From NCBI RefSeq assembly GCF_902859875.1, contig NZ_CADIKF010000020.1, positions 1 to 64,000 of the forward strand: a DNA stretch of 64,000 nt. Reading direction: 5' to 3'. The translations under genes were made by a program, and so were the position numbers. The notes under the pieces were generated by a model. The model was given only the letters and a program-made list of their open reading frames with translations, was not told the origin of the DNA and ran no database searches. Shown here one piece after another: positions 1-64,000 of the stretch. Position 1 is the stretch's first letter, and each line of letters starts with the position of its first letter. Source of the DNA: Paraburkholderia solisilvae. Lineage in GTDB: Bacteria > Pseudomonadota > Gammaproteobacteria > Burkholderiales > Burkholderiaceae.

Positions 1-562
1 TGCCGCCCACCGCGCGCGCCTGCAGCGACGCGAGCGCCGCCGCCAGCCGGCGCCGTCCGCGCGCAAGCCGCGACATCACCGTACCGACCGGCAGGTCCGC
101 AATCGTCGCGATCTCGCGATAACTGAGCTCCTCCAGTTCGCGCAGCACCATCACCTCGCGATACTCGGCCGGCAACTGCTCGAGCGCCTCGTGCACGAGC
201 CGCGCGTCCTGGTCGCGCATCATCAGCGTCTCGGGGTCGGCGTGCGGCTCGCTCCAGCCTTCGAACATCGCATCGTCGAGGTTCTCGTCGAACTCGACCG
301 AATGGCGCGACATCTCGCGCTTCTGCCATTCGCTGTACCAGGTGCGCCGCACGATCGTGAGCAGCCACGGTCGCGCGTTGTCGCCGTGGAACATGTCGAA
401 ATAGCGGAATGCGCGCATATACGCGTCCTGCACGATGTCTTCGGCATCGTTCGGATTGCCGCACAACCAGCGCGCAAGGTTAAAAGCCGCATCGAGATGC
501 GGCAGCGCCATCTGCTGGAAGCGGGCGCTGCGCTGTGCGGCATCACTGTCGGTTTCGATCAC
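1..562 (-). CDS. ECF sigma-70 family RNA polymerase sigma factor (3' end outside window)
   Basis: The reverse strand reads 187 codons without a stop from a GTG at 562 to the left edge, so the C-terminus lies outside. A GGAGGG ribosome site sits just before the GTG. Region 2 has the ECF pattern NPNDAEDIVQDAYMRAFRYF (about residues 38-57). Region 4 shows LPAEYREVMVLRELEELSYR, then an IATIADLPVGTVMSRLARGR helix-turn-helix. The protein directs RNA polymerase to a small regulon. The divergent genes at 708-2014 share a promoter-like element with it, which suggests autoregulation and control of that exported pair. An anti-sigma gene would be expected further left but cannot be seen. Confidence 0.9.
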   Translation of the reverse strand, partial: MIETDSDAAQRSARFQQMALPHLDAAFNLARWLCGNPNDAEDIVQDAYMRAFRYFDMFHGDNARPWLLTIVRRTWYSEWQKREMSRHSVEFDENLDDAMFEGWSEPHADPETLMMRDQDARLVHEALEQLPAEYREVMVLRELEELSYREIATIADLPVGTVMSRLARGRRRLAAALASLQARAVGG

Positions 563-587
563 CGGAGCCCTCCGAACGTTACGGCTG

Positions 588-616
588 CTATACCGGCTAC
601 GCGACGAGTTTATTCC
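588..616 (-). promoter_or_regulatory. Putative ECF-type promoter of the sigma factor gene
   Basis: Read on the minus strand, GGAATAA (616-610) is followed after 16 bp by GTATAG (593-588), about 25 bp before the GTG start. The same GGAATAA-N16-GT arrangement occurs on the plus strand in front of the phosphoesterase gene. The match between the two is seen directly; recognition by this sigma factor is inferred. Confidence 0.5.
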
Positions 617-648
617 CGTGCCGCGCGCGATTCGCAAAAAATAAAGCG

Positions 649-677
649 GGAATAAAAAACCTCGCCGCCAGGTTCGA
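649..677 (+). promoter_or_regulatory. Putative ECF-type promoter of the phosphoesterase-cupredoxin pair
   Basis: GGAATAA (649-655), a 16-bp spacer and GTTCGA (672-677) lie 30-60 bp before the ATG at 708. The -35-like block with its preceding G (GGGAATAA) is identical to the one facing the opposite way at 617-610, which suggests one sigma factor reads both. Confidence 0.5.
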
Positions 678-707
678 CAGGCAACCGGAACCTGAGAGGA
701 GCGATCC

Positions 708-1610
708 ATGCAAACCACCCTTCGTCATCTGAAACGGCGCGATTTCCTGAAGCTGGCCGCGGTCGGCGGCGCAGCGTTCGCGTCGGCGCTGCCCGGCTTC
801 ACGTACGGGCGCGACCGGGACTTTTACTTCGTCCAGCTATCGGATTCGCACTGGGGCTTCGAAGGCCCGGCCGTCAATCCGGATGCGAAAGGCACGCTGC
901 CGAAGGCCATCGCGGCGGTCAACGCGCTGCCCGTCAAGCCGGACTTCGTGATCTTCACCGGCGACCTCACGCACACCACCGACGACCCGATGCTGCGCCG
1001 CGAACGGATGCAACAGTTCGAGACGATCGTCGCGCAATTGAACGTCAAGCCGCTCTATCTGATGCCGGGCGAACACGATGCGAGCCTCGACGCGGGCGCC
1101 GCCTACAAGGAGCGTTTCGGCGCGACTCACTACACGTTCGACCACAAGGGCGTGCACTTCATCACGCTCGACAACGTGTCGGATCCGGCGGGCCGCGTCG
1201 GCGCCGAGCAGATCGCGTGGCTTGCCGCCGATATCGACCGGCAGCCGCAGGACGCGCGCATCGTCGTCTTCACGCACCGGCCGCTGTTCGACCTCGCGCC
1301 GCAATGGGACTGGGCGACGCGCGACGGCGCGCAGGTGATCGACGTCTTGACGCGGCGCCAGAACGTCACCGTGTTCTACGGACACATCCATCAGGAGCAT
1401 CACACGATGACCGGCAATATCGCGCACCACGCGGCGCGCTCGCTGATGTTCCCGCTGCCTGCGCCCGGCTCGCAGGAAAAGCGGCTGCCGGTGCCGTGGG
1501 ATGCGGCGGCGCCCTACCGCGGGCTCGGCTGGCGCCAGGTCGAGGTGAACGGCCAGCCGCGCGCGTTTGCGCTGAACGAAATGCCGGTCCGCAACCCGAG
1601 CGCAACCTGA
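708..1610 (+). CDS. Tat-exported metallophosphoesterase (calcineurin-like)
   Basis: This 300-residue protein begins with a twin-arginine signal (KRRDFLKLAA, residues 9-18, then a hydrophobic stretch), so a folded, metal-loaded protein is probably exported to the periplasm. Calcineurin-family metal motifs follow in order: LSDSHWG (44-50), FTGDLTH, GEHD, FTHRP and YGHIHQEHH. These bind two metals and hydrolyse phosphoesters; the substrate is unknown. AGAGGAGCG is a good ribosome site 6 bp before the ATG. The cupredoxin gene starts 14 bp after its stop, so the two are probably co-transcribed. Confidence 0.88.
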   Translation: MQTTLRHLKRRDFLKLAAVGGAAFASALPGFTYGRDRDFYFVQLSDSHWGFEGPAVNPDAKGTLPKAIAAVNALPVKPDFVIFTGDLTHTTDDPMLRRERMQQFETIVAQLNVKPLYLMPGEHDASLDAGAAYKERFGATHYTFDHKGVHFITLDNVSDPAGRVGAEQIAWLAADIDRQPQDARIVVFTHRPLFDLAPQWDWATRDGAQVIDVLTRRQNVTVFYGHIHQEHHTMTGNIAHHAARSLMFPLPAPGSQEKRLPVPWDAAAPYRGLGWRQVEVNGQPRAFALNEMPVRNPSAT

Positions 1611-1624
1611 CCTGAGGACATGTG

Positions 1625-2014
1625 ATGCAAACCAACACCCCCCACGCGCCGCGGAATGCCGCCCGTCGCAAATGGCTGATGCTGGCAGGCGCGGCGGCCG
1701 CGCTCACGGCGCTGTCGCGCATCCCGGCGCGGGCGGCCACGCCGCGCGTGATCCAGGTGCACGCGAAGCGCTTCGTGTTCACGCCGAATCAGATCAAGCT
1801 CGCGCCGCACGAGTCGGTCGTGTTCGAACTGACCTCCGAAGACGTCCCGATGGGCTTTTCGATTCCGCAATACGGGGTGCGCGCCGACGTGCCGCCGGGG
1901 CCGCCGGTGCGGCTCGCGGCGCAGGCGGGCGAAGCCGGCAACGTCGAGTTTCTGTGCGACATTTTTTGCGGCTCGGGGCACGAAACCATGAACGGGTCGC
2001 TGATCGTCGGATGA
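1625..2014 (+). CDS. Exported cupredoxin with CuA-like (COX2-type) site
   Basis: The 129-residue protein has a twin-arginine-like basic N-terminus (RRKWLM) and a hydrophobic segment ending near ARAA (35-38), so it is probably periplasmic. The C-terminus carries CDIFCGSGHETM (111-122), the Cys-x3-Cys-x3-His-x2-Met ligand loop of the dinuclear copper centre of cytochrome oxidase subunit II. In the usual DVxHSF position it reads DVPMGF, with Met76 where the first histidine ligand normally sits. The start could instead be the GTG at 1622. It may be an electron-transfer or copper-handling partner of the neighbouring phosphoesterase; that role is inferred. Confidence 0.82.
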   Translation: MQTNTPHAPRNAARRKWLMLAGAAAALTALSRIPARAATPRVIQVHAKRFVFTPNQIKLAPHESVVFELTSEDVPMGFSIPQYGVRADVPPGPPVRLAAQAGEAGNVEFLCDIFCGSGHETMNGSLIVG

Positions 2015-2054
2015 AAGCGCGGGCGGCGGCGCACTGCCCCGTCGCCCTTCGCCG

Positions 2055-2966
2055 CTACGTCTCGCCCGTCCAATACCCCGGCTGCGCGTACGCCGCTTTC
2101 AGATAATCGATGAAATACCGCACCTTCGCCGGCACGAACCGCTGCTGCGGATACACCGCGACAATGTCGTAATCGGGCAACGCATACTCGTCGAGCACGG
2201 TTTCGAGTTCGCCGCGTACGAGCTGCTGCTGCACTTCCCACGTCGAGCGCCAGCCGAGCCCCAGCCCTTCGGACACCCAACGGTGCAGCAACTCGCCGTC
2301 GTTGCAATCGAGCGTGCCGCCGACGCGCACCGTCACGAGCTTGCCGTTGCGCCGGAAGTACCAGCCGCGGTTCTGCCCGCCTTGCAGGTTGAACGCGAGG
2401 CAATTGTGCTGCGGCAGATCGTCGAGCGTTCTGGGCCGTCCGTGCCTCGCGAAGTAGGCGGGCGTGCCGCACACGACGCGCCGGTTCGACGCGAGCTTGA
2501 CCGCGACGAAGTTCGGATCGACCGCGCCGCCGATGCGGATCGACAGGTCGTAGCCCTCGCGCACGAGGTCGACCACGCGGTCGGTCAGATTGAACGACAC
2601 CTGCAGTTCGGGCTTGTCCGCCAGAAACGCGGATGCGAGCGGCGCGACGTGCTTGCGCCCGAACGCAGCCGGCGCCGACACGATCAGATGGCCGCTCACG
2701 CCGCGGTGCCCGGCGCTCAGTTCGTTCTCCGCCTGATCCCAGTCGGCGAGCATTCCACGGCAGCGTTCGAGGAAGGCGGCCCCCTCTTCGCTGACGACGA
2801 GCCGCCGGGTGGAGCGGTACATCAGCTTGACGCCGACCCGCTTTTCGAGCGCGTCGATACGGCGCCCAAGGATGACCGGCGACACCCCTTCCTCGAGCGC
2901 CGCGGCCGCGAGACTGCCCGCATCCGCGACGCGCACGAAGGTTTCGATCTGCTTGAAGCGGTCCAT
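2055..2966 (-). CDS. LysR-family transcriptional regulator, divergent from gcl
   Basis: A 303-residue protein of normal LysR length. The N-terminal winged helix-turn-helix covers FVRVADAGSLAAAALEEGVS (10-29) and is followed by LGRRIDALEKRVGVKLMYRS; a periplasmic-binding-like effector domain fills the rest. The ATG at 2966 is preceded by GGGAG; the open frame continues upstream without a plausible start. It is transcribed away from gcl with 167 bp between the two starts, the usual layout when the regulator controls the divergent operon. The effector is unknown; a glyoxylate or allantoin-pathway intermediate is a guess from context. Confidence 0.9.
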   Translation of the reverse strand: MDRFKQIETFVRVADAGSLAAAALEEGVSPVILGRRIDALEKRVGVKLMYRSTRRLVVSEEGAAFLERCRGMLADWDQAENELSAGHRGVSGHLIVSAPAAFGRKHVAPLASAFLADKPELQVSFNLTDRVVDLVREGYDLSIRIGGAVDPNFVAVKLASNRRVVCGTPAYFARHGRPRTLDDLPQHNCLAFNLQGGQNRGWYFRRNGKLVTVRVGGTLDCNDGELLHRWVSEGLGLGWRSTWEVQQQLVRGELETVLDEYALPDYDIVAVYPQQRFVPAKVRYFIDYLKAAYAQPGYWTGET

Positions 2967-3016
2967 CCCGGTCTCCCATTCAGCCCTGTTAAAGCTGGCT
3001 AGCCCGATATCGATTA

Positions 3017-3031
3017 GATACTTTTTGTATC
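3017..3031. promoter_or_regulatory. Inverted repeat, probable LysR operator
   Basis: GATACTTTTTGTATC is a perfect 5-bp inverted repeat around TTTTT, about midway between the divergent LysR gene and gcl. Its size and AT-rich centre fit a LysR-type box. The binding is inferred from position. Confidence 0.6.
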
Positions 3032-3133
3032 GGAATAAACAACTCAGGGTGATCTTATCAAACCTTTGAGGCAGGCCTAAAGTGCGAGGAACGCCCCATT
3101 TCCCACTTAGCAGGACCCTCCGAGGAGACATTC

Positions 3134-4918
3134 ATGGCCAAGATGAGAGCCGTCGACGCAGCCGTACTCGTGCTCGAAAAGGAAGGCATCGACACCGCGT
3201 TCGGCGTGCCGGGCGCCGCGATCAACCCGTTCTATTCCGCGATGCGCAAGGCGGGCAATATCAGCCACGTGCTCGCGCGTCACGTCGAAGGCGCGTCGCA
3301 TATGGCCGAAGGCTACACGCGCGCCGCGCCCGGCAATATCGGCGTGTGCATCGGCACGTCGGGGCCGGCCGGCACCGACATGATCACCGGCCTCTACTCG
3401 GCCTCCGCCGATTCGATTCCGATTCTCGCGATCACCGGCCAGGCGCCGCGCGCGCGCCTCTACAAGGAAGACTTCCAGGCCGTCGATATCGAATCGATCG
3501 CCAAGCCCGTCACCAAATGGGCGGTCACCGTCCGCGAGCCGGCGCTCGTGCCGCGCGTGTTCCAGCAGGCATTCCACCTGATGCGCTCGGGCCGCCCGGG
3601 TCCGGTGCTGGTCGACCTGCCGATCGATGTGCAACTGGCCGAAATCGAGTTCGATATCGCGACCTACGAACCGCTGCCGATCTACAAGCCGAAGGCGAGC
3701 CGCGGGCAGATCGAAGCGGCGTTGAAGATGCTGAACGACGCGGAAAAGCCGCTGATCGTCTCGGGCGGCGGCGTGATCAACGCGGCAGCCGAAGACCTGC
3801 TCGTGCAATTCGCCGAAACGCTCGGCGTGCCGGTCATCCCGACGTTGATGTCGTGGGGCGCGATTCCCGACGACCATCCGCTGATGGCCGGCATGGTCGG
3901 CCTGCAGACGTCGCACCGCTACGGCAACGCGACGATGCTCGCGTCGGACTTCGTGCTCGGCATCGGCAACCGCTGGGCGAACCGCCATACCGGCAGCATC
4001 GAGGTTTACACCAAGGGCCGTAAGTTCGTGCACGTGGATATCGAGCCGACGCAGATCGGCCGCGTGTTCGGGCCGGATCTCGGCATCGTGTCCGACGCGA
4101 AGGCGGCGCTCGAACTGTTCGTCGAAGTCGCGAAGGAATGGAAAGCGGCGGCCAAGCTGAAGAACCGCGGCGCATGGGTCGAGCAATGCCAGGAGCGCAA
4201 GCGCACGATGCTGCGCAAGACGCACTTCGACAACGTGCCGGTCAAGCCGCAGCGCGTCTACGAAGAGATGAACAAGGTATTCGGCCGCGACACCTGCTAT
4301 GTGAGCACGATCGGTCTGTCGCAGATCGCGGGCGCGCAGTTCCTGCATGTGTTCAAGGCGCGCAACTGGATCAACTGCGGCCAGGCGGGCCCGCTCGGCT
4401 GGACCATTCCGGCCGCGCTCGGCGTGCGTGCGGCGGACCCGCAGCGTCCGATCGTCGCGCTGTCCGGCGACTACGACTTCCAGTTCATGATCGAAGAGCT
4501 CGCGGCCGGCGCTCAGTTCAAGCTGCCGTACGTGCACGTGGTGGTGAATAACTCGTACCTCGGCCTGATCCGTCAGGCGCAGCGCGCGTTCGACATGGAC
4601 TACTGCGTACAGCTCGCGTTCGACAATATCAACGCGCCGGAAGTGGAAGGCTATGGCGTCGATCACGTCGCGGTCGCAGAAGGTCTCGGCTGCAAGGCGT
4701 TGCGCGTGTTCAAGCCGGAAGAGATCGCACCGGCGCTGAAGAAAGCGCAGTCGATGCTCTCCGAGTTCAACGTGCCGGTGGTCGTCGAAGTCATTCTGGA
4801 ACGCGTGACCAACATTTCGATGGGCACGGAAATCGACGCGGTCAACGAGTTCGAAGAGCTCGCCGAATCGCACAAGGATGCGCCGACGTCGATCAGCGCA
4901 CTCAGCGCGCTGGACTGA
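3134..4918 (+). CDS. gcl: Glyoxylate carboligase (tartronate-semialdehyde synthase)
   Basis: The 594-residue ThDP enzyme condenses two glyoxylates to tartronate semialdehyde and CO2. The N-terminal PYR domain has [16 protein letters not shown] (23-38) and [15 protein letters not shown], with Val51 at the place where other ThDP enzymes have the catalytic glutamate; this substitution is the known hallmark of Gcl. The C-terminal ThDP-binding [12 protein letters not shown]...NNSYLGLIR is intact. GAGGAGA precedes the ATG. It heads the gcl-hyi-glxR group that takes glyoxylate to glycerate. Confidence 0.97.
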
Positions 4919-5146
4919 GCGAGCGTCGCGCCTGATCGTTCGCCCGCTTGCCCGACTCGGGCGAGCGAGGCGATCGATGCCGCGCGCTCGCACAGTCGAC
5001 GTCGGGTGACCCGCGCGCGCTGCGCTGCGTCGCGCGCCGTGGGACATCACGCCGATTCGTCGCTTCTGTTTTTGCCGGACCTGCCGGAGACGGCCTGAAA
5101 AAGCCGTCCGCGGGACGCTGTTCATCTGACCGACCAGAGACACACA
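4919..5146 (+). other. gcl-hyi intercistronic region with two hairpins
   Basis: No gene is seen in these 228 bp. Two strong hairpins occur. At 4945-4967 a 10-bp stem closes on ACT. At 5089-5108 GACGGC pairs with GCCGTC around CTGAAAAA, shortly before hyi. Neither ends in a T-run, so they look more like mRNA-stabilising or processing structures than terminators. Confidence 0.45.
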
Positions 5147-5935
5147 ATGCCGAAATTCGCTGCCAATCTGACCATGCTGTTCAATGAAGTCCCGTTCCTC
5201 GAGCGCTTTGCCGCCGCGGCCAACGCGGGCTTCGATGCTGTCGAATTCCTGTTCCCCTATCCGTACAAAACCGCTGAACTGGCCGAGCGTCTGCAGCAAA
5301 ACCGCCTGAAGCTGGTGCTGCACAACCTGCCGGCCGGTAACTGGGAAGCCGGCGAGCGCGGCATCGCGTGCCTGCCGGATCGCGTCGGCGAGTTCCAGGA
5401 AGGCGTGGGCCGCGCGATCGAATACGCGAAAGCGTTGAAGGTGCCGCAGCTGAATTGCCTCGTCGGCATTCCGACCGCGGGCGTCGATGCGGACAAGGCG
5501 CGCGCGACGATCGTCGACAACCTGCGGTTTGCCGCTGCCGCGTTGAAGAAGGAAGGCATCCGGCTGCTGGTCGAGCCTTGCAACTCGTACGATATACCGG
5601 GTTTCGCGCTGAACCGCTCCGCCGAAGGGCTGGACGTGATCCGCGCGGTCGGCTCCGACAACCTGTTCCTGCAATACGACATCTATCACATGCAGCGGAT
5701 GGAAGGCGAACTCGCGGCGACCATCAAAAAGAATTTCGCGTCGATTGCGCATATCCAGCTGGCCGACAACCCCGGCCGCAACGAACCCGGCACCGGCGAA
5801 ATCCACTACCCGTTCCTGTTCGATCTGCTCGACTCGCTCGGCTATGCGGGTTATATCGGCTGCGAGTACAAGCCGCGCAAGACGACCACCGAAGGACTCG
5901 GCTGGCTCAAACAGCTTGCGCGCGCAACGGCCTGA
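5147..5935 (+). CDS. hyi: Hydroxypyruvate isomerase
   Basis: The 262-residue TIM-barrel protein begins with PKFAANLTMLFNEVPFLERF and has the Hyi/xylose-isomerase-like motifs EFLFPYPY, EPCNSYDIPGF and QYDIYHMQRMEG, ending with GYIGCEYKP. It interconverts hydroxypyruvate and tartronate semialdehyde. It lies between gcl and glxR, its standard position, so the assignment rests on both sequence and context. Confidence 0.94.
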   Translation: MPKFAANLTMLFNEVPFLERFAAAANAGFDAVEFLFPYPYKTAELAERLQQNRLKLVLHNLPAGNWEAGERGIACLPDRVGEFQEGVGRAIEYAKALKVPQLNCLVGIPTAGVDADKARATIVDNLRFAAAALKKEGIRLLVEPCNSYDIPGFALNRSAEGLDVIRAVGSDNLFLQYDIYHMQRMEGELAATIKKNFASIAHIQLADNPGRNEPGTGEIHYPFLFDLLDSLGYAGYIGCEYKPRKTTTEGLGWLKQLARATA

Positions 5936-5993
5936 ACGCAGCGACGCTGACCCGCACTTCAAACTTTTACTGGATGTCACTGGAGAGTATGCA

Positions 5994-6902
5994 ATGGCAA
6001 AGATCGGTTTCATCGGCCTCGGCATCATGGGCTCGCATATGGCGCGCAACCTTCTCAAGGGCGGTCACACGCTGATTGTGAATGGCGCCTACCCGGTGCC
6101 GGACGATCTGACCAGAACGACGACCGTGGTCAAGAATTCGACCGCCGTCGCGCAAGCGTCCGAGATCGTCGTGATCATGGTGCCGGATACGCCGGATGTC
6201 GCCAACGTGCTGTTCGCCGATGACGGCGTCGCCGCGGGCCTGAGCAAGGGCAAGCTCGTAATCGACATGAGCTCGATCTCGCCGCTCGAAACGCAGGCGT
6301 TCGCGAAGAAGGTCAACGAGCTCGGCTGCGATTATCTCGACGCGCCGGTGTCCGGCGGCGAAATCGGCGCGCGCGACGCGACGCTGACGATCATGGTCGG
6401 CGGTCCGCAGAAAGCGTTCGATCAGGCCAAGCCGCTGTTCGACCTGATGGGCAAGAACGTCTCGCTGATCGGCGATAACGGCGCGGGTCAGACCTGCAAG
6501 GTTGCGAATCAGATCATCGTCGCGCTGAATATCGAAGCAGTCGCGGAGGCGCTGCTGTTCGCCGCACGCTCGGGCGCCGATCCGGAACGCGTACGCCGCG
6601 CGCTGATGGGCGGCTTCGCCGCGTCGCGCATTCTCGAAGTGCATGGCGAGCGGATGACCAAACGCACGTTCAATCCGGGTTTCCGTATCGAGCTGCACCA
6701 GAAGGATCTGAATCTCGCGCTCGACGGTGCGCGCAAGCTCGGTATCGCGCTGCCGAACACCGCCAGCGCGCAACAGCTGTTCAGCGTGTGCGCAGCGAAT
6801 GGCGGCAAGGCGTGGGATCACTCGGCGATGGTGCGCGCGCTCGAGATCATGGCGAACTTCGAAGTCGCGCAGGCGCCCGCCAGCGACGCGAAGGCCGCGT
6901 AG
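5994..6902 (+). CDS. glxR: 2-hydroxy-3-oxopropionate (tartronate semialdehyde) reductase
   Basis: The 302-residue beta-hydroxyacid dehydrogenase has the Rossmann motif IGFIGLGIMGSHMARNLL at the N-terminus, a substrate-binding DAPVSGGEIGARDATLTIMV and the catalytic-lysine helix GQTCKVANQIIVALN. It reduces tartronate semialdehyde to D-glycerate with NAD(P)H, completing the Gcl pathway. The ATG at 5994 follows GGAGAG; the frame stays open further upstream, into the hyi coding region, but that part is not homologous. The gap to hyi is 58 bp. No glycerate kinase gene follows. Confidence 0.94.
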   Translation: MAKIGFIGLGIMGSHMARNLLKGGHTLIVNGAYPVPDDLTRTTTVVKNSTAVAQASEIVVIMVPDTPDVANVLFADDGVAAGLSKGKLVIDMSSISPLETQAFAKKVNELGCDYLDAPVSGGEIGARDATLTIMVGGPQKAFDQAKPLFDLMGKNVSLIGDNGAGQTCKVANQIIVALNIEAVAEALLFAARSGADPERVRRALMGGFAASRILEVHGERMTKRTFNPGFRIELHQKDLNLALDGARKLGIALPNTASAQQLFSVCAANGGKAWDHSAMVRALEIMANFEVAQAPASDAKAA

Positions 6903-7243
6903 AAGCAAACACGCAATCGAGGCGATCGGGCAAGCAACGCCTTGTCGCCAGCAACTCGGGTTGCCGCAACATGGCGTGCACGTGGATCGGTTCGACAGCC
7001 GGCGCGTGAACGATTCCTCGCGGCAGCCCTCAGGTGGGGCGTCCGGTCCGATGCGCGCAGCGCGGCGGACTGGACAAATCAAGCCGCTCTGGGCTGAGAG
7101 CGGTGAGTGGGGTCCGCAGCGGCACCCGGCGGCGACGAGGAAGCCTTGGTCGGTCAGACGTCGTCGTCGGGTGTCCGCCTGTCGGATGTCCTCGTGCTGC
7201 CGCATGCGCGCGCATTGCGGCGCGCAGCGCACCTGCGCGACGG
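6903..7243. other. Gene-free gap between convergent glxR and GT-C-like gene
   Basis: These 341 bp hold no convincing reading frame and no clear T-tailed terminator. Open frames across it lack ribosome sites and continue as antisense frames of the neighbouring membrane protein. Confidence 0.4.
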
Positions 7244-8905
7244 CTAGCACCGCACATACTGTCCCGGTTGAAAGATCCGCAACAGATACTCTTTCATCGA
7301 CGGCGCGAAATCCGGCCGCTCGATCGTGTCGGGCGCATGCGCGAACGACGCGAAGCGAAATTGCACCGGGTACGTCTGATCGAGATAGTTCTGCAACTCG
7401 TCGCGTGTCTTGAACGGCGTGAAGTCGACTACGCAGGAGCGCGCATGCTGGTCCGCGATCCGCGACTTCAGGTCGGCAGCCGTGTCCGGAATGCGATAAG
7501 GCGCCGCCTGCATTTCGAGGACCGTTTTCCCCGGCGGATAGTAAAGGCCGTAGAAGCCATCGACGAGCGGCGCCACATCGGGCAGCCGCAAGTTCACGAT
7601 AACGTCCGCGTCCGTGTTTTCGCTGTGGTGTCGAACCAATGCATGCGGCGGAAAGACATAGCCGTTCGCAAGCGCGTCTTTCAGCTGGAACGGCAGCAAC
7701 AGGTCTTGCGCGACAAGCAGAGAAAACACGCCGTACACCGCAACCGGCAGCGCCGGGTAAATGCGCGACCGCGCGCGCGTCATCATGCCGATCGATGCGG
7801 CCGCAACGAACGTCAACCCGTAGCTGATCGTCCGCGGCGAATACAGATCGTATTGCGTCTGCGTGCGCAGATAAAACGCGAGCAGCAGAAAAGCGACGCC
7901 CGAGAACATCAGCAGCCGGCAAGCGCGCGCGTCGCCATCGCCGCGCACGGCACGGCCGGGTTGCAACGGCCACGCGCCATATTTTCTCGCGAGCCAAAGC
8001 AGCAGCACGGCCGCGACGCTGAACCACACGCCTTCCTTCGCGAGCTGCACGACGAACTTGACGGTCAGGAAACCGAACGTCTCAGGCGCGGGAATGCGGC
8101 CCATGCCCGTGCCGAAACCGGTCATCTGGATGTTGAACTTCTGGTACGCAACGAAGAAGACGGCGGACAGCACAAAGGCCGGCAGCGCGACGAGCGCCGT
8201 CTTCCTGCCGTACGCGAGCCACACGCCAATAAAGATGGCCGCGGCAAAGGGCGCGAAGAAGTAGCGGGCCGAACAGCCGGCCACCAGGAACAGCGCCAGC
8301 AACGACACGTTCCAGTATCGTCTTTCGCCGCGATGGATGCGCGAAATCGCGTACACGGCACCGCAAAACGCGAACAGAAAGAGGTTTTCGGACCACGTGT
8401 ACTGATACAACCCGATCGACAGCGGATTGATGATGATCAGCGCGGGCACGAGCACGTTGCGGAAGGTCTTCATCAACAGCCAGAATCCGCCGAACGCGAG
8501 TATCAGGTTGGTCGCCTTGCTGCTCAGCATCAGGCTCGCGATATCGTGTGCGGGCGCCGTCAACGCGATCGCGAGCGGGTAGCCGCACGGGAAGACCGCG
8601 AAGTACGCGCCGTCGACCGTGCAGCCGCGGCCGTCGCGGATCGACTGCGCGAGATGCAGGTAATTCCACGAGTCGACCGTCAGGAAGCCGAACGCGCCGG
8701 CTGCGAGCGCGCCGGCGGCAAGCACGATAAAGATCGCCAGACAATACGCAGATCGCGTCGAGCTCCAACGGCTCACCATCGATTGCGACCGCGCCCGCTG
8801 CACGCGCATCGGCGGCGCCGCCTCGATGCTGGCCGATGATGCGGGCGTGATGGTCAGCCCACGCAAAACGCCCGTCATCCACCGGTAAAACTGGCCCGCT
8901 TCCAT
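7244..8905 (-). CDS. Polytopic membrane protein, GT-C glycosyltransferase-like; candidate arabinofuranosyltransferase
   Basis: The 553-residue protein has about ten to eleven hydrophobic segments from residue 45 to about 400 and a soluble C-terminal domain of about 130 residues. After the first membrane segment the loop reads VDSWNYLHLAQSIRDGRG, resembling the acidic first-loop motif of GT-C enzymes that use polyprenyl-phosphate sugars. The ATG at 8905 has GGAGGA upstream. It is the last gene of five co-directional genes whose other members match decaprenyl-phospho-arabinose synthesis, so transfer of an arabinofuranosyl unit outside the inner membrane is the best guess. The acceptor is unknown. 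Confidence 0.7.
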   Translation of the reverse strand: MEAGQFYRWMTGVLRGLTITPASSASIEAAPPMRVQRARSQSMVSRWSSTRSAYCLAIFIVLAAGALAAGAFGFLTVDSWNYLHLAQSIRDGRGCTVDGAYFAVFPCGYPLAIALTAPAHDIASLMLSSKATNLILAFGGFWLLMKTFRNVLVPALIIINPLSIGLYQYTWSENLFLFAFCGAVYAISRIHRGERRYWNVSLLALFLVAGCSARYFFAPFAAAIFIGVWLAYGRKTALVALPAFVLSAVFFVAYQKFNIQMTGFGTGMGRIPAPETFGFLTVKFVVQLAKEGVWFSVAAVLLLWLARKYGAWPLQPGRAVRGDGDARACRLLMFSGVAFLLLAFYLRTQTQYDLYSPRTISYGLTFVAAASIGMMTRARSRIYPALPVAVYGVFSLLVAQDLLLPFQLKDALANGYVFPPHALVRHHSENTDADVIVNLRLPDVAPLVDGFYGLYYPPGKTVLEMQAAPYRIPDTAADLKSRIADQHARSCVVDFTPFKTRDELQNYLDQTYPVQFRFASFAHAPDTIERPDFAPSMKEYLLRIFQPGQYVRC

Positions 8906-9144
8906 CTTCGCATGTCCTCCAACGGCGTCGTGAGCTTCGCGCAACGACCGTCGGCCGGCCCGTTGCATCGAACGATGCGGCCGCTGTACGAGCGGCCGAT
9001 GGCAGTCGAGGGGACACGCCGCCACGCGAGCTTGCGAGCGGGCAATATCGTCACGCCGCGGCGACCGCCGGATCTGCTCCGGCGCCGCGGCTCCCCCCGG
9101 GTTGGCCGCGGGCGCGGTGCGCGCCGCGGCCCACTGTTGTCGTA

Positions 9145-10566
9145 CTAGATGGCCAGCACCATGCTGATCGCGCACAGTCCGATCACCGCACCGCTCACGC
9201 GGTCCTTGAATGTGAACACGATCGGGTCGTCATGCATCTGGCCGCGAAACGCGAACATCCAGATCCGGCTGACCCAGTACAGCGTCAGCGCGAACACCGC
9301 CCACAGCAACTGCGGATGCCGGTACATCTGCGTGAGTTCCGGCGAATTCAGATAAAGCGCGAGCACCAGCACCGCGAGATACGCGGAGGACGTGCCGAAC
9401 GAGCGCAGAATCGACATATCCTGCGTGATATAGCCGCGCCCCGCCGCTTCCATTCTGCCCTGACGCAGAATGCTCTCGAGCTCGACGTAGCGCTTCACCA
9501 TCGCAAGGCTCAGGAAGATCGGCACGCAAAAGAGAATCAGCCAGTACGACAGCGTGATGTCGGTGGCCGCGCCGCCCGCGATCACACGCACCGTGTACAG
9601 GCACGCAAGCGTGAACACATCGATGAGCGCCATGCGTTTCAGGCTGAACGAGTACGCGACGGTTGCCGCCAGATACGCGGCGAGCACCGCGCCGAAGTGC
9701 CACGGCAGCAACGTCGCGAGCCCGATGCCGCCGGCAAGCAGCGCAACGGTCACGACGATGCCCAGCGACAGCGGCAGATGCCCCGACGCGAACGGGCGGC
9801 TGCGCTTGCGTTCGTGACGGCGGTCGGCGTCGAGGTCGAGCATATCGTTGAGCAGATACACCGACGATGCACTGAGATTGAACGACGCGAACGCGATACA
9901 GGCCTCGAGCATCACATGCGGATCCGCGAAGCGGTGTGCGGTCAGCACCGGCACGAAAATCAGCACGTTCTTGACCCACTGGTGCACGCGCATCTCTTTC
10001 AGCACGAGCGGCACGATGCGGCGCTTGCTTTCGAAGAAGATGATCGCTTCGTTGACCTTGCGCGCGGCAGCCGCGATATGCCGGTCGCCGACCACGATCG
10101 CGCGGCGCGCGCGACGCCACACCGGCACGTCGGCGAGCGCATCGCCGCAATAGTCGAAGCCCTGGTCGCCGAACTCCGCCACCAGCACATCGGCCTTGTT
10201 GCGGCCAAGCAGATTGCGCTCGGCGGTGCTCGCGAGCACGCCCTTGAAGAGGCCGAAGTGCTCGGCCACCTGGCTTGCAAAACGATGATTGGACGCCGTG
10301 CACAGATACAGCGACCGGCCGGTGGAATGCTCGTCGCGCAGATAGTCGACCAGTTGGCTGTTGTACGGCAACACGCCGACATCGAGCGTCACGCGTTTGG
10401 CGATCTGCTCTTTCAGATGCGCCTTGCCGTGCAGCAGCCACGCGAGACAAAGGAAAATGGCCCATGGGTTGTGCTTCACCAGCACCAGGAACCCTTCGAG
10501 AAGAAAATCCGTACGCGTGAGCGTGCCGTCCAGATCGACGCATAACGGAATTGCCGTATTCGCCAT
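9145..10566 (-). CDS. HAD phosphatase-UbiA prenyltransferase fusion (polyprenyl-phosphoribose synthase-like)
   Basis: The 473-residue protein is a fusion. Residues 1-185 are a HAD phosphatase with DLDGTLTRTD (11-20) and motif IV YCGDALADVP (139-148). Residues 190-473 are a UbiA-type membrane prenyltransferase with LLNDMLDLDADRRHERKRSR (238-257), the Asp-rich site. That half resembles mycobacterial Rv3806c, which transfers phosphoribose from PRPP to polyprenyl phosphate; the HAD half could remove the 5-phosphate. The start at 10566 follows GAGGT; upstream in-frame codons look non-coding. 239 bp separate it from the downstream GT-C-like gene. Confidence 0.88.
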   Translation of the reverse strand: MANTAIPLCVDLDGTLTRTDFLLEGFLVLVKHNPWAIFLCLAWLLHGKAHLKEQIAKRVTLDVGVLPYNSQLVDYLRDEHSTGRSLYLCTASNHRFASQVAEHFGLFKGVLASTAERNLLGRNKADVLVAEFGDQGFDYCGDALADVPVWRRARRAIVVGDRHIAAAARKVNEAIIFFESKRRIVPLVLKEMRVHQWVKNVLIFVPVLTAHRFADPHVMLEACIAFASFNLSASSVYLLNDMLDLDADRRHERKRSRPFASGHLPLSLGIVVTVALLAGGIGLATLLPWHFGAVLAAYLAATVAYSFSLKRMALIDVFTLACLYTVRVIAGGAATDITLSYWLILFCVPIFLSLAMVKRYVELESILRQGRMEAAGRGYITQDMSILRSFGTSSAYLAVLVLALYLNSPELTQMYRHPQLLWAVFALTLYWVSRIWMFAFRGQMHDDPIVFTFKDRVSGAVIGLCAISMVLAI

Positions 10567-10765
10567 GAATACCTCGTTCACCTGACGTTTTTCTTCAACG
10601 CACTGCTTGCGCAGTCGGGTCCGGACGGCCCGCTTCATTTCGCATCCGGAACGGCGGCAACAGCGGAAGATGTCGTCGCGAGCAATCCGCATACGGAATG
10701 CGCGACGACCAGGGCCATGCTATCGATGCATCCGGCGCGGCTCTGTGCGGCACCGCACCGCGAGC

Positions 10766-11281
10766 TCAAGCGAACACGAAACGCTTGTCGAGGTGGTACT
10801 TCGCGAGATAGCCGAGCGTCAGTCCGAGCGCACCGCCTGCAAGGCGTGCCGGCTCGGTATGGAAGATGGCCTGCGCGCTGAACTCGACGGCCCAGAAGAG
10901 CGCGGTCGTGCCCAGCCCCATCACGACGTACAGCGTGAATGTCTGGAGGCCATGCGCGACGCTGCGATGCGGGTAGCGAAAAATCCAGGCCTTGTCGAGC
11001 ATGTATTTGACGACGAGCCCGACGCCGGTGCCGACGCATACCGACAACGGCACCGCAAGCCATCCGCTATAGAGCCAGAACGAAAGCTTCTGGCTCGCGA
11101 GGTTGGCGACAATCGACAATGCCGCGAATGTCGCGTACCACACGACGAGCCGCGAACGGTTAAGCGGCGTCGCAGCCGCAGCGAGTGCCGGGCCGCTCAT
11201 CGTGGCGCCGCCTGGCGAACATCGCGAAGCGACAGCAGGCTTCGCGCGTTTGCGCACGCAAGCGTCCGGTGTGGTCTGCAT
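10766..11281 (-). CDS. GtrA-family membrane protein
   Basis: Four hydrophobic segments in a small protein (171 residues from the ATG at 11281, or 144 from the ATG at 11200, which is closer to the usual GtrA length). YMLDKAWIFRYP and YLAKYHLDKRFVFA show the family's repeated K.W.F / K.FVF pattern. GtrA proteins are linked to movement of polyprenyl-linked sugars across the inner membrane. The mycobacterial homologue Rv3789 lies next to dprE1-dprE2, as this one does. The gene begins 13 bp after the SDR stop. Confidence 0.85.
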   Translation of the reverse strand: MQTTPDACVRKRAKPAVASRCSPGGATMSGPALAAAATPLNRSRLVVWYATFAALSIVANLASQKLSFWLYSGWLAVPLSVCVGTGVGLVVKYMLDKAWIFRYPHRSVAHGLQTFTLYVVMGLGTTALFWAVEFSAQAIFHTEPARLAGGALGLTLGYLAKYHLDKRFVFA

Positions 11282-11294
11282 AGCGCCGGCCGCT

Positions 11295-12035
11295 TCACAG
11301 CGACACCCGTTTGAAAACGAAGCCCGGCAGCGCGCGGATGACCAGCATGATGCCGCTCCAGAACCACGGCGTGTACAGCGCATCCTTGCCGCGCTCGACC
11401 GCGCGCACGATATCGGCCGCAACCCGCTCCGGCGACGCGACCAGCGGGCCCGGCAGCGACAGGCCCGCTGTCATCGGCGTATCGACGAAGCCTGGTTTGA
11501 TCGTCAGCACGCGTACGCCGGATTTGAAGAGGCGCGCGCGCAGACCTTCGCAGAAGGTCGCGACCGCCGCTTTCGCCGCGCCGTACACATAGTTCGACGG
11601 CCGGCCGCGGTCGCCCGCCACCGACGCGATCACCGCGAGCGTGCCGCTGCGCTGGCTTTCTAACAGGCCCGCCAGCAGCGTAAGCAGGGCGATCGTCGAG
11701 ATCGCGTTGGTCGACAGTTCGTGCAACGCGGCGCCGACGTCGCGCTCGCACTGTGTCTGATCGGGCAGCGAACCGTGCGCGATCAGCACGATATCGATAC
11801 TCCCCAGCGCGCGGCGGCATGCGTCGAGCATCGCCGGATGCTGCAGATGATCATTCATGTCGAGCACATGGGTCAGCACATTGCCCGCGCCGCGCACGCG
11901 CAGATCCTGCGCCACGGCGTCGAGCCGCAACGGCTGACGGCCGGTCAGGAACAGGTTGGCGCCCTGCTCCGCCCAACGCCGCGCGCAGGCGGCCGCGATG
12001 GCGGACGAGCCGCCGACGATCAGAACATTCTTCAT
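11295..12035 (-). CDS. Short-chain dehydrogenase, DprE2-like
   Basis: The 246-residue SDR has the nucleotide-binding NVLIVGGSSAIAAACA near the N-terminus, IAHGSL (85-90), catalytic Ser138 and YGAAK (151-155), and a C-terminal hydrophobic patch WFWSGIMLVIRALPGFVFKR. In mycobacteria DprE2 reduces the 2'-keto intermediate made by DprE1 to polyprenyl-phospho-arabinose. The ATG overlaps the stop of the FAD oxidase gene (ATGA at 12032-12035), so the two are translationally coupled, as expected for partners of one epimerisation. The substrate is inferred. Confidence 0.87.
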   Translation of the reverse strand: MKNVLIVGGSSAIAAACARRWAEQGANLFLTGRQPLRLDAVAQDLRVRGAGNVLTHVLDMNDHLQHPAMLDACRRALGSIDIVLIAHGSLPDQTQCERDVGAALHELSTNAISTIALLTLLAGLLESQRSGTLAVIASVAGDRGRPSNYVYGAAKAAVATFCEGLRARLFKSGVRVLTIKPGFVDTPMTAGLSLPGPLVASPERVAADIVRAVERGKDALYTPWFWSGIMLVIRALPGFVFKRVSL

Positions 12036-13354
12036 GACTGTGTGGTCCGTTGCCAGAATCGCGACATCAAGGCCGGATCGCGATTGCGTTCGAGTTGGTG
12101 CCACGCCGGATACGCAGCGCGAAAACATGCGCCGCTCATATGCGCATCTTTCGCTGGATATTGACGGCCGCCCGCTTCGCTGACGATCGCGTCGAGCCGT
12201 TGAAAGAGCGCATCGTTGCGGCGCGCGTGTTGAGGAAAATCCAGTGCGAGCGACACGCCTTGCATCGGAAACGAGAGCAGACCTGGCGACGCGAGCGCGC
12301 CGCAACGCTTGAGCACCGCGAGAAACGAGCCCGAGCCGCTGTGCGCAATTGCCGCGAGAATCGCTTTGAGCGCGTCACGCGCGGCCGCTTCAGGAATTAC
12401 GCACTGATGCTGCTGGAAACCGCGCTGGCCGTAGATGCGGTTCCAGTGCAGGATGCTGTCGAGCGGATACAGGAAGCGGATCAGATCGACATCCGCATGT
12501 GCGCTGCGCTGTCGTTGACGCCGGTAATACAGCGCGTTGAACGGCTTTAACGTATAGCGGTTGATCAGCGATAGCGGCAGCGCGAACGGCACGGTGCGCA
12601 CGCGCGCCGCGGGCATCGACAGATCGCCGTGCGTCGCGTGGTCGCCGCACATATAGAGACCGCGCCCGAGCGCCGCGCCGTTTGCAAGGCAATCGACCCA
12701 CGCGACACCGTATTCATGCTGCGGATCGAGTTCGTTCGACAGCGCGAAAAAACCGTCGAGATTGTCGAAGCGGATCGACGTGGTCGAGATGCGGCTCGAC
12801 TGCACCGGCATCAACTGGATTTCGACCCACTCGATCACGCCGGTGAGACCGAGGCCGCCGATCGTCGCGCGAAACAGTTCGTCGTTTTCACCGGGCGCGC
12901 ATTCAGCGGGGGCGCGGTCCGAGCGCAGCAGCGAAAAACGCCGCACGTGCCGCCCAAAGGTGCCGCGCACGTGATGGTTTTTGCCATGGACGTCATTGGC
13001 CACCGCGCCGGCGAGCGTCACGAACTGCGTGCCGGGCGTGACCGGCAGCATCCAGCCGCGCGGCACCGACAGCGCGAGCACGTCGCCGAGCGTCACGCCC
13101 GCTTCGGCCCTGAGTACGCCGTTCGTCCAGTCCGCGCTGATAAAGCGGCCGACGGCGCGCATATGCAGCACATGGTCGGTTGCCGCGAGGCAGCTGTCGC
13201 CGTAGCTGCGGCCGTTGCCGAACGCGAGCGTCGTGCCGAAGCGCGCGCTCACGCGCTCCAGTTCCGCCTGGATCGCGTCGCGCCACGCTAACGGGTGGCT
13301 CGATTGGGGCGCGTGAGGATAGTGCCCCCACGACTGCAGCTTCGACGCGCTCAT
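12032..13354 (-). CDS. FAD-linked oxidase, DprE1-like (polyprenyl-phosphoribose 2'-oxidase)
   Basis: The 440-residue protein has the VAO-type FAD-binding GNGRSYGDS (46-54), PVTPGTQFVTLAGAVANDVH (104-123), GKNHH and GTFGRHV. The DVHGKNHH block contains His123, matching His132 of mycobacterial DprE1. Lys402 in AKDAH matches the active-site Lys418. The residue aligned with Cys387, the target of benzothiazinones, is Ala370 in GVSLALDFP. It is the first gene of the five-gene run. Start at 13354 (MSAS); the alternative upstream frame lacks family similarity. Confidence 0.9.
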   Translation of the reverse strand: MSASKLQSWGHYPHAPQSSHPLAWRDAIQAELERVSARFGTTLAFGNGRSYGDSCLAATDHVLHMRAVGRFISADWTNGVLRAEAGVTLGDVLALSVPRGWMLPVTPGTQFVTLAGAVANDVHGKNHHVRGTFGRHVRRFSLLRSDRAPAECAPGENDELFRATIGGLGLTGVIEWVEIQLMPVQSSRISTTSIRFDNLDGFFALSNELDPQHEYGVAWVDCLANGAALGRGLYMCGDHATHGDLSMPAARVRTVPFALPLSLINRYTLKPFNALYYRRQRQRSAHADVDLIRFLYPLDSILHWNRIYGQRGFQQHQCVIPEAAARDALKAILAAIAHSGSGSFLAVLKRCGALASPGLLSFPMQGVSLALDFPQHARRNDALFQRLDAIVSEAGGRQYPAKDAHMSGACFRAAYPAWHQLERNRDPALMSRFWQRTTQS

Positions 13355-13576
13355 GGGCTCGACCGTGGTCCGAATGAGCGCGATGGTAGCGGCGACGCAA
13401 AGGCGTGACCGTGGGTTGCAGCACAAAGGCTGAAGAAAGTCCGGCGGCCGGAGAAGGAAAGTCGTGTGACCGTGGCGGCAGCGAGGCGGCCCGGGTCGGG
13501 CCGCTGAAGATACCGTGAGCCGGCGCCGTGCGTCGCTACGACGAGCCTGCGCAGCGCGCCGCCGTTACCGAACGGG

Positions 13577-14623
13577 TCAGAACAGGTCGAACGCCCGTTG
13601 CAATTCCGCCGGCCCGGCATGGCCGGCCGCGAGCGCCAGCATCAGCAGCACACGCGCCTTGTAAGGATTCAACGAGTTCGCGGTGACGAAGCCGAGCGCG
13701 TCATCCGGCGCGGCGCCATTGTGCATCACATGGCCCGATCCCACGCGCGACGCGCGCACGACTGCGACGCCCCGCGCGAGCGCATCGGCAAGCGCCTGCT
13801 GCAGCGACACGTGCATCGAACCGTTGCCCGTGCCCGCCACGACGATGCCGCGCACACCGGCCTGCACCAGCGCATCGACTTGCAAGCGCGTCGCCCCCGC
13901 ATAACTCGCGACAATTTCCACCATCGGCCATCCATCGGCTGCGACGGGTTCGATCGTCAGTCCGGTCGACACCGTGTGAGGCCGCAGGACACCGCGCAGA
14001 AATTCGACCCGCTCGTCTTGCACCCAGCCGAGTGCGCCGACTTCCGGCGAATGAAATGCGTCGACGGCGAAGGTGCTCGTCTTCACGACGTCGCGCGCGC
14101 TGTGGATCCGGTTGTTAAACGCGACCAGCACGCCCTGCCCGTGTGCCGCGCGATTCGCCGCGACGCTCACCGCATTGAGCAGGTTCAGCGGCCCGTCTGC
14201 CGACAGCGCGGTCGACGGCCGCATCGCCGCGGTCAGCACCACAGGCTTCGTGCTCTGCACGGTCAGATGCAACAGATACGCGGTTTCTTCGAGCGTGTCG
14301 GTGCCGTGCGTAATCACGATGCCGTCGACCGCGTCGGTTGCGAGCAGCGCGTTGACCCGTTGCACGAGCGTCGTCCACAGCGCGAGCGACATGTCCTTGC
14401 TATCGATGCTCGCGACCTGCTCCGCGTGGATGTTCGCAAGCGTCGACAGCGCCGGCACCGCCGCAAGCAGTTGCGCCACGCCGACGACACCCGCCTGGTA
14501 GCCCGCGGTGCGGGTTGCATCGTGCGCCGAGCCGGCGATCGTGCCGCCCGTCGCGAGCACCGCGATGCGCGACAGCACGCGCGGCGGCGCGGAGGAAAAG
14601 GACGAGGAAGAAGAGGTATTCAT
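13577..14623 (-). CDS. L-asparaginase
   Basis: The 348-residue protein carries both asparaginase threonine motifs, LATGGTIAG (near residue 23) and IVITHGTDTLEETAYLL, plus TAAMRP and SADGPLNLLNAV. It hydrolyses asparagine to aspartate and ammonia. The N-terminus is a serine-rich stretch without a clear signal peptide, so cytoplasmic location is likelier, though the motifs fit the type II group better. 222 bp without features separate it from the FAD oxidase gene; it appears to be monocistronic. Confidence 0.93.
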   Translation of the reverse strand: MNTSSSSSFSSAPPRVLSRIAVLATGGTIAGSAHDATRTAGYQAGVVGVAQLLAAVPALSTLANIHAEQVASIDSKDMSLALWTTLVQRVNALLATDAVDGIVITHGTDTLEETAYLLHLTVQSTKPVVLTAAMRPSTALSADGPLNLLNAVSVAANRAAHGQGVLVAFNNRIHSARDVVKTSTFAVDAFHSPEVGALGWVQDERVEFLRGVLRPHTVSTGLTIEPVAADGWPMVEIVASYAGATRLQVDALVQAGVRGIVVAGTGNGSMHVSLQQALADALARGVAVVRASRVGSGHVMHNGAAPDDALGFVTANSLNPYKARVLLMLALAAGHAGPAELQRAFDLF

Positions 14624-14871
14624 GGCGGCGATTGTAAGCGATGCGCATACGAGCGCTCGCCTGCGCCGCGGGCCTGTCACCGTACAGCCGCAATACCGGA
14701 TGGCGGCAGCGGTGTGCGGCGGCGGACCAACCGGCATCGCGCAAACAAGCTGCACGCGCGGCGCCGCGCCAATCACGCCATTGCCGGGCAGCTATCATCA
14801 GGCAACTACCCGGCTGCAGCCCGGCTACCGGGCGTCAATCAAGCCGCTACGACGCCACCACCACGCCACGC

Positions 14872-15798
14872 TCAAGCCACTTCCCGCAATTGCGCCGCGA
14901 TTTCCGCTTCGTTCAATTGCGGTGCGAACATCTCGATCAGGCGGTACGCATAAGCGCGCAGGAACGCGCCTTTGCGCAGGCCGACGCGCGTCGTGCTCGC
15001 TTCGAACAGATGTTGCGTATCGAGCGCGACGAGCTCGCTGTCGCGTTTCGGATCGAACGCCATCGCCGCGACAATGCCCACGCCCATGCCGAGCTCGACA
15101 TAGGTCTTGATCACGTCGGCATCGATCGCGGTCAGCACGACGTCGGGCATCGCGCCCGCCTTCGTGAACGCCTGGTCCACATGCGAGCGGCCGGTGAAGT
15201 CCTGGTCGTACGTGACGATCGGATATTCGGCAATCTCCTCGAGCGTCAGGTTCGCGCGGCCGACGAGCGGATGGTCCTTCGGCACGACGACCACGTGATG
15301 CCACGAATAGCACGGGAACGTGACGATGTCCGGATACCGGTCGAGCGCTTCGGTCGAGATACCGATATCCGCTTCGCCGTTGATGATCATCTGCGCGATC
15401 TGCTGCGGGTTGCCCTGGCGCAGCGCGAGATGCACTTTCGGGAACACGTCGGTGAACTGACGGATCACTTTCGGCAGCGCATAGCGCGCCTGCGTGTGCG
15501 TGGTCGCGACGACGAGGTGGCCGTTGTCCTGATCCGCATATTGCCGGGCGACACGCCGCAGGTTTTCCGCATCGAGCAGCATCCGCTCGATCAGCTGATG
15601 CACCGCCTTGCCCGGCTCGGTCAGACCGGTGAGCCGCTTGCCGCGGCGAATAAAGATATCGACGCCGAGTTCGTCCTCGAGGTCCTTGATCTGTTTCGAC
15701 ACGCCCGACTGCGACGTGTACAGCACGTTCGCGACTTCGGTCAGGTTCATGTTCTGGCGCACGGCCTCGCGCACGAAGCGCAACTGCTGGAAGTTCAT
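14872..15798 (-). CDS. cysB: CysB-family LysR regulator of sulfur assimilation
   Basis: The 308-residue protein starts MNFQQLRFVREAVRQNMNLT and has the CysB helix-turn-helix TEVANVLYTSQSGVSKQIKD, followed by LGVDIFIRRGKRLTGLTEPG. TTHTQARYALP matches the sulfate/thiosulfate-sensing pocket of CysB. The ATG at 15798 is preceded by GGAGAC. It is the last gene of the sulfate transport operon, 95 bp after cysA, so the regulator and its target are co-oriented. It probably activates the upstream sbp promoter when sulfur is scarce. Confidence 0.92.
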   Translation of the reverse strand: MNFQQLRFVREAVRQNMNLTEVANVLYTSQSGVSKQIKDLEDELGVDIFIRRGKRLTGLTEPGKAVHQLIERMLLDAENLRRVARQYADQDNGHLVVATTHTQARYALPKVIRQFTDVFPKVHLALRQGNPQQIAQMIINGEADIGISTEALDRYPDIVTFPCYSWHHVVVVPKDHPLVGRANLTLEEIAEYPIVTYDQDFTGRSHVDQAFTKAGAMPDVVLTAIDADVIKTYVELGMGVGIVAAMAFDPKRDSELVALDTQHLFEASTTRVGLRKGAFLRAYAYRLIEMFAPQLNEAEIAAQLREVA

Positions 15799-15893
15799 TG
15801 TTGTCTCCATCGCTGCGACGACGCGCGCGAAGTGAAATTGGTATTGAAAGAGGACATCGCGCGAGCCGCGGCGGTGCAGGCCGCCGCTCGCCT

Positions 15894-16955
15894 TTACCGC
15901 TGTGCGGGGAACACGCGCAGCGTGCGCGGCACCGCGGTGACCGCGTCGCCGACCGCGAGCTGCAATTCGCGCCACGCTTCGCGATCGAGCTCCGCTTCGA
16001 GCACCGTCGCGTCGAGCCCTTCCAGCTCGACGCGCACCGCGCCGCCAAGCGTCACGACACGCCGCACGCCGAGCGCGATGCCATCGCGACGGCCGCCCGC
16101 CTCGCCATACAGCACGAGATCGTGCGGACGCACATACGCGAGCGCCGGGCCTTCGAAGCCCGCATCGACGGCGATCGGCTGCGCGGCGCCGTCCGCGACG
16201 AAGCCCGCTTTGCCGACGCTGCCACGCAGCCGGTTCGCCGCACCGAGAAACTCGTAGACAAACGACGTCTGCGGATGGTCGTACACATCCTGCGGACCAC
16301 CGACCTGTTCGACATGTCCGTGATTCATCACGACGATACGGTCCGCGACTTCGAGCGCTTCTTCCTGGTCATGCGTGACGAAGATGGTCGAAATATGCAG
16401 ATCGTCGTGCAGGCGGCGCAACCAGCCGCGCAACTCCTTGCGCACCTTCGCGTCGAGCGCACCGAACGGCTCGTCGAGCAGCAACACTTTCGGCTCGACC
16501 GCCAGCGCACGCGCCAGCGCGATGCGCTGGCGCTGCCCGCCCGACAGCTCCGACGGATAGCGCGGCGCGAGCCAGTCGAGTTGCACGAGCTTGAGCAGCT
16601 CGTGCACCTTCTCGCGAATCACCGCGTCGGACGGCCGCTCGTTGCGCGGCTTCACGCGCAGGCCGAAAGCGACATTCTCGAAGACCGTCATATGCCGGAA
16701 CAGCGCGTAGTGCTGGAACACGAAGCCGACCTGGCGCTCGCGCGCGCGCACATCGGCGACATCCTGTCCCTGCAGCACGACCTGTCCCGCGTCCGCGAAC
16801 TCGAGGCCGGCAATCACGCGCAGCAGCGTGGTCTTGCCGCAACCGGACGGCCCGAGCAGCGCGACCAGCTCGCCGGGCGGGAAATCGAGCGACACGTTGT
16901 CGAGCGCGGTGAAGTCGCCGAAGCGCTTGTGCAGATTACGAACGGTGATACCCAT
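15894..16955 (-). CDS. cysA: Sulfate/thiosulfate ABC transporter ATP-binding protein
   Basis: A 353-residue ABC ATPase with Walker [12 protein letters not shown], signature [16 protein letters not shown], Walker [13 protein letters not shown] and the H-loop [17 protein letters not shown], plus a C-terminal TOBE-like domain. It energises sulfate uptake with CysT and CysW. The ATG at 16955 lies 13 bp after the cysW stop; the same frame stays open upstream but only as an overlap of cysW. Confidence 0.95.
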
Positions 16956-16968
16956 CTGATGCGACTCC

Positions 16969-17979
16969 TTATTGGACCTGGCGGCCGGCAGCGGCCGCGC
17001 CGGACGGCGCCGCCTGTGCTGCGGAACCCGCGGAACCCGTGGAACCGGGCACGGCGGCAGCAGCAACGTTTGCCGCCTGCGCATCGGCGCGCTGCGACGA
17101 CACGTCCGCGGCCATATGACGCTCGGCAAGCAGCTTGAGCGCAAGCGTCACCAGCGCGAGCAACGCGAGCAGCGACGCCACGGCGAACGCCGCCGAGAAG
17201 TTGTATTCGTTGTAGAGAATTTCGACGTGCAGCGGCATCGTGTCGGTCTGGCCGCGAATATGACCCGACACCACCGACACCGCGCCGAACTCGCCCATCG
17301 CACGCGCATTGCACAGAATCACGCCGTACAGCAGGCCCCATTTCACGTTCGGCAGCGTCACGCGGCGAAAGATCTGCCAGCCCGTCGCGCCGAGCACATG
17401 CGCGGCTTCTTCTTCATCGGTGCCTTGCGCCTGCATCAGCGGAATCAGCTCGCGCGCGACAAACGGAAACGTGACGAATACGGTCGCGAGCACGATGCCG
17501 GGCACCGCGAACACGATCTCCACGTTGTGCGCCTGCAGCCACGGGCCGAACCAGCCCTGTGCGCCGAACATCAGCACGTAGATCAAGCCGGCAATGACCG
17601 GCGACACCGAAAACGGCAGATCGATCAGCGTCGTCAGCAGCGCCTTGCCGCGGAACTCGAACTTCGCGATACACCACGACGCCGCGAGCCCGAACGCCAG
17701 GTTGAGCGGCACCGCGATGACCGCGGTCAGCAACGTCAATTTGATTGCGGACAGCGCATCCGGATCGGCGAGCGCTTCCAGATAGAACGCGAGACCCTTG
17801 CTGAGCGCCTGATAAAACACCGCGGCGAGCGGCACGACAAGAAACAGCACGAGAAACAGCAGCGCGATGCCCGTCAGTATCCAGCGGACCGCGCGCGACT
17901 CGCTGACCGGGTCGTCGCGGCGAGCCGCCCGCGCAGCCGGGCGACGCGTATTCGACAGCACGACGGAATCGTCGCTCAT
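16969..17979 (-). CDS. cysW: Sulfate ABC transporter permease CysW
   Basis: The 336-residue membrane protein has about six hydrophobic segments and the permease EAA loop ([20 protein letters not shown]). The last 35 residues are an Ala/Gly-rich tail with no known role. The ATG at 17979 overlaps the cysT stop (ATGA), indicating translational coupling. It forms the membrane channel with CysT. Confidence 0.94.
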
Positions 17980-18872
17980 CGCGCACCTCCGTCCGCTGCG
18001 GCGGCTACTGCATGAGCGGGCGCCGCCGGCGCCGCGCTGCGGCTCGTGCGGCGCCGCAGGTACCACTGCAGCGTATTGATAAAGAGCAGCATCAGGAACG
18101 ACACCACCAGCATCACGACCGCAATCGACGTCGCGCCTGCATAGTCGTATTGCTCGAGCTTCGTGATGATCAGCAGCGACGTGATTTCAGACTTCATCGG
18201 CACATTGCCCGCGATAAAGATCACCGAACCGTACTCGCCGAGCGCCCGCGCGAACGCGAGTGCGAAGCCGGTCAACAGCGCGGGAAACACCGCCGGCAGC
18301 ACGACGCGCCGGAAGGTCAGCCAGCGCGATGCGCCGAGGCACGCGGCCGCCTCCTCCTGCTCTCGCTCGAACTCTTCGAGCACCGGCTGCACCGTGCGCA
18401 CCACGAACGGCAAGCCGATAAACGTCAACGCGACCAGCACGCCGGCCGGCGTGAACGCGATCTTGATGCCGAGCGGTTCGAGAAACTGGCCGATCCAGCC
18501 GTTGCCCGCGTAGACCGCGGCGAGCGAAATGCCCGCGACCGAGGTCGGCAGCGCGAACGGCAGATCGACGATCGCATCGACGATGCGCTTGAACGGGAAC
18601 GTATAGCGGGTCAGCACCCACGCGACCAGAAAGCCGAACACCGCGTTGATCAGCGCGCCGCCCAGCGCCGCGCAAAACGTCAGCCGGTACGATGCGAGCA
18701 CGCGCGGCGATGCGACCGCGCGCACGAACTGGCTCCAGTCGAGCGTCGCCGTCTTCAGGAAGGTGGACGCGAGTGGAATCAGCACCACGAGGCTCAGATA
18801 CGCCACCGTGATACCGAGTGTGAGGCCGAAGCCGGGCAACGCGCTCGGCTTGCGGAAGGTCAACGTCGTCAT
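17976..18872 (-). CDS. cysT: Sulfate ABC transporter permease CysT
   Basis: A 298-residue permease with about six membrane segments and the EAA motif [40 protein letters not shown] and [20 protein letters not shown] are typical of CysT/CysU. It is preceded by a 124-bp gap after sbp that contains a stable hairpin and overlaps cysW by 4 bp. Confidence 0.94.
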
Positions 18873-18951
18873 GCTCAATACTCTTTCCAGGTTGTGCCCA
18901 GGGTGCGGTGCGCAGGCCTCGCTGCGCAAGCCTCGTGAAGAAGCTCAAAAG

Positions 18952-18969
18952 CGCGCCCGAAGGCGCGCC
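18952..18969 (-). terminator. UUCG-tetraloop hairpin between sbp and cysT
   Basis: On the transcript GCGCGCC and GGCGCGC pair around a UUCG tetraloop, followed by UUUUG. It lies just downstream of the sbp stop inside the operon. Such leaky or stabilising hairpins often let the binding protein be made in excess over the permease; that effect is inferred. Confidence 0.6.
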
Positions 18970-18996
18970 TGCCTGACCGCATCCGCCGCGGCGGAA

Positions 18997-20058
18997 CTAC
19001 TGCGGCTGATAGATCGAATCGAACACGCCGCCATCGGCAAAGTGTGTTTTCTGCGCGTTCGCCCAGCCGCCGAACGTATCGTCGACCGTGTAGAGCTTCA
19101 GCTTCGGAAACTTCGCGGTCAGCGCCGCTGGCACCTTGTCCGAACGCGGACGGTAGAAATTCTTCGCGGCGATTTCCTGCCCCTCCTCGCTATACAGAAA
19201 GTTCAGATACGCGTCGGCCAGCTTGCGCGTGCCGTGCCGGTCGACCACTTTGTCGACCACCGCGACCGGCGGTTCCGCGAGAATGCTCACCGACGGCACG
19301 ACAATCTCGAACTTGTCCGACCCGAACTCCTTCTGCGACAGAAACGCCTCGTTTTCCCACGCGATCAGCACGTCGCCGATGCCGCGCTGCACGAAGCTGG
19401 TCGTCGCGCCGCGCGCGCCGGAGTCGAGCACGCCCGCGTTCCTGTACAGCCTCGACACGAACTCTTTCGCCTTCTGCTCATTGCCGCCCGGCTGTTTCAG
19501 CGCGTACGCCCATGCGGCCAGATAGTTCCAGCGCGCGCCGCCCGAGGTCTTCGGGTTCGGCGTCACGATCGACACGCCCGGCTTCACCAGATCGTCCCAG
19601 TCCCTGATGTGCTTCGGGTTGCCCTTGCGCACGAGGAAGACGATCGTCGACGTGTACGGCGACGCGTTGTCCGGCAGACGCTTCTGCCAGTCCTTGTCCA
19701 CGAGACCCTTGCTGGCGAGCGCGTCGATGTCGTATGCGAGCGCGAGTGTCACGACGTCCGCCTGCAGGCCGTCGAGCACCGAACGCGCCTGCGCGCCCGA
19801 GCCGCCATGCGATTGCTTGAAGGTCACCGACTCGCCGGTTTGCGCCTTCCATTGTTTGCCGAAAGCCGCGTTGATGTCCTGGTACAGCTCGCGCGTCGGG
19901 TCGTACGACACGTTGAGCAGCGTCGTATCAGCATGCGCCTGCGTCGCGACGCCTAGTGCCGCAACCGCACTGACGGCCAGCCAGGCGAAGAATCTTTTCG
20001 TGCGCGCCGCCGTGCGCGTCTGCGCGCGTGCCGCCCACCCCGTGCTGCCGTTGATCAT
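18997..20058 (-). CDS. sbp: Sulfate-binding periplasmic protein
   Basis: The 353-residue precursor has a long basic N-terminus and a hydrophobic signal segment ending [14 protein letters not shown] (about residue 45). The mature protein shows [49 protein letters not shown] and [13 protein letters not shown], all typical of the Sbp/CysP family. It delivers sulfate or thiosulfate to CysTWA. The ATG at 20058 follows GGAGAAC. Which of Sbp or CysP it is cannot be told from sequence alone. Confidence 0.94.
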
Positions 20059-20172
20059 TTCTGTTCTCCGCTTATCGGTGATCCACAAGCGCGCGGTAGC
20101 GGCGTGCCGCCCTTGTCCGCCGTGCCTGTGTTGATTTGCGGCCAGTCTATCCGCGCGGCTTCATCATTAAAA

Positions 20173-20201
20173 ATAATGTTTCTTCATTTTTTAATACGCA
20201 A
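20173..20201 (-). promoter_or_regulatory. Putative promoter of the sulfate uptake operon
   Basis: On the minus strand TTGCGT (20201-20196), 17 bp, then CATTAT (20178-20173) fits a sigma-70 promoter. It sits in an unusually AT-rich block (20160-20205) about 115 bp before the sbp start, the kind of DNA CysB binds. Confidence 0.5.
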
Positions 20202-20335
20202 AAGTGGTAATGACAGCCGGACGCGGTGTTGCAGCGCGAATTCGGCTATTCGAGCGTCGGTAATCGGCGTTTTTGCGACAGGCGGCGAAGCGCGCGGCGG
20301 GCGAACTTAAAGTAAAGCTTGAATTACTGCGGATA

Positions 20336-20351
20336 CTGTATAAAAATACAG
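20336..20351. promoter_or_regulatory. LexA (SOS) box 1
   Basis: CTGTATAAAAATACAG is a perfect CTG-N10-CAG palindrome of the gammaproteobacterial/betaproteobacterial SOS type, located 28-43 bp before the lexA start. Confidence 0.9.
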
Positions 20352-20355
20352 TCAC

Positions 20356-20371
20356 CTGTTCATACATACAG
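20356..20371. promoter_or_regulatory. LexA (SOS) box 2
   Basis: CTGTTCATACATACAG keeps the CTGT-N8-ACAG ends and lies 20 bp centre to centre from box 1, ending 7 bp before the lexA ATG. Two boxes in tandem are the classical arrangement for self-repression of lexA. Confidence 0.9.
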
Positions 20372-20378
20372 TGGCGCC

Positions 20379-21029
20379 ATGACCAAACTCACCGCACGTC
20401 AGCAGCAGGTTTTCGATCTGATCCGCCGCGCCATCGAGCGCAGCGGCTTTCCGCCCACGCGCGCCGAAATCGCGGCCGAGCTGGGCTTCAGCTCGGCGAA
20501 CTCGGCGGAGGAGCATCTGCGGGCGCTGGCCCGCAAGGGTGTGATCGAACTGGCCGCCGGCGCATCGCGCGGCATCCGGCTGCTCGCCGGGCAGGACGAC
20601 GCGCCGCATCAGTTCACGCTGCCGCATGCGGCGCTGATGCAGTTGTCGCTGCCGCTGGTCGGCCGGGTCGCGGCCGGTAGCCCGATCCTCGCGCAGGAGC
20701 ATATCGCGCAGCATTACGCGTGCGACCCGGCGCTCTTCTCGAGCAAGCCGGACTACCTGCTGAAGGTGCGCGGCCTGTCGATGCGCGACGCCGGCATTCT
20801 CGATGGCGACCTGCTCGCGGTGCAAAAGCGCAGCGAAGCGAACGACGGCCAGATCATCATCGCGCGTCTTGGCGACGACGTGACGGTCAAGCGCCTGAAG
20901 CGCCGGCCGAACGGCATCGAACTGATCGCCGAAAACCCCGATTACGAAAACATCTTCGTCGAGGCCGGCAGCGCGGATTTCGCGCTCGAAGGCATCGCGG
21001 TCGGCCTGATCCGGCCAACCGAATTCTGA
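20379..21029 (+). CDS. lexA: SOS repressor LexA
   Basis: The 216-residue protein has the N-terminal winged helix-turn-helix ([20 protein letters not shown]) and the S24 self-cleaving domain: cleavage site Ala99-Gly100 in VGRVAAGSP, catalytic Ser134 in GLSMRDAGI and Lys171 in VTVKRLKRR. It represses SOS genes and is cleaved with RecA help after DNA damage. The start at 20379, just after the second LexA box, gives the normal length; an earlier in-frame ATG would include the operators. Confidence 0.98.
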
Positions 21030-21048
21030 TACTCCCGCGGGTCTGCGC

Positions 21049-21076
21049 GGGTAACGGCTCCTTTGAGCCGCTACCC
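21049..21076 (+). other. Hairpin downstream of lexA
   Basis: GGGTAACGGCTC pairs with GAGCCGCTACCC around CTTT, 20 bp after the lexA stop. No T-run follows, so it may be a 3'-end stabilising structure or a Rho-linked stop rather than an intrinsic terminator. Confidence 0.4.
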
Positions 21077-21119
21077 GGCGCCGCCCACGGCTACTCGTCT
21101 AGATCGTCCGGAGAGATTC

Positions 21120-21497
21120 ATGGAACGCCTTGCCCGCTTGCTGCCCTTTCGCCAGTTCGGTCGTCTGCGCCACTTGCGCAATCTTGCGCCGTGCGCGCCC
21201 CTCGACGCCGCCCGCACGCCGCACACGGCTTCCCTGTTCGATCTCGACGAGCATGAGCGGGCCATGGCCGCAGCGGCTTTGACGCCTGCGGCACAACCGT
21301 CGTCACTGCCGTCTTCGTTGCCGGCGTTCGCACGCGTGTCGCTCAATTCCGGGCTGAACACCGAACCGGCGCGGCGTGCGCCGGTGCGCGTCTATCATGG
21401 GCCGTCGCGGCTCATCATGGTCGGCACGTTCGACGCGGTGTGCCGCATGATCGACCGCTGCATCGCCGAGGAACATGCCGCCGGTCAAGCCGCCTGA
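21120..21497 (+). CDS. Hypothetical protein downstream of lexA
   Basis: A 125-residue protein not recognised. It has a basic N-terminus (MERLARLLPFRQFGRLRHLR), an alanine/serine/proline-rich middle, and a conserved-looking C-terminal piece VRVYHGPSRLIMVGTFDAVCRMIDRCIAEE. GGAGAG precedes the ATG. Codon use is strongly GC-ending, which supports coding. It lies 90 bp after lexA on the same strand; no LexA box of its own is seen. Confidence 0.7.
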   Translation: MERLARLLPFRQFGRLRHLRNLAPCAPLDAARTPHTASLFDLDEHERAMAAAALTPAAQPSSLPSSLPAFARVSLNSGLNTEPARRAPVRVYHGPSRLIMVGTFDAVCRMIDRCIAEEHAAGQAA

Positions 21498-21593
21498 TTC
21501 GCGCGTGCGCCGGCATCGACATACCATGCGGGATCGTTTTGGCGTAAATGGGGTCCACGTTAATCCCCCCCATTGGAAGGAACATCCTGCACG

Positions 21594-22298
21594 ATGACGA
21601 TTCGCACAGACCGCGCGGCACGCGCGATAAACGGCCGCATGGTTCGCGGCATGAACGGCAGCATCAGGCGACCGATGCTGGTTTCGCTGGTTGCGATTGT
21701 CGTTCTGGTTGCATTGGCATTCGTCTATGCATCGCCGTATATTGCCCTCGACCGACTGAAACGCGCGGCCGATGCGCGTGATGCCGCAACGGTGAACCAG
21801 TACGTGGACTTTCCATCGCTTCGCGAAAGTCTCAAGGAACAACTGGGCGGGCTGCTCAAGCGCAGGCTTGACGCCGAAAGTCACGGCAATCCGCTTGCCG
21901 CGCTAGGTGCGATGATCGGCGTCGCGTTGATCGGGCCATGGGTCGACGCGTATGCGACGCCGGACGGCGTCGCCGCGTTACTGAACGGCATGCCGCCGCG
22001 CGGTGAACCCGGCGAGCGCCCGCCGCCTCCGCCCGACGCGCCGGCGTCAACCGACAATGGTCAGACTGCGGCGGAGCCCTCCTCGGCGCGACCGTCCGCG
22101 CCACCGGCGGACAACCCGTCGCAACCGCCTCACCCGCCTCAACCGCCCCAGCCGCCGCAAACCACGGCCGCCTACCGCGGCATCAACGAATTCGTCGTCA
22201 CGTATCAGCACGGCGTCGGCGACACGCGTTATGCGGCGATCTTCCGCCGTGCGGGGCTCTTCACCTGGAAGCTCGCGGCCGTCGATCTGAACGGCTGA
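21594..22298 (+). CDS. DUF2939-family membrane-anchored protein
   Basis: A 234-residue protein: basic N-terminus, one membrane segment (PMLVSLVAIVVLVALAFVYA, about residues 28-47), then the DUF2939 pattern SPYIALDRLKRAADARDAAT and VDFPSLRESLKEQLGGLL. A proline-rich linker (about residues 142-190) interrupts the domain before the conserved end TRYAAIFRRAGLFTWKLAAV. GGAAGGA lies about 11 bp before the ATG. Function unknown. Confidence 0.8.
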   Translation: MTIRTDRAARAINGRMVRGMNGSIRRPMLVSLVAIVVLVALAFVYASPYIALDRLKRAADARDAATVNQYVDFPSLRESLKEQLGGLLKRRLDAESHGNPLAALGAMIGVALIGPWVDAYATPDGVAALLNGMPPRGEPGERPPPPPDAPASTDNGQTAAEPSSARPSAPPADNPSQPPHPPQPPQPPQTTAAYRGINEFVVTYQHGVGDTRYAAIFRRAGLFTWKLAAVDLNG

Positions 22299-22344
22299 GG
22301 CGGCCGGCCGGTCCTCGGGTCCGCCCCTTATGCCGGTGCGCCTG

Positions 22345-22836
22345 TCAGTCTGCTGCCCGGGCGGCCTCTCCGGACGCCACAGCAGACGGCTGCTCGTCGG
22401 GTGACGAACAGGCGACGAGAATGCTGCACGACACGCGATCGAGCAGCGGCGTATTGCCCGCGCCCATCCACCAGCGCGACAGGCCGTGCCGGCAGCGATG
22501 GCCGACCACGACCAGATCGACCTTCAACTCTTCCGCAAGCGCCGCGATCTCGTCGATCGGATGACCGAACGCGAAATGCCCCTGCGCCTGCACACCACGC
22601 TCGGTCAGCCAGTCGACGCCTTCCTGCAGAATATCGCGCGCCGTCTTCTCGAAGCTGCCGCACGCGACATCGGTGAGCAGGCCCGCACTTTGCGCGATGC
22701 TCGAGCGCATGTCGACCACCGACAGCAGATGCGTCTGCGCCTTCAGATCCAGCGCGAGGTCCGCTCCGCAGCGCAGCGCCTTGCGGCCTTCGCGCGAGCC
22801 GTCGTAGCACAGCAGAATCTTCTGGTAGCTCGCCAT
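22345..22836 (-). CDS. Universal stress protein (UspA family)
   Basis: 163 residues with the Usp N-terminus [20 protein letters not shown] and the ATP-binding [20 protein letters not shown](9)GNTPLL-type loop near the C-terminus (GHRCRHG...GAGN). The last 20 residues are an unconserved tail. GGGAGGGAGAACC gives a strong ribosome site before the ATG at 22836. Usually induced in stationary phase or stress; no specific partner is visible. Confidence 0.9.
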
Positions 22837-23206
22837 GGTGGTTCTCCCTCCCGCGCCGATCGCGGACGTCGAGTCAATCATGGTGCGCCGCAATTGCGCT
22901 TGCAAGGGATGGAAAACGCTAAGTGCGCAACAGCACGTCCGGGCCGGGATGCCGCAGCGCAAGAAAGCCGCGGCGCGCGTGTGGCGGCTGCGCGGCGCGC
23001 CCTGGCCATGGCCTAGAATAGGCACCTCTTCGGAGCGCCAACTGCGGCAGGCCACCGGTGCACGATGCAAAGCGCCGCCGCAGGTTCCTTTAGCGCCTCA
23101 ATTCGTCGAGGCTCACGGTCGGCGTTCGCAGTTTCGCTATCGTGCCATCAGGCGCTTCAGCGATGTTCGCCGCCGCATCCGACTACCGTCATCAGACCAT
23201 TCGCCC
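22837..23206. other. Intergenic region between divergent uspA and ABC transporter genes
   Basis: 370 bp with no gene. It should hold both divergent promoters; the only symmetrical element noticed is TGGCCATGGCC (23003-23013). No consensus sigma-70 pair stands out. Confidence 0.35.
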
Positions 23207-24121
23207 ATGCCCGAAGCCGCGATCGAATTTCATCGAGTCGAAAAACACTACGGCGGCCGAAAGGTGGTCGACGGCCTGTCGTTCGACGTGCGCGTCGGCG
23301 AATGCTTCGGACTGCTCGGCCCGAACGGCGCCGGCAAGACCACCACGCTGCGTATGCTGCTCGGCATCGCCGCGCCCGACGCCGGCTCGATTCGCCTGTG
23401 CGGCGAACCGATCCCCGCGCGTTCGCGCATCGCCCGCGCGCGCGTCGGTGTGGTCCCGCAATTCGACAATCTCGATCCGGACTTCACGGTCCGCGAGAAT
23501 CTGCTGGTGTTCGGCCGCTACTTCGGTCTCAGCGCTGCGCAGACGCGCGCGCTCGTGCCGTCGCTGCTCGAATTCGCGCGGCTCGAAAGCAAGGCCGATG
23601 CGCGCGTCGCCGAGCTGTCGGGCGGCATGAAGCGGCGCCTCACGCTTGCGCGCGCGCTCGTCAACGACCCCGATGTGCTGGTCATGGACGAGCCCACCAC
23701 CGGCCTCGATCCGCAGGCGCGTCATCTGATCTGGGAACGGCTGCGCTCGCTGCTGTCGCGCGGCAAGACGATTCTCCTGACCACGCATTTCATGGAGGAA
23801 GCCGAGCGCCTGTGCGACCGGCTGTGCGTGATCGAAGAAGGCCGCAAGATCGCCGAGGGCGCACCGAAGGCGCTGATCGCCTCCGAGATCGGCTGCGACG
23901 TGATCGAAGTGTACGGCCCCGATCCGCTCGCGCTGCGCGACGAACTCGCGCCATTCGCGGTACGCATCGACATCAGCGGCGAGACGCTCTTCTGCTATGT
24001 CGACGATCCGCAGCCCGTGCTCGCGCGGCTCAAGCAGCGCGACGATCTGCGCTATCTGCACCGCCCCGCGAACCTCGAAGACGTGTTTCTGCGGCTCACC
24101 GGCCGCGAGATGCAGGATTGA
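23207..24121 (+). CDS. ABC-2 transporter ATP-binding protein, NodI-related
   Basis: The 304-residue ABC ATPase has Walker [13 protein letters not shown], signature [17 protein letters not shown], Walker [14 protein letters not shown] and H-loop [16 protein letters not shown]. It closely resembles NodI, but no nodulation gene is in the window. Betaproteobacteria carry such DRA-type ATPases, which are reported to be the chromosomal relatives from which rhizobial nodI derived. It pairs with the permease that starts 2 bp after its stop. The exported substrate is unknown. Confidence 0.9.
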
Positions 24122-24123
24122 CC

Positions 24124-24954
24124 ATGGACGCCCGCTCATACGACACGCCCGATCGCCCGCTCAAGCCGATGCGCAAACGCTTCGCCGCGCTGCCCGCCAA
24201 TCCGTACAACTGGGTCGCGGTGTGGCGGCGCAACTACCTGGTGTGGCGTAAGCTCGCGCTCGCGTCGATGTTCGGCAATCTCGCCGATCCGATGATCTAT
24301 CTGTTCGGTCTCGGCTTCGGGCTCGGGCTGATGGTCGGACGCGTCGACGGCGTGTCGTACATCGCCTTTCTCGCGGCGGGCACGGTCGCCTCGAGCGTGA
24401 TGATGTCGGCGAGCTTCGAGTCGATGTACTCGGGCTTTTCGAGAATGCACGTGCAGCGCACGTGGGAAGCGATCATGCATACGCCGCTCACGCTCGGCGA
24501 CATCGTGCTCGGGGAGATTGTCTGGGCGGCGAGCAAGGCGGTGCTGTCCGGCGTGGCGATTCTGATCGTCGCGGGCCTGCTCGGCTATGCGCGCTTGCCG
24601 TCGACGCTCGTCGCGTTGCCGGTGATCGCGCTGGTCGGCCTCGCGTTCGCGAGCCTCGCGATGATCGTCACCGCGCTCGCGCCGTCGTACGACTTCTTCA
24701 TGTTCTATCAGACGCTGGTGCTCACGCCGATGCTGCTGCTCTCGGGCGTGTTCTTTCCGATCGCGCAGCTGCCGCCGGCCGCGCAATATGCGGCCCAGCT
24801 GCTGCCGCTCGCGCATGCGGTCGACCTGATCCGGGCCGCGATGCTGAACCGGCCGTTCGACGGCGCGGTGCTGCACGTCACGGTGCTCGCGGTCTACGTG
24901 ATCGTGCCGTTTCTGATTTCAGCGGTGCTGCTGCGGCGGCGCATGATGCGGTAG
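24124..24954 (+). CDS. ABC-2 transporter permease, NodJ-related
   Basis: 276 residues with about six membrane segments. [20 protein letters not shown] and [20 protein letters not shown] are typical of the NodJ/ABC-2 permease family, as is the late [16 protein letters not shown] loop. The gene begins 2 bp after the ATPase gene, so the two form one exporter. The family name should not be read as evidence of symbiosis. Confidence 0.9.
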
Positions 24955-25030
24955 CGGCGGCCGCCGTTGCGCGAGCCGTCTCCATGCACGTCGGCTCGCC
25001 TGGACGCAGCCCGACGCCGGCCGCGATTCG

Positions 25031-25453
25031 TCAGTCTTCGTCGTCCGACCACGGGATATCGACGTCGGAGATAAAGGCGACGGTCGCGAACGGTCCGCCG
25101 TCCTGGCGCCCGACCTTGCCGTCCGCGCGCTGCCATTCGACGCGAAACACCGTGCCTGGATCGTCGGCTATCAGCCGCACCTTGCGCACTTCGTCGGGAT
25201 CGGCCTCTTCGACCGGGCCGTCGAGCGAGATCAGCAACACCTGCGGCCAGACGCCGTCGGCGGGGTCGTAGATGCGGTCGCCGTCCGGGATCAGTGTGGA
25301 TACCTCGACGCCGATGGTCGCCGATGCATCGACGATCATCTTGCCGAGCGCCCGCAGCAACGCGGTCGCGCGCGCCGAATTGGCCTGGCGGATTGCAAGG
25401 TCGCCACGCGTGAGCGCCTGCTCGAGCTTCGGATTGGTCTTCTGTTGCGCCAT
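25031..25453 (-). CDS. Hypothetical protein, 140 residues
   Basis: Not recognised. A soluble, acidic protein with GRQDGGPFATVAFISDVDIP near the C-terminus and an Asp/Glu-rich tail (WSDDED). No signal peptide or membrane segment. Codon use is GC-ending throughout and the start is preceded by CAGGACA. It is convergent with the exporter permease and isolated from other genes. Confidence 0.65.
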   Translation of the reverse strand: MAQQKTNPKLEQALTRGDLAIRQANSARATALLRALGKMIVDASATIGVEVSTLIPDGDRIYDPADGVWPQVLLISLDGPVEEADPDEVRKVRLIADDPGTVFRVEWQRADGKVGRQDGGPFATVAFISDVDIPWSDDED

Positions 25454-25833
25454 GCGATGTCCTGAGTTGGATCGTCTTCTTGACTGTCAATACTCGCCGT
25501 ACCGGGCTGCCCTCCCCCGAGCACACCGGTTCACCCCAGTTTAGTTCGAGATTCGGCCGTTGGAAGCGGCTTGAAACGCGCTGAAACCGTTGAAACCGGC
25601 TGAAACGGTTTCCAACCGCTTTACAGCGCTTCCCGATGCTGCACTGCACGACTCCGCCCGGCCGTCCGCGCCGGGCCGAATCGCGCTTCAATCGCGCTTC
25701 AATCGCGCACGTGTAACAGCACGTTTCAAGACGTGCCGCAGAACGTGCTTTGCGACTTGCTGAACTGTCCATTTCGATAGCGCGCGCCGCGGCTTGCTTC
25801 GCGATCTGCGTCACAACCTTGCTTCTCAATGTC
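25454..25833. other. Gene-free region with short direct repeats
   Basis: No gene seen. GAAACC/GAAACG-type repeats occur at 25569-25606 and CGCGCTTCAAT is repeated at about 25681-25705, leading into the tandem array that follows. Confidence 0.5.
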
Positions 25834-25995
25834 GCTTCACGGGCTGCTTCACGGGCCTGCTTCTCGGGCCTGCTTCTCGGGCCTGCTTCTCGGGCCTGCT
25901 TCTCGGGCCTGCTTCTCGGCCCTGCTTCACAGACTGCCTCTCGGCCCTGCCGCACAGCCTACTGCACACCCGGCCTGACAGCCTACTTCACAGCG
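25834..25995. repeat. Degenerate 13-bp tandem repeat array
   Basis: The unit GGGCCTGCTTCTC is repeated with a 13-bp period, about five near-perfect copies between 25852 and 25919, flanked on both sides by decayed copies containing CTGCTTCAC or CTGCC. It lies just beyond the stop of the permease gene at 26035. A related unit forms an array near 53511. Confidence 0.85.
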
Positions 25996-26034
25996 CAGTT
26001 CGCCGCCCGCTTCGCCAATCGTCCTGCGCCTTGC

Positions 26035-27087
26035 TCACAAGCCGAGCGCGACCGCGAGCCCGCCCGCCACGATGCCGAACCCCACCACCGACACGGCGAC
26101 GATCGTCAGCACGCGCGGCCGGAACGAACGTGCGAGCATCACGAGGGACGGCACGCTGACCGGCGGCAAGGTCATCAGCAGCGCACCGGCGGGGCCGACG
26201 CCCATGCCGAGCGTCAGCATCGCCTGGATGATCGGCACTTCGCCTGCGGTCGGAATCACAAACAGCATACCGGCCACCGCAAATGCGACGATCCAGCCGA
26301 TGTCGTTGCCGATCGCCGGACCGATCTGCGGAAAGAGCCACGCGCGCGCCGCGCCGAGCAGCAGGATCAGCACCACATATTCCGGCACGAGGCGCACCGC
26401 CATGCGCGCGAGGATCGACAGCCACCGCGCGAATGCGTTGCCCGCCTGCTGACGCGTGATCAGTTCGGCCAGACGTGCGTCAGCCGCGCGCGATTCGGCG
26501 GGCGTCACAAGCCGGTTCACCAGATAACCGATGCCGAACACCAGCAAGGCGCCGAGCGCAAGCCGCAAGCCCGCCCATTGCCAACCGAGCACGAACCCCA
26601 TGAACACGAGCGTGGCCGGATTGAGCACCGAGTTGCCGAGCCAGAACGCAATCGCGCCGCCTGGCGACGCCTCGCGCTCGCGCAGCCCGACGACGACCGG
26701 CGCCGCGCAGCACGTGCACATCATGCCGGGGATCGCCAGCAGACCACCCGCCGCGACACTGCCGAAGCCCGTCTTGCCGAGCACCTTCGCGACCCAGTGG
26801 GCCGGCAACAGCGCCTGCACTGCGGAGCCGAGCAGCAAGCCGAGCACCATCGCCTGCCAGATCGCCTTGCCGTACGCCCATGCATAGCCGAGCGCGGCGG
26901 CCACCGACGGCGCGGGCGGACGCGCCGCGCTGCCCATCAGGATCGACGTGCCGATCGAATGCGTCGACGCCGCAGTAAATGCGCGGTGATAGTACGGAAA
27001 CCATTTCACATAAAAGAGTCCCGCGATTGCGAGCAACAGGAAGATCGGCCACCCCGGCGCCGGGGGAGCTTGTCGCGTGGTGTTCAT
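26035..27087 (-). CDS. DUF318-type membrane permease
   Basis: The 350-residue protein has eight or more membrane segments in two halves. The first half carries GLLAIPGMMCTCCAAPVVVG with a Cys-Thr-Cys-Cys cluster and the second carries VIPTAGEVPIIQ, both marks of the UPF0718/DUF318 permease group that includes organoarsenical exporter ArsP. No ars regulator or reductase gene is nearby, so the substrate is open. The ATG at 27087 follows GAGGACAACC. Confidence 0.82.
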   Translation of the reverse strand: MNTTRQAPPAPGWPIFLLLAIAGLFYVKWFPYYHRAFTAASTHSIGTSILMGSAARPPAPSVAAALGYAWAYGKAIWQAMVLGLLLGSAVQALLPAHWVAKVLGKTGFGSVAAGGLLAIPGMMCTCCAAPVVVGLREREASPGGAIAFWLGNSVLNPATLVFMGFVLGWQWAGLRLALGALLVFGIGYLVNRLVTPAESRAADARLAELITRQQAGNAFARWLSILARMAVRLVPEYVVLILLLGAARAWLFPQIGPAIGNDIGWIVAFAVAGMLFVIPTAGEVPIIQAMLTLGMGVGPAGALLMTLPPVSVPSLVMLARSFRPRVLTIVAVSVVGFGIVAGGLAVALGL

Positions 27088-27289
27088 CTGGGTTGTCCTC
27101 TGATGTTGTTGTAGGTGAATTCGTTTGTTTGTCTGCCTGTTTTCCGCATGCTTCCTGTTGGCGCTCAACGCGTACGCCGCGCGCACCCGCTGTACCCGCT
27201 ACGGCGCCCGCGTCAGCGCGCTGCCTTTTTATTGTCTGGCTAACCCCTGCGGCGAGCCGGGTCGGCCGGATGCGCCGTGCATGCGTGCG

Positions 27290-28414
27290 CTATGTCGATG
27301 CATGCACGATCCTCGCTTCATCGACGCCGGCCGGCAACTGTGCAAGCAGCGCTTGCGCCTGGTTCACCGGATCAGCGGCGGTCGGCCTGAACGTGAATTG
27401 CCGGGCATGCGCGAGCTGGCTGAAGTGCTGCCGGCAACTGCGCTGATACGCCGGATCGTAGTGCCGTTCGAGCAGTTCGTAAAACAGTTCGCTGCGCGCG
27501 TTTTCATCGATCAGCTGCTGCCAGCGCATCACCTGCTCGCGGCTATGCAATCCGATCAGCGGGTCGAGCTGCCGCTTGAATCTGGCCGGATCGTCGAACA
27601 GATGCGCGTAGTCTTCGAGCAGGAACGCGACCCGCTCGTCGAGCGCGGCGCGAATCTCGACACACGTGCCGCGCCGAAACCGTTCGAGCAGCGCATCGGG
27701 CAAGGTGATCGCGCCGATGCGCCGGCTTTCGGCTTCGACGAACACCGGCCGCGCCGGATCGAATTGCGCGAGCGCGACGATCAGCGCGCTGTCGAAGGCC
27801 TTTTGCGACGGTTGCGGCCGGTCGGGCCATGCGCCGAGCAGCGAACCGCGATGGCATGCGAGGCCTTCGAGTTCGAGCACCTGGGCGCCGGCGTCGCGCA
27901 ATGCATGCAGCAGCCGCGTCTTGCCGGTGCCCGTATGGCCGATGAGCGCGATATAGTCGAAACGCTGCGGCCATGCCGCGAGCTTCTCGACCACCGAGCG
28001 GCGGTAGGTCTTGTAGCCGCCGTCCAGCTGCCGCGCCTGCCAGCCGATCATGTTGAACATCGTTGTCATGGATCCGGAGCGCTTGCCGCCGCGCCAGCAG
28101 TAGATCAGCGGTCGCCAGTTGCGCGGCCGGTCGGCAAAGGTCGTGTCCAGATGCTGGGCAATATTGCGCATCACGAGTGCGGCGCCGTGGCGGGTTGCCT
28201 CGTACGGCGACACCTGCTTGTACATCGTGCCGACAATCACGCGCTCTTCGTTCGACAACACCGGCACGTTGATCGCACCTGGAATGTGATCTTCGGCGAA
28301 TTCGAGCGGCGTGCGCACGTCGACGATTTCATCGAAGCGCGCGATTTCAGCGAGCGGCGCAAGCAGACTTTTCAATTTGGCAACGCGAAAATGATGAGGC
28401 GTATCCACGCGCAA
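27290..28414 (-). CDS. mnmH: tRNA 2-selenouridine/geranyl-2-thiouridine synthase
   Basis: The 374-residue protein joins an N-terminal rhodanese domain with catalytic Cys106 in LIYCWRGGKRSGSM to a P-loop domain (GHTGTGKT, 159-166). This is the normal MnmH/SelU layout. It converts 2-thiouridine in certain tRNAs to 2-selenouridine via a geranylated intermediate, using selenophosphate. The selenophosphate synthetase gene selD is not in the window. Confidence 0.95.
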   Translation of the reverse strand: MRVDTPHHFRVAKLKSLLAPLAEIARFDEIVDVRTPLEFAEDHIPGAINVPVLSNEERVIVGTMYKQVSPYEATRHGAALVMRNIAQHLDTTFADRPRNWRPLIYCWRGGKRSGSMTTMFNMIGWQARQLDGGYKTYRRSVVEKLAAWPQRFDYIALIGHTGTGKTRLLHALRDAGAQVLELEGLACHRGSLLGAWPDRPQPSQKAFDSALIVALAQFDPARPVFVEAESRRIGAITLPDALLERFRRGTCVEIRAALDERVAFLLEDYAHLFDDPARFKRQLDPLIGLHSREQVMRWQQLIDENARSELFYELLERHYDPAYQRSCRQHFSQLAHARQFTFRPTAADPVNQAQALLAQLPAGVDEARIVHAST

Positions 28415-28740
28415 GCGTCGCTTGCGCCGGGGCCGGCCAGTCGTAAGTCTGTCATTATCTCATGCGTGTGCCGCTTGCCGACGAACACGGTCACGCGACG
28501 AAAACAGCGCCGATCAGTAAAATGTCGCTCCGGTGGCCGTTCGAACGGCACGGCCCGCGATGCATCGCGAATTCGTGTTCGGCGAATTTGCCGCGGGCGT
28601 GCTGCGCGGGTGCTGCGCGGGTGCTGCATGAGTGCCGCTTGTTTGTCGCCTGTTGTCGCCTGTGCGCCACCTGTGCGGCGCATGTTTTTCCACCGGTTTG
28701 CAATCTCCCATTCTCACCCGATCAGCCGGAGCACCTTCCG
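28415..28740. other. Intergenic region between divergent mnmH and MFS genes
   Basis: 326 bp with no supported gene. GTGCTGCGCGGG is repeated with a 12-bp period at about 28599-28630, and TGTCGCCTG repeats at about 28644-28660. An in-frame extension of the MFS frame through here lacks a ribosome site and is rich in Arg/Cys, unlike coding sequence. Confidence 0.45.
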
Positions 28741-30183
28741 ATGTCAGATTCGCCGTCCGCAGCCGCACGTTCAGAAGACTCGTCGCTGATCGTGATGCTC
28801 GTCGCGGCCGCGTTCTTTATGGAGAACCTCGACGGCACGATCATCGCGACCGCGCTCCCGCAAATGGCGCACTCATTCGGCGTGCATCCGGTCGATCTGA
28901 GCATCGGCATCACGTCGTATCTGCTGACGCTCGCGGTGTTCATTCCGATCAGCGGCTGGGCGGCGGACCGCTTCGGCGTGCGCAACGTATTCACCGCCGC
29001 GCTCGCCGTCTTCACCGTGGCGTCGGTCGCCTGCGGGATGACCGACGGCCTTGTCAGCTTCACGGCGGCGCGCATCGTGCAAGGCATCGGCGGCGCGATG
29101 ATGGTGCCCGTCGGCCGGCTCGCGGTGCTGCGCGCGACGCCTAAAGAAGACCTGATGCGCGCCCTCGCGATCATCACGTGGCCGGGACTCGCGGCGCCCG
29201 TCATCGGGCCGCCGCTTGGCGGGTTCATCACGACCTATTCGTCGTGGCGCTGGATCTTCTATGTGAACCTGCCGCTCGGTCTGATCGGCATCGTGCTTGC
29301 ATGGCGTTTTATCCACGCGGCCGGCGACAGCGAACGGCGGCCGTTCGACAGCCTCGGGTTCGTGCTGTGCGGCGTGTCCGGCACCGCGATCATGTACGCG
29401 ATGGAACTGCTCGGCCGCGTCGATACGCGCTGGTCGCAAGCACTCGCGTTTCTTGCCGGCGGACTCGCAGCGGGCGCAGCCGCGCTGGTTCACGTACGGC
29501 GCACGCCGCATCCGGTCATCGATCTGAGCGCGCTGCGCGTGAAGACGTTCGCGGTATCGATGGCGGGCGGGTCGCTGTTCCGAGTTTCGGTCAGCGCGGT
29601 GCCGTTTCTGCTGCCGCTGATGTTCCAGCTCGGCTTCGGCATGAACGCGTTTCGCTCGGGCCTGCTGACGCTCGCGGTGTTCGCCGGCAACCTGTCGATG
29701 AAACTCGTCGCGACGCAGGTGATGCGGCGCTTCGGCTTTCGCGCGGTGCTGCTCGCCAACGGCGTGCTGGCCGCCATGTCGCTCGCCGCGATGAGCCTGC
29801 TCCTGCCCGATACGCCGTACTGGATTATCTTCGCGGTGCTGTTCGCAAGCGGGCTCGTACGTTCGCTGCAGTTCAGCGCGATCAACACCTTGAGTTTTGC
29901 CGACGTGCCGAAACCGCAGATGAGCGGCGCCTCGACGCTATCGAGCACGGTCCAGCAACTGACGCTCGGCATGGGCGTCGCACTCGGCGCGATCGCGCTG
30001 CGTGTGGCCGCGTGGGTTCATGGGCACGATGCGCAGTCGGTCACCGCTGCCGACTTCAGCGTCGCGTTTCTGCTGGTTGCGGCGGTCGGGCTCGCGTCGA
30101 TCTTCGACGTGTTTGGGCTCGATACCCGCGCCGGTGCACATGTCAGTGGACATCGCCCCACGCGGACCGAGGCGACACGATGA
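28741..30183 (+). CDS. MFS multidrug transporter, DHA2 (14-TM) family
   Basis: The 480-residue protein has about 14 hydrophobic segments and DHA2 motifs: motif D1-like FFMENLDGTIIATALPQM near the start, motif A GWAADRFGVRN, and motif C-like GPPLGGFI in segment 5. The proton-driven pump probably exports drugs or other hydrophobic compounds. The ATG at 28741 gives the usual short cytoplasmic N-terminus. It overlaps the next gene by 4 bp (ATGA). Confidence 0.9.
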   Translation: MSDSPSAAARSEDSSLIVMLVAAAFFMENLDGTIIATALPQMAHSFGVHPVDLSIGITSYLLTLAVFIPISGWAADRFGVRNVFTAALAVFTVASVACGMTDGLVSFTAARIVQGIGGAMMVPVGRLAVLRATPKEDLMRALAIITWPGLAAPVIGPPLGGFITTYSSWRWIFYVNLPLGLIGIVLAWRFIHAAGDSERRPFDSLGFVLCGVSGTAIMYAMELLGRVDTRWSQALAFLAGGLAAGAAALVHVRRTPHPVIDLSALRVKTFAVSMAGGSLFRVSVSAVPFLLPLMFQLGFGMNAFRSGLLTLAVFAGNLSMKLVATQVMRRFGFRAVLLANGVLAAMSLAAMSLLLPDTPYWIIFAVLFASGLVRSLQFSAINTLSFADVPKPQMSGASTLSSTVQQLTLGMGVALGAIALRVAAWVHGHDAQSVTAADFSVAFLLVAAVGLASIFDVFGLDTRAGAHVSGHRPTRTEATR

Positions 30184-30395
30184 AGACCGAAGACCTCGAA
30201 CTGCTCGTCACGCGCGTGATGCCGTTCGGCAAATACAAGGACCGCGTGATCGCCGACCTGCCGGGCCACTATCTGAACTGGTTTGCGCGAGAGGGCTTTC
30301 CGCCCGGCGAAATCGGGCGGCTGCTCGCGTTGATGCATGAGATCGATCACAACGGGCTCAAATCGCTGCTGGAACCGCTGCGCCGCCGCACATAG
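30180..30395 (+). CDS. DUF3820-family small protein
   Basis: The 71-residue protein matches DUF3820: VMPFGKYKDRVIADLPGHYL then WFAREGFPPGEIGRLLALMHEI. These proteins resemble the start of DNA-exonuclease-like putative quorum-sensing-regulated factors, but no function is established. The ATGA overlap with the MFS gene points to co-translation. Confidence 0.85.
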   Translation: MKTEDLELLVTRVMPFGKYKDRVIADLPGHYLNWFAREGFPPGEIGRLLALMHEIDHNGLKSLLEPLRRRT

Positions 30396-30493
30396 CCCGG
30401 CCGAATCCCGCTGAATGAACGAAAACTGCCGCGATCCCGACACGAAGCCGACTGAAGACCGCTGTTTGGTAACAGTTTGTCATCTTGCACGGG

Positions 30494-30522
30494 TTGAAAT
30501 CCATCTTTTAAGCGGATACTGT
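30494..30522 (+). promoter_or_regulatory. Consensus-like sigma-70 promoter of the candidate small RNA
   Basis: TTGAAA (30494-30499), a 17-bp spacer and TACTGT (30517-30522). Transcription would start near 30529. No protein gene on this strand follows for 2.7 kb. Confidence 0.55.
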
Positions 30523-30528
30523 AGTCAC

Positions 30529-30596
30529 GCGCTTGATCTCCAAGGAACCTTTTTCATGCGCAGCCCCGCTCCAAAAATTTCGGCGGGGTTTTTTTT
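30529..30596 (+). ncRNA. Candidate small RNA of about 68 nt
   Basis: The span from the predicted start to the T-run is bounded by a good promoter and a strong Rho-independent terminator. The 5' part is unstructured (GCGCTTGATCTCCAAGGAAC) and the 3' part is the GC stem with an eight-U tail, a layout typical of Hfq-dependent small RNAs. An ATG with a weak AAGGA site at 30556 opens a 23-codon frame that runs through the terminator, so coding is unlikely. Confidence 0.45.
30564..30596 (+). terminator. Rho-independent terminator
   Basis: CCCCGC (30564-30569) pairs with GCGGGG (30583-30588) around a 13-nt loop with internal AAA/TTT pairing, followed by eight T residues. Confidence 0.8.
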
Positions 30597-30679
30597 CGTC
30601 GATGGGCTGGGCGGCGTGCGGTACTGATCGGGTTGGCGCCGAAGCGCTGGGCCTTGGGCGGCCACCCGTCTCGCGGCGG

Positions 30680-30973
30680 CTACCCGGCGACCTGACCGAC
30701 GCCACCTGCCGCCACGCCGTGCGGGCCGGGTCGCGGCAACAGGTCGACGAGCCGGCGCCCTTCCGCATAGCCTGCGTCGCGTGCTTCATCTTCGCTGCGA
30801 AAGGTCGTGACCATTTCCTGAAAACGCGTGCTCTGACCGGCCAGATGCGCGTCTGCGCCGTGCCGGCAGAAATAGGCGGTGTAATGCCAGAGCGTATCGG
30901 GCGCCGGCGGCCCATAGGCGAGTACCGGCAACACCCAGACTTCGTAACCGTTGTGCTCGATGCGGTCCCACAT
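30680..30973 (-). CDS. Conserved-looking hypothetical protein, 97 residues
   Basis: Not assigned to a family. The N-terminal half MWDRIEHNGYEVWVLPVLAY and HYTAYFCRHGADAHLAG is hydrophobic and aromatic-rich but not a membrane segment. FRSEDEARDAGYAEGRRLVD looks helical and amphipathic. The tail is Gly/Pro-rich. GGGAG precedes the ATG. Codon use is typical of the genome. Confidence 0.6.
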   Translation of the reverse strand: MWDRIEHNGYEVWVLPVLAYGPPAPDTLWHYTAYFCRHGADAHLAGQSTRFQEMVTTFRSEDEARDAGYAEGRRLVDLLPRPGPHGVAAGGVGQVAG

Positions 30974-31174
30974 GTTCGGCTCCCGGGTGACGATTCTTCA
31001 GGAATCCTAGCATGCGGGTTCGGCTTGATACGCGCGTGATGGGCACTTCGTCAGCGTCGGCAGCGTAACGTCGTGCGACATTCAGCGGCCGATGGCTCAA
31101 TGCACGATCGAACCGGCTTCGCCTGGCTGACTCGACGCGAAGGCGAGGTTCTCGCGCGGCGGCGCAGTTCCGTT

Positions 31175-31546
31175 CTAGCCGGCCGCCGCCGGTTCAGATT
31201 CGTCGGGCACTACGTCGCCGAACTGCGTTGCGACGTAGTAACGCATCGCGGCAACCAGAGGCGTCGCGCCATGGCAGCGAAAACGCGGTGCTTCGTCCGT
31301 CGCGCCGGCGCCCCATGCGTGTGCTTGCGAATAGCCGATACAGATATGCGCGCGCTCGATAATCGCGCCGCCATGGGTCCAGTCCGTCGATGGGGCGAAC
31401 GCAGCTTCGAGCGCGCCGGCCGGGTCGCCATCGCATGCCGGCTCCTCGATCCAGCAAAAGCCATCGTCGACGCGCGGCTTGGGCAACTGCGCGACGCGCG
31501 CAACCCAATAGTCGAGCAACGGACCTTCCAGATCGGCAACGTTCAT
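31175..31546 (-). CDS. DUF2591-like (phage-related) protein
   Basis: The 123-residue protein starts MNVADLEGPLLDYWVARVAQ and continues with APSTDWTHGGAIIERAHICI and TPLVAAMRYYVATQFGDVVP, the pattern of the DUF2591 family often met in phages and their hosts. The ATG at 31546 follows GGGGAGA. No other phage gene is nearby, so it is probably a domesticated single gene. Confidence 0.75.
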   Translation of the reverse strand: MNVADLEGPLLDYWVARVAQLPKPRVDDGFCWIEEPACDGDPAGALEAAFAPSTDWTHGGAIIERAHICIGYSQAHAWGAGATDEAPRFRCHGATPLVAAMRYYVATQFGDVVPDESEPAAAG

Positions 31547-31746
31547 TGATTCTCCCCTTTGGCCGTTCGGTTCGGCGGCAAACATCCAGACGTCAATAGT
31601 AGCTTTTGTTGGAAGCGGATGCCGATAGTGGCTTGCGTAGTGCACTACCGCGCGCTGCGCGCATAAGGACTTCCACGCGACAGCGTGACGATGCGACCGC
31701 ATAGCATGCGAAGTCTATCGAAGCTGAACCTTACGGGGAATGTATA

Positions 31747-31823
31747 TGGGGTGGCTGATGGGACTCGAACCCACGACGACAGGAATCACAATCCTGGACT
31801 CTACCAACTGAGCTACAGCCACC
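31747..31823 (-). tRNA. tRNA-His (GUG)
   Basis: The reverse strand folds as a tRNA with anticodon GTG in the loop TTGTGAT, the D-arm GCTCAGTTGGTAGAG, the T-loop GGTTCGAGTCC and an encoded CCA. The extra 5' G (position -1) opposite C73, which identifies histidine tRNA, is present, giving an 8-bp acceptor stem. Confidence 0.97.
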
Positions 31824-31910
31824 ACTGGAAAATCTGCTTGGCTTGCCTAGAACTGGCTCGCCGATGAAGAAGCGAGATTATACAAACACGATCTGCGTTT
31901 GCCTAGCCCT

Positions 31911-32945
31911 TTATTCCAACATTTCGATCGCGGCGCTTTGCCAGGCGCTGTCCCGTTCGATCGGTTCACGCAAATGCTGGCGTGCTTCATCGAAGATCGC
32001 GAGGTCGCGCGCCGCGAGCTTGCGGCTATCGGACAACACGCGGCGCCAGCCGCGCGCACCGGCCACGCCGCGATACAGACCGAGCGCATGCCGCACGATC
32101 GCGCCGGGATAGGTGCCGCGCGCGAGCTCGGCCGCACAGTATTCGATCAGCTTCGTCTCCACTTCATCGCGCGTCGGCGCCGCAGCCGTCGCGCCATAGA
32201 AACGCGCATCGACACCCGCGAGCAGATAAGGATGGTGATAAGCCTCGCGCCCGAGCATCACGCCATCGACGTGCTGCAGGTGCAGCTCGACTTCATCGAG
32301 TGTCTTGATACCGCCGTTGATGATGATCTCGAGATCCGGGAAATCGCGCTTCAGGCGGTACGCGTATTCGTATTTGAGCGGCGGAATTTCGCGATTCTCC
32401 TTCGGGCTGAGTCCTTTGAGAATCGCATTGCGCGCATGCACGATAAACACATTGCACCCCGCATCGGCAATTGTGCCGACGAAGTCGCGCACGAACTCAT
32501 AGTGCTCCACCGCGTCGACACCGATCCGATGCTTGACCGTGACCGGCACCGACACCGCATCGCGCATCGCCTTCACGCAGTCGGCCACGAGCTGCGGCTC
32601 GTTCATCAGACACGCACCGAACGCGCCGCGCTGCACGCGCTCGGACGGGCAGCCGCAATTCAGATTGATCTCGTCGTATCCCCATTGTTCGCCGAGGCGT
32701 GCCGAACGCGCGAGATCCGCGGGTTCGCTGCCGCCGAGCTGCAGCGCGACGGGCGCTTCATCCGCGGTAAACGCGAGATGACGCGCAACGTCGCCGTGGA
32801 TCAGCGCACCGGTGGTGACCATCTCGGTGTACAGCCACGTATGACGCGAAATCGTGCGATGGAAATAGCGGCAGTGCCGATCGGTCCAGTCCATCATCGG
32901 CGCGACGCTCACGCGGCGAGGCCGCACGGCTTGACTTGAAAGCAT
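31911..32945 (-). CDS. dusA: tRNA-dihydrouridine(20/20a) synthase
   Basis: The 344-residue FMN enzyme begins with VSVAPMMDWTDRHCRYFHR and has the DusA active-site loop NLNCGCPSERVQRGAFGACL with catalytic Cys99, HARNAILKGLSPKENREIPP and FMN-binding INGGIKTLDE and DGVMLGREAYHHP. It reduces U20/U20a in the tRNA D-loop. It is transcribed toward the tRNA-His gene 87 bp downstream. Confidence 0.96.
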   Translation of the reverse strand: MLSSQAVRPRRVSVAPMMDWTDRHCRYFHRTISRHTWLYTEMVTTGALIHGDVARHLAFTADEAPVALQLGGSEPADLARSARLGEQWGYDEINLNCGCPSERVQRGAFGACLMNEPQLVADCVKAMRDAVSVPVTVKHRIGVDAVEHYEFVRDFVGTIADAGCNVFIVHARNAILKGLSPKENREIPPLKYEYAYRLKRDFPDLEIIINGGIKTLDEVELHLQHVDGVMLGREAYHHPYLLAGVDARFYGATAAAPTRDEVETKLIEYCAAELARGTYPGAIVRHALGLYRGVAGARGWRRVLSDSRKLAARDLAIFDEARQHLREPIERDSAWQSAAIEMLE

Positions 32946-33267
32946 AAAAAATGGTGCCAGAAAGCGAAATCAACTCGCCATTTTACCGTAGCGCGGCCTC
33001 GGCCCGCCGCGTCGCATTCCTTTACCGACCCTGCATTTCTCAATAATTGGATAGCGTTCCCGTTGGAATATTGCGGCCGGCAACCTTGCAACCCCCGCCG
33101 GATAAGGCCGAGGGATTGTTTCGATTGACAGAATAGTAATTTCGAGATATCGCGCACAAATTTTCGATAGTAAGGGTATACACTGCGCTCCAACGATGTC
33201 GCTGCATCCTTTCGCAAAGCAATCCACGCGACGTCTTTCCGAATCGAAACTTATGGAGGTTGTCACC
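32946..33267 (+). promoter_or_regulatory. AT-rich leader of the small secreted protein gene
   Basis: 322 bp with no gene. TTGACA (33124-33129) stands 17 bp before TATCGC (33147-33152), and a second AT block with TATACA occurs at 33177-33182. Either may start the transcript of the gene at 33268. The region is clearly richer in A+T than its surroundings. Confidence 0.45.
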
Positions 33268-33546
33268 ATGAAGACCAAACTGATCGCTGCTGCTCTTATC
33301 GCCGCTTCCGCCGCTGTTGCAGCACCCGCTTTTGCAAGCGGCATGGGCCCGGATCCGTCGTATCGTCCGCAGATCGGCGCACCGGCGTCGCAACGTGGCC
33401 AAAGCGCACAAACGCTGGCTGCAGAGCGCCAGCAAGCCGACGACAACGTGGTCGCATACGGCGGCGTGCGTTCGGGCGACACCCAAACGGGCAACCGTAC
33501 GGCACAAACGACGCCGACAGACGAGCCGGTGTTCAAGGGCCACTAA
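33268..33546 (+). CDS. Small secreted protein of unknown function
   Basis: The 92-residue precursor has a classical Sec signal (MKTKLIAAALIAASAAVAAP, cut near AFA-SG, residue 23). The mature 69 residues are polar, rich in Gln, Ser and Thr, with no cysteine and no recognised domain. A perfect GGAGGT lies 7 bp before the ATG, and a strong terminator ends the unit, so it is a self-contained, probably well-expressed gene. Confidence 0.75.
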   Translation: MKTKLIAAALIAASAAVAAPAFASGMGPDPSYRPQIGAPASQRGQSAQTLAAERQQADDNVVAYGGVRSGDTQTGNRTAQTTPTDEPVFKGH

Positions 33547-33600
33547 GCCACAGCCGCCAGGCCAGCCGGCAGAGCCGCTCAGACTCTCGCAGCAAATCGG

Positions 33601-33634
33601 AACCGGGCGTTCGAATCGAACGCCCGGTTTTTTT
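33601..33634 (+). terminator. Rho-independent terminator
   Basis: AACCGGGCGTTCGA and TCGAACGCCCGGTT form a near-perfect 12-14 bp stem with a very small loop, followed by T residues to 33634, 55 bp after the stop of the small secreted protein gene. Confidence 0.92.
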
Positions 33635-33639
33635 GTGCG

Positions 33640-33891
33640 TCAATCTCGCGCTGCGGCGATGCCGCTGTCGATTGCGTCGCGCGCGGCATGCAGCGCGGCT
33701 TGCGCCGCGGCCCGTTCGGTCGGCCAGAAGCGATCGACATGCACGAGCCGCCAGTCCAACGCTACGACACCTGCTTTCAACACCCTGAAGTGCGCCTTGA
33801 CGCCGGTCAGCACCTGCTCGACCGCGACCTCGATGTCGTATTCCTTGTAGCGCTCCTGATAGTCGCCCATGTCGAGCCCGCTTGGCTCCAT
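33640..33891 (-). CDS. Hypothetical protein, 83 residues
   Basis: Not recognised. MGDYQERYKEYDIEVAVEQV opens the core, followed by the tail WPTERAAAQAALHAARDAID. No signal or membrane segment. GGAGAG before the ATG at 33891 supports this start over an earlier one at 33930. It converges on the terminator of the secreted protein gene. Confidence 0.6.
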   Translation of the reverse strand: MEPSGLDMGDYQERYKEYDIEVAVEQVLTGVKAHFRVLKAGVVALDWRLVHVDRFWPTERAAAQAALHAARDAIDSGIAAARD

Positions 33892-33995
33892 GTCCGGCTC
33901 TCCTGCACGCAACGCATGCCTGTCACACACTCTCCGCGGCGCGCACCGCGGCGACCCGTCATGCGCCGCCGGTCAGGCGGCGCCCCTGCCGCGCA

Positions 33996-34196
33996 TCAAT
34001 CGCAATCGCCGGACAGATACTTCCTGCCGTCGCAGGTAATTTCAACGGCGTCGCTGCCGCCCGCCTTCGCGACTAATCCCGCGCCCAGCAGTTCGGCCGC
34101 CACCTGAGCCGGTAACGGCGCCGGCGCCGCGCCGGCCTGTTTGTCATTCAGATGCCGCAGCGCGTCGATCGCGCCGGAACTCAGAGCTTTCATCAT
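33996..34196 (-). CDS. Hypothetical small protein, 66 residues
   Basis: Not recognised. MMKALSSGAIDALRHLNDKQ then an Ala/Pro-rich linker and ELLGAGLVAKAGGSDAVEIT, resembling half of a winged-helix or a small regulator. GGAGG precedes the first ATG. Located 104 bp upstream of and in the same direction as the 83-residue gene. Confidence 0.5.
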   Translation of the reverse strand: MMKALSSGAIDALRHLNDKQAGAAPAPLPAQVAAELLGAGLVAKAGGSDAVEITCDGRKYLSGDCD

Positions 34197-34428
34197 GGCA
34201 ACCTCCGCAAGCTGAGGAATGACCTTCGTTCGCCGCCGTTGCTCAACTCATGCTAGCACTTCCAGCGACGCTTGCCGGGCGGAAGCCGACGTGCATGCAC
34301 GTGATGCGTCCCGGTAAATCGAGAGATTCCCGGTGCGGCACAAAGTCTGCGAGGGAACCGGCGGGGCATCCGCGCACCCAACGGAACATGATCGGGAAAC
34401 CGGGCACTCACCCGGGAGGAGGATCGCA

Positions 34429-34680
34429 ATGAACGGATTCAGGCCGATAGCGTCGGCGCTCGCCACAGCCGCCGTGCTGGGCGCCGTCATGTCAGCGAGC
34501 AGCGCAGTGTCGGCGCAGACTGCGCCGGCGCAAGGTCGCGGCGCATCGATGGTCAAGCCGCCGTCGGAGGCGTCGGGCGGCTCCGACAATCCGGACAATA
34601 TGCCCGTCAAGAAACCGCGCAAGCCGACCAACGACAGGATGATGCACGATCCCCCCGCCAGCGCGGCCAATGCGAAGTAG
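34429..34680 (+). CDS. Small secreted protein of unknown function
   Basis: The 83-residue precursor has a Sec-type signal (IASALATAAVLGAVMSASSA, cut near VSA-QT at about residue 29). The mature part is short and charged, with PPSEASGGSDNPDNMPVKKP and no cysteine. GGGAGGAGG is a strong ribosome site. Function unknown. Confidence 0.65.
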   Translation: MNGFRPIASALATAAVLGAVMSASSAVSAQTAPAQGRGASMVKPPSEASGGSDNPDNMPVKKPRKPTNDRMMHDPPASAANAK

Positions 34681-34763
34681 CGGATACGACCCCGCGTTCA
34701 AACACGCGCGCTTCGCCGCGACGCTCGATGCGATGATGCTCGATGCGCGCGGCGCAAAGCGCG

Positions 34764-34979
34764 TCAAAGCCGCGCGATCGATACTTCAGTCGACTTCACG
34801 AGCGCGATCACCTCGGCGCCCTGCACAAGTTCGAGCTCATCGATCGAGCGCGTGGTGATCACCGACGTCACGATGCCGAACGGCGTCTCGACATCGACCT
34901 CCGAGACGACCGGACCGCGGATGATCTCCTTGATTTTGCCTTTGAACTGATTGCGAACGTTGATTGCGGCGATGCTCAT
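34764..34979 (-). CDS. ssuF: Molbindin-like TOBE protein SsuF
   Basis: The 71-residue protein is a single Mop/TOBE domain (SIAAINVRNQFKGKIKEIIR, then VTSVITTRSIDELELVQGAE and VIALVKSTEVSIA). Such proteins bind molybdate or molybdopterin. It lies 41 bp after ssuB, as ssuF does in pseudomonad ssu operons, where it is needed for growth on sulfonates. The start at 34979 gives the normal domain size. Confidence 0.85.
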   Translation of the reverse strand: MSIAAINVRNQFKGKIKEIIRGPVVSEVDVETPFGIVTSVITTRSIDELELVQGAEVIALVKSTEVSIARL

Positions 34980-35020
34980 GCGTGTGTCTCCCAGAGAAAG
35001 TCGATCAAGTGGACAGCGGT

Positions 35021-36115
35021 TCAAACGGCCCAGCGAATCTGCGACGCCCGCACCACGGGCGAGGCGCAAAGCGCAGCGGATGGCGCAGCGCCGCCGGGCG
35101 CCGGCGGCGACGCCGCGCCGTCGTCCGCGTCGCGCTTGAGCACCTGCCGCAACACGCGGTCTTCGAGGCTTGCAAAGCCCGCCGACGCGCGTTCGCGCGG
35201 ACGTGCGAGCGGCACCGGCAGGTCCAGCGCGATGCGCCCTTCTTCGATCAGCAGAATCCGGTCGGCAAGCGCCACCGCCTCGTGCACGTCATGCGTGACG
35301 AGCAGCGCCGTGAATCGATGTTCTCGCCACAGCCGCTCGATCAGCGAATGCATTTCGATGCGCGTGAGTGCATCGAGCGCGCCGAGCGGTTCGTCGAGCA
35401 GCAGCAATTGCGGTCGATGCACGAGCGCGCGAGCGAGCGCGACGCGCTGCCGCTGACCGCCCGATAGTTGCGCAGGCCAGTCGTTCGCACGCTCGATCAG
35501 CCCGACTTCGGCCAGCACCGCGCGCGCATCCTCGCGCGCGCCGCGGCCAAGGCCCAGCATGACGTTTTGCAGTACCGATTTCCACGGCAGCAGGCGCGCG
35601 TCCTGGAACATGATGCGCGTATCGAAGCGCGCACCGTTCGATGCACCGCCGGCGGCACGCTTGTCGACCGTGCCGGCGGTCGGCGTTTCCAGATCTGCGA
35701 TCAGACGCAGCAGCGTCGATTTCCCGCAGCCGCTGCGCCCGACAATCGATACAAAGCTGCCGCGTTCGATCGACAGATCGAGCTCCGCGAGCACCGTGCG
35801 TGCACCGAACTGTTTGCGCACGCCGCGCAATTCGACTGCGTGATCGGCAACGCGCTCGCGCAGCGACGCGCCGGCCGGCGCGAACACCGCGTGCGGTTCG
35901 CGGTCCGTGATGCGCCGGAGCGCGCTTCCTGCGTCGCGGCCGAACCCGCTCGCCGCCGCGCCGTTCAGCGCGGCCGGCGCATGCGCAACGTCGCGTGTCT
36001 GCGCAGCACGCGCGGCTCCCGCGTCGGTTTCGCGCGTGCGCCACTGCGCGAGTTCCGCTTCAAGATCGGCGCCGGCAATGCCGCCGAACGACGTCGAATA
36101 ACCCGTCGAGCTCAT
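35021..36115 (-). CDS. ssuB: Aliphatic sulfonate ABC transporter ATP-binding protein
   Basis: The ABC ATPase has Walker [13 protein letters not shown]-loop [13 protein letters not shown], signature [16 protein letters not shown] and Walker [21 protein letters not shown], typical of SsuB. At 364 residues it is about 100 longer than the E. coli protein, with a poorly conserved N-terminal stretch of about 100 residues and an Ala/Pro-rich tail. The ATG at 36115 overlaps the ssuC stop (ATGA). Confidence 0.92.
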
Positions 36116-36930
36116 CGCTGCGCTCCTCGTTGATAGGCGGGATGCCAGCGCAGCGTCACGCGCTCGAGCCCTTTGGCGAGCACATCGGCAAGCTTGCCGA
36201 GCGCCGCGTACAGCAGGATGCCGACGACCACCACATCGGTTTGCAAGAACTCGCGCGCGTTCATCGTCATATAGCCGATGCCCGACTGCGACGAGATCGT
36301 TTCCGCGACGATCAGCGTGACCCACATCAAACCGAATGCGAAACGCACGCCGACCAGAATCGACGGCAGCGCGCCCGGCAGGATCACGTCGCGGTAGAGC
36401 GCGAAGCCCTTCACGCCATAGCTGCGCGCCATCTCGATCAGATTCGCGTCGACCGAGCGGATGCCGTGGAACGTATTCACGTAGACCGGAAAGAACACGC
36501 CGAGCGCGACCAGAAACACCTTCGCCTCTTCCTCGATGCCGAACCATAGAATGACGAGCGGAATCATCGCGAGCGCGGGGATATTGCGGATCATCTGCAC
36601 GCTCGAATCGAGCGCGATTTCGGCGGACCTGAAGAGGCCGGTCGCCAGTCCGAGCGCGAAGCCGATGCCGCCGCCCAGCGCAAAGCCCGACACCGCGCGC
36701 CACGTGCTCACCTTCACGTCGGCCCACATCTCGCCCGAGCGGATCAGCGACCACGCGGCCTTCACCACCGCCAGCGGCTCGGGCAGCACGCGCGTCGACA
36801 GCACGCCGCTGCGTGCCGCGAGTTCCCACGCGAGCAGAATCGCAAGCGGCACGAGCCACGGCGCGACGCGCTGTCCATACGCGGCGGCGAGGTTGCGTTT
36901 ATTCGAAGCTACGGCTACGGCAACAGACAT
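36112..36930 (-). CDS. ssuC: Aliphatic sulfonate ABC transporter permease
   Basis: The 272-residue permease has about six membrane segments and the EAA loop [20 protein letters not shown] with [20 protein letters not shown], typical of SsuC/TauC. It is 17 bp downstream of ssuD and coupled to ssuB by a 4-bp overlap. Confidence 0.94.
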
Positions 36931-36947
36931 GAATGCCCCCTCCCCGC

Positions 36948-38105
36948 TCAGCTTTGCGCGGCCTGCGGCGCGTAGTGGTTGCCGATGATCTCGCCGAACG
37001 GCCCCGACAGCGGACCGCTGACCGTCGCGCGCTCGCGGCCCGGCAACAGCGGAAACACGAGTTCGGCAAACCGGTAAGACTCCTCGAGATGCGGATAGCC
37101 GGACAGAATGAACGTCTCGATACCGAGCGACGCATACTCGTTCATCCGCTCGGCAACCTGCTGCGCGCTGCCGACCAGCGCGGTGCCCGCACCGCCGCGC
37201 ACGAGGCCGACGCCGGCCCACAGGTTCGGATACACCTCCAGTTCCTTGCGGCCGCCGCGCTTGCCGCCGTGCAGCGCGGCCATGCGGCGCTGACCCTCCG
37301 AATCCATCTTCGCGAATGACGCCTGCGCGCGTGCGATCGTTTCATCGTCGAGCTTGCTGATCAGCTTGTCGGCGGCGGCCCACGCCTCCTCCTCCGTCTC
37401 GCGCACGATCACGTGCAGGCGAATCCCGAAGCGGATCTGGCGGCCGTTCTGCGCGGCACGCGCGCGCACCTCGCTGATTTTCTGTTTGACTACCGCGGGC
37501 GGTTCGCCCCACGTCAGATACGTATCGATATGCTCGGCCGCAACCTGATATGCAGCCGGCGACGACCCGCCGAACCACAGCGGCGGATGCGGATTCTGCA
37601 CCGGCGGATAAAGCAGCTTGCCGCCCTTCGACTTCAGATGCGTGCCGATAAAATCGATCGACTCGCTGCGATGCGCGCCCTCGAGCAGACCGCGCCAGAT
37701 GCGCAGAAATTCGTCGGTGATCTCATAGCGCGTGTCGTGATCGACGAACAGGCCGTCACCTTCGAGTTCCGCCGCATCGCCGCCGGTCACGACGTTGATC
37801 AGCAGGCGTCCGCCGGAGAGCCGGTCGAAGGTCGCCGCCATCCGCGCGGACATCCCCGGCGATGAAATGCCGGGACGAATCGCGACGAGGAACTTCAGCC
37901 GGCGCGTGACGGGAATCAGGCTCGACGCGACCACCCATGCGTCTTCGCACGAGCGGCCGGTCGGCAGCAGCACGCCTTCGTAGCCGAGCGTGTCGGCGGC
38001 CGTGGCGATCTGCTGGAAATAGCTGTAATCCGCGGCGCGCGCGCCATCGGACGTGCCGAGATAGCGGGTGTCGCCGTGCGTCGGAATGAACCAGAACACA
38101 TTCAT
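36948..38105 (-). CDS. ssuD: FMNH2-dependent alkanesulfonate monooxygenase
   Basis: The 385-residue luciferase-like enzyme starts [20 protein letters not shown] and has [20 protein letters not shown] (with the conserved Cys), [40 protein letters not shown] and [20 protein letters not shown]. It cleaves sulfite from alkanesulfonates using FMNH2 and O2. It needs a flavin reductase (normally SsuE), not encoded here. It is the first gene of the operon. Confidence 0.96.
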
Positions 38106-38520
38106 CTGAGGCTCCTGCCTGTGCCAGATCGAGAAGTTGAATAAAGCGCGCCGCGCATGGGCGCGTCGAACACGGCGCGCGCGACGCGAGAGGCGCGCAG
38201 CGGCCACGCGCCGCGCATCGTCAAACACGAATGAAACGCGAAGGAGAAAGAAGCGTCGTGCTAGGCACGCCGCCGCAAACGCGCGCCCGGGCCGGCAGCG
38301 GCGGAGCTTGCGTGAATCGGTATCGGACAGGACATCGCGACGGCTTCCCTCGGAAAGACGCGCATCGGCTGCGCGGCATGAAAACAGATGACGGCGCACA
38401 ACGCCGTGCGCATCGGAAAACAGTCTATGGAGCGGGCCGCGAGTTTAGAACGATTTTTTTGAGCTTAGGTTTTCCGCTTTCGTGATTTGACCGATCGCCG
38501 TGCTGCCGCGTCGCGCATCG
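38106..38520. other. Gene-free region upstream of ssuD
   Basis: No gene or recognisable remnant of ssuA or ssuE is seen on either strand. Open frames are Arg-rich and lack ribosome sites. An AT-rich stretch at 38443-38478 may contain promoter elements for ssuD or the divergent membrane protein. Confidence 0.5.
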
Positions 38521-38570
38521 GCGGGTGTCGGCGGGTGTCGGCGGGTGTCGGCGGGTGTCGGTTGGTGTCT
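38521..38570. repeat. 10-bp tandem repeat
   Basis: Four exact copies of GCGGGTGTCG (38521-38560) and one decayed copy (GTTGGTGTCT) lie in the gap before the membrane protein gene. Confidence 0.9.
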
Positions 38571-38695
38571 TTCAGGCGGCGCGACGCGATGGGATGCGAT
38601 GCGCGTCGAATCGACGGGCGCCATCGATATAATGACGCACGTTTTCCGACAATCCCGCGAGGCCGCGCCGGCCTTGCCTCTCGCGTGTGCGATAG

Positions 38696-39118
38696 ATGCA
38701 AAAATTGATACTGCCGTTCGTGTCCGGATTTCTCGCCTCGCTGTTTTTCCACGAGGCGACACTCGGGCTGCTGCACGCGGCCGGCATGATCGAGCCGAGC
38801 GGCTTTTCGATCGCGCCGTTCGCCCCGCTCGGCCTGCCCGAATTTATCGCGAACGCGATCTGGAGCGCGGTGTGGGGCGTGCTGATGGCCTGGCTGTTGC
38901 GCGTGTCGCCGGAACGGAGCGCGCCGTGGGTGCCGGCCTTCCTGTTCGGCGGCATCGTGCTGACGGCCGGCAGCGTGTTCGTCATCGATCCGCTGCGCGG
39001 CATCTGGCCGGCCGGCAACATGCTGCCGCGGCTGGCGGTCGGCTTCGCCGCGAACGCGATGTGGGGTTGGGGCGCGCTCGTGTTCATGCGCGCGTTCATG
39101 GCGCGTGATGAATCGTAA
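38696..39118 (+). CDS. Small integral membrane protein, 140 residues
   Basis: Four predicted membrane segments (about residues 5-28, 45-68, 78-98 and 112-134) with little soluble sequence. FHEATLGLLHAAG and FGGIVLTAGSVFVIDPLRGI stand out, and NMLPRLAVGFAANAMWGWGA closes the protein. Not assigned to a named family with certainty. No clear Shine-Dalgarno motif is near the ATG. Confidence 0.75.
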   Translation: MQKLILPFVSGFLASLFFHEATLGLLHAAGMIEPSGFSIAPFAPLGLPEFIANAIWSAVWGVLMAWLLRVSPERSAPWVPAFLFGGIVLTAGSVFVIDPLRGIWPAGNMLPRLAVGFAANAMWGWGALVFMRAFMARDES

Positions 39119-39145
39119 TGGGTGGCCGGCGTGCGCGCCGGACTG

Positions 39146-39221
39146 TGGTGACGATTGGCGGTGGTGACGATTGGCGGTGGTGACGATTGGCGGTGGTGAC
39201 GATTGGCGGTGGTGACGACGG
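39146..39221. repeat. 16-bp tandem repeat array
   Basis: About 4.7 copies of TGGTGACGATTGGCGG in perfect register, 27 bp after the stop of the small membrane protein. Confidence 0.93.
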
Positions 39222-39472
39222 CCCGCGCTAACAGTCCGCGCTAACGGCCCGCCGCGGCCAAAGACTGCCGATGGTCACGATCGCCCGCGCGAACGACTCG
39301 CCGGTACTAGTGACTGCCGGTGCTGACGACCGCCCGCACTAATGACTGCCCGCACTAACGACCCACCGCTGCTCACGACCGCCGATGATCGGACTGCCGA
39401 TAGTCACGACTGCCAGCGCCAACGACTCGCCGGTACTAACCACCGCCAGCACGCTTCACCGTCGCATGCGCG
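39222..39472. repeat. Decayed repeat region of CTAACGAC/ACGACTGCC-like units
   Basis: The stretch continues from the 16-bp array with many scattered near-copies of CTAACG, ACGACCGCC and GACTGCCG, for example around 39303, 39340 and 39400. No gene is present. It reads as an older, mutated part of the same kind of array and reaches the stop of the hydrolase gene. Confidence 0.6.
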
Positions 39473-40603
39473 TCACCCCTGCAGGTCGCGCAGCGGATGC
39501 GCGGCCGCCGGCCACGGGCTCTCGAACATCTGCGCCACATACTCGGCCGGCACGTCTTCGATGCGGGCAAAGCGCCAGTTCGGCCGGTTGTCCTTGTCGA
39601 TGATGCGCGCGCGGATGCCTTCGCTCACGTCGCCGCGTTCGAAGGTCGAGCGCGTCAGATCGAGATCGCGCCGCAGGCAGTCCGCCATCGTGCCTTCCGC
39701 GCGCGTCACCAGTTCGAGCGACATCGCCATCGCGAGCGGCGAGCGCTCGCGCAACACGCCGCCGACCTGCTCCGCCCAGTCCGCATTCGCGCAATCGCCC
39801 TCCGCGTCGAGCGAGGCGATGATGCGCGGCACGTCGGGCAACGCGAAGTGCCGGTCGACCAGCGTGCGGACATCGGCCAGCGCCGAGGTATCCGGCGTCG
39901 GCACGACCTTGCAGGCCGCGGCCTCGCGTGCGACGCAGCTCACCACGTCCGCGCCCTGCTCGAACACCTCGGTCTGCAACCGGTCGAGCAGCGCGGGGAG
40001 CGCGTCGTCTTCGATATACGCATCGGCAAGGCCCGCATAGAGCGCGTCGGCCGGCCCGAGCGCTTCGCCGGTCACGGCGAGATACCGCCCGATCGCACCC
40101 GGCGTGCGCGCGAGAAACCAGCTGATGCCGACATCCGGAAACAGGCCGATGCGCGTTTCCGGCATCGCCATGCGCGTCGACGTGGTGACGACGCGCAGCC
40201 CGCCGGTGCGATATGCGCCCTGTGAAATGCCCATGCCGCCGCCCATCACAACGCCATTGGTCAATGCGATATACGGCTTCGGGTACGTGAAGATCGCGTG
40301 ATTGAGCCGGTATTCCTCGATAAAGAAAGTATCGAGCGCGTCACGCTCGCCGCGCTGATGCGCGTCGTACAGGAAACGGATATCGCCGCCCGCACAGAAT
40401 GCGCGGGCATGCGCGCTGCGCACCAGCACCGCGAGCACGTCGGGGTCGTTGCGCCAGTTCTCGAGCGCGCCATGCATCGCGCGGATCATGCCGGTCGACA
40501 GCGCATTCAGCGCCTTCGGCCGATCGAGTTCGATGAAGCCGATGCGATTGGCGACATAGGTCGAAACGTCTTCGCTGACGGGAAGCGGTTCAAGGGTCGA
40601 CAT
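39473..40603 (-). CDS. Enoyl-CoA hydratase/isomerase, 3-hydroxyisobutyryl-CoA hydrolase type
   Basis: The 376-residue crotonase-fold protein has the oxyanion-hole pieces AFCAGGDIRFLYD and TNGVVMGGGMGIS and the catalytic MAMPETRIGLFPDVGISWFL, whose Glu and Asp are those of 3-hydroxyisobutyryl-CoA hydrolase. It probably releases 3-hydroxyisobutyrate in valine breakdown. The ATG at 40603 is used because the upstream extension is hydrophobic and unconserved. No other valine genes are close by. Confidence 0.88.
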   Translation of the reverse strand: MSTLEPLPVSEDVSTYVANRIGFIELDRPKALNALSTGMIRAMHGALENWRNDPDVLAVLVRSAHARAFCAGGDIRFLYDAHQRGERDALDTFFIEEYRLNHAIFTYPKPYIALTNGVVMGGGMGISQGAYRTGGLRVVTTSTRMAMPETRIGLFPDVGISWFLARTPGAIGRYLAVTGEALGPADALYAGLADAYIEDDALPALLDRLQTEVFEQGADVVSCVAREAAACKVVPTPDTSALADVRTLVDRHFALPDVPRIIASLDAEGDCANADWAEQVGGVLRERSPLAMAMSLELVTRAEGTMADCLRRDLDLTRSTFERGDVSEGIRARIIDKDNRPNWRFARIEDVPAEYVAQMFESPWPAAAHPLRDLQG

Positions 40604-40777
40604 GGTGAATAACGCAGACAAAAGTAACAATCGGCAGGTTCAACGGTAACACGTGCCGTTATGACGCAATATGACCGGACGCTTTCGGTGCGCAATTGGC
40701 TCGCGCAGCTTGCTCGCACTCACGCTCACGCTGGCGTGCGCAACCGCGCAACCGCGCAGGCGCGAGGCCGCGCCGGT

Positions 40778-41515
40778 TCACGGGCGCGGCGGCGGCTTCG
40801 TCTTTGCAGCGGACGCCGCAGCAGCACCCGATTTATCCGCCCTGCCCGACGCCGCGGCGGCCGTGCGCTTGCGCGCCCTGGCGGGTGCGGCTGCGTGCCC
40901 CGCGTACGCGCCGCCGAACCATGCATCGAATGTCGCGTCCACGACGTTGTCGAGCGGCACGCGCGGAAAGACCGGACAGGTCAGCCGCAACGCGACGATG
41001 CCATGCATCGTCGCCCACAGCGCTTCGGTCCATGCGACGCTGTCGACCGACGCGGGCAAGCGGCCTTGTGCCTTCAGCTCGTCGAGCGCATCGACCACCA
41101 GCCGGAACGCGGCTTCGCCGGTGTCGTCGCCGGCCTCGCGCGCGCTCGCGAACGCGGCGCCGATATAGGTCGGATCTTCCATGAAGATCAGCCGGTACGT
41201 CTCCTGATGCGTGATGCCGAACGACACGTAGGCGCGCCAGATCGCCTTGAGCCGGTCCGCGGGATCCGCCACCGACAGATGAGGCTGCAATGTTTCGAGC
41301 AATTGCGCGTAACCCTCGGTGCACAATACGCGCGCGATTTCATCGCGACTCTCGAAGTGCAGATAGAGCGTGGCCGGTGAATATTCGATCGCATCAGCGA
41401 TCTTGCGCATCGACAACGCGGCGAGGCCTTCACGCATGACAATGCGCCGCGACGCATCGAGGATGCGTTCGCGCAGCACCTGCTTCTCGCGATTCTTCCG
41501 TTCGGCAATTCCCAT
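40778..41515 (-). CDS. TetR-family transcriptional regulator
   Basis: A 245-residue TetR protein: the DNA-binding domain runs over RERILDASRRIVMREGLAAL, SMRKIADAIEYSPATLYLHF and ESRDEIARVL, followed by a ligand domain of the TetR_C33-like kind. The C-terminal 45 residues are an Ala/Lys/Arg-rich tail. It is divergent from the NAD(P)-binding protein gene, and the gap contains a promoter and a palindrome, so local repression is likely. Confidence 0.9.
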   Translation of the reverse strand: MGIAERKNREKQVLRERILDASRRIVMREGLAALSMRKIADAIEYSPATLYLHFESRDEIARVLCTEGYAQLLETLQPHLSVADPADRLKAIWRAYVSFGITHQETYRLIFMEDPTYIGAAFASAREAGDDTGEAAFRLVVDALDELKAQGRLPASVDSVAWTEALWATMHGIVALRLTCPVFPRVPLDNVVDATFDAWFGGAYAGHAAAPARARKRTAAAASGRADKSGAAAASAAKTKPPPRP

Positions 41516-41531
41516 GGCAGCGATTTTCGGG

Positions 41532-41559
41532 TTGACAAAATGAAAAGTCAAATTAAACT
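41532..41559 (+). promoter_or_regulatory. Putative promoter of the NAD(P)-binding protein gene
   Basis: TTGACA (41532-41537), a 16-bp spacer and TAAACT (41554-41559). The TetR-type palindrome lies just after the expected start of transcription. Confidence 0.55.
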
Positions 41560-41586
41560 GAACACCGTTTAGTGAACAGTGTTCAG
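41558..41586. promoter_or_regulatory. Probable TetR operator
   Basis: The core TGAACAGTGTTCA (41573-41585) is a perfect palindrome. A further TGAACA at 41559 makes CTGAACAC...GTGTTCAG outer arms (41558-41565 and 41579-41586). Position between the divergent TetR gene and its neighbour suggests control of both. Confidence 0.65.
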
Positions 41587-41690
41587 CGAGGCGTGCGCAT
41601 TCGGTGCATGCCTTCGCGCATGTCGTGCCGTCAGGACGATCGACGCACCGAACGCTGCTGAAACCATCACGCCAAGCTCGCGGAGCCGAT

Positions 41691-42683
41691 ATGGAAAACC
41701 ATCGCAACAGTTCTGCTCAAATCGGCCTGTTCGGCGCGGCCGGCGCCGCCGGACAGAGCATCGCCGCCGCGCTTGGCGCGCGCGGCGTGCGCTATCGCGC
41801 GATCGGCCGGTCGCGGCAAGCGCTCGAAGCCGCGTTCGGCGATGACCCGCATGCGGACATCGCCATCTGGGATCCGCAGGATCCGTCATCCGTCGAGGCC
41901 GCGGCTGCCGGACTGCAAACCGCCATCTATCTGGTGGGGGTGCCCTACGACCGCTTTGCGATGCATCCGCAGTTGATGCGCAACACGCTCGCGGGACTCA
42001 ACGCGGCCGGTGTGCAACGGCTGATTCTGATCGGCACCGTCTATCCGTACGGCCGCCCGCGGCACAATCCGGTCACCGAAACGCATCCGCGCGACCCTCA
42101 CACATTCAAAGGCCGCATGCGACTCGAGCAGGAAGCGCTCGTCCTCAATGCGCACGGACGTGACGGCCTCGCGACGCTGGTGCTGCGCTTGCCCGACTTC
42201 TATGGCCCGGGCGTCGAACGCAGCTTTCTACATGGCGTGTTCGAAGGCGCGGCACGCGGCGGCCGCGCGCAGATGATCGGCCCGATCGACACACCGCACG
42301 AATTTATTTTCATGCCTGATCTCGGCCCCGTTGTCGCGACGCTCGCCAACACGCCTGCGGCCTATGGCCGCGTCCTGCATCTCGCGGGCGCCGGCACGAT
42401 CACGCCGCGTGAAATTGCGACGCGCGCGTATGCGCTCGCCGGCCGGCCGCCGAAACTGATGGTCGCGGGCAAGACGACGTTGCGAGTCCTGGGCCTCTTC
42501 AACCCGATGATGCGGGAACTGGTGGAGATGCACTATCTGCTGACCGAGCCGGTCGTCCTCGACGATACCGCGTTGCAAGCGCTGATCGGCCCTATCAGCA
42601 AGACCTCCTACGATGAAGGCATCCGGCTCGCTTTTGCCGCGGCAAAACGCGCACTGAGCCTGCATGCAAAGGCTCGCGCCTGA
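41691..42683 (+). CDS. NAD(P)-binding epimerase/dehydratase-like protein
   Basis: The 330-residue protein has an N-terminal Rossmann motif IGLFGAAGAAGQSIAAALGA, an atypical-SDR middle (RLILIGTVYPYGRPRHNPVT, RLEQEALVLNA) and a C-terminal HAGR-like part with LVEMHYLLTEPVVLDD. It resembles NAD-dependent epimerase/dehydratase family members acting as small-molecule reductases. The substrate is unknown. CGGAG precedes the ATG at 41691; a longer frame upstream would include the operator. Confidence 0.8.
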   Translation: MENHRNSSAQIGLFGAAGAAGQSIAAALGARGVRYRAIGRSRQALEAAFGDDPHADIAIWDPQDPSSVEAAAAGLQTAIYLVGVPYDRFAMHPQLMRNTLAGLNAAGVQRLILIGTVYPYGRPRHNPVTETHPRDPHTFKGRMRLEQEALVLNAHGRDGLATLVLRLPDFYGPGVERSFLHGVFEGAARGGRAQMIGPIDTPHEFIFMPDLGPVVATLANTPAAYGRVLHLAGAGTITPREIATRAYALAGRPPKLMVAGKTTLRVLGLFNPMMRELVEMHYLLTEPVVLDDTALQALIGPISKTSYDEGIRLAFAAAKRALSLHAKARA

Positions 42684-42707
42684 CGGGCAACGCGCGCGCG
42701 GCCGGCT

Positions 42708-42995
42708 TTACGAACCGACGACCTTGCCGGGCGGAAAGTGCCCGCTCTTTAGCAGCACGGGCGTGCCGTTGCTGATCTGCAAATGCTCACGCGCAACGGC
42801 TTCGATGCGCGGCCGACCGTTGTCGAACGCGCGCATCCAGCCGTCGCGGTCTCGCGGTCGCGCGTCGAAGTGATCTTCGAGCGCTTCGACGGAGATCGCG
42901 CACGGCACCGGTTCGCCATCCACCAGTGCGCGGAAAACGATGGTCAGATTCGAATCGCGGTATGCGGGCGCGTCCGCGGGAAAGCGAATGTCCAT
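42708..42995 (-). CDS. DUF1488-family protein
   Basis: The 95-residue protein fits DUF1488: MDIRFPADAPAYRDSNLTIV, FRALVDGEPVPCAISVEALE, DHFDA and FDNGRPRIEAVAREHL. Small soluble family of unknown function, common in Burkholderia. The ATG at 42995 is preceded by a weak AGGCGAAC site. Confidence 0.85.
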   Translation of the reverse strand: MDIRFPADAPAYRDSNLTIVFRALVDGEPVPCAISVEALEDHFDARPRDRDGWMRAFDNGRPRIEAVAREHLQISNGTPVLLKSGHFPPGKVVGS

Positions 42996-43147
42996 GTTCG
43001 CCTCATCTGAATGATCGTGCCGACGCCCGTATTGCCGCACAGCGGCATGATCGGGCATGTCGGGCTATGGTACGCGTGCGCGCAACGGACAGTCCAATTG
43101 CGCGCGCCGTCCCGATGATTGCTCGGGATGCGTTGCTGAACGCGCAT

Positions 43148-43423
43148 TCACGTTGCCTGCAACAGGCGGTCGATATACGCGCGCGCGGACGCTTCGATAT
43201 GCTCGAGCGCCGCTTCTTCCGTCGCGAATCGCTGCTCGTCGCCGAGGTCGAGCAGCGTCTCGATGCGATGCGGATCGTCGGGACCGCGCCGCGACAGACT
43301 GACGGAACCGACATAGATGCCACCCGCCGCATCGGGCCGCGCGGCCGTCTCGTGCGCGCTCACGAGCCTCGCGGCGGCGCTGATGTAATACCCGCGATAA
43401 GGTCCGGTTACGCGTTCTGCCAT
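43148..43423 (-). CDS. Hypothetical protein, 91 residues
   Basis: Not assigned. MAERVTGPYRGYYISAAARL and GGIYVGSVSLSRRGPDDPHR then TEEAALEHIEASARAYIDRL resemble small Burkholderia proteins with a beta-strand core and a C-terminal helix. GGAGGTG lies 5 bp before the ATG at 43423, deciding the start. Probably in the same transcription direction as the DUF1488 gene. Confidence 0.7.
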   Translation of the reverse strand: MAERVTGPYRGYYISAAARLVSAHETAARPDAAGGIYVGSVSLSRRGPDDPHRIETLLDLGDEQRFATEEAALEHIEASARAYIDRLLQAT

Positions 43424-43820
43424 ATTCACCTCCGTATGCTGGACTTGTGCGGCCGGCGACGAAGCGCCGGCGATTGTGCAAGAATCGTGCGGGATCGATT
43501 GCCTCGACGCCGCCTTTCACGCGTATTGCTATAAGGCGCGCGTAACGGAAATTAGTTCTGCGCGCGCCGCCGCTGTACGTTGCGCGATGGACTTGTCGGC
43601 CGTGTGGGCGGCGTGCATGGCGGCGGCGTACCGGTGTCAGGCTCCGATGCGCTGCGCGCCGATGTACCGGCCGATATACCGACCGATCTGCCGACGGACC
43701 GACGTGCCGTATGCCGACGTACCGATACTGCAGACATCCGCTGAACCCAGCCGCGCGAATGGCAATCGATGTCGCGCACAACCTCAAACCTCATCCGAAA
43801 ACACTCGCCGCTATTGCGAT
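43424..43820. other. Gene-free region with 12-bp degenerate repeats
   Basis: 397 bp without a supported gene. From about 43658 to 43730 the sequence repeats CCGATNTACCGG-like 12-mers (for example CCGATGTACCGG, CCGATATACCGA, CCGATCTGCCGA). Confidence 0.55.
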
Positions 43821-44018
43821 ATGGGAAAATATTTCATCCGGGACACTGAAGTCGCCGAACCCGACGCGGCGAGCGCGTGGTTCACCTATGCGGACGCGCA
43901 TGGCATCGAGGTGCCGAAAGCCATCAGCATCTGGGAAGACGCGGCGACCGACGAGGGTTCCGAAAGCCGGCAGAGGGTCGGCGATGCGGGCATCCGCATC
44001 GAGCCGGGCATCGGCTGA
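43821..44018 (+). CDS. Hypothetical small protein, 65 residues
   Basis: Not recognised. MGKYFIRDTEVAEPDAASAW then FTYADAHGIEVPKAISIWED; acidic and soluble. Codon third positions are almost all G or C, which favours real coding. No strong ribosome site is visible, which lowers confidence. Confidence 0.5.
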   Translation: MGKYFIRDTEVAEPDAASAWFTYADAHGIEVPKAISIWEDAATDEGSESRQRVGDAGIRIEPGIG

Positions 44019-44146
44019 TGCATGACCGCACGCGCACGACACACGGCACACCTGTCACGGCGCGGCTCAATCGTTGCACGAGCCGCGCGAACCACGGCGG
44101 CATCGCTGCACGGCCCGCTCATACTCACCACACACGAGGACATCTC

Positions 44147-44509
44147 ATGAGGCACCCCACGACGCGCCTGCGCCCGCCACATTCTTTTCTTGACGCAACA
44201 TGGTGGCGCGCCGCACGGCTGCCTGGTCTCGTGTTGATCGCCGCAAGCCTCGGCGCTTGCGCGTCGTCGAACAAGACATCGTTGATCAACCTGCCGAATG
44301 GCGAGACCGGGTTCGCGGTGAACTGCAGCGGCGCCGATGCGGGATCGAGCTGGGCATCCTGCTATGTGCAGGCCGGCAAGGCATGCGGCCCCACCGGCTA
44401 CGACATCGTGTCCAAAGACAACGATGAAGGCGGCACGGCGGGGGGCGGCATCACCAACGTCGTATCGGCGAACGTGAAAAACCGCTCGATGATCATTCGC
44501 TGCAAGTAA
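44147..44509 (+). CDS. Lipoprotein of unknown function
   Basis: The 120-residue precursor has a basic N-terminus and a lipobox LIAASLGAC (cleavage before Cys, about residue 38), so it is probably a membrane lipoprotein. The mature part has four further cysteines (NCSG, SCYVQAGKACG and the C-terminal IIRCK) that may form disulfides. GAGGACA precedes the ATG. Family not named with certainty. Confidence 0.78.
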   Translation: MRHPTTRLRPPHSFLDATWWRAARLPGLVLIAASLGACASSNKTSLINLPNGETGFAVNCSGADAGSSWASCYVQAGKACGPTGYDIVSKDNDEGGTAGGGITNVVSANVKNRSMIIRCK

Positions 44510-44600
44510 GCGCGTCCGGCACGGACGCCGCCACGCGGCAACGCGGACACGACGATGGGAACACCGACGCGCGGTCCGGCGCCGGACCGCACACGGTATG

Positions 44601-44939
44601 TCAGTGCGCCTGCATCTTCGAAAACAGATTGAGCACGACGACGCCGGCGACGATGAGACCCAGCCCGGCCACAGCAGGCAAGTCCGGCACCTGCCTGTAC
44701 ACCACGAGTGCGACCAGCGTGATCAGCACGATGCCGACGCCCGACCAGATCGCATAGACAATGCCGACGGGAATGCTCTTCAGCGTGAGCGACAGCATGT
44801 AGAACGACACGCCGTAACCGAGCACCACGACCACCGCGGGCAGCCAGCGCGTAAAGCCGGCGGATGCGCGTAGCGCCGACGTGGCGATCACTTCGGCGAC
44901 AATCGCGATGGCGAGCAATGCGTAAGGGGGCAGGCGCAT
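44601..44939 (-). CDS. SMR-family multidrug efflux protein (EmrE-like)
   Basis: The 112-residue protein has four membrane segments, the essential Glu16 in IVAEVIATSALRAS, the GY.(S)F.(L)S pattern (LGYGVSFYMLSLTLKSIPVG) and YAIWSGVG. It exports cationic compounds by proton exchange. It follows the UPF0303 gene by 4 bp, so the two form a small operon. Confidence 0.92.
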   Translation of the reverse strand: MRLPPYALLAIAIVAEVIATSALRASAGFTRWLPAVVVVLGYGVSFYMLSLTLKSIPVGIVYAIWSGVGIVLITLVALVVYRQVPDLPAVAGLGLIVAGVVVLNLFSKMQAH

Positions 44940-44943
44940 CGAA

Positions 44944-45441
44944 TCAGGCCTTTGCCAGCGCGAGCTTGCCGTAGTCCTGATCGAGTTGCGCGCACAGCGC
45001 TTCGACGACGAGCTCATGATCCGCGCGCTGCGGCAAACCGGATACCGTGATCGAGCCGATCACGCCGACGCCCGCCACCGTCAACGGAAACGCACCGCCA
45101 TGCGATGCGTAGTCGGCAACGGCGAGACCATGCTTGTCCGCAAGCGTGGCGCCCGATTGCTGCAGCCGCAGTCCGACCGCATACGAGCTGCGACGAAATT
45201 GCGCGACGACATTACTCTTGCGGCGCGCCCACTCGATGTTGTCCGGCGTCGCACCGTCGAGCGCGCAAAAGAACAGCGGCTGACCGAACGTGCGCACGTC
45301 GATAGCGAGCGCGAGCCCGCGGGCCTTGGCAATTTCATGCAGGTACGCGCCGAGTTGCCATGCGCGATCGGGATCGAATTGCGCAAACACCAGCGCCTTT
45401 TCCTGAGCGGCGATTGTTTGCAGGTCGTGAACGATGTCCAT
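44944..45441 (-). CDS. UPF0303/GlcG-HbpS-like protein
   Basis: The 165-residue protein matches the UPF0303 group of the GlcG/HbpS (heme-degrading-like) fold: [20 protein letters not shown], then [20 protein letters not shown] and [20 protein letters not shown]. Biochemical role not established. First gene of the pair with the SMR pump. Confidence 0.88.
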
Positions 45442-45612
45442 GTGCGATTGAATGGCAAAGAGAAAGAGAACGCTGCGAGCATGCCGGTGCCGCAGATCGA
45501 ATGGCGATTCTAGCGCAGCCACTATCGGCGCCTGCGCGCATCCGCTACCGCGTGACGGGGCCGCGAAGCGCATGCACATGGTGCGGCACGCATCTCGAAT
45601 CGAACAAAGGTG

Positions 45613-45641
45613 TTGCGCGGGAACGGGGTTTGTCCTATAAT
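45613..45641 (+). promoter_or_regulatory. Promoter of tRNA-fMet
   Basis: TTGCGC (45613-45618), 17-bp spacer and a perfect TATAAT (45636-45641), 16 bp before the mature tRNA. Confidence 0.82.
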
Positions 45642-45656
45642 CTTTTCTTCGACGGA

Positions 45657-45733
<77 letters not shown>

Positions 45734-45836
45734 TAGCTAGGAAGTCAGTTCCAGCAGTCGCGCAAACAAGCAGTCTTTGCATCGTTGTTATCGCATCGTT
45801 ACTGATTGCATCATGACTCTCGGCGGTACCGCATCA

Positions 45837-45866
45837 AAAGGCTTGCCTCATTGGCAGGCCTTTTTT
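45837..45866 (+). terminator. Rho-independent terminator after tRNA-fMet
   Basis: AAAAGGCTTGCC pairs with GGCAGGCCTTTT (one G-U) around TCATT, followed by more T residues, about 100 bp after the tRNA. Confidence 0.88.
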
Positions 45867-45913
45867 GTTTTTGGCTTTTGTTTTTGGCTCGCCCTTCGCT
45901 AAAAATCTATTCG

Positions 45914-46267
45914 CTAAAAATCTTCCAGAACGCAGAACAGCGCGGCGACGCCTGCAACGCTCAACATCAGGCGGTTGGCCAGCAGCAGCGCATCGAGCAG
46001 CCAATCCGAGAACACGGACGTTGTGAGAATGCACAACGGGAAGATGCACACGCCATTGAAAATATCCGCGGTTGTCGCCTTGCTGAAAAAGTGCGGGGGC
46101 ATCGTCGTACTTGACCCCGCACGATGGCGCGCTCGCGACGCACTATGCCGCTTCACTTGCGGCAGTTGATGTCGCTTCACGTAGCGCGCCACCGCCCACG
46201 CCCCCGCAATCACAAACGAACACTGGTCGACCCAGTTTCCATCGATCCGTAGTCCGAAAATATCCAT
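45914..46267 (-). CDS. Small membrane protein of unknown function (second gene of pair)
   Basis: The 117-residue protein starts MDIFGLRIDGNWVDQCSFVI and has three hydrophobic segments (about residues 17-30, 66-86 and 95-113) with a basic loop in between. It is not recognised. GC content and codon use are lower than in the surrounding genes. A GTG start at 46273 is equally possible. It begins shortly after the stop of the 57-residue gene. Confidence 0.6.
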   Translation of the reverse strand: MDIFGLRIDGNWVDQCSFVIAGAWAVARYVKRHQLPQVKRHSASRARHRAGSSTTMPPHFFSKATTADIFNGVCIFPLCILTTSVFSDWLLDALLLANRLMLSVAGVAALFCVLEDF

Positions 46268-46295
46268 AGGCACCGCACGAAAATCTCAAGCGCTC

Positions 46296-46469
46296 TTAGG
46301 CCGTATGAAACATCTTGAGCGAAGCCGCGGTGGCGCCGATGATTGCTCCGATCGGATGCAGATCAACCGACCGATCGATCCAACCAAAAAAGACACTCGC
46401 AGTCACGCCGCCGAACAACGCGCAGTTCGCGACAAACCGAAGACGGCGAAAAATGTTTTGCTTTCTCAT
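46296..46469 (-). CDS. Very small membrane protein, 57 residues (first gene of pair)
   Basis: The reverse strand from the ATG at 46469 reads MRKQNIFRRLRFVANCALFG, then a hydrophobic piece with GWIDRSVDLHPIGAIIGATA, and stops at TAA 46296. GGGAGAG is a good ribosome site 3 bp before the ATG. A basic N-terminus followed by one or two short membrane segments. It is too short for usual cut-offs. With the following 117-residue gene it seems to form a two-gene unit of lower GC. Function unknown. Confidence 0.6.
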   Translation of the reverse strand: MRKQNIFRRLRFVANCALFGGVTASVFFGWIDRSVDLHPIGAIIGATAASLKMFHTA

Positions 46470-46748
46470 AACTCTCCCTATGCATTCATCGTCAACCTCA
46501 CGAGAGTAGCAATCCTAACTCATTGCCTCGCACCGTTCACGCAAATTGTCGCGCGTTAGACGTTCGGCCAGGGTGATCAACGCTGACACCCGCGGCCGCG
46601 CATGCTTCATCATCCATTGTCCGTCTTTACAAGCGCCCGCCTGCACTGCCTGCACTGCTTGCACCGCCCGCACCCTGCATGAACGCCCCGCATTCCCGAA
46701 ATCCGGCCGGGTGATAAACTCCCATCACTCATTCCCGTCCCCGTTTCC

Positions 46749-47294
46749 ATGAAATTCTGTTCTGTCTGCGGCCACGCGGTCAGCGTGAGCATTCCGCCCG
46801 GTGACAACCGGGAACGCTTCGTCTGCGCGAACTGCGGCACCGTGCATTATCAGAATCCGCGCAATGTGGTCGGCACCGTTCCCGTCTGGGACGACAAGGT
46901 GCTGCTATGCCGCCGCGCGATCGAACCGCGCTACGGCTACTGGACATTGCCCGCGGGTTTCATGGAGATGGGCGAAACCACGTCGGAGGCCGCCGCGCGC
47001 GAAACGCTCGAGGAAGCCGGCGCGCGCGTCGAAGTACAGAGCCTTTTTGCGCTCCTGAACGTGCCGCACGTGCATCAGGTGCATCTGTTCTATCTTGCGC
47101 GGCTGCTCGACCTCGATATCGCCGCCGGCGAGGAGAGCCTCGAAGTCCGGCTTTTCGACGAAAGCGAGATTCCGTGGGATGACATCTCGTTTCCGACCGT
47201 CGGCCAGACCTTGCGTTTCTTTTTCGCCGACCGCACCGCGGGCAGCTTCGGTCTGCACACCGGCGATATTTTCCGCTCGTTACGCGAAGGCTGA
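46749..47294 (+). CDS. NUDIX hydrolase with N-terminal zinc ribbon
   Basis: The 181-residue protein has a four-cysteine zinc ribbon (Cys4, Cys7, Cys26, Cys29) and a full Nudix box from Gly70 to Ala92 ([20 protein letters not shown]). This layout is that of NADH pyrophosphatase-like or ADP-ribose-type Nudix enzymes, though the box alone does not give the substrate. It is 11 bp upstream of aat on the same strand. Confidence 0.9.
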
Positions 47295-47305
47295 ACGGCG
47301 CACGC

Positions 47306-48043
47306 ATGGTTCCCTGGCTCGGACCCGACGACCCTTTTCCGTCCGTCGAGCGCGCACTCGGTGAAGCGAGCGGCGCGCCGGGCCTGCTCGCCGCAAGCGC
47401 CGACCTGCTGCCGTCGCGTCTCATCGATGCGTACCGGCACGGCATCTTCCCGTGGTATTCGGACGGCCAGCCGGTGCTGTGGTGGAGCCCCGACCCACGC
47501 ATGATCCTGCGCCCGCGCGAATTCAAGGTTTCGCCGTCGTTGCGCAAGACGCTCAAGCGCGTCGTGCGCGAGCACGCATGGGAAGTGCGCGTCGACCACG
47601 ACTTCGCCGCCGTGATGCGCGCGTGCGCGCAGGCGCCGCGCCGCGGGCAGCGCGGCACGTGGATCACCGCGGATGTGATCGAAGCGTATTCGTCGCTGCA
47701 TCGGCGCGGCGATGCGCACAGCATCGAGACATGGTGCGACGGCACGCGTGTCGGCGGATTGTATGGCGTGTCGTTTGGCCGGATGTTCTTCGGCGAATCG
47801 ATGTTCGCGCAAGCGACCGACGCATCGAAGATTGCGCTGGCCGCGCTGGTCGCCCACTTGCAACGGCATGAAATAGAAATGATAGACTGCCAGCAGAATA
47901 CGTCGCATCTGGCGTCGCTGGGCGGCCGCGAGATCGCGCGCAAGGTGTTCGTCGCGCATGTCCGCGCATCGGTCGATGCTCCGTCCATTCCGTGGCGCTT
48001 CGACAAATCGGTACTGCTCGACCTCATCAGCCGCACAACGTAA
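47306..48043 (+). CDS. aat: Leucyl/phenylalanyl-tRNA-protein transferase
   Basis: The 245-residue protein has the Aat signatures [74 protein letters not shown] and [14 protein letters not shown]. It adds Leu or Phe to N-terminal Lys or Arg, marking proteins for ClpS-ClpAP. It lies beside bpt, the other N-end transferase. Confidence 0.97.
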
Positions 48044-48333
48044 CGCAACTGGAAACGCACTGGCAAACGCCACCGGGAATGCGCCGCGCTGCGCAACCAC
48101 GGATACGCCGGCGCAAACCGCTGCGAACGCCGCAGTCAATACCGCAACTTGATGCCGTAATAAGTGAGTGCCGCAAGTCAACGCCGCAGTCGCCGCCGCA
48201 ATCAACGCCGCAGTCAACGCGACGGCGCCGCCGCCCGACGTCAGCACCCGCTCGCAACAGCTGATGCAATGCGACCATCGCGACCCGCCGACGCGGGTTC
48301 GCAAGTGATAGAAACGCTTCGAGAGCTGCCAAC
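48044..48333. repeat. Degenerate repeats of an AACGCCGCAGTC-like unit between aat and bpt
   Basis: From about 48124 to 48222 the sequence contains several near-copies of AACGCCGCAGTC and CCGCAATCAACG. No gene is present in these 290 bp. Confidence 0.7.
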
Positions 48334-49155
48334 GTGACTCACCCGAATGAGCTGCCGCTTTCTCCGCTTTCCGCGCTGCAATTCTATGCAACGGCGCCTT
48401 ACCCTTGCAGCTACCTGGAGGGGCGCATCGCGCGCTCGCAGGTCGCCACGCCCAGCCACCTGATCAATTCGGACGTCTACACCGACCTCGTCAAGGCGGG
48501 TTTCCGGCGTTCCGGCGTGTTCACCTACCGGCCTTATTGCGACGGCTGCCGCGCGTGCATCCCGGTGCGCGTGCCGGTCGAGCGCTTCACGCCGAACCGC
48601 ACGCAGCGGCGCGTCGCGAAGCTGCACGGCGAGCTGGTCGCGAAAGTCACGCCGCTGCACTACGACGAAGATCACTACGCGCTGTATATGCGCTACCAGT
48701 CGGCGCGCCACGCGGGCGGCGGGATGGATCGCGACAGCCGCGACCAGTACGAGCAGTTTCTGCTGCAAAGCCGGATCAACTCGCGGCTCGTCGAATTCCG
48801 CGAACCCGGGCCGGGCGAAGCCGGCCAACCGGGCACGCTGCGCATGATCAGCATGATCGACATCCTCGGCGACGGGCTTTCGTCGGTCTATACGTTTTTC
48901 GATCCGGATCAGCCGCGCAGCAGCTTCGGCACCTACAACATCCTGTGGCAGATCGCGCAGGCGCGCAGCCTGAACCTGCCGTACGTGTATCTCGGCTACT
49001 GGATCCGCGAAAGCCCGAAGATGGCGTACAAGTCGAACTATCGCCCGCTGGAAGGGCTCGTCGACGGCAACTGGAAAGTGCTCGACACATCGAACCCGGT
49101 CGTCTCGAGCGTCGACGTCGCCACACCCGGCCGTCGCGGCCCGGTTTATCTGTAA
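48334..49155 (+). CDS. bpt: Aspartate/glutamate leucyltransferase
   Basis: The 273-residue protein of the arginyl/leucyl-transferase family has [53 protein letters not shown] and [20 protein letters not shown]. In bacteria it adds Leu to N-terminal Asp or Glu. The GTG at 48334 is used as start, with GAGAG upstream. Confidence 0.96.
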
Positions 49156-49319
49156 GCGCGAGCGCGCGTCCACCCGCAGCGCACCGCCGCTGTCCGCCAC
49201 GCCGTCAGCGTGCGCCGGTCGCCGTCGCCGCTGCCGCTCCCCGGCTAACCGGCATGCTGAAAGGCCCACATCGCGTTGTCGTAAAATAGTGGGTTCCCAT
49301 CTTCCGCCCTCACCCGTTC

Positions 49320-50357
49320 GTGTTCAGTTCCCTTTATCCGCTTGTACGCGCCCAACTCTTTCGCATGGATGCGGAAGACGCTCACCATTTGACCTTGCGC
49401 ATGCTCGGCGCCGCCGGACGCACCGGCGTCGCGAGCGCGCTCGCCGCGCGCGTGCCCGACGCGCCGCGCACGGTGATGGGTCTCGAATTTCGCAATCCGG
49501 TCGGCCTCGCGGCAGGGCTCGACAAGGACGGTGCATGCGTCGACGGGCTGGCCGCGCTCGGCTTCGGCTTTATCGAGGTCGGCACGGTCACGCCGCGTGC
49601 GCAACCGGGCAATCCGCGACCGCGCATGTTCCGGCTGCCGCAGGCGAACGCGTTGATCAACCGGATGGGTTTCAACAACGCGGGGGTCGACCAGTTCGTC
49701 AGGAACGTGCAAGCCGCGCGTTATCGAGGCGTGCTGGGGCTCAATATCGGCAAGAACGCCGATACGCCGATCGAGCGGGCCGCGGAAGACTACCTGTATT
49801 GCCTCGAGCGCGTGTATCCGTTTGCGAGCTACGTGACAATCAACATTTCTTCGCCGAACACGAAGAATCTTCGCCAGTTGCAGGGCGCGGGCGAGCTGGA
49901 TGCATTGCTCGCGGCACTCAAGGACAAGCAGCGGCGTCTCGCCGACCTGCACGGCAAGCTCGTGCCGCTCGCACTGAAAATCGCGCCCGACCTCGACAGC
50001 GAGCAGATCAAGTCGATTGCCGATACCGTGCTGCGTCATCAGATCGAAGGCGTGATCGCGACCAACACCACACTGTCGCGCGACGCGGTGACGGGTCTGC
50101 CGCATGCGGACGAAGCCGGAGGCCTGTCGGGCAGGCCGGTATTCGATGCATCCAACGCGGTGATCCGCGCCTTGCGCAGCGAACTGGGCGAAGCCGTGCC
50201 GATCATCGGCGTCGGCGGCATCTTTTCCGGCGCCGACGCGTGCGCGAAGATCGCGGCTGGCGCATCGCTCGTGCAGGTCTATACGGGCTTTATCTACCGC
50301 GGCCCGGCACTCGTCGCCGAGTGCGCGGATGCACTGGCGCGAGCGCGCGCTGTATAG
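49320..50357 (+). CDS. pyrD: Dihydroorotate dehydrogenase (quinone), class 2
   Basis: The 345-residue FMN enzyme has the class-2 N-terminal helix [53 protein letters not shown] with the catalytic Ser178, and [14 protein letters not shown]. It oxidises dihydroorotate with quinone at the membrane. GTG start at 49320. Confidence 0.97.
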
Positions 50358-50477
50358 CGCGGCAATCACGGTGTGACACGGCCGTCGAATGTTCGGTCCC
50401 GTCCGGTTGTGCAAACGCGCTATTGTCGCGCATGCCCGGACGGGCGGCCACAGCGGCCGGCGTGGCGGTGCTTCGCG

Positions 50478-51194
50478 TTACGCCTGCTTGCCGTCGGCGG
50501 GAATCACGTTGCCGATCTCCTCGGCCGCGAAGTCGATCAGTTCGCGCGACGCGGCCTCCGCTTGCGCCGCATCGTGACGTTCGATCGCATCGACCACGCG
50601 TGCGTGCTTGCGAATCACCTCTTCCCACACGTGCTGATTCGCGTTGACAAGAGGATTCGAAGCCGACAGCGCACCGCGCACGATCGCGGCCATCTGCTGA
50701 AAGAACTGATTGCCGCTCGCCACGACGATGCGCGTATGCAGCAGTTCGTCAGCGGCCAGATGGCCGGGATCGTCCGGCCGGATCGTTCGAAAGCTTTCGA
50801 ACGCGTCACGAATCGCCGCGACATCCACGGCGTTGCCGCGTTGCGCAGCCTGCGCGGACGCGCGAGGTTCGATCAGCATCCGGAACTCGATCACGTCGCG
50901 TAAAAACTCCGGATCGGGCTTCGCGCGAAACCGCCAGCTCACCACATCCTCGTCGATCATCCGCCAGTCGCGCATCGGCCTGATGCGCGTGCCGATCTTC
51001 GGCCGCACATCGAGCATGTGACGCGCGAGCAGCATCGACAGCGCTTCGCGCATCACGGTGCGGCTCACGTCGAATTCCTTCGACAACACGTCTTGCGGCG
51101 GCAACACCGCACCGTATTTCTCTTCGACGATGCCGGTGACGAGGCCGTCCATGACCTTGCTGACGAGCGATCGCTCCTTGGTTCCCTGTTCCAT
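50478..51194 (-). CDS. GntR/FadR-family transcriptional regulator
   Basis: A 238-residue regulator: winged helix-turn-helix with LPPQDVLSKEFDVSRTVMRE (31-50) and MLLARHMLDVRPKIGTRI, then a C-terminal FCD domain (FRMLIEPRASAQAAQRGNAV, LLHTRIVVASGNQFFQQMAA). FCD ligands are often sugar acids. No target operon lies next to it; upstream is the 1.3-kb gene-poor stretch. Confidence 0.9.
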   Translation of the reverse strand: MEQGTKERSLVSKVMDGLVTGIVEEKYGAVLPPQDVLSKEFDVSRTVMREALSMLLARHMLDVRPKIGTRIRPMRDWRMIDEDVVSWRFRAKPDPEFLRDVIEFRMLIEPRASAQAAQRGNAVDVAAIRDAFESFRTIRPDDPGHLAADELLHTRIVVASGNQFFQQMAAIVRGALSASNPLVNANQHVWEEVIRKHARVVDAIERHDAAQAEAASRELIDFAAEEIGNVIPADGKQA

Positions 51195-51585
51195 AACTCT
51201 CTCCCCGATTCGGCGTTCTGTGCCTGTTGATCACGCGCCCATCAAAGTGTCTTGTAGTCGTACTTATCTCGACACGTTGCTTCCTTCAATACCCATGCGC
51301 CAGTTAGGAAACGTCCTAACAGGGTTATCCCTCTTACGAATTGTTTCGTTCGTGCAACGCATGATGAAGCGAAGCACAACCGGCGCGGGCACTCCAAACG
51401 CCGAGCTGAAAAATTTGCATTGCCTGGCGTCCCCGAATGCAAACGTCTTGCAGTACCCGCAATCGATTGGAGCAGACGATTGACCGCATATTCTGTGCGA
51501 GCGGACACACAGTCAAACGTGATTGCTCGTACAACACACATTAGATGTGAGTTATTTCTCGTAGTGCTCACGCGTTCGGGTGAAT

Positions 51586-51611
51586 TCGATATCGACAACG
51601 TTCGATATCGA
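51586..51611. promoter_or_regulatory. Pair of TCGATATCGA palindromes
   Basis: TTCGATATCGA occurs twice within 27 bp (10-bp palindromes at about 51586-51595 and 51602-51611), spaced 16 bp apart, about one and a half helix turns. Looks like an operator, possibly for the GntR protein encoded at 50478-51194. Assignment is inferred. Confidence 0.35.
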
Positions 51612-52340
51612 TAGCGCGTGCGTGCGGTGATGTCGATGCGGCCACATGCCCTGAATGATGTGACATGAACATGCACGCGATGCAATGCATCGGATCGCTT
51701 ATACGAATCCGGTCTGTCGAATGGCCGTTAGAATTTCTTTCGTTATCCTCGCTATCCATGCGAAGAATGAAAGACAGGTGTTAAACACGGGCGTCGACCT
51801 GAAAGTGACGCCTTCATTATTCTGTTTAAAGTTGACGATACAAGCTCGACACCGCACGTTCGCTAGCTTTCTGAGCTGCCATTCGATGCGAACAGTGCGC
51901 TGCTGAACAGCGAATTCTCGCATGCTGCCGCAGGATCGGCCTCGGATGCGCGTCGCGTCGCGCCGCGCACGGCGCGGGTGTCGGGGACCGGCCAACAGAC
52001 GGATTTTTTCCGACGCGACAACGCGCATTTGGCCGCCGGTTATGTGGGCCAGCGCACGCAGCCGGTAGAACACAACTGAATCATTTCTGGCACACACCGG
52101 TCGGGGGCGAAAATCCGCTTCGCCCGCCAACCGAAGCGGGGGCGGCGCTTCGCCAGGCACCAGGATGAACCCGAATAAATTCAATAATATCAATAACTTG
52201 CATCATACAAAATTGAATCTCGCGGGGGTCGGGCGGGCCGAAAACCGTTTTACAGAATTGAAACAAAAACTCACATTTCGGCCGGCGCGCGATCGCGCGA
52301 GAGTTCGCTGCACCGCATCAGCGCTCGTTTTGCGCTCGCT

Positions 52341-52356
52341 TGGCATAGTCCTCGCT
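52341..52356 (+). promoter_or_regulatory. Possible sigma-54 promoter of the Crp/Fnr gene
   Basis: TGGCATAGTCCTCGCT keeps the -24 GG and -12 GC at the right 12-bp spacing, with one mismatch in the TTGC block. It lies about 175 bp before the ATG. Confidence 0.3.
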
Positions 52357-52528
52357 AAAAGTGAGGCGCAGCACACATGTACGGACGCCGACGGCGCTTC
52401 CAGCCAGATGCGCACCGTATTACGGGGCCGCCCCCGCCACCCTCAACCGCCCGCGAGCGACGTCATACGAGGGACGTGGGGCAGGAATACAACAGAGGCC
52501 GCGAGCGGCTTCGATGCGAGGACCGATC

Positions 52529-53263
52529 ATGCTTACCCTTCAATCCGATCTGCACGGCAACCACCTGCTGGGTGCTCTTCCGTCGCACGAGTGGCAGGCG
52601 CTGGCGCCCCATCTCGAACTCGTGCATCTGCGCGCCGAGCAACTGCTGTGCGATTCCGCGCAGCGCATTCACCACGTGTACTTCCCGACCACCGCGATCA
52701 TCTCGATGCTCTCGACGATGGAAGACGGGGGTTCCGTCGAGATTGCCGCGGTCGGTCGTGAAGGGATGACAGGTGTGCCGATCCTGACCGGCGGCGAAAC
52801 GATGCCGAGCCGCGTGCAGGTGCAATCGGCCGGCTTCGCGTACCGCATGACCGCGCAGTGCCTGAAGCAGCAGTTCGCGCGCTCGGACTTCCTGCGCCGT
52901 CTGATGCTGCTCTACATGCACGTGCTGCTCACGCAGGTCGCGCAGACCGCCGCATGCAACCGTCACCACTCGCTGAACCAGCAGTTGTGCCGGTGGCTGC
53001 TGATCGAGGTCGACCGCACCACGTCGAACGAGCTGACGGTCACGCAGCAGCTGATTGCCGACATGCTCGGCGTACGCCGCGAAGGGATTACCGAAGCGGC
53101 CGGCAAGCTGCATAACGAAGGGCTGATTCATCACAGCCGCGGCCATATCAAGATTGTCGACCGCAAAGGCCTCGAAGCGAAGGCATGCGAATGCTACGGG
53201 CTCGTGCGGCGCGAGTTCGACCGTCTGCTGCCGCGTTTGCGTCAGGCCGAAGCCGTGAGCTGA
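52529..53263 (+). CDS. Crp/Fnr-family transcriptional regulator
   Basis: The 244-residue protein has a cyclic-nucleotide-binding-like barrel (VYFPTTAIISMLSTMEDGGS, VGREGMTGVPILTGGETMPS) and a C-terminal winged helix (LTVTQQLIADMLGVRREGIT). No Fnr-type N-terminal cysteine cluster is present, so direct iron-sulfur oxygen sensing is unlikely. GAGGA precedes the ATG at 52529; an in-frame ATG at 52514 is an alternative. Confidence 0.9.
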   Translation: MLTLQSDLHGNHLLGALPSHEWQALAPHLELVHLRAEQLLCDSAQRIHHVYFPTTAIISMLSTMEDGGSVEIAAVGREGMTGVPILTGGETMPSRVQVQSAGFAYRMTAQCLKQQFARSDFLRRLMLLYMHVLLTQVAQTAACNRHHSLNQQLCRWLLIEVDRTTSNELTVTQQLIADMLGVRREGITEAAGKLHNEGLIHHSRGHIKIVDRKGLEAKACECYGLVRREFDRLLPRLRQAEAVS

Positions 53264-54077
53264 GTCGGCACATGAGGCCGCATGACAAGCCGCCGTACGA
53301 GCGGCATGCATGCCGCCACACGGTAACCGGATCAAAAACAAAGACAACAACTGTCTTGACCTTGCCAGGCACAGCGCGCCGCCTGGACGCACACCGCAAG
53401 GGTGCGGGCGCGCGGAACGCCCAGCAAGAGCGCTTCTCGCAACAATAGAAGAACGGGGATCGGGCAGGCGGCAGCCGCACAACGGCTGCCGCTCCGCTCG
53501 CTGCACAGGTCTGCTTCACGGCACTGCTTCACGGCACTGCTTCACGGCACTGCTTCACAGCCCGCTTCACAGTCCTCCTCACAGTCCTGCTTCGCACAGT
53601 CCTTTTCCACAGCACTGTTTCACAAATGAACCGCCAACCCGCGAAGCGCAGCGCGGGACACCGGAACGCACCGGACCGATGGGCCGACTCATGCGCTTTC
53701 GTCGCGCGATATCCGAAGCGCCATATCGCACATTTCACCCATCGGCATCAGCACGTATCGCACATCCTCGTCACCCAAATGAATCGCCCGGGCATCGCCG
53801 CTCGCCGCGCGCCGATAACGTCTCGCGCGGCATCGTTCGATTCCGAACAGATTGCCTGCCCGATAACGCTTAGCGTGGCGTTCACGGGCAATGCTGCCAG
53901 GACGCGTCACGCCGGCACATCGGCCCGATCGGCGCTGCTGCGCGACCGATGTTCGCGTGCCGCATGGGCATCACATCTTGCGCGCCACATCACGCGCGTC
54001 GCACCGTGCGCACGACATCGATGCGCACCACGGACGACGCCGCACACCGGCGATACAGGCCATTCGCGGAGGGGAAT
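53264..54077. other. Gene-free region between the Crp/Fnr gene and the A-T-TE gene
   Basis: No supported gene in about 810 bp. It includes the CTGCTTC repeat array. Open frames are Arg/His-rich and lack ribosome sites. Confidence 0.5.
53511..53625. repeat. 13-bp tandem repeat array, CTGCTTCACGGCA type
   Basis: Four close copies of CTGCTTCACGGCA with a 13-bp period (about 53512-53560), then decayed copies (CCGCTTCACAGTC, CTCACAGTCCTGCTTC) to about 53625. The unit matches the one in the array near 25852. Confidence 0.85.
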
Positions 54078-57000
54078 ATGCAAGTACAGGACAGTGTCGG
54101 CAGGACCAGCGCAACACACGCCGACGCGCACGCAAGCCGGGACGCTGTTTCAGGCGCGAACGCGGCGCCAGTCCCGCGCGCCATCATCCATATGCCGTCG
54201 CCCGAGCGTATCGCCGGTTCGCAGATCAGCGCATTCGCCGCCGCGCTGCAGGCTCGCACCGGCGTCGATTGCAGCGACTACGCGGCGCTGCATGCGTTCT
54301 CGGTGCGCGACTATCGCACCTTCTGGCGCTTCTTTATCGAGTGGGCCGAAGGCTTCGACTATACGGGTGACGCCGATCCGGTCTGCGTCGGCGATACCTG
54401 CGAGCAGGCGAGCTTCTTTCCGCAACTCCAGCTGAATTTCGCGGACAACCTGCTCGGCACCGACATCGCGCCCGCAAGCGCCCCCGCCCTCACCGCCTGT
54501 CACGCGGACGGCCGGCGTGTTCATCTGACGCGCGGCGAGTTGCGCGAGCGCGTCGCGCGTCTGGCCTGCGCGCTCGAGCGGCTCGGCGTGCGCAGCGGCG
54601 ATCGCGTGGCCGCCGTGATGCGCAACGACGAACAGGCGATCATCACCGCGCTCGCGGTTGCCGCGCTCGGTGCGACACTGTCGACCGCCTCGCCGGAAAT
54701 GGGCAGCGAAGCGCTGCTCGACCGTTTCGAGCAGTTGTCGCCGCGCCTGCTGTTCGCGCACACGGCAACGCTGCCGTCCGACACCGGCATGCCGCCGGCG
54801 GAGAAAGTCGCGAGGCTCGCGGCGGCGATCCGCTCGCTCGACGGCATCGTGAGCCTCGATGACGGCGCGCTGCCAAGCGGCGTGATCCAGCCCGTGCATT
54901 CCGTTGCCCGACTGATCGCGAGCGCCGACGCGGCGGATTTCGTCTGGCGCCGCTTTCCGTTCAATCAGCCGCTTTTCATCATGTTTTCATCGGGTACGAC
55001 CGGCAAGCCGAAGTGCATCGTGCACGGCGCGGGCGGATCGCTCGTCGAGCATCTGAAGGAACATCGGCTGCATGGCGATCTGCGGCCTGGCGACAAAATG
55101 TATTTCCACACGTCGTGTGCATGGATGATGTGGAACTGGCAATTGTCGGCGCTTGCGTCCGGCGTCGAGATCGTCACTTACAGCGGTCCGCTCGCGAGCG
55201 TCGATACGCTATGGCGTCTCGTCGCCGACGAACACGTGACCGTGTTCGGCACGAGCCCCGCGTACCTGAAGATGTGCAGCGAAGCCGGACTCGAGCCGGC
55301 GCGCGCGTTCGATCTGCATGCGCTGCGCGCGATGATGTCGACCGGCGCGGTGCTGTATGACACGCAGTTCGAGTGGGTGCGCGATCACGTCAAACCGTTG
55401 CAGTTGCAATCGATTTCCGGCGGCACCGATATTCTCGGCTGCTTCGTGCTAGGCAATCCGAATCTGCCGGTCTTCACCGGCGAAGCGCAATGCAAGTCGC
55501 TCGCGCTCGACGTCAACGCGTGGGACAACCAGGCCGGCACGCCGGCGCACGGCGTCGGCGAGCTGGTCTGCACCAACCCGTTCCCATCGCGGCCGCTCGG
55601 CTTTTTCGGTGACCCGGACGGCACGCGTTTCCATCAGGCGTATTTCGCCGCGAATCCGGGCATCTGGACGCACGGCGACCTGATCGAATTCTCTGGGCAA
55701 GGCAGCGCGCGCCTGCATGGGCGTTCAGACGGCGTGCTCAACGTGCGCGGCGTCAATGTCGGTCCCGGCGAAATTTACCGCGTGTTGGCCGACATCGAAG
55801 GCGTGCGCGAAGCGATGGTCGTGCAACAGACCGTGCCGGCCCGCGCCGCGCCGCCGGACGCAGAGCCGCTGCGCCCGGCCGCCGGGCACGACCGGCGCGT
55901 CGTGCTGCTCGTCGTGTTGCAGGATGGCGTCACGCTCAACGGCGCGCTGATCGCGCACATGCGCCGCGAACTTGCGCGCCGCGCGTCGCGTGCGCACGTG
56001 CCGGACGTCGTGATGCAGGTCGGCGCGCTGCCGGTCACGCACAGCGGCAAGCCGTCGGAGGCCGCCGCGCGCAACGCGGTAAACGGGCTGCCGGTGGGCA
56101 ATACCGGCGCGTTGCGCAACCCTGAATGTCTCGATGCGATCCGCCACCATCCGGCGCTCGCCGTCATCACGCGCGAATTGCCGCCGCCGGGCGAAACGGT
56201 CGAAGATCTCGAATGCTATCTGCGCGCGCTGTGGGAACGCCTGTTCGATCTGAGTCCGATCGGCCGCGACGACAGCTTCTTCGATCTCGGCGGCGACTCG
56301 TTGCTCGCCGCCGCAATGATCGCCGAAGTCCAGCAGGCGACCGGCGCAACGATCTCGCTGGCGACGCTGCTTGCCGCGCCGAGCGTCGCGCAGCTGGCTA
56401 CGCATATTCGCGGCAGCCATGCCGGCGAAATCGCCGCATCGCAGATCGTCCTGCCGCTGCGCGCCGGCACCGGCACACCGGTGTTCTGGATGCATAGCAT
56501 GGCCGGTTCCGTAATGGAGTGCCTCGCGGTGATCCACGCGCTGCGCACGCCGCGCCCGTTTATCGGCATTCACGCGCGCGGACTGAACGGCGAGGCGCCG
56601 CCGCTGCGGGACGTCGCGCAAATGGCCGCGTCGTATATCGTCGAGATGCGCAGCGTGCAGCCGCACGGCCCGTACACGCTGGTCGGCTATTCATTCGGCG
56701 GCCTCGTCGCGTACGAGATCGCGCAGCAATTGCATCGCGCGGGCGAACAGGTCGACATGCTGTGTCTCGTCGACAGCTACGTGCACGAACGCTGCCTGCC
56801 GTGGGGCGCCTGGCTGCGTTTCCAGCGCGCCTGGGCGCGGCGCCAGTGGCGCACCTTCAGCGGCCTGCCGTTCGCACAGCGCATCGGCTTCGTGAAGCGC
56901 AAGCTCCACGGCGCGACCGACAAGATCCGTCTGCGCCTCGGCCATATGGCGCACAAGCCGTTTCCGCAGATCGCGCATTTCCCGCCGGTGCTGATCCGGG

Positions 57001-57305
57001 TGCGCGAAGCGATGCGCGTGGCGATGACGACCTATCGGCCCGTCGCGTACACAGGCGGTCCGGTGTATTACGTGCGCGCGGCGCTGCTCGACCCCGAGCG
57101 CGGCGATCCGCTGCCGCTGTGGCGGCAAGTTGCGAAACGCGGGCTCGCCGTGGTCAACGTCGGGGGCAGCCACACCGATATGATTCTCGAGCCGAATATC
57201 GACGTGCTGGCGGCCGCGCTCGACCGGGTGTTCAGTAATGAGATCGCGCCGTCGGGGGCACAGGCGGCATCGGCCGCACTGCGCGCGAAGAGCGGCTACG
57301 CGTAG
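54078..57305 (+). CDS. Single-module A-T-TE synthetase with acetoacetyl-CoA-synthetase-type adenylation domain
   Basis: The 1075-residue protein has three parts. Residues about 40-700 are an AMP-forming ligase with IMFSSGTTGKPKCIVHG, SISGGTDILGCF, HGRSDGVLNVRGVNVGPGEI and THSGKPSEAAARNAVNG (Lys658), which matches acetoacetyl-CoA synthetase rather than NRPS A domains. A carrier domain has FFDLGGDSLLAAAMI with the phosphopantetheine Ser741. A type I thioesterase has GYSFGGL (Ser872) and His1032 in GGSHTDMI. There is no condensation domain. The predicted chemistry is activation of a keto or beta-keto acid, loading on the carrier, and release or self-condensation by the TE. GGAGGGG precedes the ATG. 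No phosphopantetheinyl transferase gene is nearby. Confidence 0.88.
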   Translation: MQVQDSVGRTSATHADAHASRDAVSGANAAPVPRAIIHMPSPERIAGSQISAFAAALQARTGVDCSDYAALHAFSVRDYRTFWRFFIEWAEGFDYTGDADPVCVGDTCEQASFFPQLQLNFADNLLGTDIAPASAPALTACHADGRRVHLTRGELRERVARLACALERLGVRSGDRVAAVMRNDEQAIITALAVAALGATLSTASPEMGSEALLDRFEQLSPRLLFAHTATLPSDTGMPPAEKVARLAAAIRSLDGIVSLDDGALPSGVIQPVHSVARLIASADAADFVWRRFPFNQPLFIMFSSGTTGKPKCIVHGAGGSLVEHLKEHRLHGDLRPGDKMYFHTSCAWMMWNWQLSALASGVEIVTYSGPLASVDTLWRLVADEHVTVFGTSPAYLKMCSEAGLEPARAFDLHALRAMMSTGAVLYDTQFEWVRDHVKPLQLQSISGGTDILGCFVLGNPNLPVFTGEAQCKSLALDVNAWDNQAGTPAHGVGELVCTNPFPSRPLGFFGDPDGTRFHQAYFAANPGIWTHGDLIEFSGQGSARLHGRSDGVLNVRGVNVGPGEIYRVLADIEGVREAMVVQQTVPARAAPPDAEPLRPAAGHDRRVVLLVVLQDGVTLNGALIAHMRRELARRASRAHVPDVVMQVGALPVTHSGKPSEAAARNAVNGLPVGNTGALRNPECLDAIRHHPALAVITRELPPPGETVEDLECYLRALWERLFDLSPIGRDDSFFDLGGDSLLAAAMIAEVQQATGATISLATLLAAPSVAQLATHIRGSHAGEIAASQIVLPLRAGTGTPVFWMHSMAGSVMECLAVIHALRTPRPFIGIHARGLNGEAPPLRDVAQMAASYIVEMRSVQPHGPYTLVGYSFGGLVAYEIAQQLHRAGEQVDMLCLVDSYVHERCLPWGAWLRFQRAWARRQWRTFSGLPFAQRIGFVKRKLHGATDKIRLRLGHMAHKPFPQIAHFPPVLIRVREAMRVAMTTYRPVAYTGGPVYYVRAALLDPERGDPLPLWRQVAKRGLAVVNVGGSHTDMILEPNIDVLAAALDRVFSNEIAPSGAQAASAALRAKSGYA

Positions 57306-57340
57306 GCGCGGCGGGCGCCGCGACGCCTGGTGCGGCGGCG

Positions 57341-57459
57341 CCCGATGCAATGACGCCCGATGCAATGCGCTCGACGCAATGACTCCCGATGCAATAGCTC
57401 ACGAAGCAACGACTCACGAGACAACGGCACAAGAAGCAACGCCGCAAGAAGCAACGCCC
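57341..57459. repeat. 15-bp degenerate tandem repeat after the A-T-TE gene
   Basis: Eight consecutive 15-bp units of the type CGATGCAATGACGCC through CAAGAAGCAACGCCG, drifting in sequence, begin about 36 bp after the stop codon. A 15-bp period would keep reading frame, but the stop codon precedes it. Confidence 0.85.
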
Positions 57460-57476
57460 CACGCCATGCGTGGGGC
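57456..57476. terminator. Hairpin between convergent genes
   Basis: GCCCCACGC (57456-57464) pairs perfectly with GCGTGGGGC (57468-57476) around CAT. No T-run follows on either strand; it may still help end transcription of the convergent A-T-TE and acyltransferase genes. Confidence 0.45.
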
Positions 57477-57545
57477 CTTGCAAGCCGTACTCTCAAGCGC
57501 CACCGCGCGCCGCGTCGACGGCGCGGATCGCCTGCGTGCCGTTGT

Positions 57546-58598
57546 CTACTCCGTCCGCTCCGCGGCCAGCGGAGCCGCGCCGGCCGGCAAACTCGTGCGC
57601 GCGCGTGCATCGAGCGTGCGCCGCGCAAACTTGAACAGCGGCCGGTCGACGAACCGGTAGAACAGACAGCCGGCACAAGTCGCACAGATCACCGCCAGCA
57701 CCGCGCCGAGCGGCGCGCGAATATCGAAGCCGTGCACGATTTTCGGCAACAGCTTGCGCATCGATTCGACCACGAACGGATGGCTCAGATAGGTCGCGTA
57801 ACTCGCGTCGCCGATGTAGATCAGCGCGCGCGTCGCGCGATTGTCGCGAATCGACTCCTCGAGGCTCAACGCACACAGCACGAGGCAGAACGACGGCAAG
57901 CCGTTGCGCACGAGCGGCGAGCTACCCGGCAGCGCCCACTCGGCGTAGGTCATCAGCACATACATCGCGACCGCGCCCGGCAGCGCGAGCGTCGCCGGCA
58001 CCCGCGCGCCGCGCTTCCACGCGTACCACGTCGCGATGCCGAGCGGAAATTCGAGCAGACGGTTTTCCGCGAGGAAACGGCCGAGCGCATGACTCGAATG
58101 CGCAAGCACCGCGACGACATAAAGCGTGGCGAGCGCGACCGTGATAAACGCGAAGCGGCGCTCACGCATCAGCAGCAGTGCGAGCGCGGTGACGACATAG
58201 AACAGGATTTCGTAGTTGAGCGTCCAGCCGACGAACAGCATCGGAAAGATCTGGCCGCTCTCCTTCGTATACGGAATGAAGAACAGCGACTTCAACAGCT
58301 CGCCCACATTGGCCGTCGTCGAATTGAAGAGGTCGGGCCGCACGATCGCGCCGAAAAACACCACGAACGTCATCAGCCAGTACAGCGGCACCACGCGCGC
58401 CACGCGGCTGACGGCGAATTCGCGCACCGTCATCGTGCCCGGGCTCAACGCGAGCGCGATCACGAAGCCGGACAGCACAAAGAAGATATCGACGCGAAAC
58501 GCGCCGAACGCCGTGCCGTTCGTGATCATCACGTGATGCACGATGACCGTGGTCGCAGCAACCGCGCGGAGAATTCTCAAGGAGTTGAGCTTACGCAT
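57546..58598 (-). CDS. Acyltransferase 3 family membrane protein
   Basis: The protein (350 residues from the ATG at 58598; 357 from 58619) has about ten membrane segments and the acyltransferase-3 hallmarks LRILRAVAATTVIVHHVMIT and VDIFFVLSGFVIALALSPG. DASYATYLSHPFVVESMRKL closes the core. It probably transfers acetyl or other acyl groups to a surface polysaccharide. It is convergent with the A-T-TE gene and divergent from the second acyltransferase. Confidence 0.9.
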   Translation of the reverse strand: MRKLNSLRILRAVAATTVIVHHVMITNGTAFGAFRVDIFFVLSGFVIALALSPGTMTVREFAVSRVARVVPLYWLMTFVVFFGAIVRPDLFNSTTANVGELLKSLFFIPYTKESGQIFPMLFVGWTLNYEILFYVVTALALLLMRERRFAFITVALATLYVVAVLAHSSHALGRFLAENRLLEFPLGIATWYAWKRGARVPATLALPGAVAMYVLMTYAEWALPGSSPLVRNGLPSFCLVLCALSLEESIRDNRATRALIYIGDASYATYLSHPFVVESMRKLLPKIVHGFDIRAPLGAVLAVICATCAGCLFYRFVDRPLFKFARRTLDARARTSLPAGAAPLAAERTE

Positions 58599-58870
58599 CT
58601 GGCACCCATAACGGGACATCGCCGGAGGATTCTAGGCATACGAAATAGCGTTGATCAGACAACATCCGGTGTCGGCACGCCGCGAGCGTGCGCTGCACCA
58701 AATACCGCGCGCCGTTGTCCGTCGATGCCTGGCGATTGGCCGACATCGCCGTGCCGCCGCGGCCAGTATTGACGTGCCAGCTGTCCGGACCCGCGATGCG
58801 GCGGGCGCAGCTTGCGTGATGAGGATGATGAAAAATACCGGCGATTTCAGCCATATGCGGGGCGTGCACC

Positions 58871-60973
58871 ATGAATCCACGGCAGATGAACGTCAGCATG
58901 CTCGCGGCCGAGCGTCATGCTTATGCACCCTATATCGACGGGCTGCGCGCCATCGCGGTGCTCGCGGTGATCGCCTATCACCTGCATCCGCAGTGGCTGC
59001 CCGGCGGGCTCGCGGGCGTCGATATCTTCTTCGTCATTTCCGGCTTCGTCGTCAGCGCGTCGGTCGGCGCGCTGAGCTCGGTCAGCCTGTCGCGCTTCGT
59101 GCTGTACTTCTATGCGCGCCGCGTGCAGCGCATCGCACCGGCGCTGATCGTCTGCCTCGTCGCCACCGCGCTCGCGTCGGTGCTGTTCATTCCATCCGCG
59201 TGGCTGAGCGACACCAACTCGAAAACCGGTCTCTTCGCGTTCTTCGGCCTCAGCAATCTCGTGCTCGCGAAGACCGGCAACGACTATTTTTCGCCGCGCG
59301 TCGAGTTCAATCCGTATATGCATACGTGGTCGCTCGGTGTCGAAGAACAGTTCTATCTGATCTTCCCGGTGCTGTTCTTTCTGTGGGTCAGCAAGGCGCC
59401 GCGTCGCAAGCTGACGCTCGTGCTGTTCGGCGCCGGCTTTGCCGCATCGCTCGTGTGTGCGAAATGGCTGGCAGTCGGTCATGAAACGCTCGCGTTCTAC
59501 CTGATCTTCAGCCGCTTCTGGGAACTCGCGGCCGGCGTGATGCTGTATCAGGCGCTGGTGCTGTGCGGGCGCCCGTTCGGCGTCGCCGAACGCGGCGCCA
59601 CGTGGGTCACGTCGAGCGCCGCGCTGCTGTCGCTCGGCCTCGTCGCGGTCGGCCTTGCACTGTCGGCGCCGAACACGTTTCCGTTTCCCGGCGCGCTGCT
59701 GCCGGTGGCCGGCACGCTCGGCCTGCTCGGCTTTCTCCATGGGCGGCGCACCGAAGGCATGCTGCATCGCGTGCTCGCGTCGCGCGGCGTCGTGTTTATC
59801 GGCAGGATTTCGTACTCGCTGTATCTCTGGCACTGGCCGGTGATCGTGCTGCTGCGCTGGACCACCGGCATCGATACCGCGCTGGAAAAAACAGTCGCCG
59901 CCGTGCTCACGTTCGCGCTCGCCAGCGCGTCGTATTACTTCGTCGAGAATCCGGTGCGCCGCTCGCCGCGCTTGCGGCAGTGGCCGCGCCCGGCGGTCAT
60001 CGGTTCCGGATTCGGCGTGATCGTACTCGGCGCGGCGCTCACCTTCGGCCTCTATCAGCAGCAGCCGCGGCTGTCGCTGAGCGTCGTTTCGCATCAGGCC
60101 GACGACTGGTACCCGTACGGCGCGCTCAACCAGCGCTATGCGGGCTGCAGCGAAAAGTGGGACACCCGCAAGCTCGATGACGGCCCGGTGTGGACCTATT
60201 CGCGGGTCGGCTGCAATGTGCCGGCGCGCTACGCGTCGCGTCTGTTCGTGATCGGCGATTCGCACGCGATGGCCTATAGCCTGATGTTCCGCGAACTCGC
60301 GTTGCAAACCGGCGTCGAGGTGCTGTCCTATAACAACGGCGGTTGCGCGTTTATCGGCTTTCTGCCGGTCGATCGCGCGGACGCGACGCGCTGCAAGGCG
60401 TACGACGACGACGCGTTTGCTGAAATTCTCGAGAAGGTGCGGCCAGGCGACGTCGTGTTCCTGCCGTCGCTCAGGCTGCCGCGCTTTTCCGACCAGTTCG
60501 CGCGTTTCGACGATCGCGCCGCGCACGATGCGATGTTCAGCGGCGCGTCGCTCGCGGAGCGCCGTGCGCGCGAACAGGAAGCGATCCAGCTGCTGCACAA
60601 GCTGACCGCACGCGGCGCGAAGGTGGTGCTCGAAGCGCCGGAGCCGGTCTTCCGGACGCCGGCCTTCCGCTGTGCGGACTGGTTCAATCGCGACAATCCG
60701 ATCTGCACGCCCGGCGGACAGGTGCCGCGCGCGGACGTGGAAGCGTATCGCGCGCCGGTGCTCGATTCGTATGCGCGCATCGCGCAGGCGGTGCCGTCGG
60801 TCAGCGTGTGGGACCCCTTGCCGGTGCTGTGCCCGGACGACGTCTGCTCGATGCATACGGGCGGCGTGCCGCTCTTCTTCGACGGCGACCATATCAGCGG
60901 TTATGCGAACCGCCTGCTCGCGCCGCACTTCCAGAAATTCATCGTCACGCTGATGGACGCGCCGCGCACGTAG
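58871..60973 (+). CDS. OafA/YrhL-type acyltransferase with C-terminal SGNH domain
   Basis: The 700-residue protein has an acyltransferase-3 membrane half (YIDGLRAIAVLAVIAYHLHP, VDIFFVISGFVVSASVGALS, EEQFYLIFPVLFFLWVSKAP, SYSLYLWHWPVIVL) and a periplasmic SGNH half starting near residue 400 with FVIGDSHAMAYSL and a late FFDGDHISGYANRLLAPHF containing the Asp/His pair. Such two-part enzymes O-acetylate LPS or other glycans. Later in-frame ATGs at 58886 and 58898 are alternative starts. Confidence 0.92.
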   Translation: MNPRQMNVSMLAAERHAYAPYIDGLRAIAVLAVIAYHLHPQWLPGGLAGVDIFFVISGFVVSASVGALSSVSLSRFVLYFYARRVQRIAPALIVCLVATALASVLFIPSAWLSDTNSKTGLFAFFGLSNLVLAKTGNDYFSPRVEFNPYMHTWSLGVEEQFYLIFPVLFFLWVSKAPRRKLTLVLFGAGFAASLVCAKWLAVGHETLAFYLIFSRFWELAAGVMLYQALVLCGRPFGVAERGATWVTSSAALLSLGLVAVGLALSAPNTFPFPGALLPVAGTLGLLGFLHGRRTEGMLHRVLASRGVVFIGRISYSLYLWHWPVIVLLRWTTGIDTALEKTVAAVLTFALASASYYFVENPVRRSPRLRQWPRPAVIGSGFGVIVLGAALTFGLYQQQPRLSLSVVSHQADDWYPYGALNQRYAGCSEKWDTRKLDDGPVWTYSRVGCNVPARYASRLFVIGDSHAMAYSLMFRELALQTGVEVLSYNNGGCAFIGFLPVDRADATRCKAYDDDAFAEILEKVRPGDVVFLPSLRLPRFSDQFARFDDRAAHDAMFSGASLAERRAREQEAIQLLHKLTARGAKVVLEAPEPVFRTPAFRCADWFNRDNPICTPGGQVPRADVEAYRAPVLDSYARIAQAVPSVSVWDPLPVLCPDDVCSMHTGGVPLFFDGDHISGYANRLLAPHFQKFIVTLMDAPRT

Positions 60974-61068
60974 GCCGCGTAGGCCGTATCCGATGAACGG
61001 GCCACGGCGCGCGTGAGTGCGCCGTGGCGCATCACATCCGCGCTCAGGTTCCCGACACAATGCAACGC

Positions 61069-61099
61069 AAAAAAACGCGGCGCCAGGCAGCGCCGCGTT
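61069..61099 (-). terminator. Rho-independent terminator of the glycosyltransferase gene
   Basis: On the minus strand AACGCGGCGC pairs with GCGCCGCGTT around a 6-nt loop, followed by a run of seven Ts. It lies beyond the tandem array that follows the stop codon. Confidence 0.85.
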
Positions 61100-61104
61100 G
61101 CATC

Positions 61105-61169
61105 GAGCTAATCGATCGAGCTAACCGATCGGACTAACCGGTCGGACTAACCGGTCGGACTAACTGAGG
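61105..61169. repeat. 13-bp tandem repeat between stop codon and terminator
   Basis: Five contiguous 13-bp units: GAGCTAATCGATC, GAGCTAACCGATC, GGACTAACCGGTC twice, and GGACTAACTGAGG. The array begins right after the glycosyltransferase stop (minus strand) and stays inside its 3' UTR. Confidence 0.93.
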
Positions 61170-61170
61170 A

Positions 61171-62265
61171 TCAGTTGAAGGTATCGTCACCGGCGATCAA
61201 CCGGTCGCGCACCAGCGAGCGCCAGCCGTCATAACGCGCGGTCGGTGCGCCGACAAAATCCGGCTCGTCGCGCTTCACATGCAACTGATCGGAATACGCG
61301 CCGTACTCGGACGTATGCTGCTGGCGCCGGGCTTCCGCCTGCAGCTTGTCGTCGAGGTCCGCGAGAAACTTGAAGTGCAGCAGCGCGCTCGTGATCGCGC
61401 CACCTGCGCGCGACGCCGGCTGATTCAGGCGCGCGGGCCACAATTGATGCGACGACTTCAGAAACGCGTACGGCTTCTTCCAGTACACGAGCGGCGTCTT
61501 GTTCAGTGCCGGACCGTCCCACACGTCCTTGAAGAAAATACGTCCGCGCACCCCGCCCTTCGTCCATGTCGTGCGCGAGCGCGGATCGAAGCGCGTCTGA
61601 TAGCCGTACGCGTCGTATAACGGACAGACGCTTGCCGGATCTTCGCCGGGCAGGCACGCGTTGTCGCGAGTGCGATTGCCGCTATACATGTCGAGCATCA
61701 GGCTGTTCATCGAACGTTGGCCGTGCGTTGCGAGGTGGTCGGTCAGCGCCGCAATGCCGCGCGTATCGTGATGCGGGTACACAAAGAACTCGTCCGCGTC
61801 GACGTAAAGAATCCACTTGCCGCTGCAATAACGCGACAGCACGGTATTGATCCAGTCGTTGCCGAAACGCGATTGCTTGTACGAACCGTGCGCGGCGAAC
61901 AGCGACACGCCGGGCTCGCCGGCGAGCAGCTCGCGCAGGCCGTCGGTGGAATCGTTGTCGAGCACGATAAACTGCTCGAAGCCGAGCGCTTTGTAATAAC
62001 GCAGAAAAAACGCCATCCGGTGCGCTTCGTTATGCACCGTCATGATCAGCACATGCGACGCGGCCGGCAGGCCCGGCGCGATGCGCACCGCGCGGACTTC
62101 GCGCGCCTTTGCGATGCGCCGGATATGCGCCTTCGAAAATTCGACCGCGTTATAGAGCAGAAAGGACAAGCGTCCCGCTCGCTCGCCGCGCTGCCCCGCC
62201 TTCGGCAAAGCGGCGGCAGCGGGCTGCGGCAGGTGCATCGGCGTGGTCTGGTCTTGCGTTGTCAT
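61171..62265 (-). CDS. Glycosyltransferase, family 2-like (PF13704 type)
   Basis: The 364-residue protein has VLIMTVHNEAHRMAFFLRYY, EQFIVLDNDSTDGLRELLAG and the DxD motif in WILYVDADEFFVYP, typical of the Glyco_trans_2_4 group. FLKSSHQLWPARLNQPASRA and ALLHFKFLADLDDK follow. No membrane segment is seen. Probably adds a sugar in a surface glycan; donor and acceptor are unknown. The ATG at 62265 gives the family's usual N-terminus after an unconserved 35-residue lead. Confidence 0.87.
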   Translation of the reverse strand: MTTQDQTTPMHLPQPAAAALPKAGQRGERAGRLSFLLYNAVEFSKAHIRRIAKAREVRAVRIAPGLPAASHVLIMTVHNEAHRMAFFLRYYKALGFEQFIVLDNDSTDGLRELLAGEPGVSLFAAHGSYKQSRFGNDWINTVLSRYCSGKWILYVDADEFFVYPHHDTRGIAALTDHLATHGQRSMNSLMLDMYSGNRTRDNACLPGEDPASVCPLYDAYGYQTRFDPRSRTTWTKGGVRGRIFFKDVWDGPALNKTPLVYWKKPYAFLKSSHQLWPARLNQPASRAGGAITSALLHFKFLADLDDKLQAEARRQQHTSEYGAYSDQLHVKRDEPDFVGAPTARYDGWRSLVRDRLIAGDDTFN

Positions 62266-62683
62266 GTGAGAAACCCCGAGCGGTTTTCCGTTTACGGCGA
62301 GCACTGAACGCCGCACAACCGGCAACAGCCAGAGCCGGCCAACCTGCGCGCGTCGTTTTGCATGCCAAACGATACTAGCATCGAACCCTTCAGACGAGAC
62401 GTCAGCATCCCGTACTTTTACGCCTGCAATGTGCCCTGCCGATCGTAGTCGCCCCGCCTGTGTGCGAACGCACGCGCACCGCCCGGCGCCATGCGCCGAA
62501 TGGCCGATGGCGCCGGGATTTGGGCCGAAGCGGAAGGCCGCGGCTACCTAGAATGCCTGACAAGCGTCGGTCCGCATCGTGCCATGCGGACCGGTTCAGC
62601 GCCGCTGATCATGGTCCCGGTAAGGTCAAGACAGCGGCGCGGCGCAACCGGACAGATCCGGCGCCGATTCGGAGGAGATTGCG
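62266..62683. other. Intergenic region upstream of rmlA
   Basis: 418 bp between divergent genes with no supported gene. The promoter regions of both must lie here; no consensus pair or JUMPstart-like element was noticed. Confidence 0.4.
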
Positions 62684-63649
62684 ATGGCTCGCAAAGGCAT
62701 CATTCTGGCGGGGGGCTCGGGCACGCGTTTGTACCCGATCACGCATGCGGTATCGAAGCAGCTGATTCCCGTCTACGACAAGCCGATGATTTACTACCCG
62801 CTGTCGACGCTGATGCTCGCCGGAATCCGCGACGTGCTCATTATCTCCACCCCGCAGGACACGCCGCGCTTCGCGACGCTGCTGCGCGACGGCCATCAGT
62901 GGGGCATGAATATCCAGTACGCGATACAGCCGTCGCCGGACGGTCTCGCGCAGGCCTTCCTGATCGGCCGGCGCTTTATCGGCCGCTCGCCGTCGACGCT
63001 GATCCTCGGCGACAACATCTTCTACGGCCACGACCTGCCGACGCGCCTCGCGCGCGCGAGCGCCGCGAAGCATGGCGCAACCGTGTTCGCGTATCACGTG
63101 AGCGACCCGGAGCGCTATGGCGTCGTCGAATTCGACAGCCGGCAGCGCGCGCTGTCGATTGAGGAAAAGCCCACCCGCCCGCGCTCGAACTACGCGGTGA
63201 CCGGTCTTTACTTTTACGATAACGACGTGTGCGACATCGCGGCAGGCATCGCGCCTTCCGCGCGCGGCGAGCTCGAGATCACCGACGTCAACGCGTGCTA
63301 CCTGCAAGCGGGACGCCTCGACGTCGAGATCATGGGCCGCGGCAATGCATGGCTCGACACCGGCACGCACGACTCATTGCTCGACGCGGCGATGTTTATC
63401 GCGACACTGCAAAAACGCCAGGGCCTGATCGTATCGAGCCCGGAGGAAGTCGCCTACCGGCAGGGCTGGATCGACGCGCAACAACTGCACAGGCTCGCCA
63501 CGCCGCTCGTCAAGAGCGGCTACGGCAACTACCTGCTCGGCATTCTCGACGACCAGCCAGGCGAGCCGCTCGACGCCCAACCGGCCGTTCTGCGCGACAT
63601 GCACGTGATCGACGCGTTGAGCCGGCATAGCGACGCGCTCCAGACGTAA
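62684..63649 (+). CDS. rmlA: Glucose-1-phosphate thymidylyltransferase
   Basis: The 321-residue protein opens [20 protein letters not shown], with [53 protein letters not shown] and [16 protein letters not shown], all classic RmlA/RfbA. It makes dTDP-glucose, the first step to dTDP-rhamnose and related sugars. GGAGGAG precedes the ATG. The other rml genes are not in the window; the following gene is a glycosyltransferase. It is about 25 residues longer at the C-terminus than E. coli RmlA. Confidence 0.96.
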
Positions 63650-63758
63650 CGCATTACCCGGCAGCCGCCACGCGGAGGCGGCCGCCGCCAGACATGCACC
63701 CGGTGCAGACGACACCATCCGCGCATTCAAATAATGATGTAGCAAGGACAAAGCGAAC

Positions 63759-64000
63759 ATGACGACATCCGTATCGGTCGCGATGGCGACCTGCAACGGC
63801 ATGCGGTATCTGGCTGCGCAGCTGGAAAGTCTTGCGCATCAGACCTGGCTGCCCGCCGAACTGGTCGTCACCGACGACGCCTCGACCGACGAGACCGTAC
63901 AGATCGTCGAAGCCTTTGCCCGCGTCGCGCCCTTTCCGGTGCGGCTGCATATCAACCCGAAACGGCTCGGTTATCGCGCGAACTTCATGAAGGCCGCGCA
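63759..64000 (+). CDS. Glycosyltransferase family 2 (3' end outside window)
   Basis: The first 80 codons read TSVSVAMATCNGMRYLAAQL, ESLAHQTWLPAELVVTDDAS and TDETVQIVEAFARVAP, the GT-A nucleotide-sugar-binding start of family GT2, similar to rhamnan or O-antigen glycosyltransferases. AAGGA lies upstream. It follows rmlA by 109 bp, consistent with a rhamnose-containing polysaccharide locus continuing to the right. Confidence 0.9.
   Translation, partial: MTTSVSVAMATCNGMRYLAAQLESLAHQTWLPAELVVTDDASTDETVQIVEAFARVAPFPVRLHINPKRLGYRANFMKAA

Follow-up and report, generated by a model that had tools for sequence, protein, structure and literature searches.

Five genes on the minus strand at 7244-13354 of the DNA analysed here (the window, 64,000 nucleotides of Paraburkholderia solisilvae) raise the question of which lipid-linked sugar they provide and onto which acceptor this sugar is transferred. 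Mycobacterial-type D-arabinofuranose (D-Araf) donors belong to a drug-target pathway and are little charted in Gram-negative soil bacteria. The candidate acceptor is what is new here; the donor pathway is already known in kind, HAD-UbiA polyprenyl-phosphoribose synthases, together with DprE1/E2 homologues for Araf, having been described in Gram-negative bacteria (Kelly et al. 2024, PMC11127046), and a Gram-negative D-Araf donor pathway also in a second source (PMC12369383). The best explanation of the whole, with chances slightly above even, is the formation of an Araf donor followed by GT-C-mediated transfer to a linked Wzx/Wzy exopolysaccharide.

The operon and the predicted donor pathway

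All five ORFs were located on the one strand, as the first-pass annotation had stated, and the gene identities proposed there are backed by phmmer comparison with solved structures and by Pfam/NCBIfam domains (FAD_binding_4, adh_short, GtrA, UbiA, HAD). Chance or mis-called genes were rejected on the basis of these E-values and domain matches. The gene for E1, a DprE1-like FAD oxidase and predicted polyprenyl-P-ribose 2'-oxidase (12032..13354, minus strand; 440 aa), indeed shares the described ATGA, i.e., 4 bp, with that for E2, a DprE2-like SDR reductase (11295..12035, minus; 246 aa). The set further comprises (i) a small membrane protein of the GtrA family (10766..11200, minus; 144 aa), a putative donor flippase or partner thereof, (ii) a HAD phosphatase-UbiA phosphoribosyltransferase fusion (9145..10566, minus; 473 aa), the predicted polyprenyl-phosphoribose synthase, and (iii) a GT-C membrane glycosyltransferase (7244..8905, minus; 553 aa), the predicted arabinofuranosyltransferase, with GGAGG upstream of its ATG. 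For the GtrA gene a longer start is possible at an in-frame ATG at 11281. Promoter and terminator predictions at the operon were uninformative (0 and 4, respectively, versus 1.1 and 6.7 in shuffles). A search by title among open-licence papers retrieved none on this very locus; an earlier description is possible.

The UbiA half of the fusion matches decaprenyl-phosphate phosphoribosyltransferase (8j8j, Rv3806c; E=1.8e-33), and the fusion scores 643.7 bits with NF006088 (cut-off 351). The residues of its NDxxDxxxD and KRYxEL motifs (N/D/D/D, R/E), which were tested in Citrobacter ORF15 (PMC11127046), are kept in 99/99 related rows. The HAD half (PF12710, 30 bits, cut-off 27) carries a DLDGT motif with the Asp nucleophile, the first Asp being present in 97/99 rows; neither these rows nor those for E1 were deduplicated, and they contain the window's own gene as well as several genomes twice. 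The UbiA domain would transfer ribose-5-phosphate from PRPP to polyprenyl phosphate (presumably undecaprenyl phosphate), and the fused HAD domain would remove the 5'-phosphate from the polyprenyl-phosphoribose.

Among solved structures, E1 matches DprE1 chains best (E=1.8e-65), and the top SDR match of E2 is a DprE2 chain (E=1e-29). The curated cut-offs of the NCBIfam equivalog models are reached neither by E1 (NF053785, DprE1; 341.6 bits, cut-off 500) nor by E2 (NF053786, DprE2; 178.2 bits, cut-off 250), which marks both as homologues rather than NCBI-grade equivalogs. FAD_binding_4 was found in E1, and of the 34 positions read off in the active-site region 25 have the same residue as DprE1, including R58, Y60, H132, K134, Q334, Q336, K367, D389 and K418; K418, H132 and Y60 are kept in 108/108 aligned E1-type rows. 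E1 was co-located with both HAD and UbiA matches in 76 of the 81 loci fetched. Unrelated FAD or SDR enzymes are an unlikely identity for E1 and E2, and a search of the genome with E1 at E 1e-3 gave a single match. Oxidation at C2 by E1 and reduction at C2 by E2 would yield the arabinose epimer.

A ribofuranose or other pentofuranose as final sugar, E1/E2 then using a different or further-modified intermediate, is improbable. It would fit the scores below the equivalog cut-offs, the generic SDR model PRK07102 outscoring the DprE2 model on E2 (350.6 bits, cut-off 267), the changes at the other 9 of the 34 E1 positions (C387A, Y314L and S228V among them) and the reported promiscuity of a GT-C for Ribf or Xylf (PMC11127046); the 25 kept positions speak against it, as does the statement that DprE1/E2 homologues accompany glycans containing Araf (PMC11127046). 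The sugar is thus considered with good confidence to be Araf rather than Ribf, and the operon, judged from its sequence, very probably forms polyprenyl-phosphate D-arabinofuranose. The donor reading of the first-pass annotation therefore stands, with good support from sequence, residues and fold, as a predicted route from PRPP via polyprenyl-P-ribose-5-P, -ribose and -arabinose to GT-C transfer, while its novelty is less than had been supposed.

The GT-C protein

The GtrA protein (NF037976, 165.9 bits, cut-off 50; PF04138, 30.3 bits, cut-off 26.1) may aid passage of the donor to the periplasmic face, where the GT-C protein would move D-Araf from the polyprenyl donor to an acceptor outside the cytoplasm. 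No Pfam or NCBIfam family matched the GT-C protein, and its family profile retrieved nothing useful from the PDB sequences (best E 0.82). The AlphaFold model (pLDDT 89) shows a GT-C fold, bearing out the earlier GT-C-like label, and the first two Foldseek matches are the arabinofuranosyltransferases AftB and AftA. Since the respective TM-scores are modest (0.35-0.43) and VIA-align ranks oligosaccharyltransferases above AftA/AftB, the sugar cannot be read from the fold by itself. The protein has multiple TM segments with a conserved Asp after TM1, and D78 may be catalytic. The protein is very likely the transferase of the pathway. Its homologue set comprises at least 49 matches among the best 8000 candidates scored, with P0020, P0048 and P0049 left out of the alignment; copies from P. 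pallida, MM5482-R1 and EG285A were met as proteins.

Linkage to an exopolysaccharide cluster and the candidate acceptor

An exopolysaccharide cluster begins inside the window, 44 kb from the donor operon. Its first gene encodes an acyltransferase of family 3 (57546..58619, minus; PF01757), around which the gene order is the same in P. humisilvae and P. rhizosphaerae (G191 and G214); this gene is accompanied by those for an acyltransferase-SGNH fusion (58871..60973, plus; PF01757 and PF19040), a family 2 glycosyltransferase (61171..62325, minus; PF13704), a sugar nucleotidyltransferase, RmlA-like by eye (62684..63649, plus; PF00483, 264.8 bits), and the start of a GT2 gene running beyond the window end (63759..64000, plus). 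Wzx-like, DegT, Wzy-like, further GT, Wzc, Wza and priming transferase genes follow at 64.9-80.4 kb of the contig. Wza-, Wzc- and priming-transferase-type genes typically indicate the export of an exopolysaccharide or capsule.

The GT-C gene and wzy are 60 kb apart in this genome. All four GT-C copies found outside the operon, in three Paraburkholderia genomes, are located near a homologue of the Wzy-type protein of the window's own genome, directly beside it in three loci (L085, L086 and, as a fragment, L084) and 3.9 kb from it, within an exopolysaccharide cluster, in the fourth (L087). Genes outside the window were called by our own ORF scoring, by which E2 and GtrA are sometimes missed, so that we do not assert that a locus lacks either of them. 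In P. humisilvae and P. rhizosphaerae the exopolysaccharide cluster is without wzy, while 16/16 and 15/16, respectively, of its other genes are kept (77-94 % identity), and the sole wzy homologue detectable by sequence in each genome, where a sequence-unrelated wzy could escape, adjoins a GT-C copy. In P. piptadeniae (G211) the corresponding site holds a related cluster, which the GT-C borders. The donor operon of P. oxyphila abuts a cluster of this kind, and in two further genomes (G160, G174) E1 is 3.1 kb away from a priming transferase gene; this GT-C is missing from these three loci, which counts against the acceptor proposed here. The gene neighbourhood of GT-C and Wzy-type protein, the clusters without wzy and the linked loci led us to propose the Wzx/Wzy-type exopolysaccharide as acceptor decorated with D-Araf, to which we give an even chance. 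Its lipid-linked repeat unit or growing polymer, encoded at about 57.5-82 kb of the same contig, would receive the sugar. The acceptor had been left open among LPS, pilin, lipid or protein, and comparative genomics thus points to a candidate outside that list.

Co-occurrence across genomes agrees with this proposal in part. Among genomes with both, window-type E1 and wzy share a contig at a distance of no more than 60 kb in 10/20, versus 1/13 for E1 copies of the other type. In the uncorrected genus test, wzy was found in 20/26 genomes with window-type E1 versus 33/118 without, a difference partly due to kinship; the total of 53 disregards weak matches in G155, G156 and G172 and a second, weak place in G250. 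Stratification over the 144 genomes gave an odds ratio of 4.9 (p 9e-5) with the signal in one stratum only, i.e., the 97 genomes whose PyrD is nearest to that of the window (11/13 versus 10/84), and the co-occurrence does not hold in the other 47 (9/13 versus 23/34). This split follows the rank of one gene, need not correspond to a clade, and places three genomes without pyrD match in the 47. A tree test yielded 1 and 3 of 3000 simulations for the 97 genomes only, which were singled out once the signal in them was known.

Transfer by the same donor and GT-C to LPS (O antigen or core) is rather unlikely. In Citrobacter youngae, the O polysaccharide receives pentofuranose side chains from a GT-C, and the HAD-UbiA relative characterised by enzymology serves O antigen (PMC11127046). 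The export-type genes of the linked cluster and the location of the GT-C with that cluster's wzy argue against LPS. The Wzy-type protein matches Wzy_C, which is Pfam's O-antigen ligase family and would favour LPS, barely above the cut-off of 31.7 in the window's genome (34.3) and below it in L085 (28.8) and L087 (23.9), so that these scores do not fix its identity as polymerase or ligase.

A pilin or other secreted protein, modified as by TfpW in P. paraeruginosa, is a still less likely acceptor. A D-Araf locus serves pilin in that organism according to PMC12369383, and in Caballeronia fortuita (G124) the GT-C copy lies by eye near small-peptide and secretion-type genes. The linked genes in P. 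solisilvae are polysaccharide genes, however, and no pilin family was found among the 10 flanking proteins scanned. P. sartisoli (G040) and a further genome (G219) possess window-type E1 and lack both this GT-C and wzy, indicating that the core serves other acceptors too. The C. fortuita GT-C copy does not adjoin a wzy either, and no wzy homologue was found in that genome, which likewise counts against the exopolysaccharide.

Returning to the exopolysaccharide, one may tentatively speculate that the GT-C protein is the first member of a new and narrow family of arabinofuranosyltransferases paired with a Wzy polymerase. D-Araf would be added to the flipped lipid-linked repeat unit and the polymerase matched to the decorated unit, which would therefore keep the GT-C and wzy genes together. 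If true, transfer to the exopolysaccharide would offer a defined acceptor for experiments, a GT-C family outside present classifications and a system in which the making, flipping and use of polyprenyl-P-Araf can readily be studied.

Comparison with known systems

The mycobacterial decaprenyl-P-arabinose pathway comprises Rv3806c, Rv3807c, DprE1, DprE2, Rv3789 and AftA/AftB. The chemistry predicted for P. solisilvae is the same, with DprE1, DprE2 and Rv3806c as best solved matches, a small membrane partner common to both and a GT-C fold like that of AftA/AftB. In contrast, the phosphatase is a fused HAD domain rather than Rv3807c, Cys387 of DprE1 is Ala in E1, and no match in sequence between the GT-C protein and solved arabinosyltransferases could be detected. 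ArnT, which acts on lipid A with Ara4N, shares 6 % identity.

Pilin arabinosylation in P. paraeruginosa involves PSPA7_6245-6251 and TfpW and, going by PMC12369383, has a proteobacterial D-Araf cluster, a ubiA gene and an extracytoplasmic transferase in common with the present system, which differs in having no pilin gene among the scanned flanks. The P. aeruginosa enzyme is without the fused phosphatase domain (PMC11127046) present here.

The three-component system of Citrobacter youngae O1/O2 (ORF15 HAD-UbiA, ORF14 MATE, ORF12 GT136; PMC11127046) likewise unites a fused HAD-UbiA synthase, including the motif residues, and a GT-C transferase in one locus. A GtrA-family protein takes the place of its MATE flippase, no MATE-family protein having been found in the operon locus, and a DprE1/E2 pair is present where Citrobacter O1 has no counterpart and O2 has an SDR epimerase. 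In P. solisilvae, moreover, the locus lies apart from the polysaccharide cluster.

Predicted donor operon and its enzymes

The five-gene set that the first-pass annotation placed at 7244-13354 on the minus strand is present in full according to gene coordinates, Pfam domains and matches to solved structures: a DprE1-like FAD oxidase (E1, 12032-13354), a DprE2-like SDR (E2, 11295-12035; 4-bp overlap with E1), a GtrA protein (10766-11200), a HAD-UbiA fusion (9145-10566) and a GT-C membrane protein of 553 aa (7244-8905). Homology and motif residues show the operon to be real and bear out its general reading as a polyprenyl-phosphate-arabinofuranose (Araf) pathway. Its neighbourhood is ordinary (Pfam), with asparaginase, LysR and solute ABC transporter genes upstream and 6-phosphogluconate-dehydrogenase-like, xylose-isomerase-like, TPP-enzyme and LysR genes downstream. 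The genome (7.30 Mb, 145 contigs) contains a single E1 match; the closest E1 among the named genomes is that of Paraburkholderia humisilvae (93%).

The match of E1 to solved DprE1 spans residues 3-428 (E=1.8e-65), with 161 of 417 aligned residues identical in the pairwise alignment. In what is presumably M. tuberculosis numbering of the solved chain, 25 of the 34 active-site-region positions read off are kept (including R58, Y60, H132, K134, Q334, Q336, K367, D389 and K418) and nine differ (I131V, S228V, Y314L, F369C, N385S, I386L, C387A, V388L, T416P); Y60, Y314 and Q336 also belong to the pocket. Cys387, the covalent benzothiazinone site of mycobacterial DprE1, corresponds to A370 in the window; this position is Ala, and the K418 position Lys, in 108/108 E1 rows (the window's plus 107 others from fetched loci, the window's gene and some genomes being counted twice). 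Most of the pocket residues cited here (not Y60, Y314 or Q336) are named in PMC11588222.

DprE2 is the top solved-structure match of E2, and both E1 and E2 score under the NCBIfam cut-offs. The UbiA half matches 8j8j (E=1.8e-33), identified as M. tuberculosis DPPRS by Kelly et al. (PMC11127046). Motif residues tested there in the HAD-UbiA enzyme Citrobacter ORF15 are found in 99/99 HAD-UbiA rows (loci fetched to that point), and the HAD nucleophile Asp in 97 of them. Judged by these likenesses, the operon very probably makes the predicted polyprenyl-P-Araf donor.

GT-C copies and the exopolysaccharide cluster

The genome's Wzy-type gene (wzy, contig 68.8-70.4 kb) lies among Wzx-like, DegT, glycosyltransferase, Wzc, Wza, priming-transferase and acyltransferase genes of an exopolysaccharide cluster starting at 57.5 kb, inside the window. 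The other cluster genes (57.5-83.5 kb) occur in order in P. humisilvae (16/16) and P. rhizosphaerae (15/16, one glycosyltransferase not called) with 77-94% identity. Comparison of the ORFs of these two cluster stretches, each retrieved as two pieces, revealed no wzy, the only ORFs of at least 150 aa with at least six predicted TM segments being Wzx and an acyltransferase.

Besides the window's genome, GT-C was found in three genomes of the genus (P. humisilvae, P. rhizosphaerae, P. piptadeniae), which together carry four copies outside the donor operon. Three directly adjoin a homologue of the Wzy-type protein (loci L085, L086 and L084; one wzy is a fragment), and the fourth (L087) is located 3.9 kb from a Wzy homologue inside an exopolysaccharide cluster. 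The sole wzy homologue of P. humisilvae and of P. rhizosphaerae is one adjoining GT-C (L085, L086), on contigs other than the cluster's and at differing sites. Since the clusters lack wzy and its sole homologue stands beside GT-C elsewhere, the two genes have, in our reading, moved together.

At L084 (G211:C57:22000-37473, P. piptadeniae), the Wzy fragment is directly upstream of GT-C, with transposase-looking genes (by eye) nearby; this locus therefore looks like a degenerate version of the pair. A PRPP synthase-looking gene (by eye; 2904-3863 of L085, G191:C29:26000-45000), about 3-5 kb from the pair, probably reflects a housekeeping neighbourhood. In Caballeronia fortuita (L088, G124:C14:133000-152000), a GT-C homologue (43-44% identical) has no adjoining wzy; its neighbours, named by eye, are a small peptide gene, a phosphatase-like gene and apparent secretion ABC/HlyD genes.

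Distribution of E1 and wzy in the genus

Window-type E1 (at least 71% identical) was found in 26 genomes of the genus. Among 144 genomes, wzy is present in 20/26 with window-type E1 versus 33/118 without (odds ratio 4.9, p 9e-5, two strata by PyrD likeness). For the 97 genomes closest to the window's, the counts are 11/13 versus 10/84, a signal reached by 1 and 3 of 3000 tree simulations, the tree being limited to this subset, which was picked after the signal was seen there; the remaining 47 genomes give no signal (9/13 versus 23/34). P. piptadeniae has both window-type E1 and wzy, and its two closest tree relatives (G180, G170) have neither. Window-type E1 is present in P. sartisoli and G219, in which neither this GT-C nor wzy was found.

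Of the 20 genomes with both, 10 have window-type E1 and wzy no further than 60 kb from each other on a single contig, 4 have them on a single contig but separated by over 500 kb, and 6 have them on different contigs; for the 13 other-type E1 copies in genomes with wzy, one lies within 60 kb, five further away on one contig (64-724 kb) and seven on different contigs. In P. oxyphila, the operon comes immediately after homologues of the cluster's glycosyltransferases, Wzc, Wza and priming transferase, which stand in this order and show 58-74% identity, and in G160 and G174 E1 is 3.1 kb from the priming transferase; this GT-C was not found at any of the three junctions.

One contig (G160:C96) carries both E1 locus types (200439-201749 and 257043-258362), 55 kb apart with wzy between. 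A second arrangement of the HAD-UbiA, E1 and E2 core often continues with NAD epimerase-like and FAD amine-oxidase-like genes (22 loci, including L010, L016 and L020), possibly for further modification of the lipid-linked sugar. Outside the window-type class, these genes occur at 21 of 76 E1 loci, two of the 76 (L001, L094) being window-type loci that are cut off before HAD-UbiA; among window-type loci the count is 0/31.

Possible acceptor and relation to the known pathway

Co-occurrence of genes is not function. Because E1 occurs without GT-C or wzy, the junctions lack GT-C and the Caballeronia setting differs, we give an exopolysaccharide acceptor only about an even chance, well below our confidence in the donor. 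The donor pathway is already known in kind, since PMC11127046, whose main text does not contain the word Burkholderia, demonstrates polyprenyl-P-ribose synthesis by a HAD-UbiA protein by enzymology and describes Araf glycans as accompanied by DprE1/E2 homologues. What the present analysis adds to this known pathway is a candidate acceptor that can be tested, along with a GT-C family that is unclassified and occurs in company with a Wzy-type protein.
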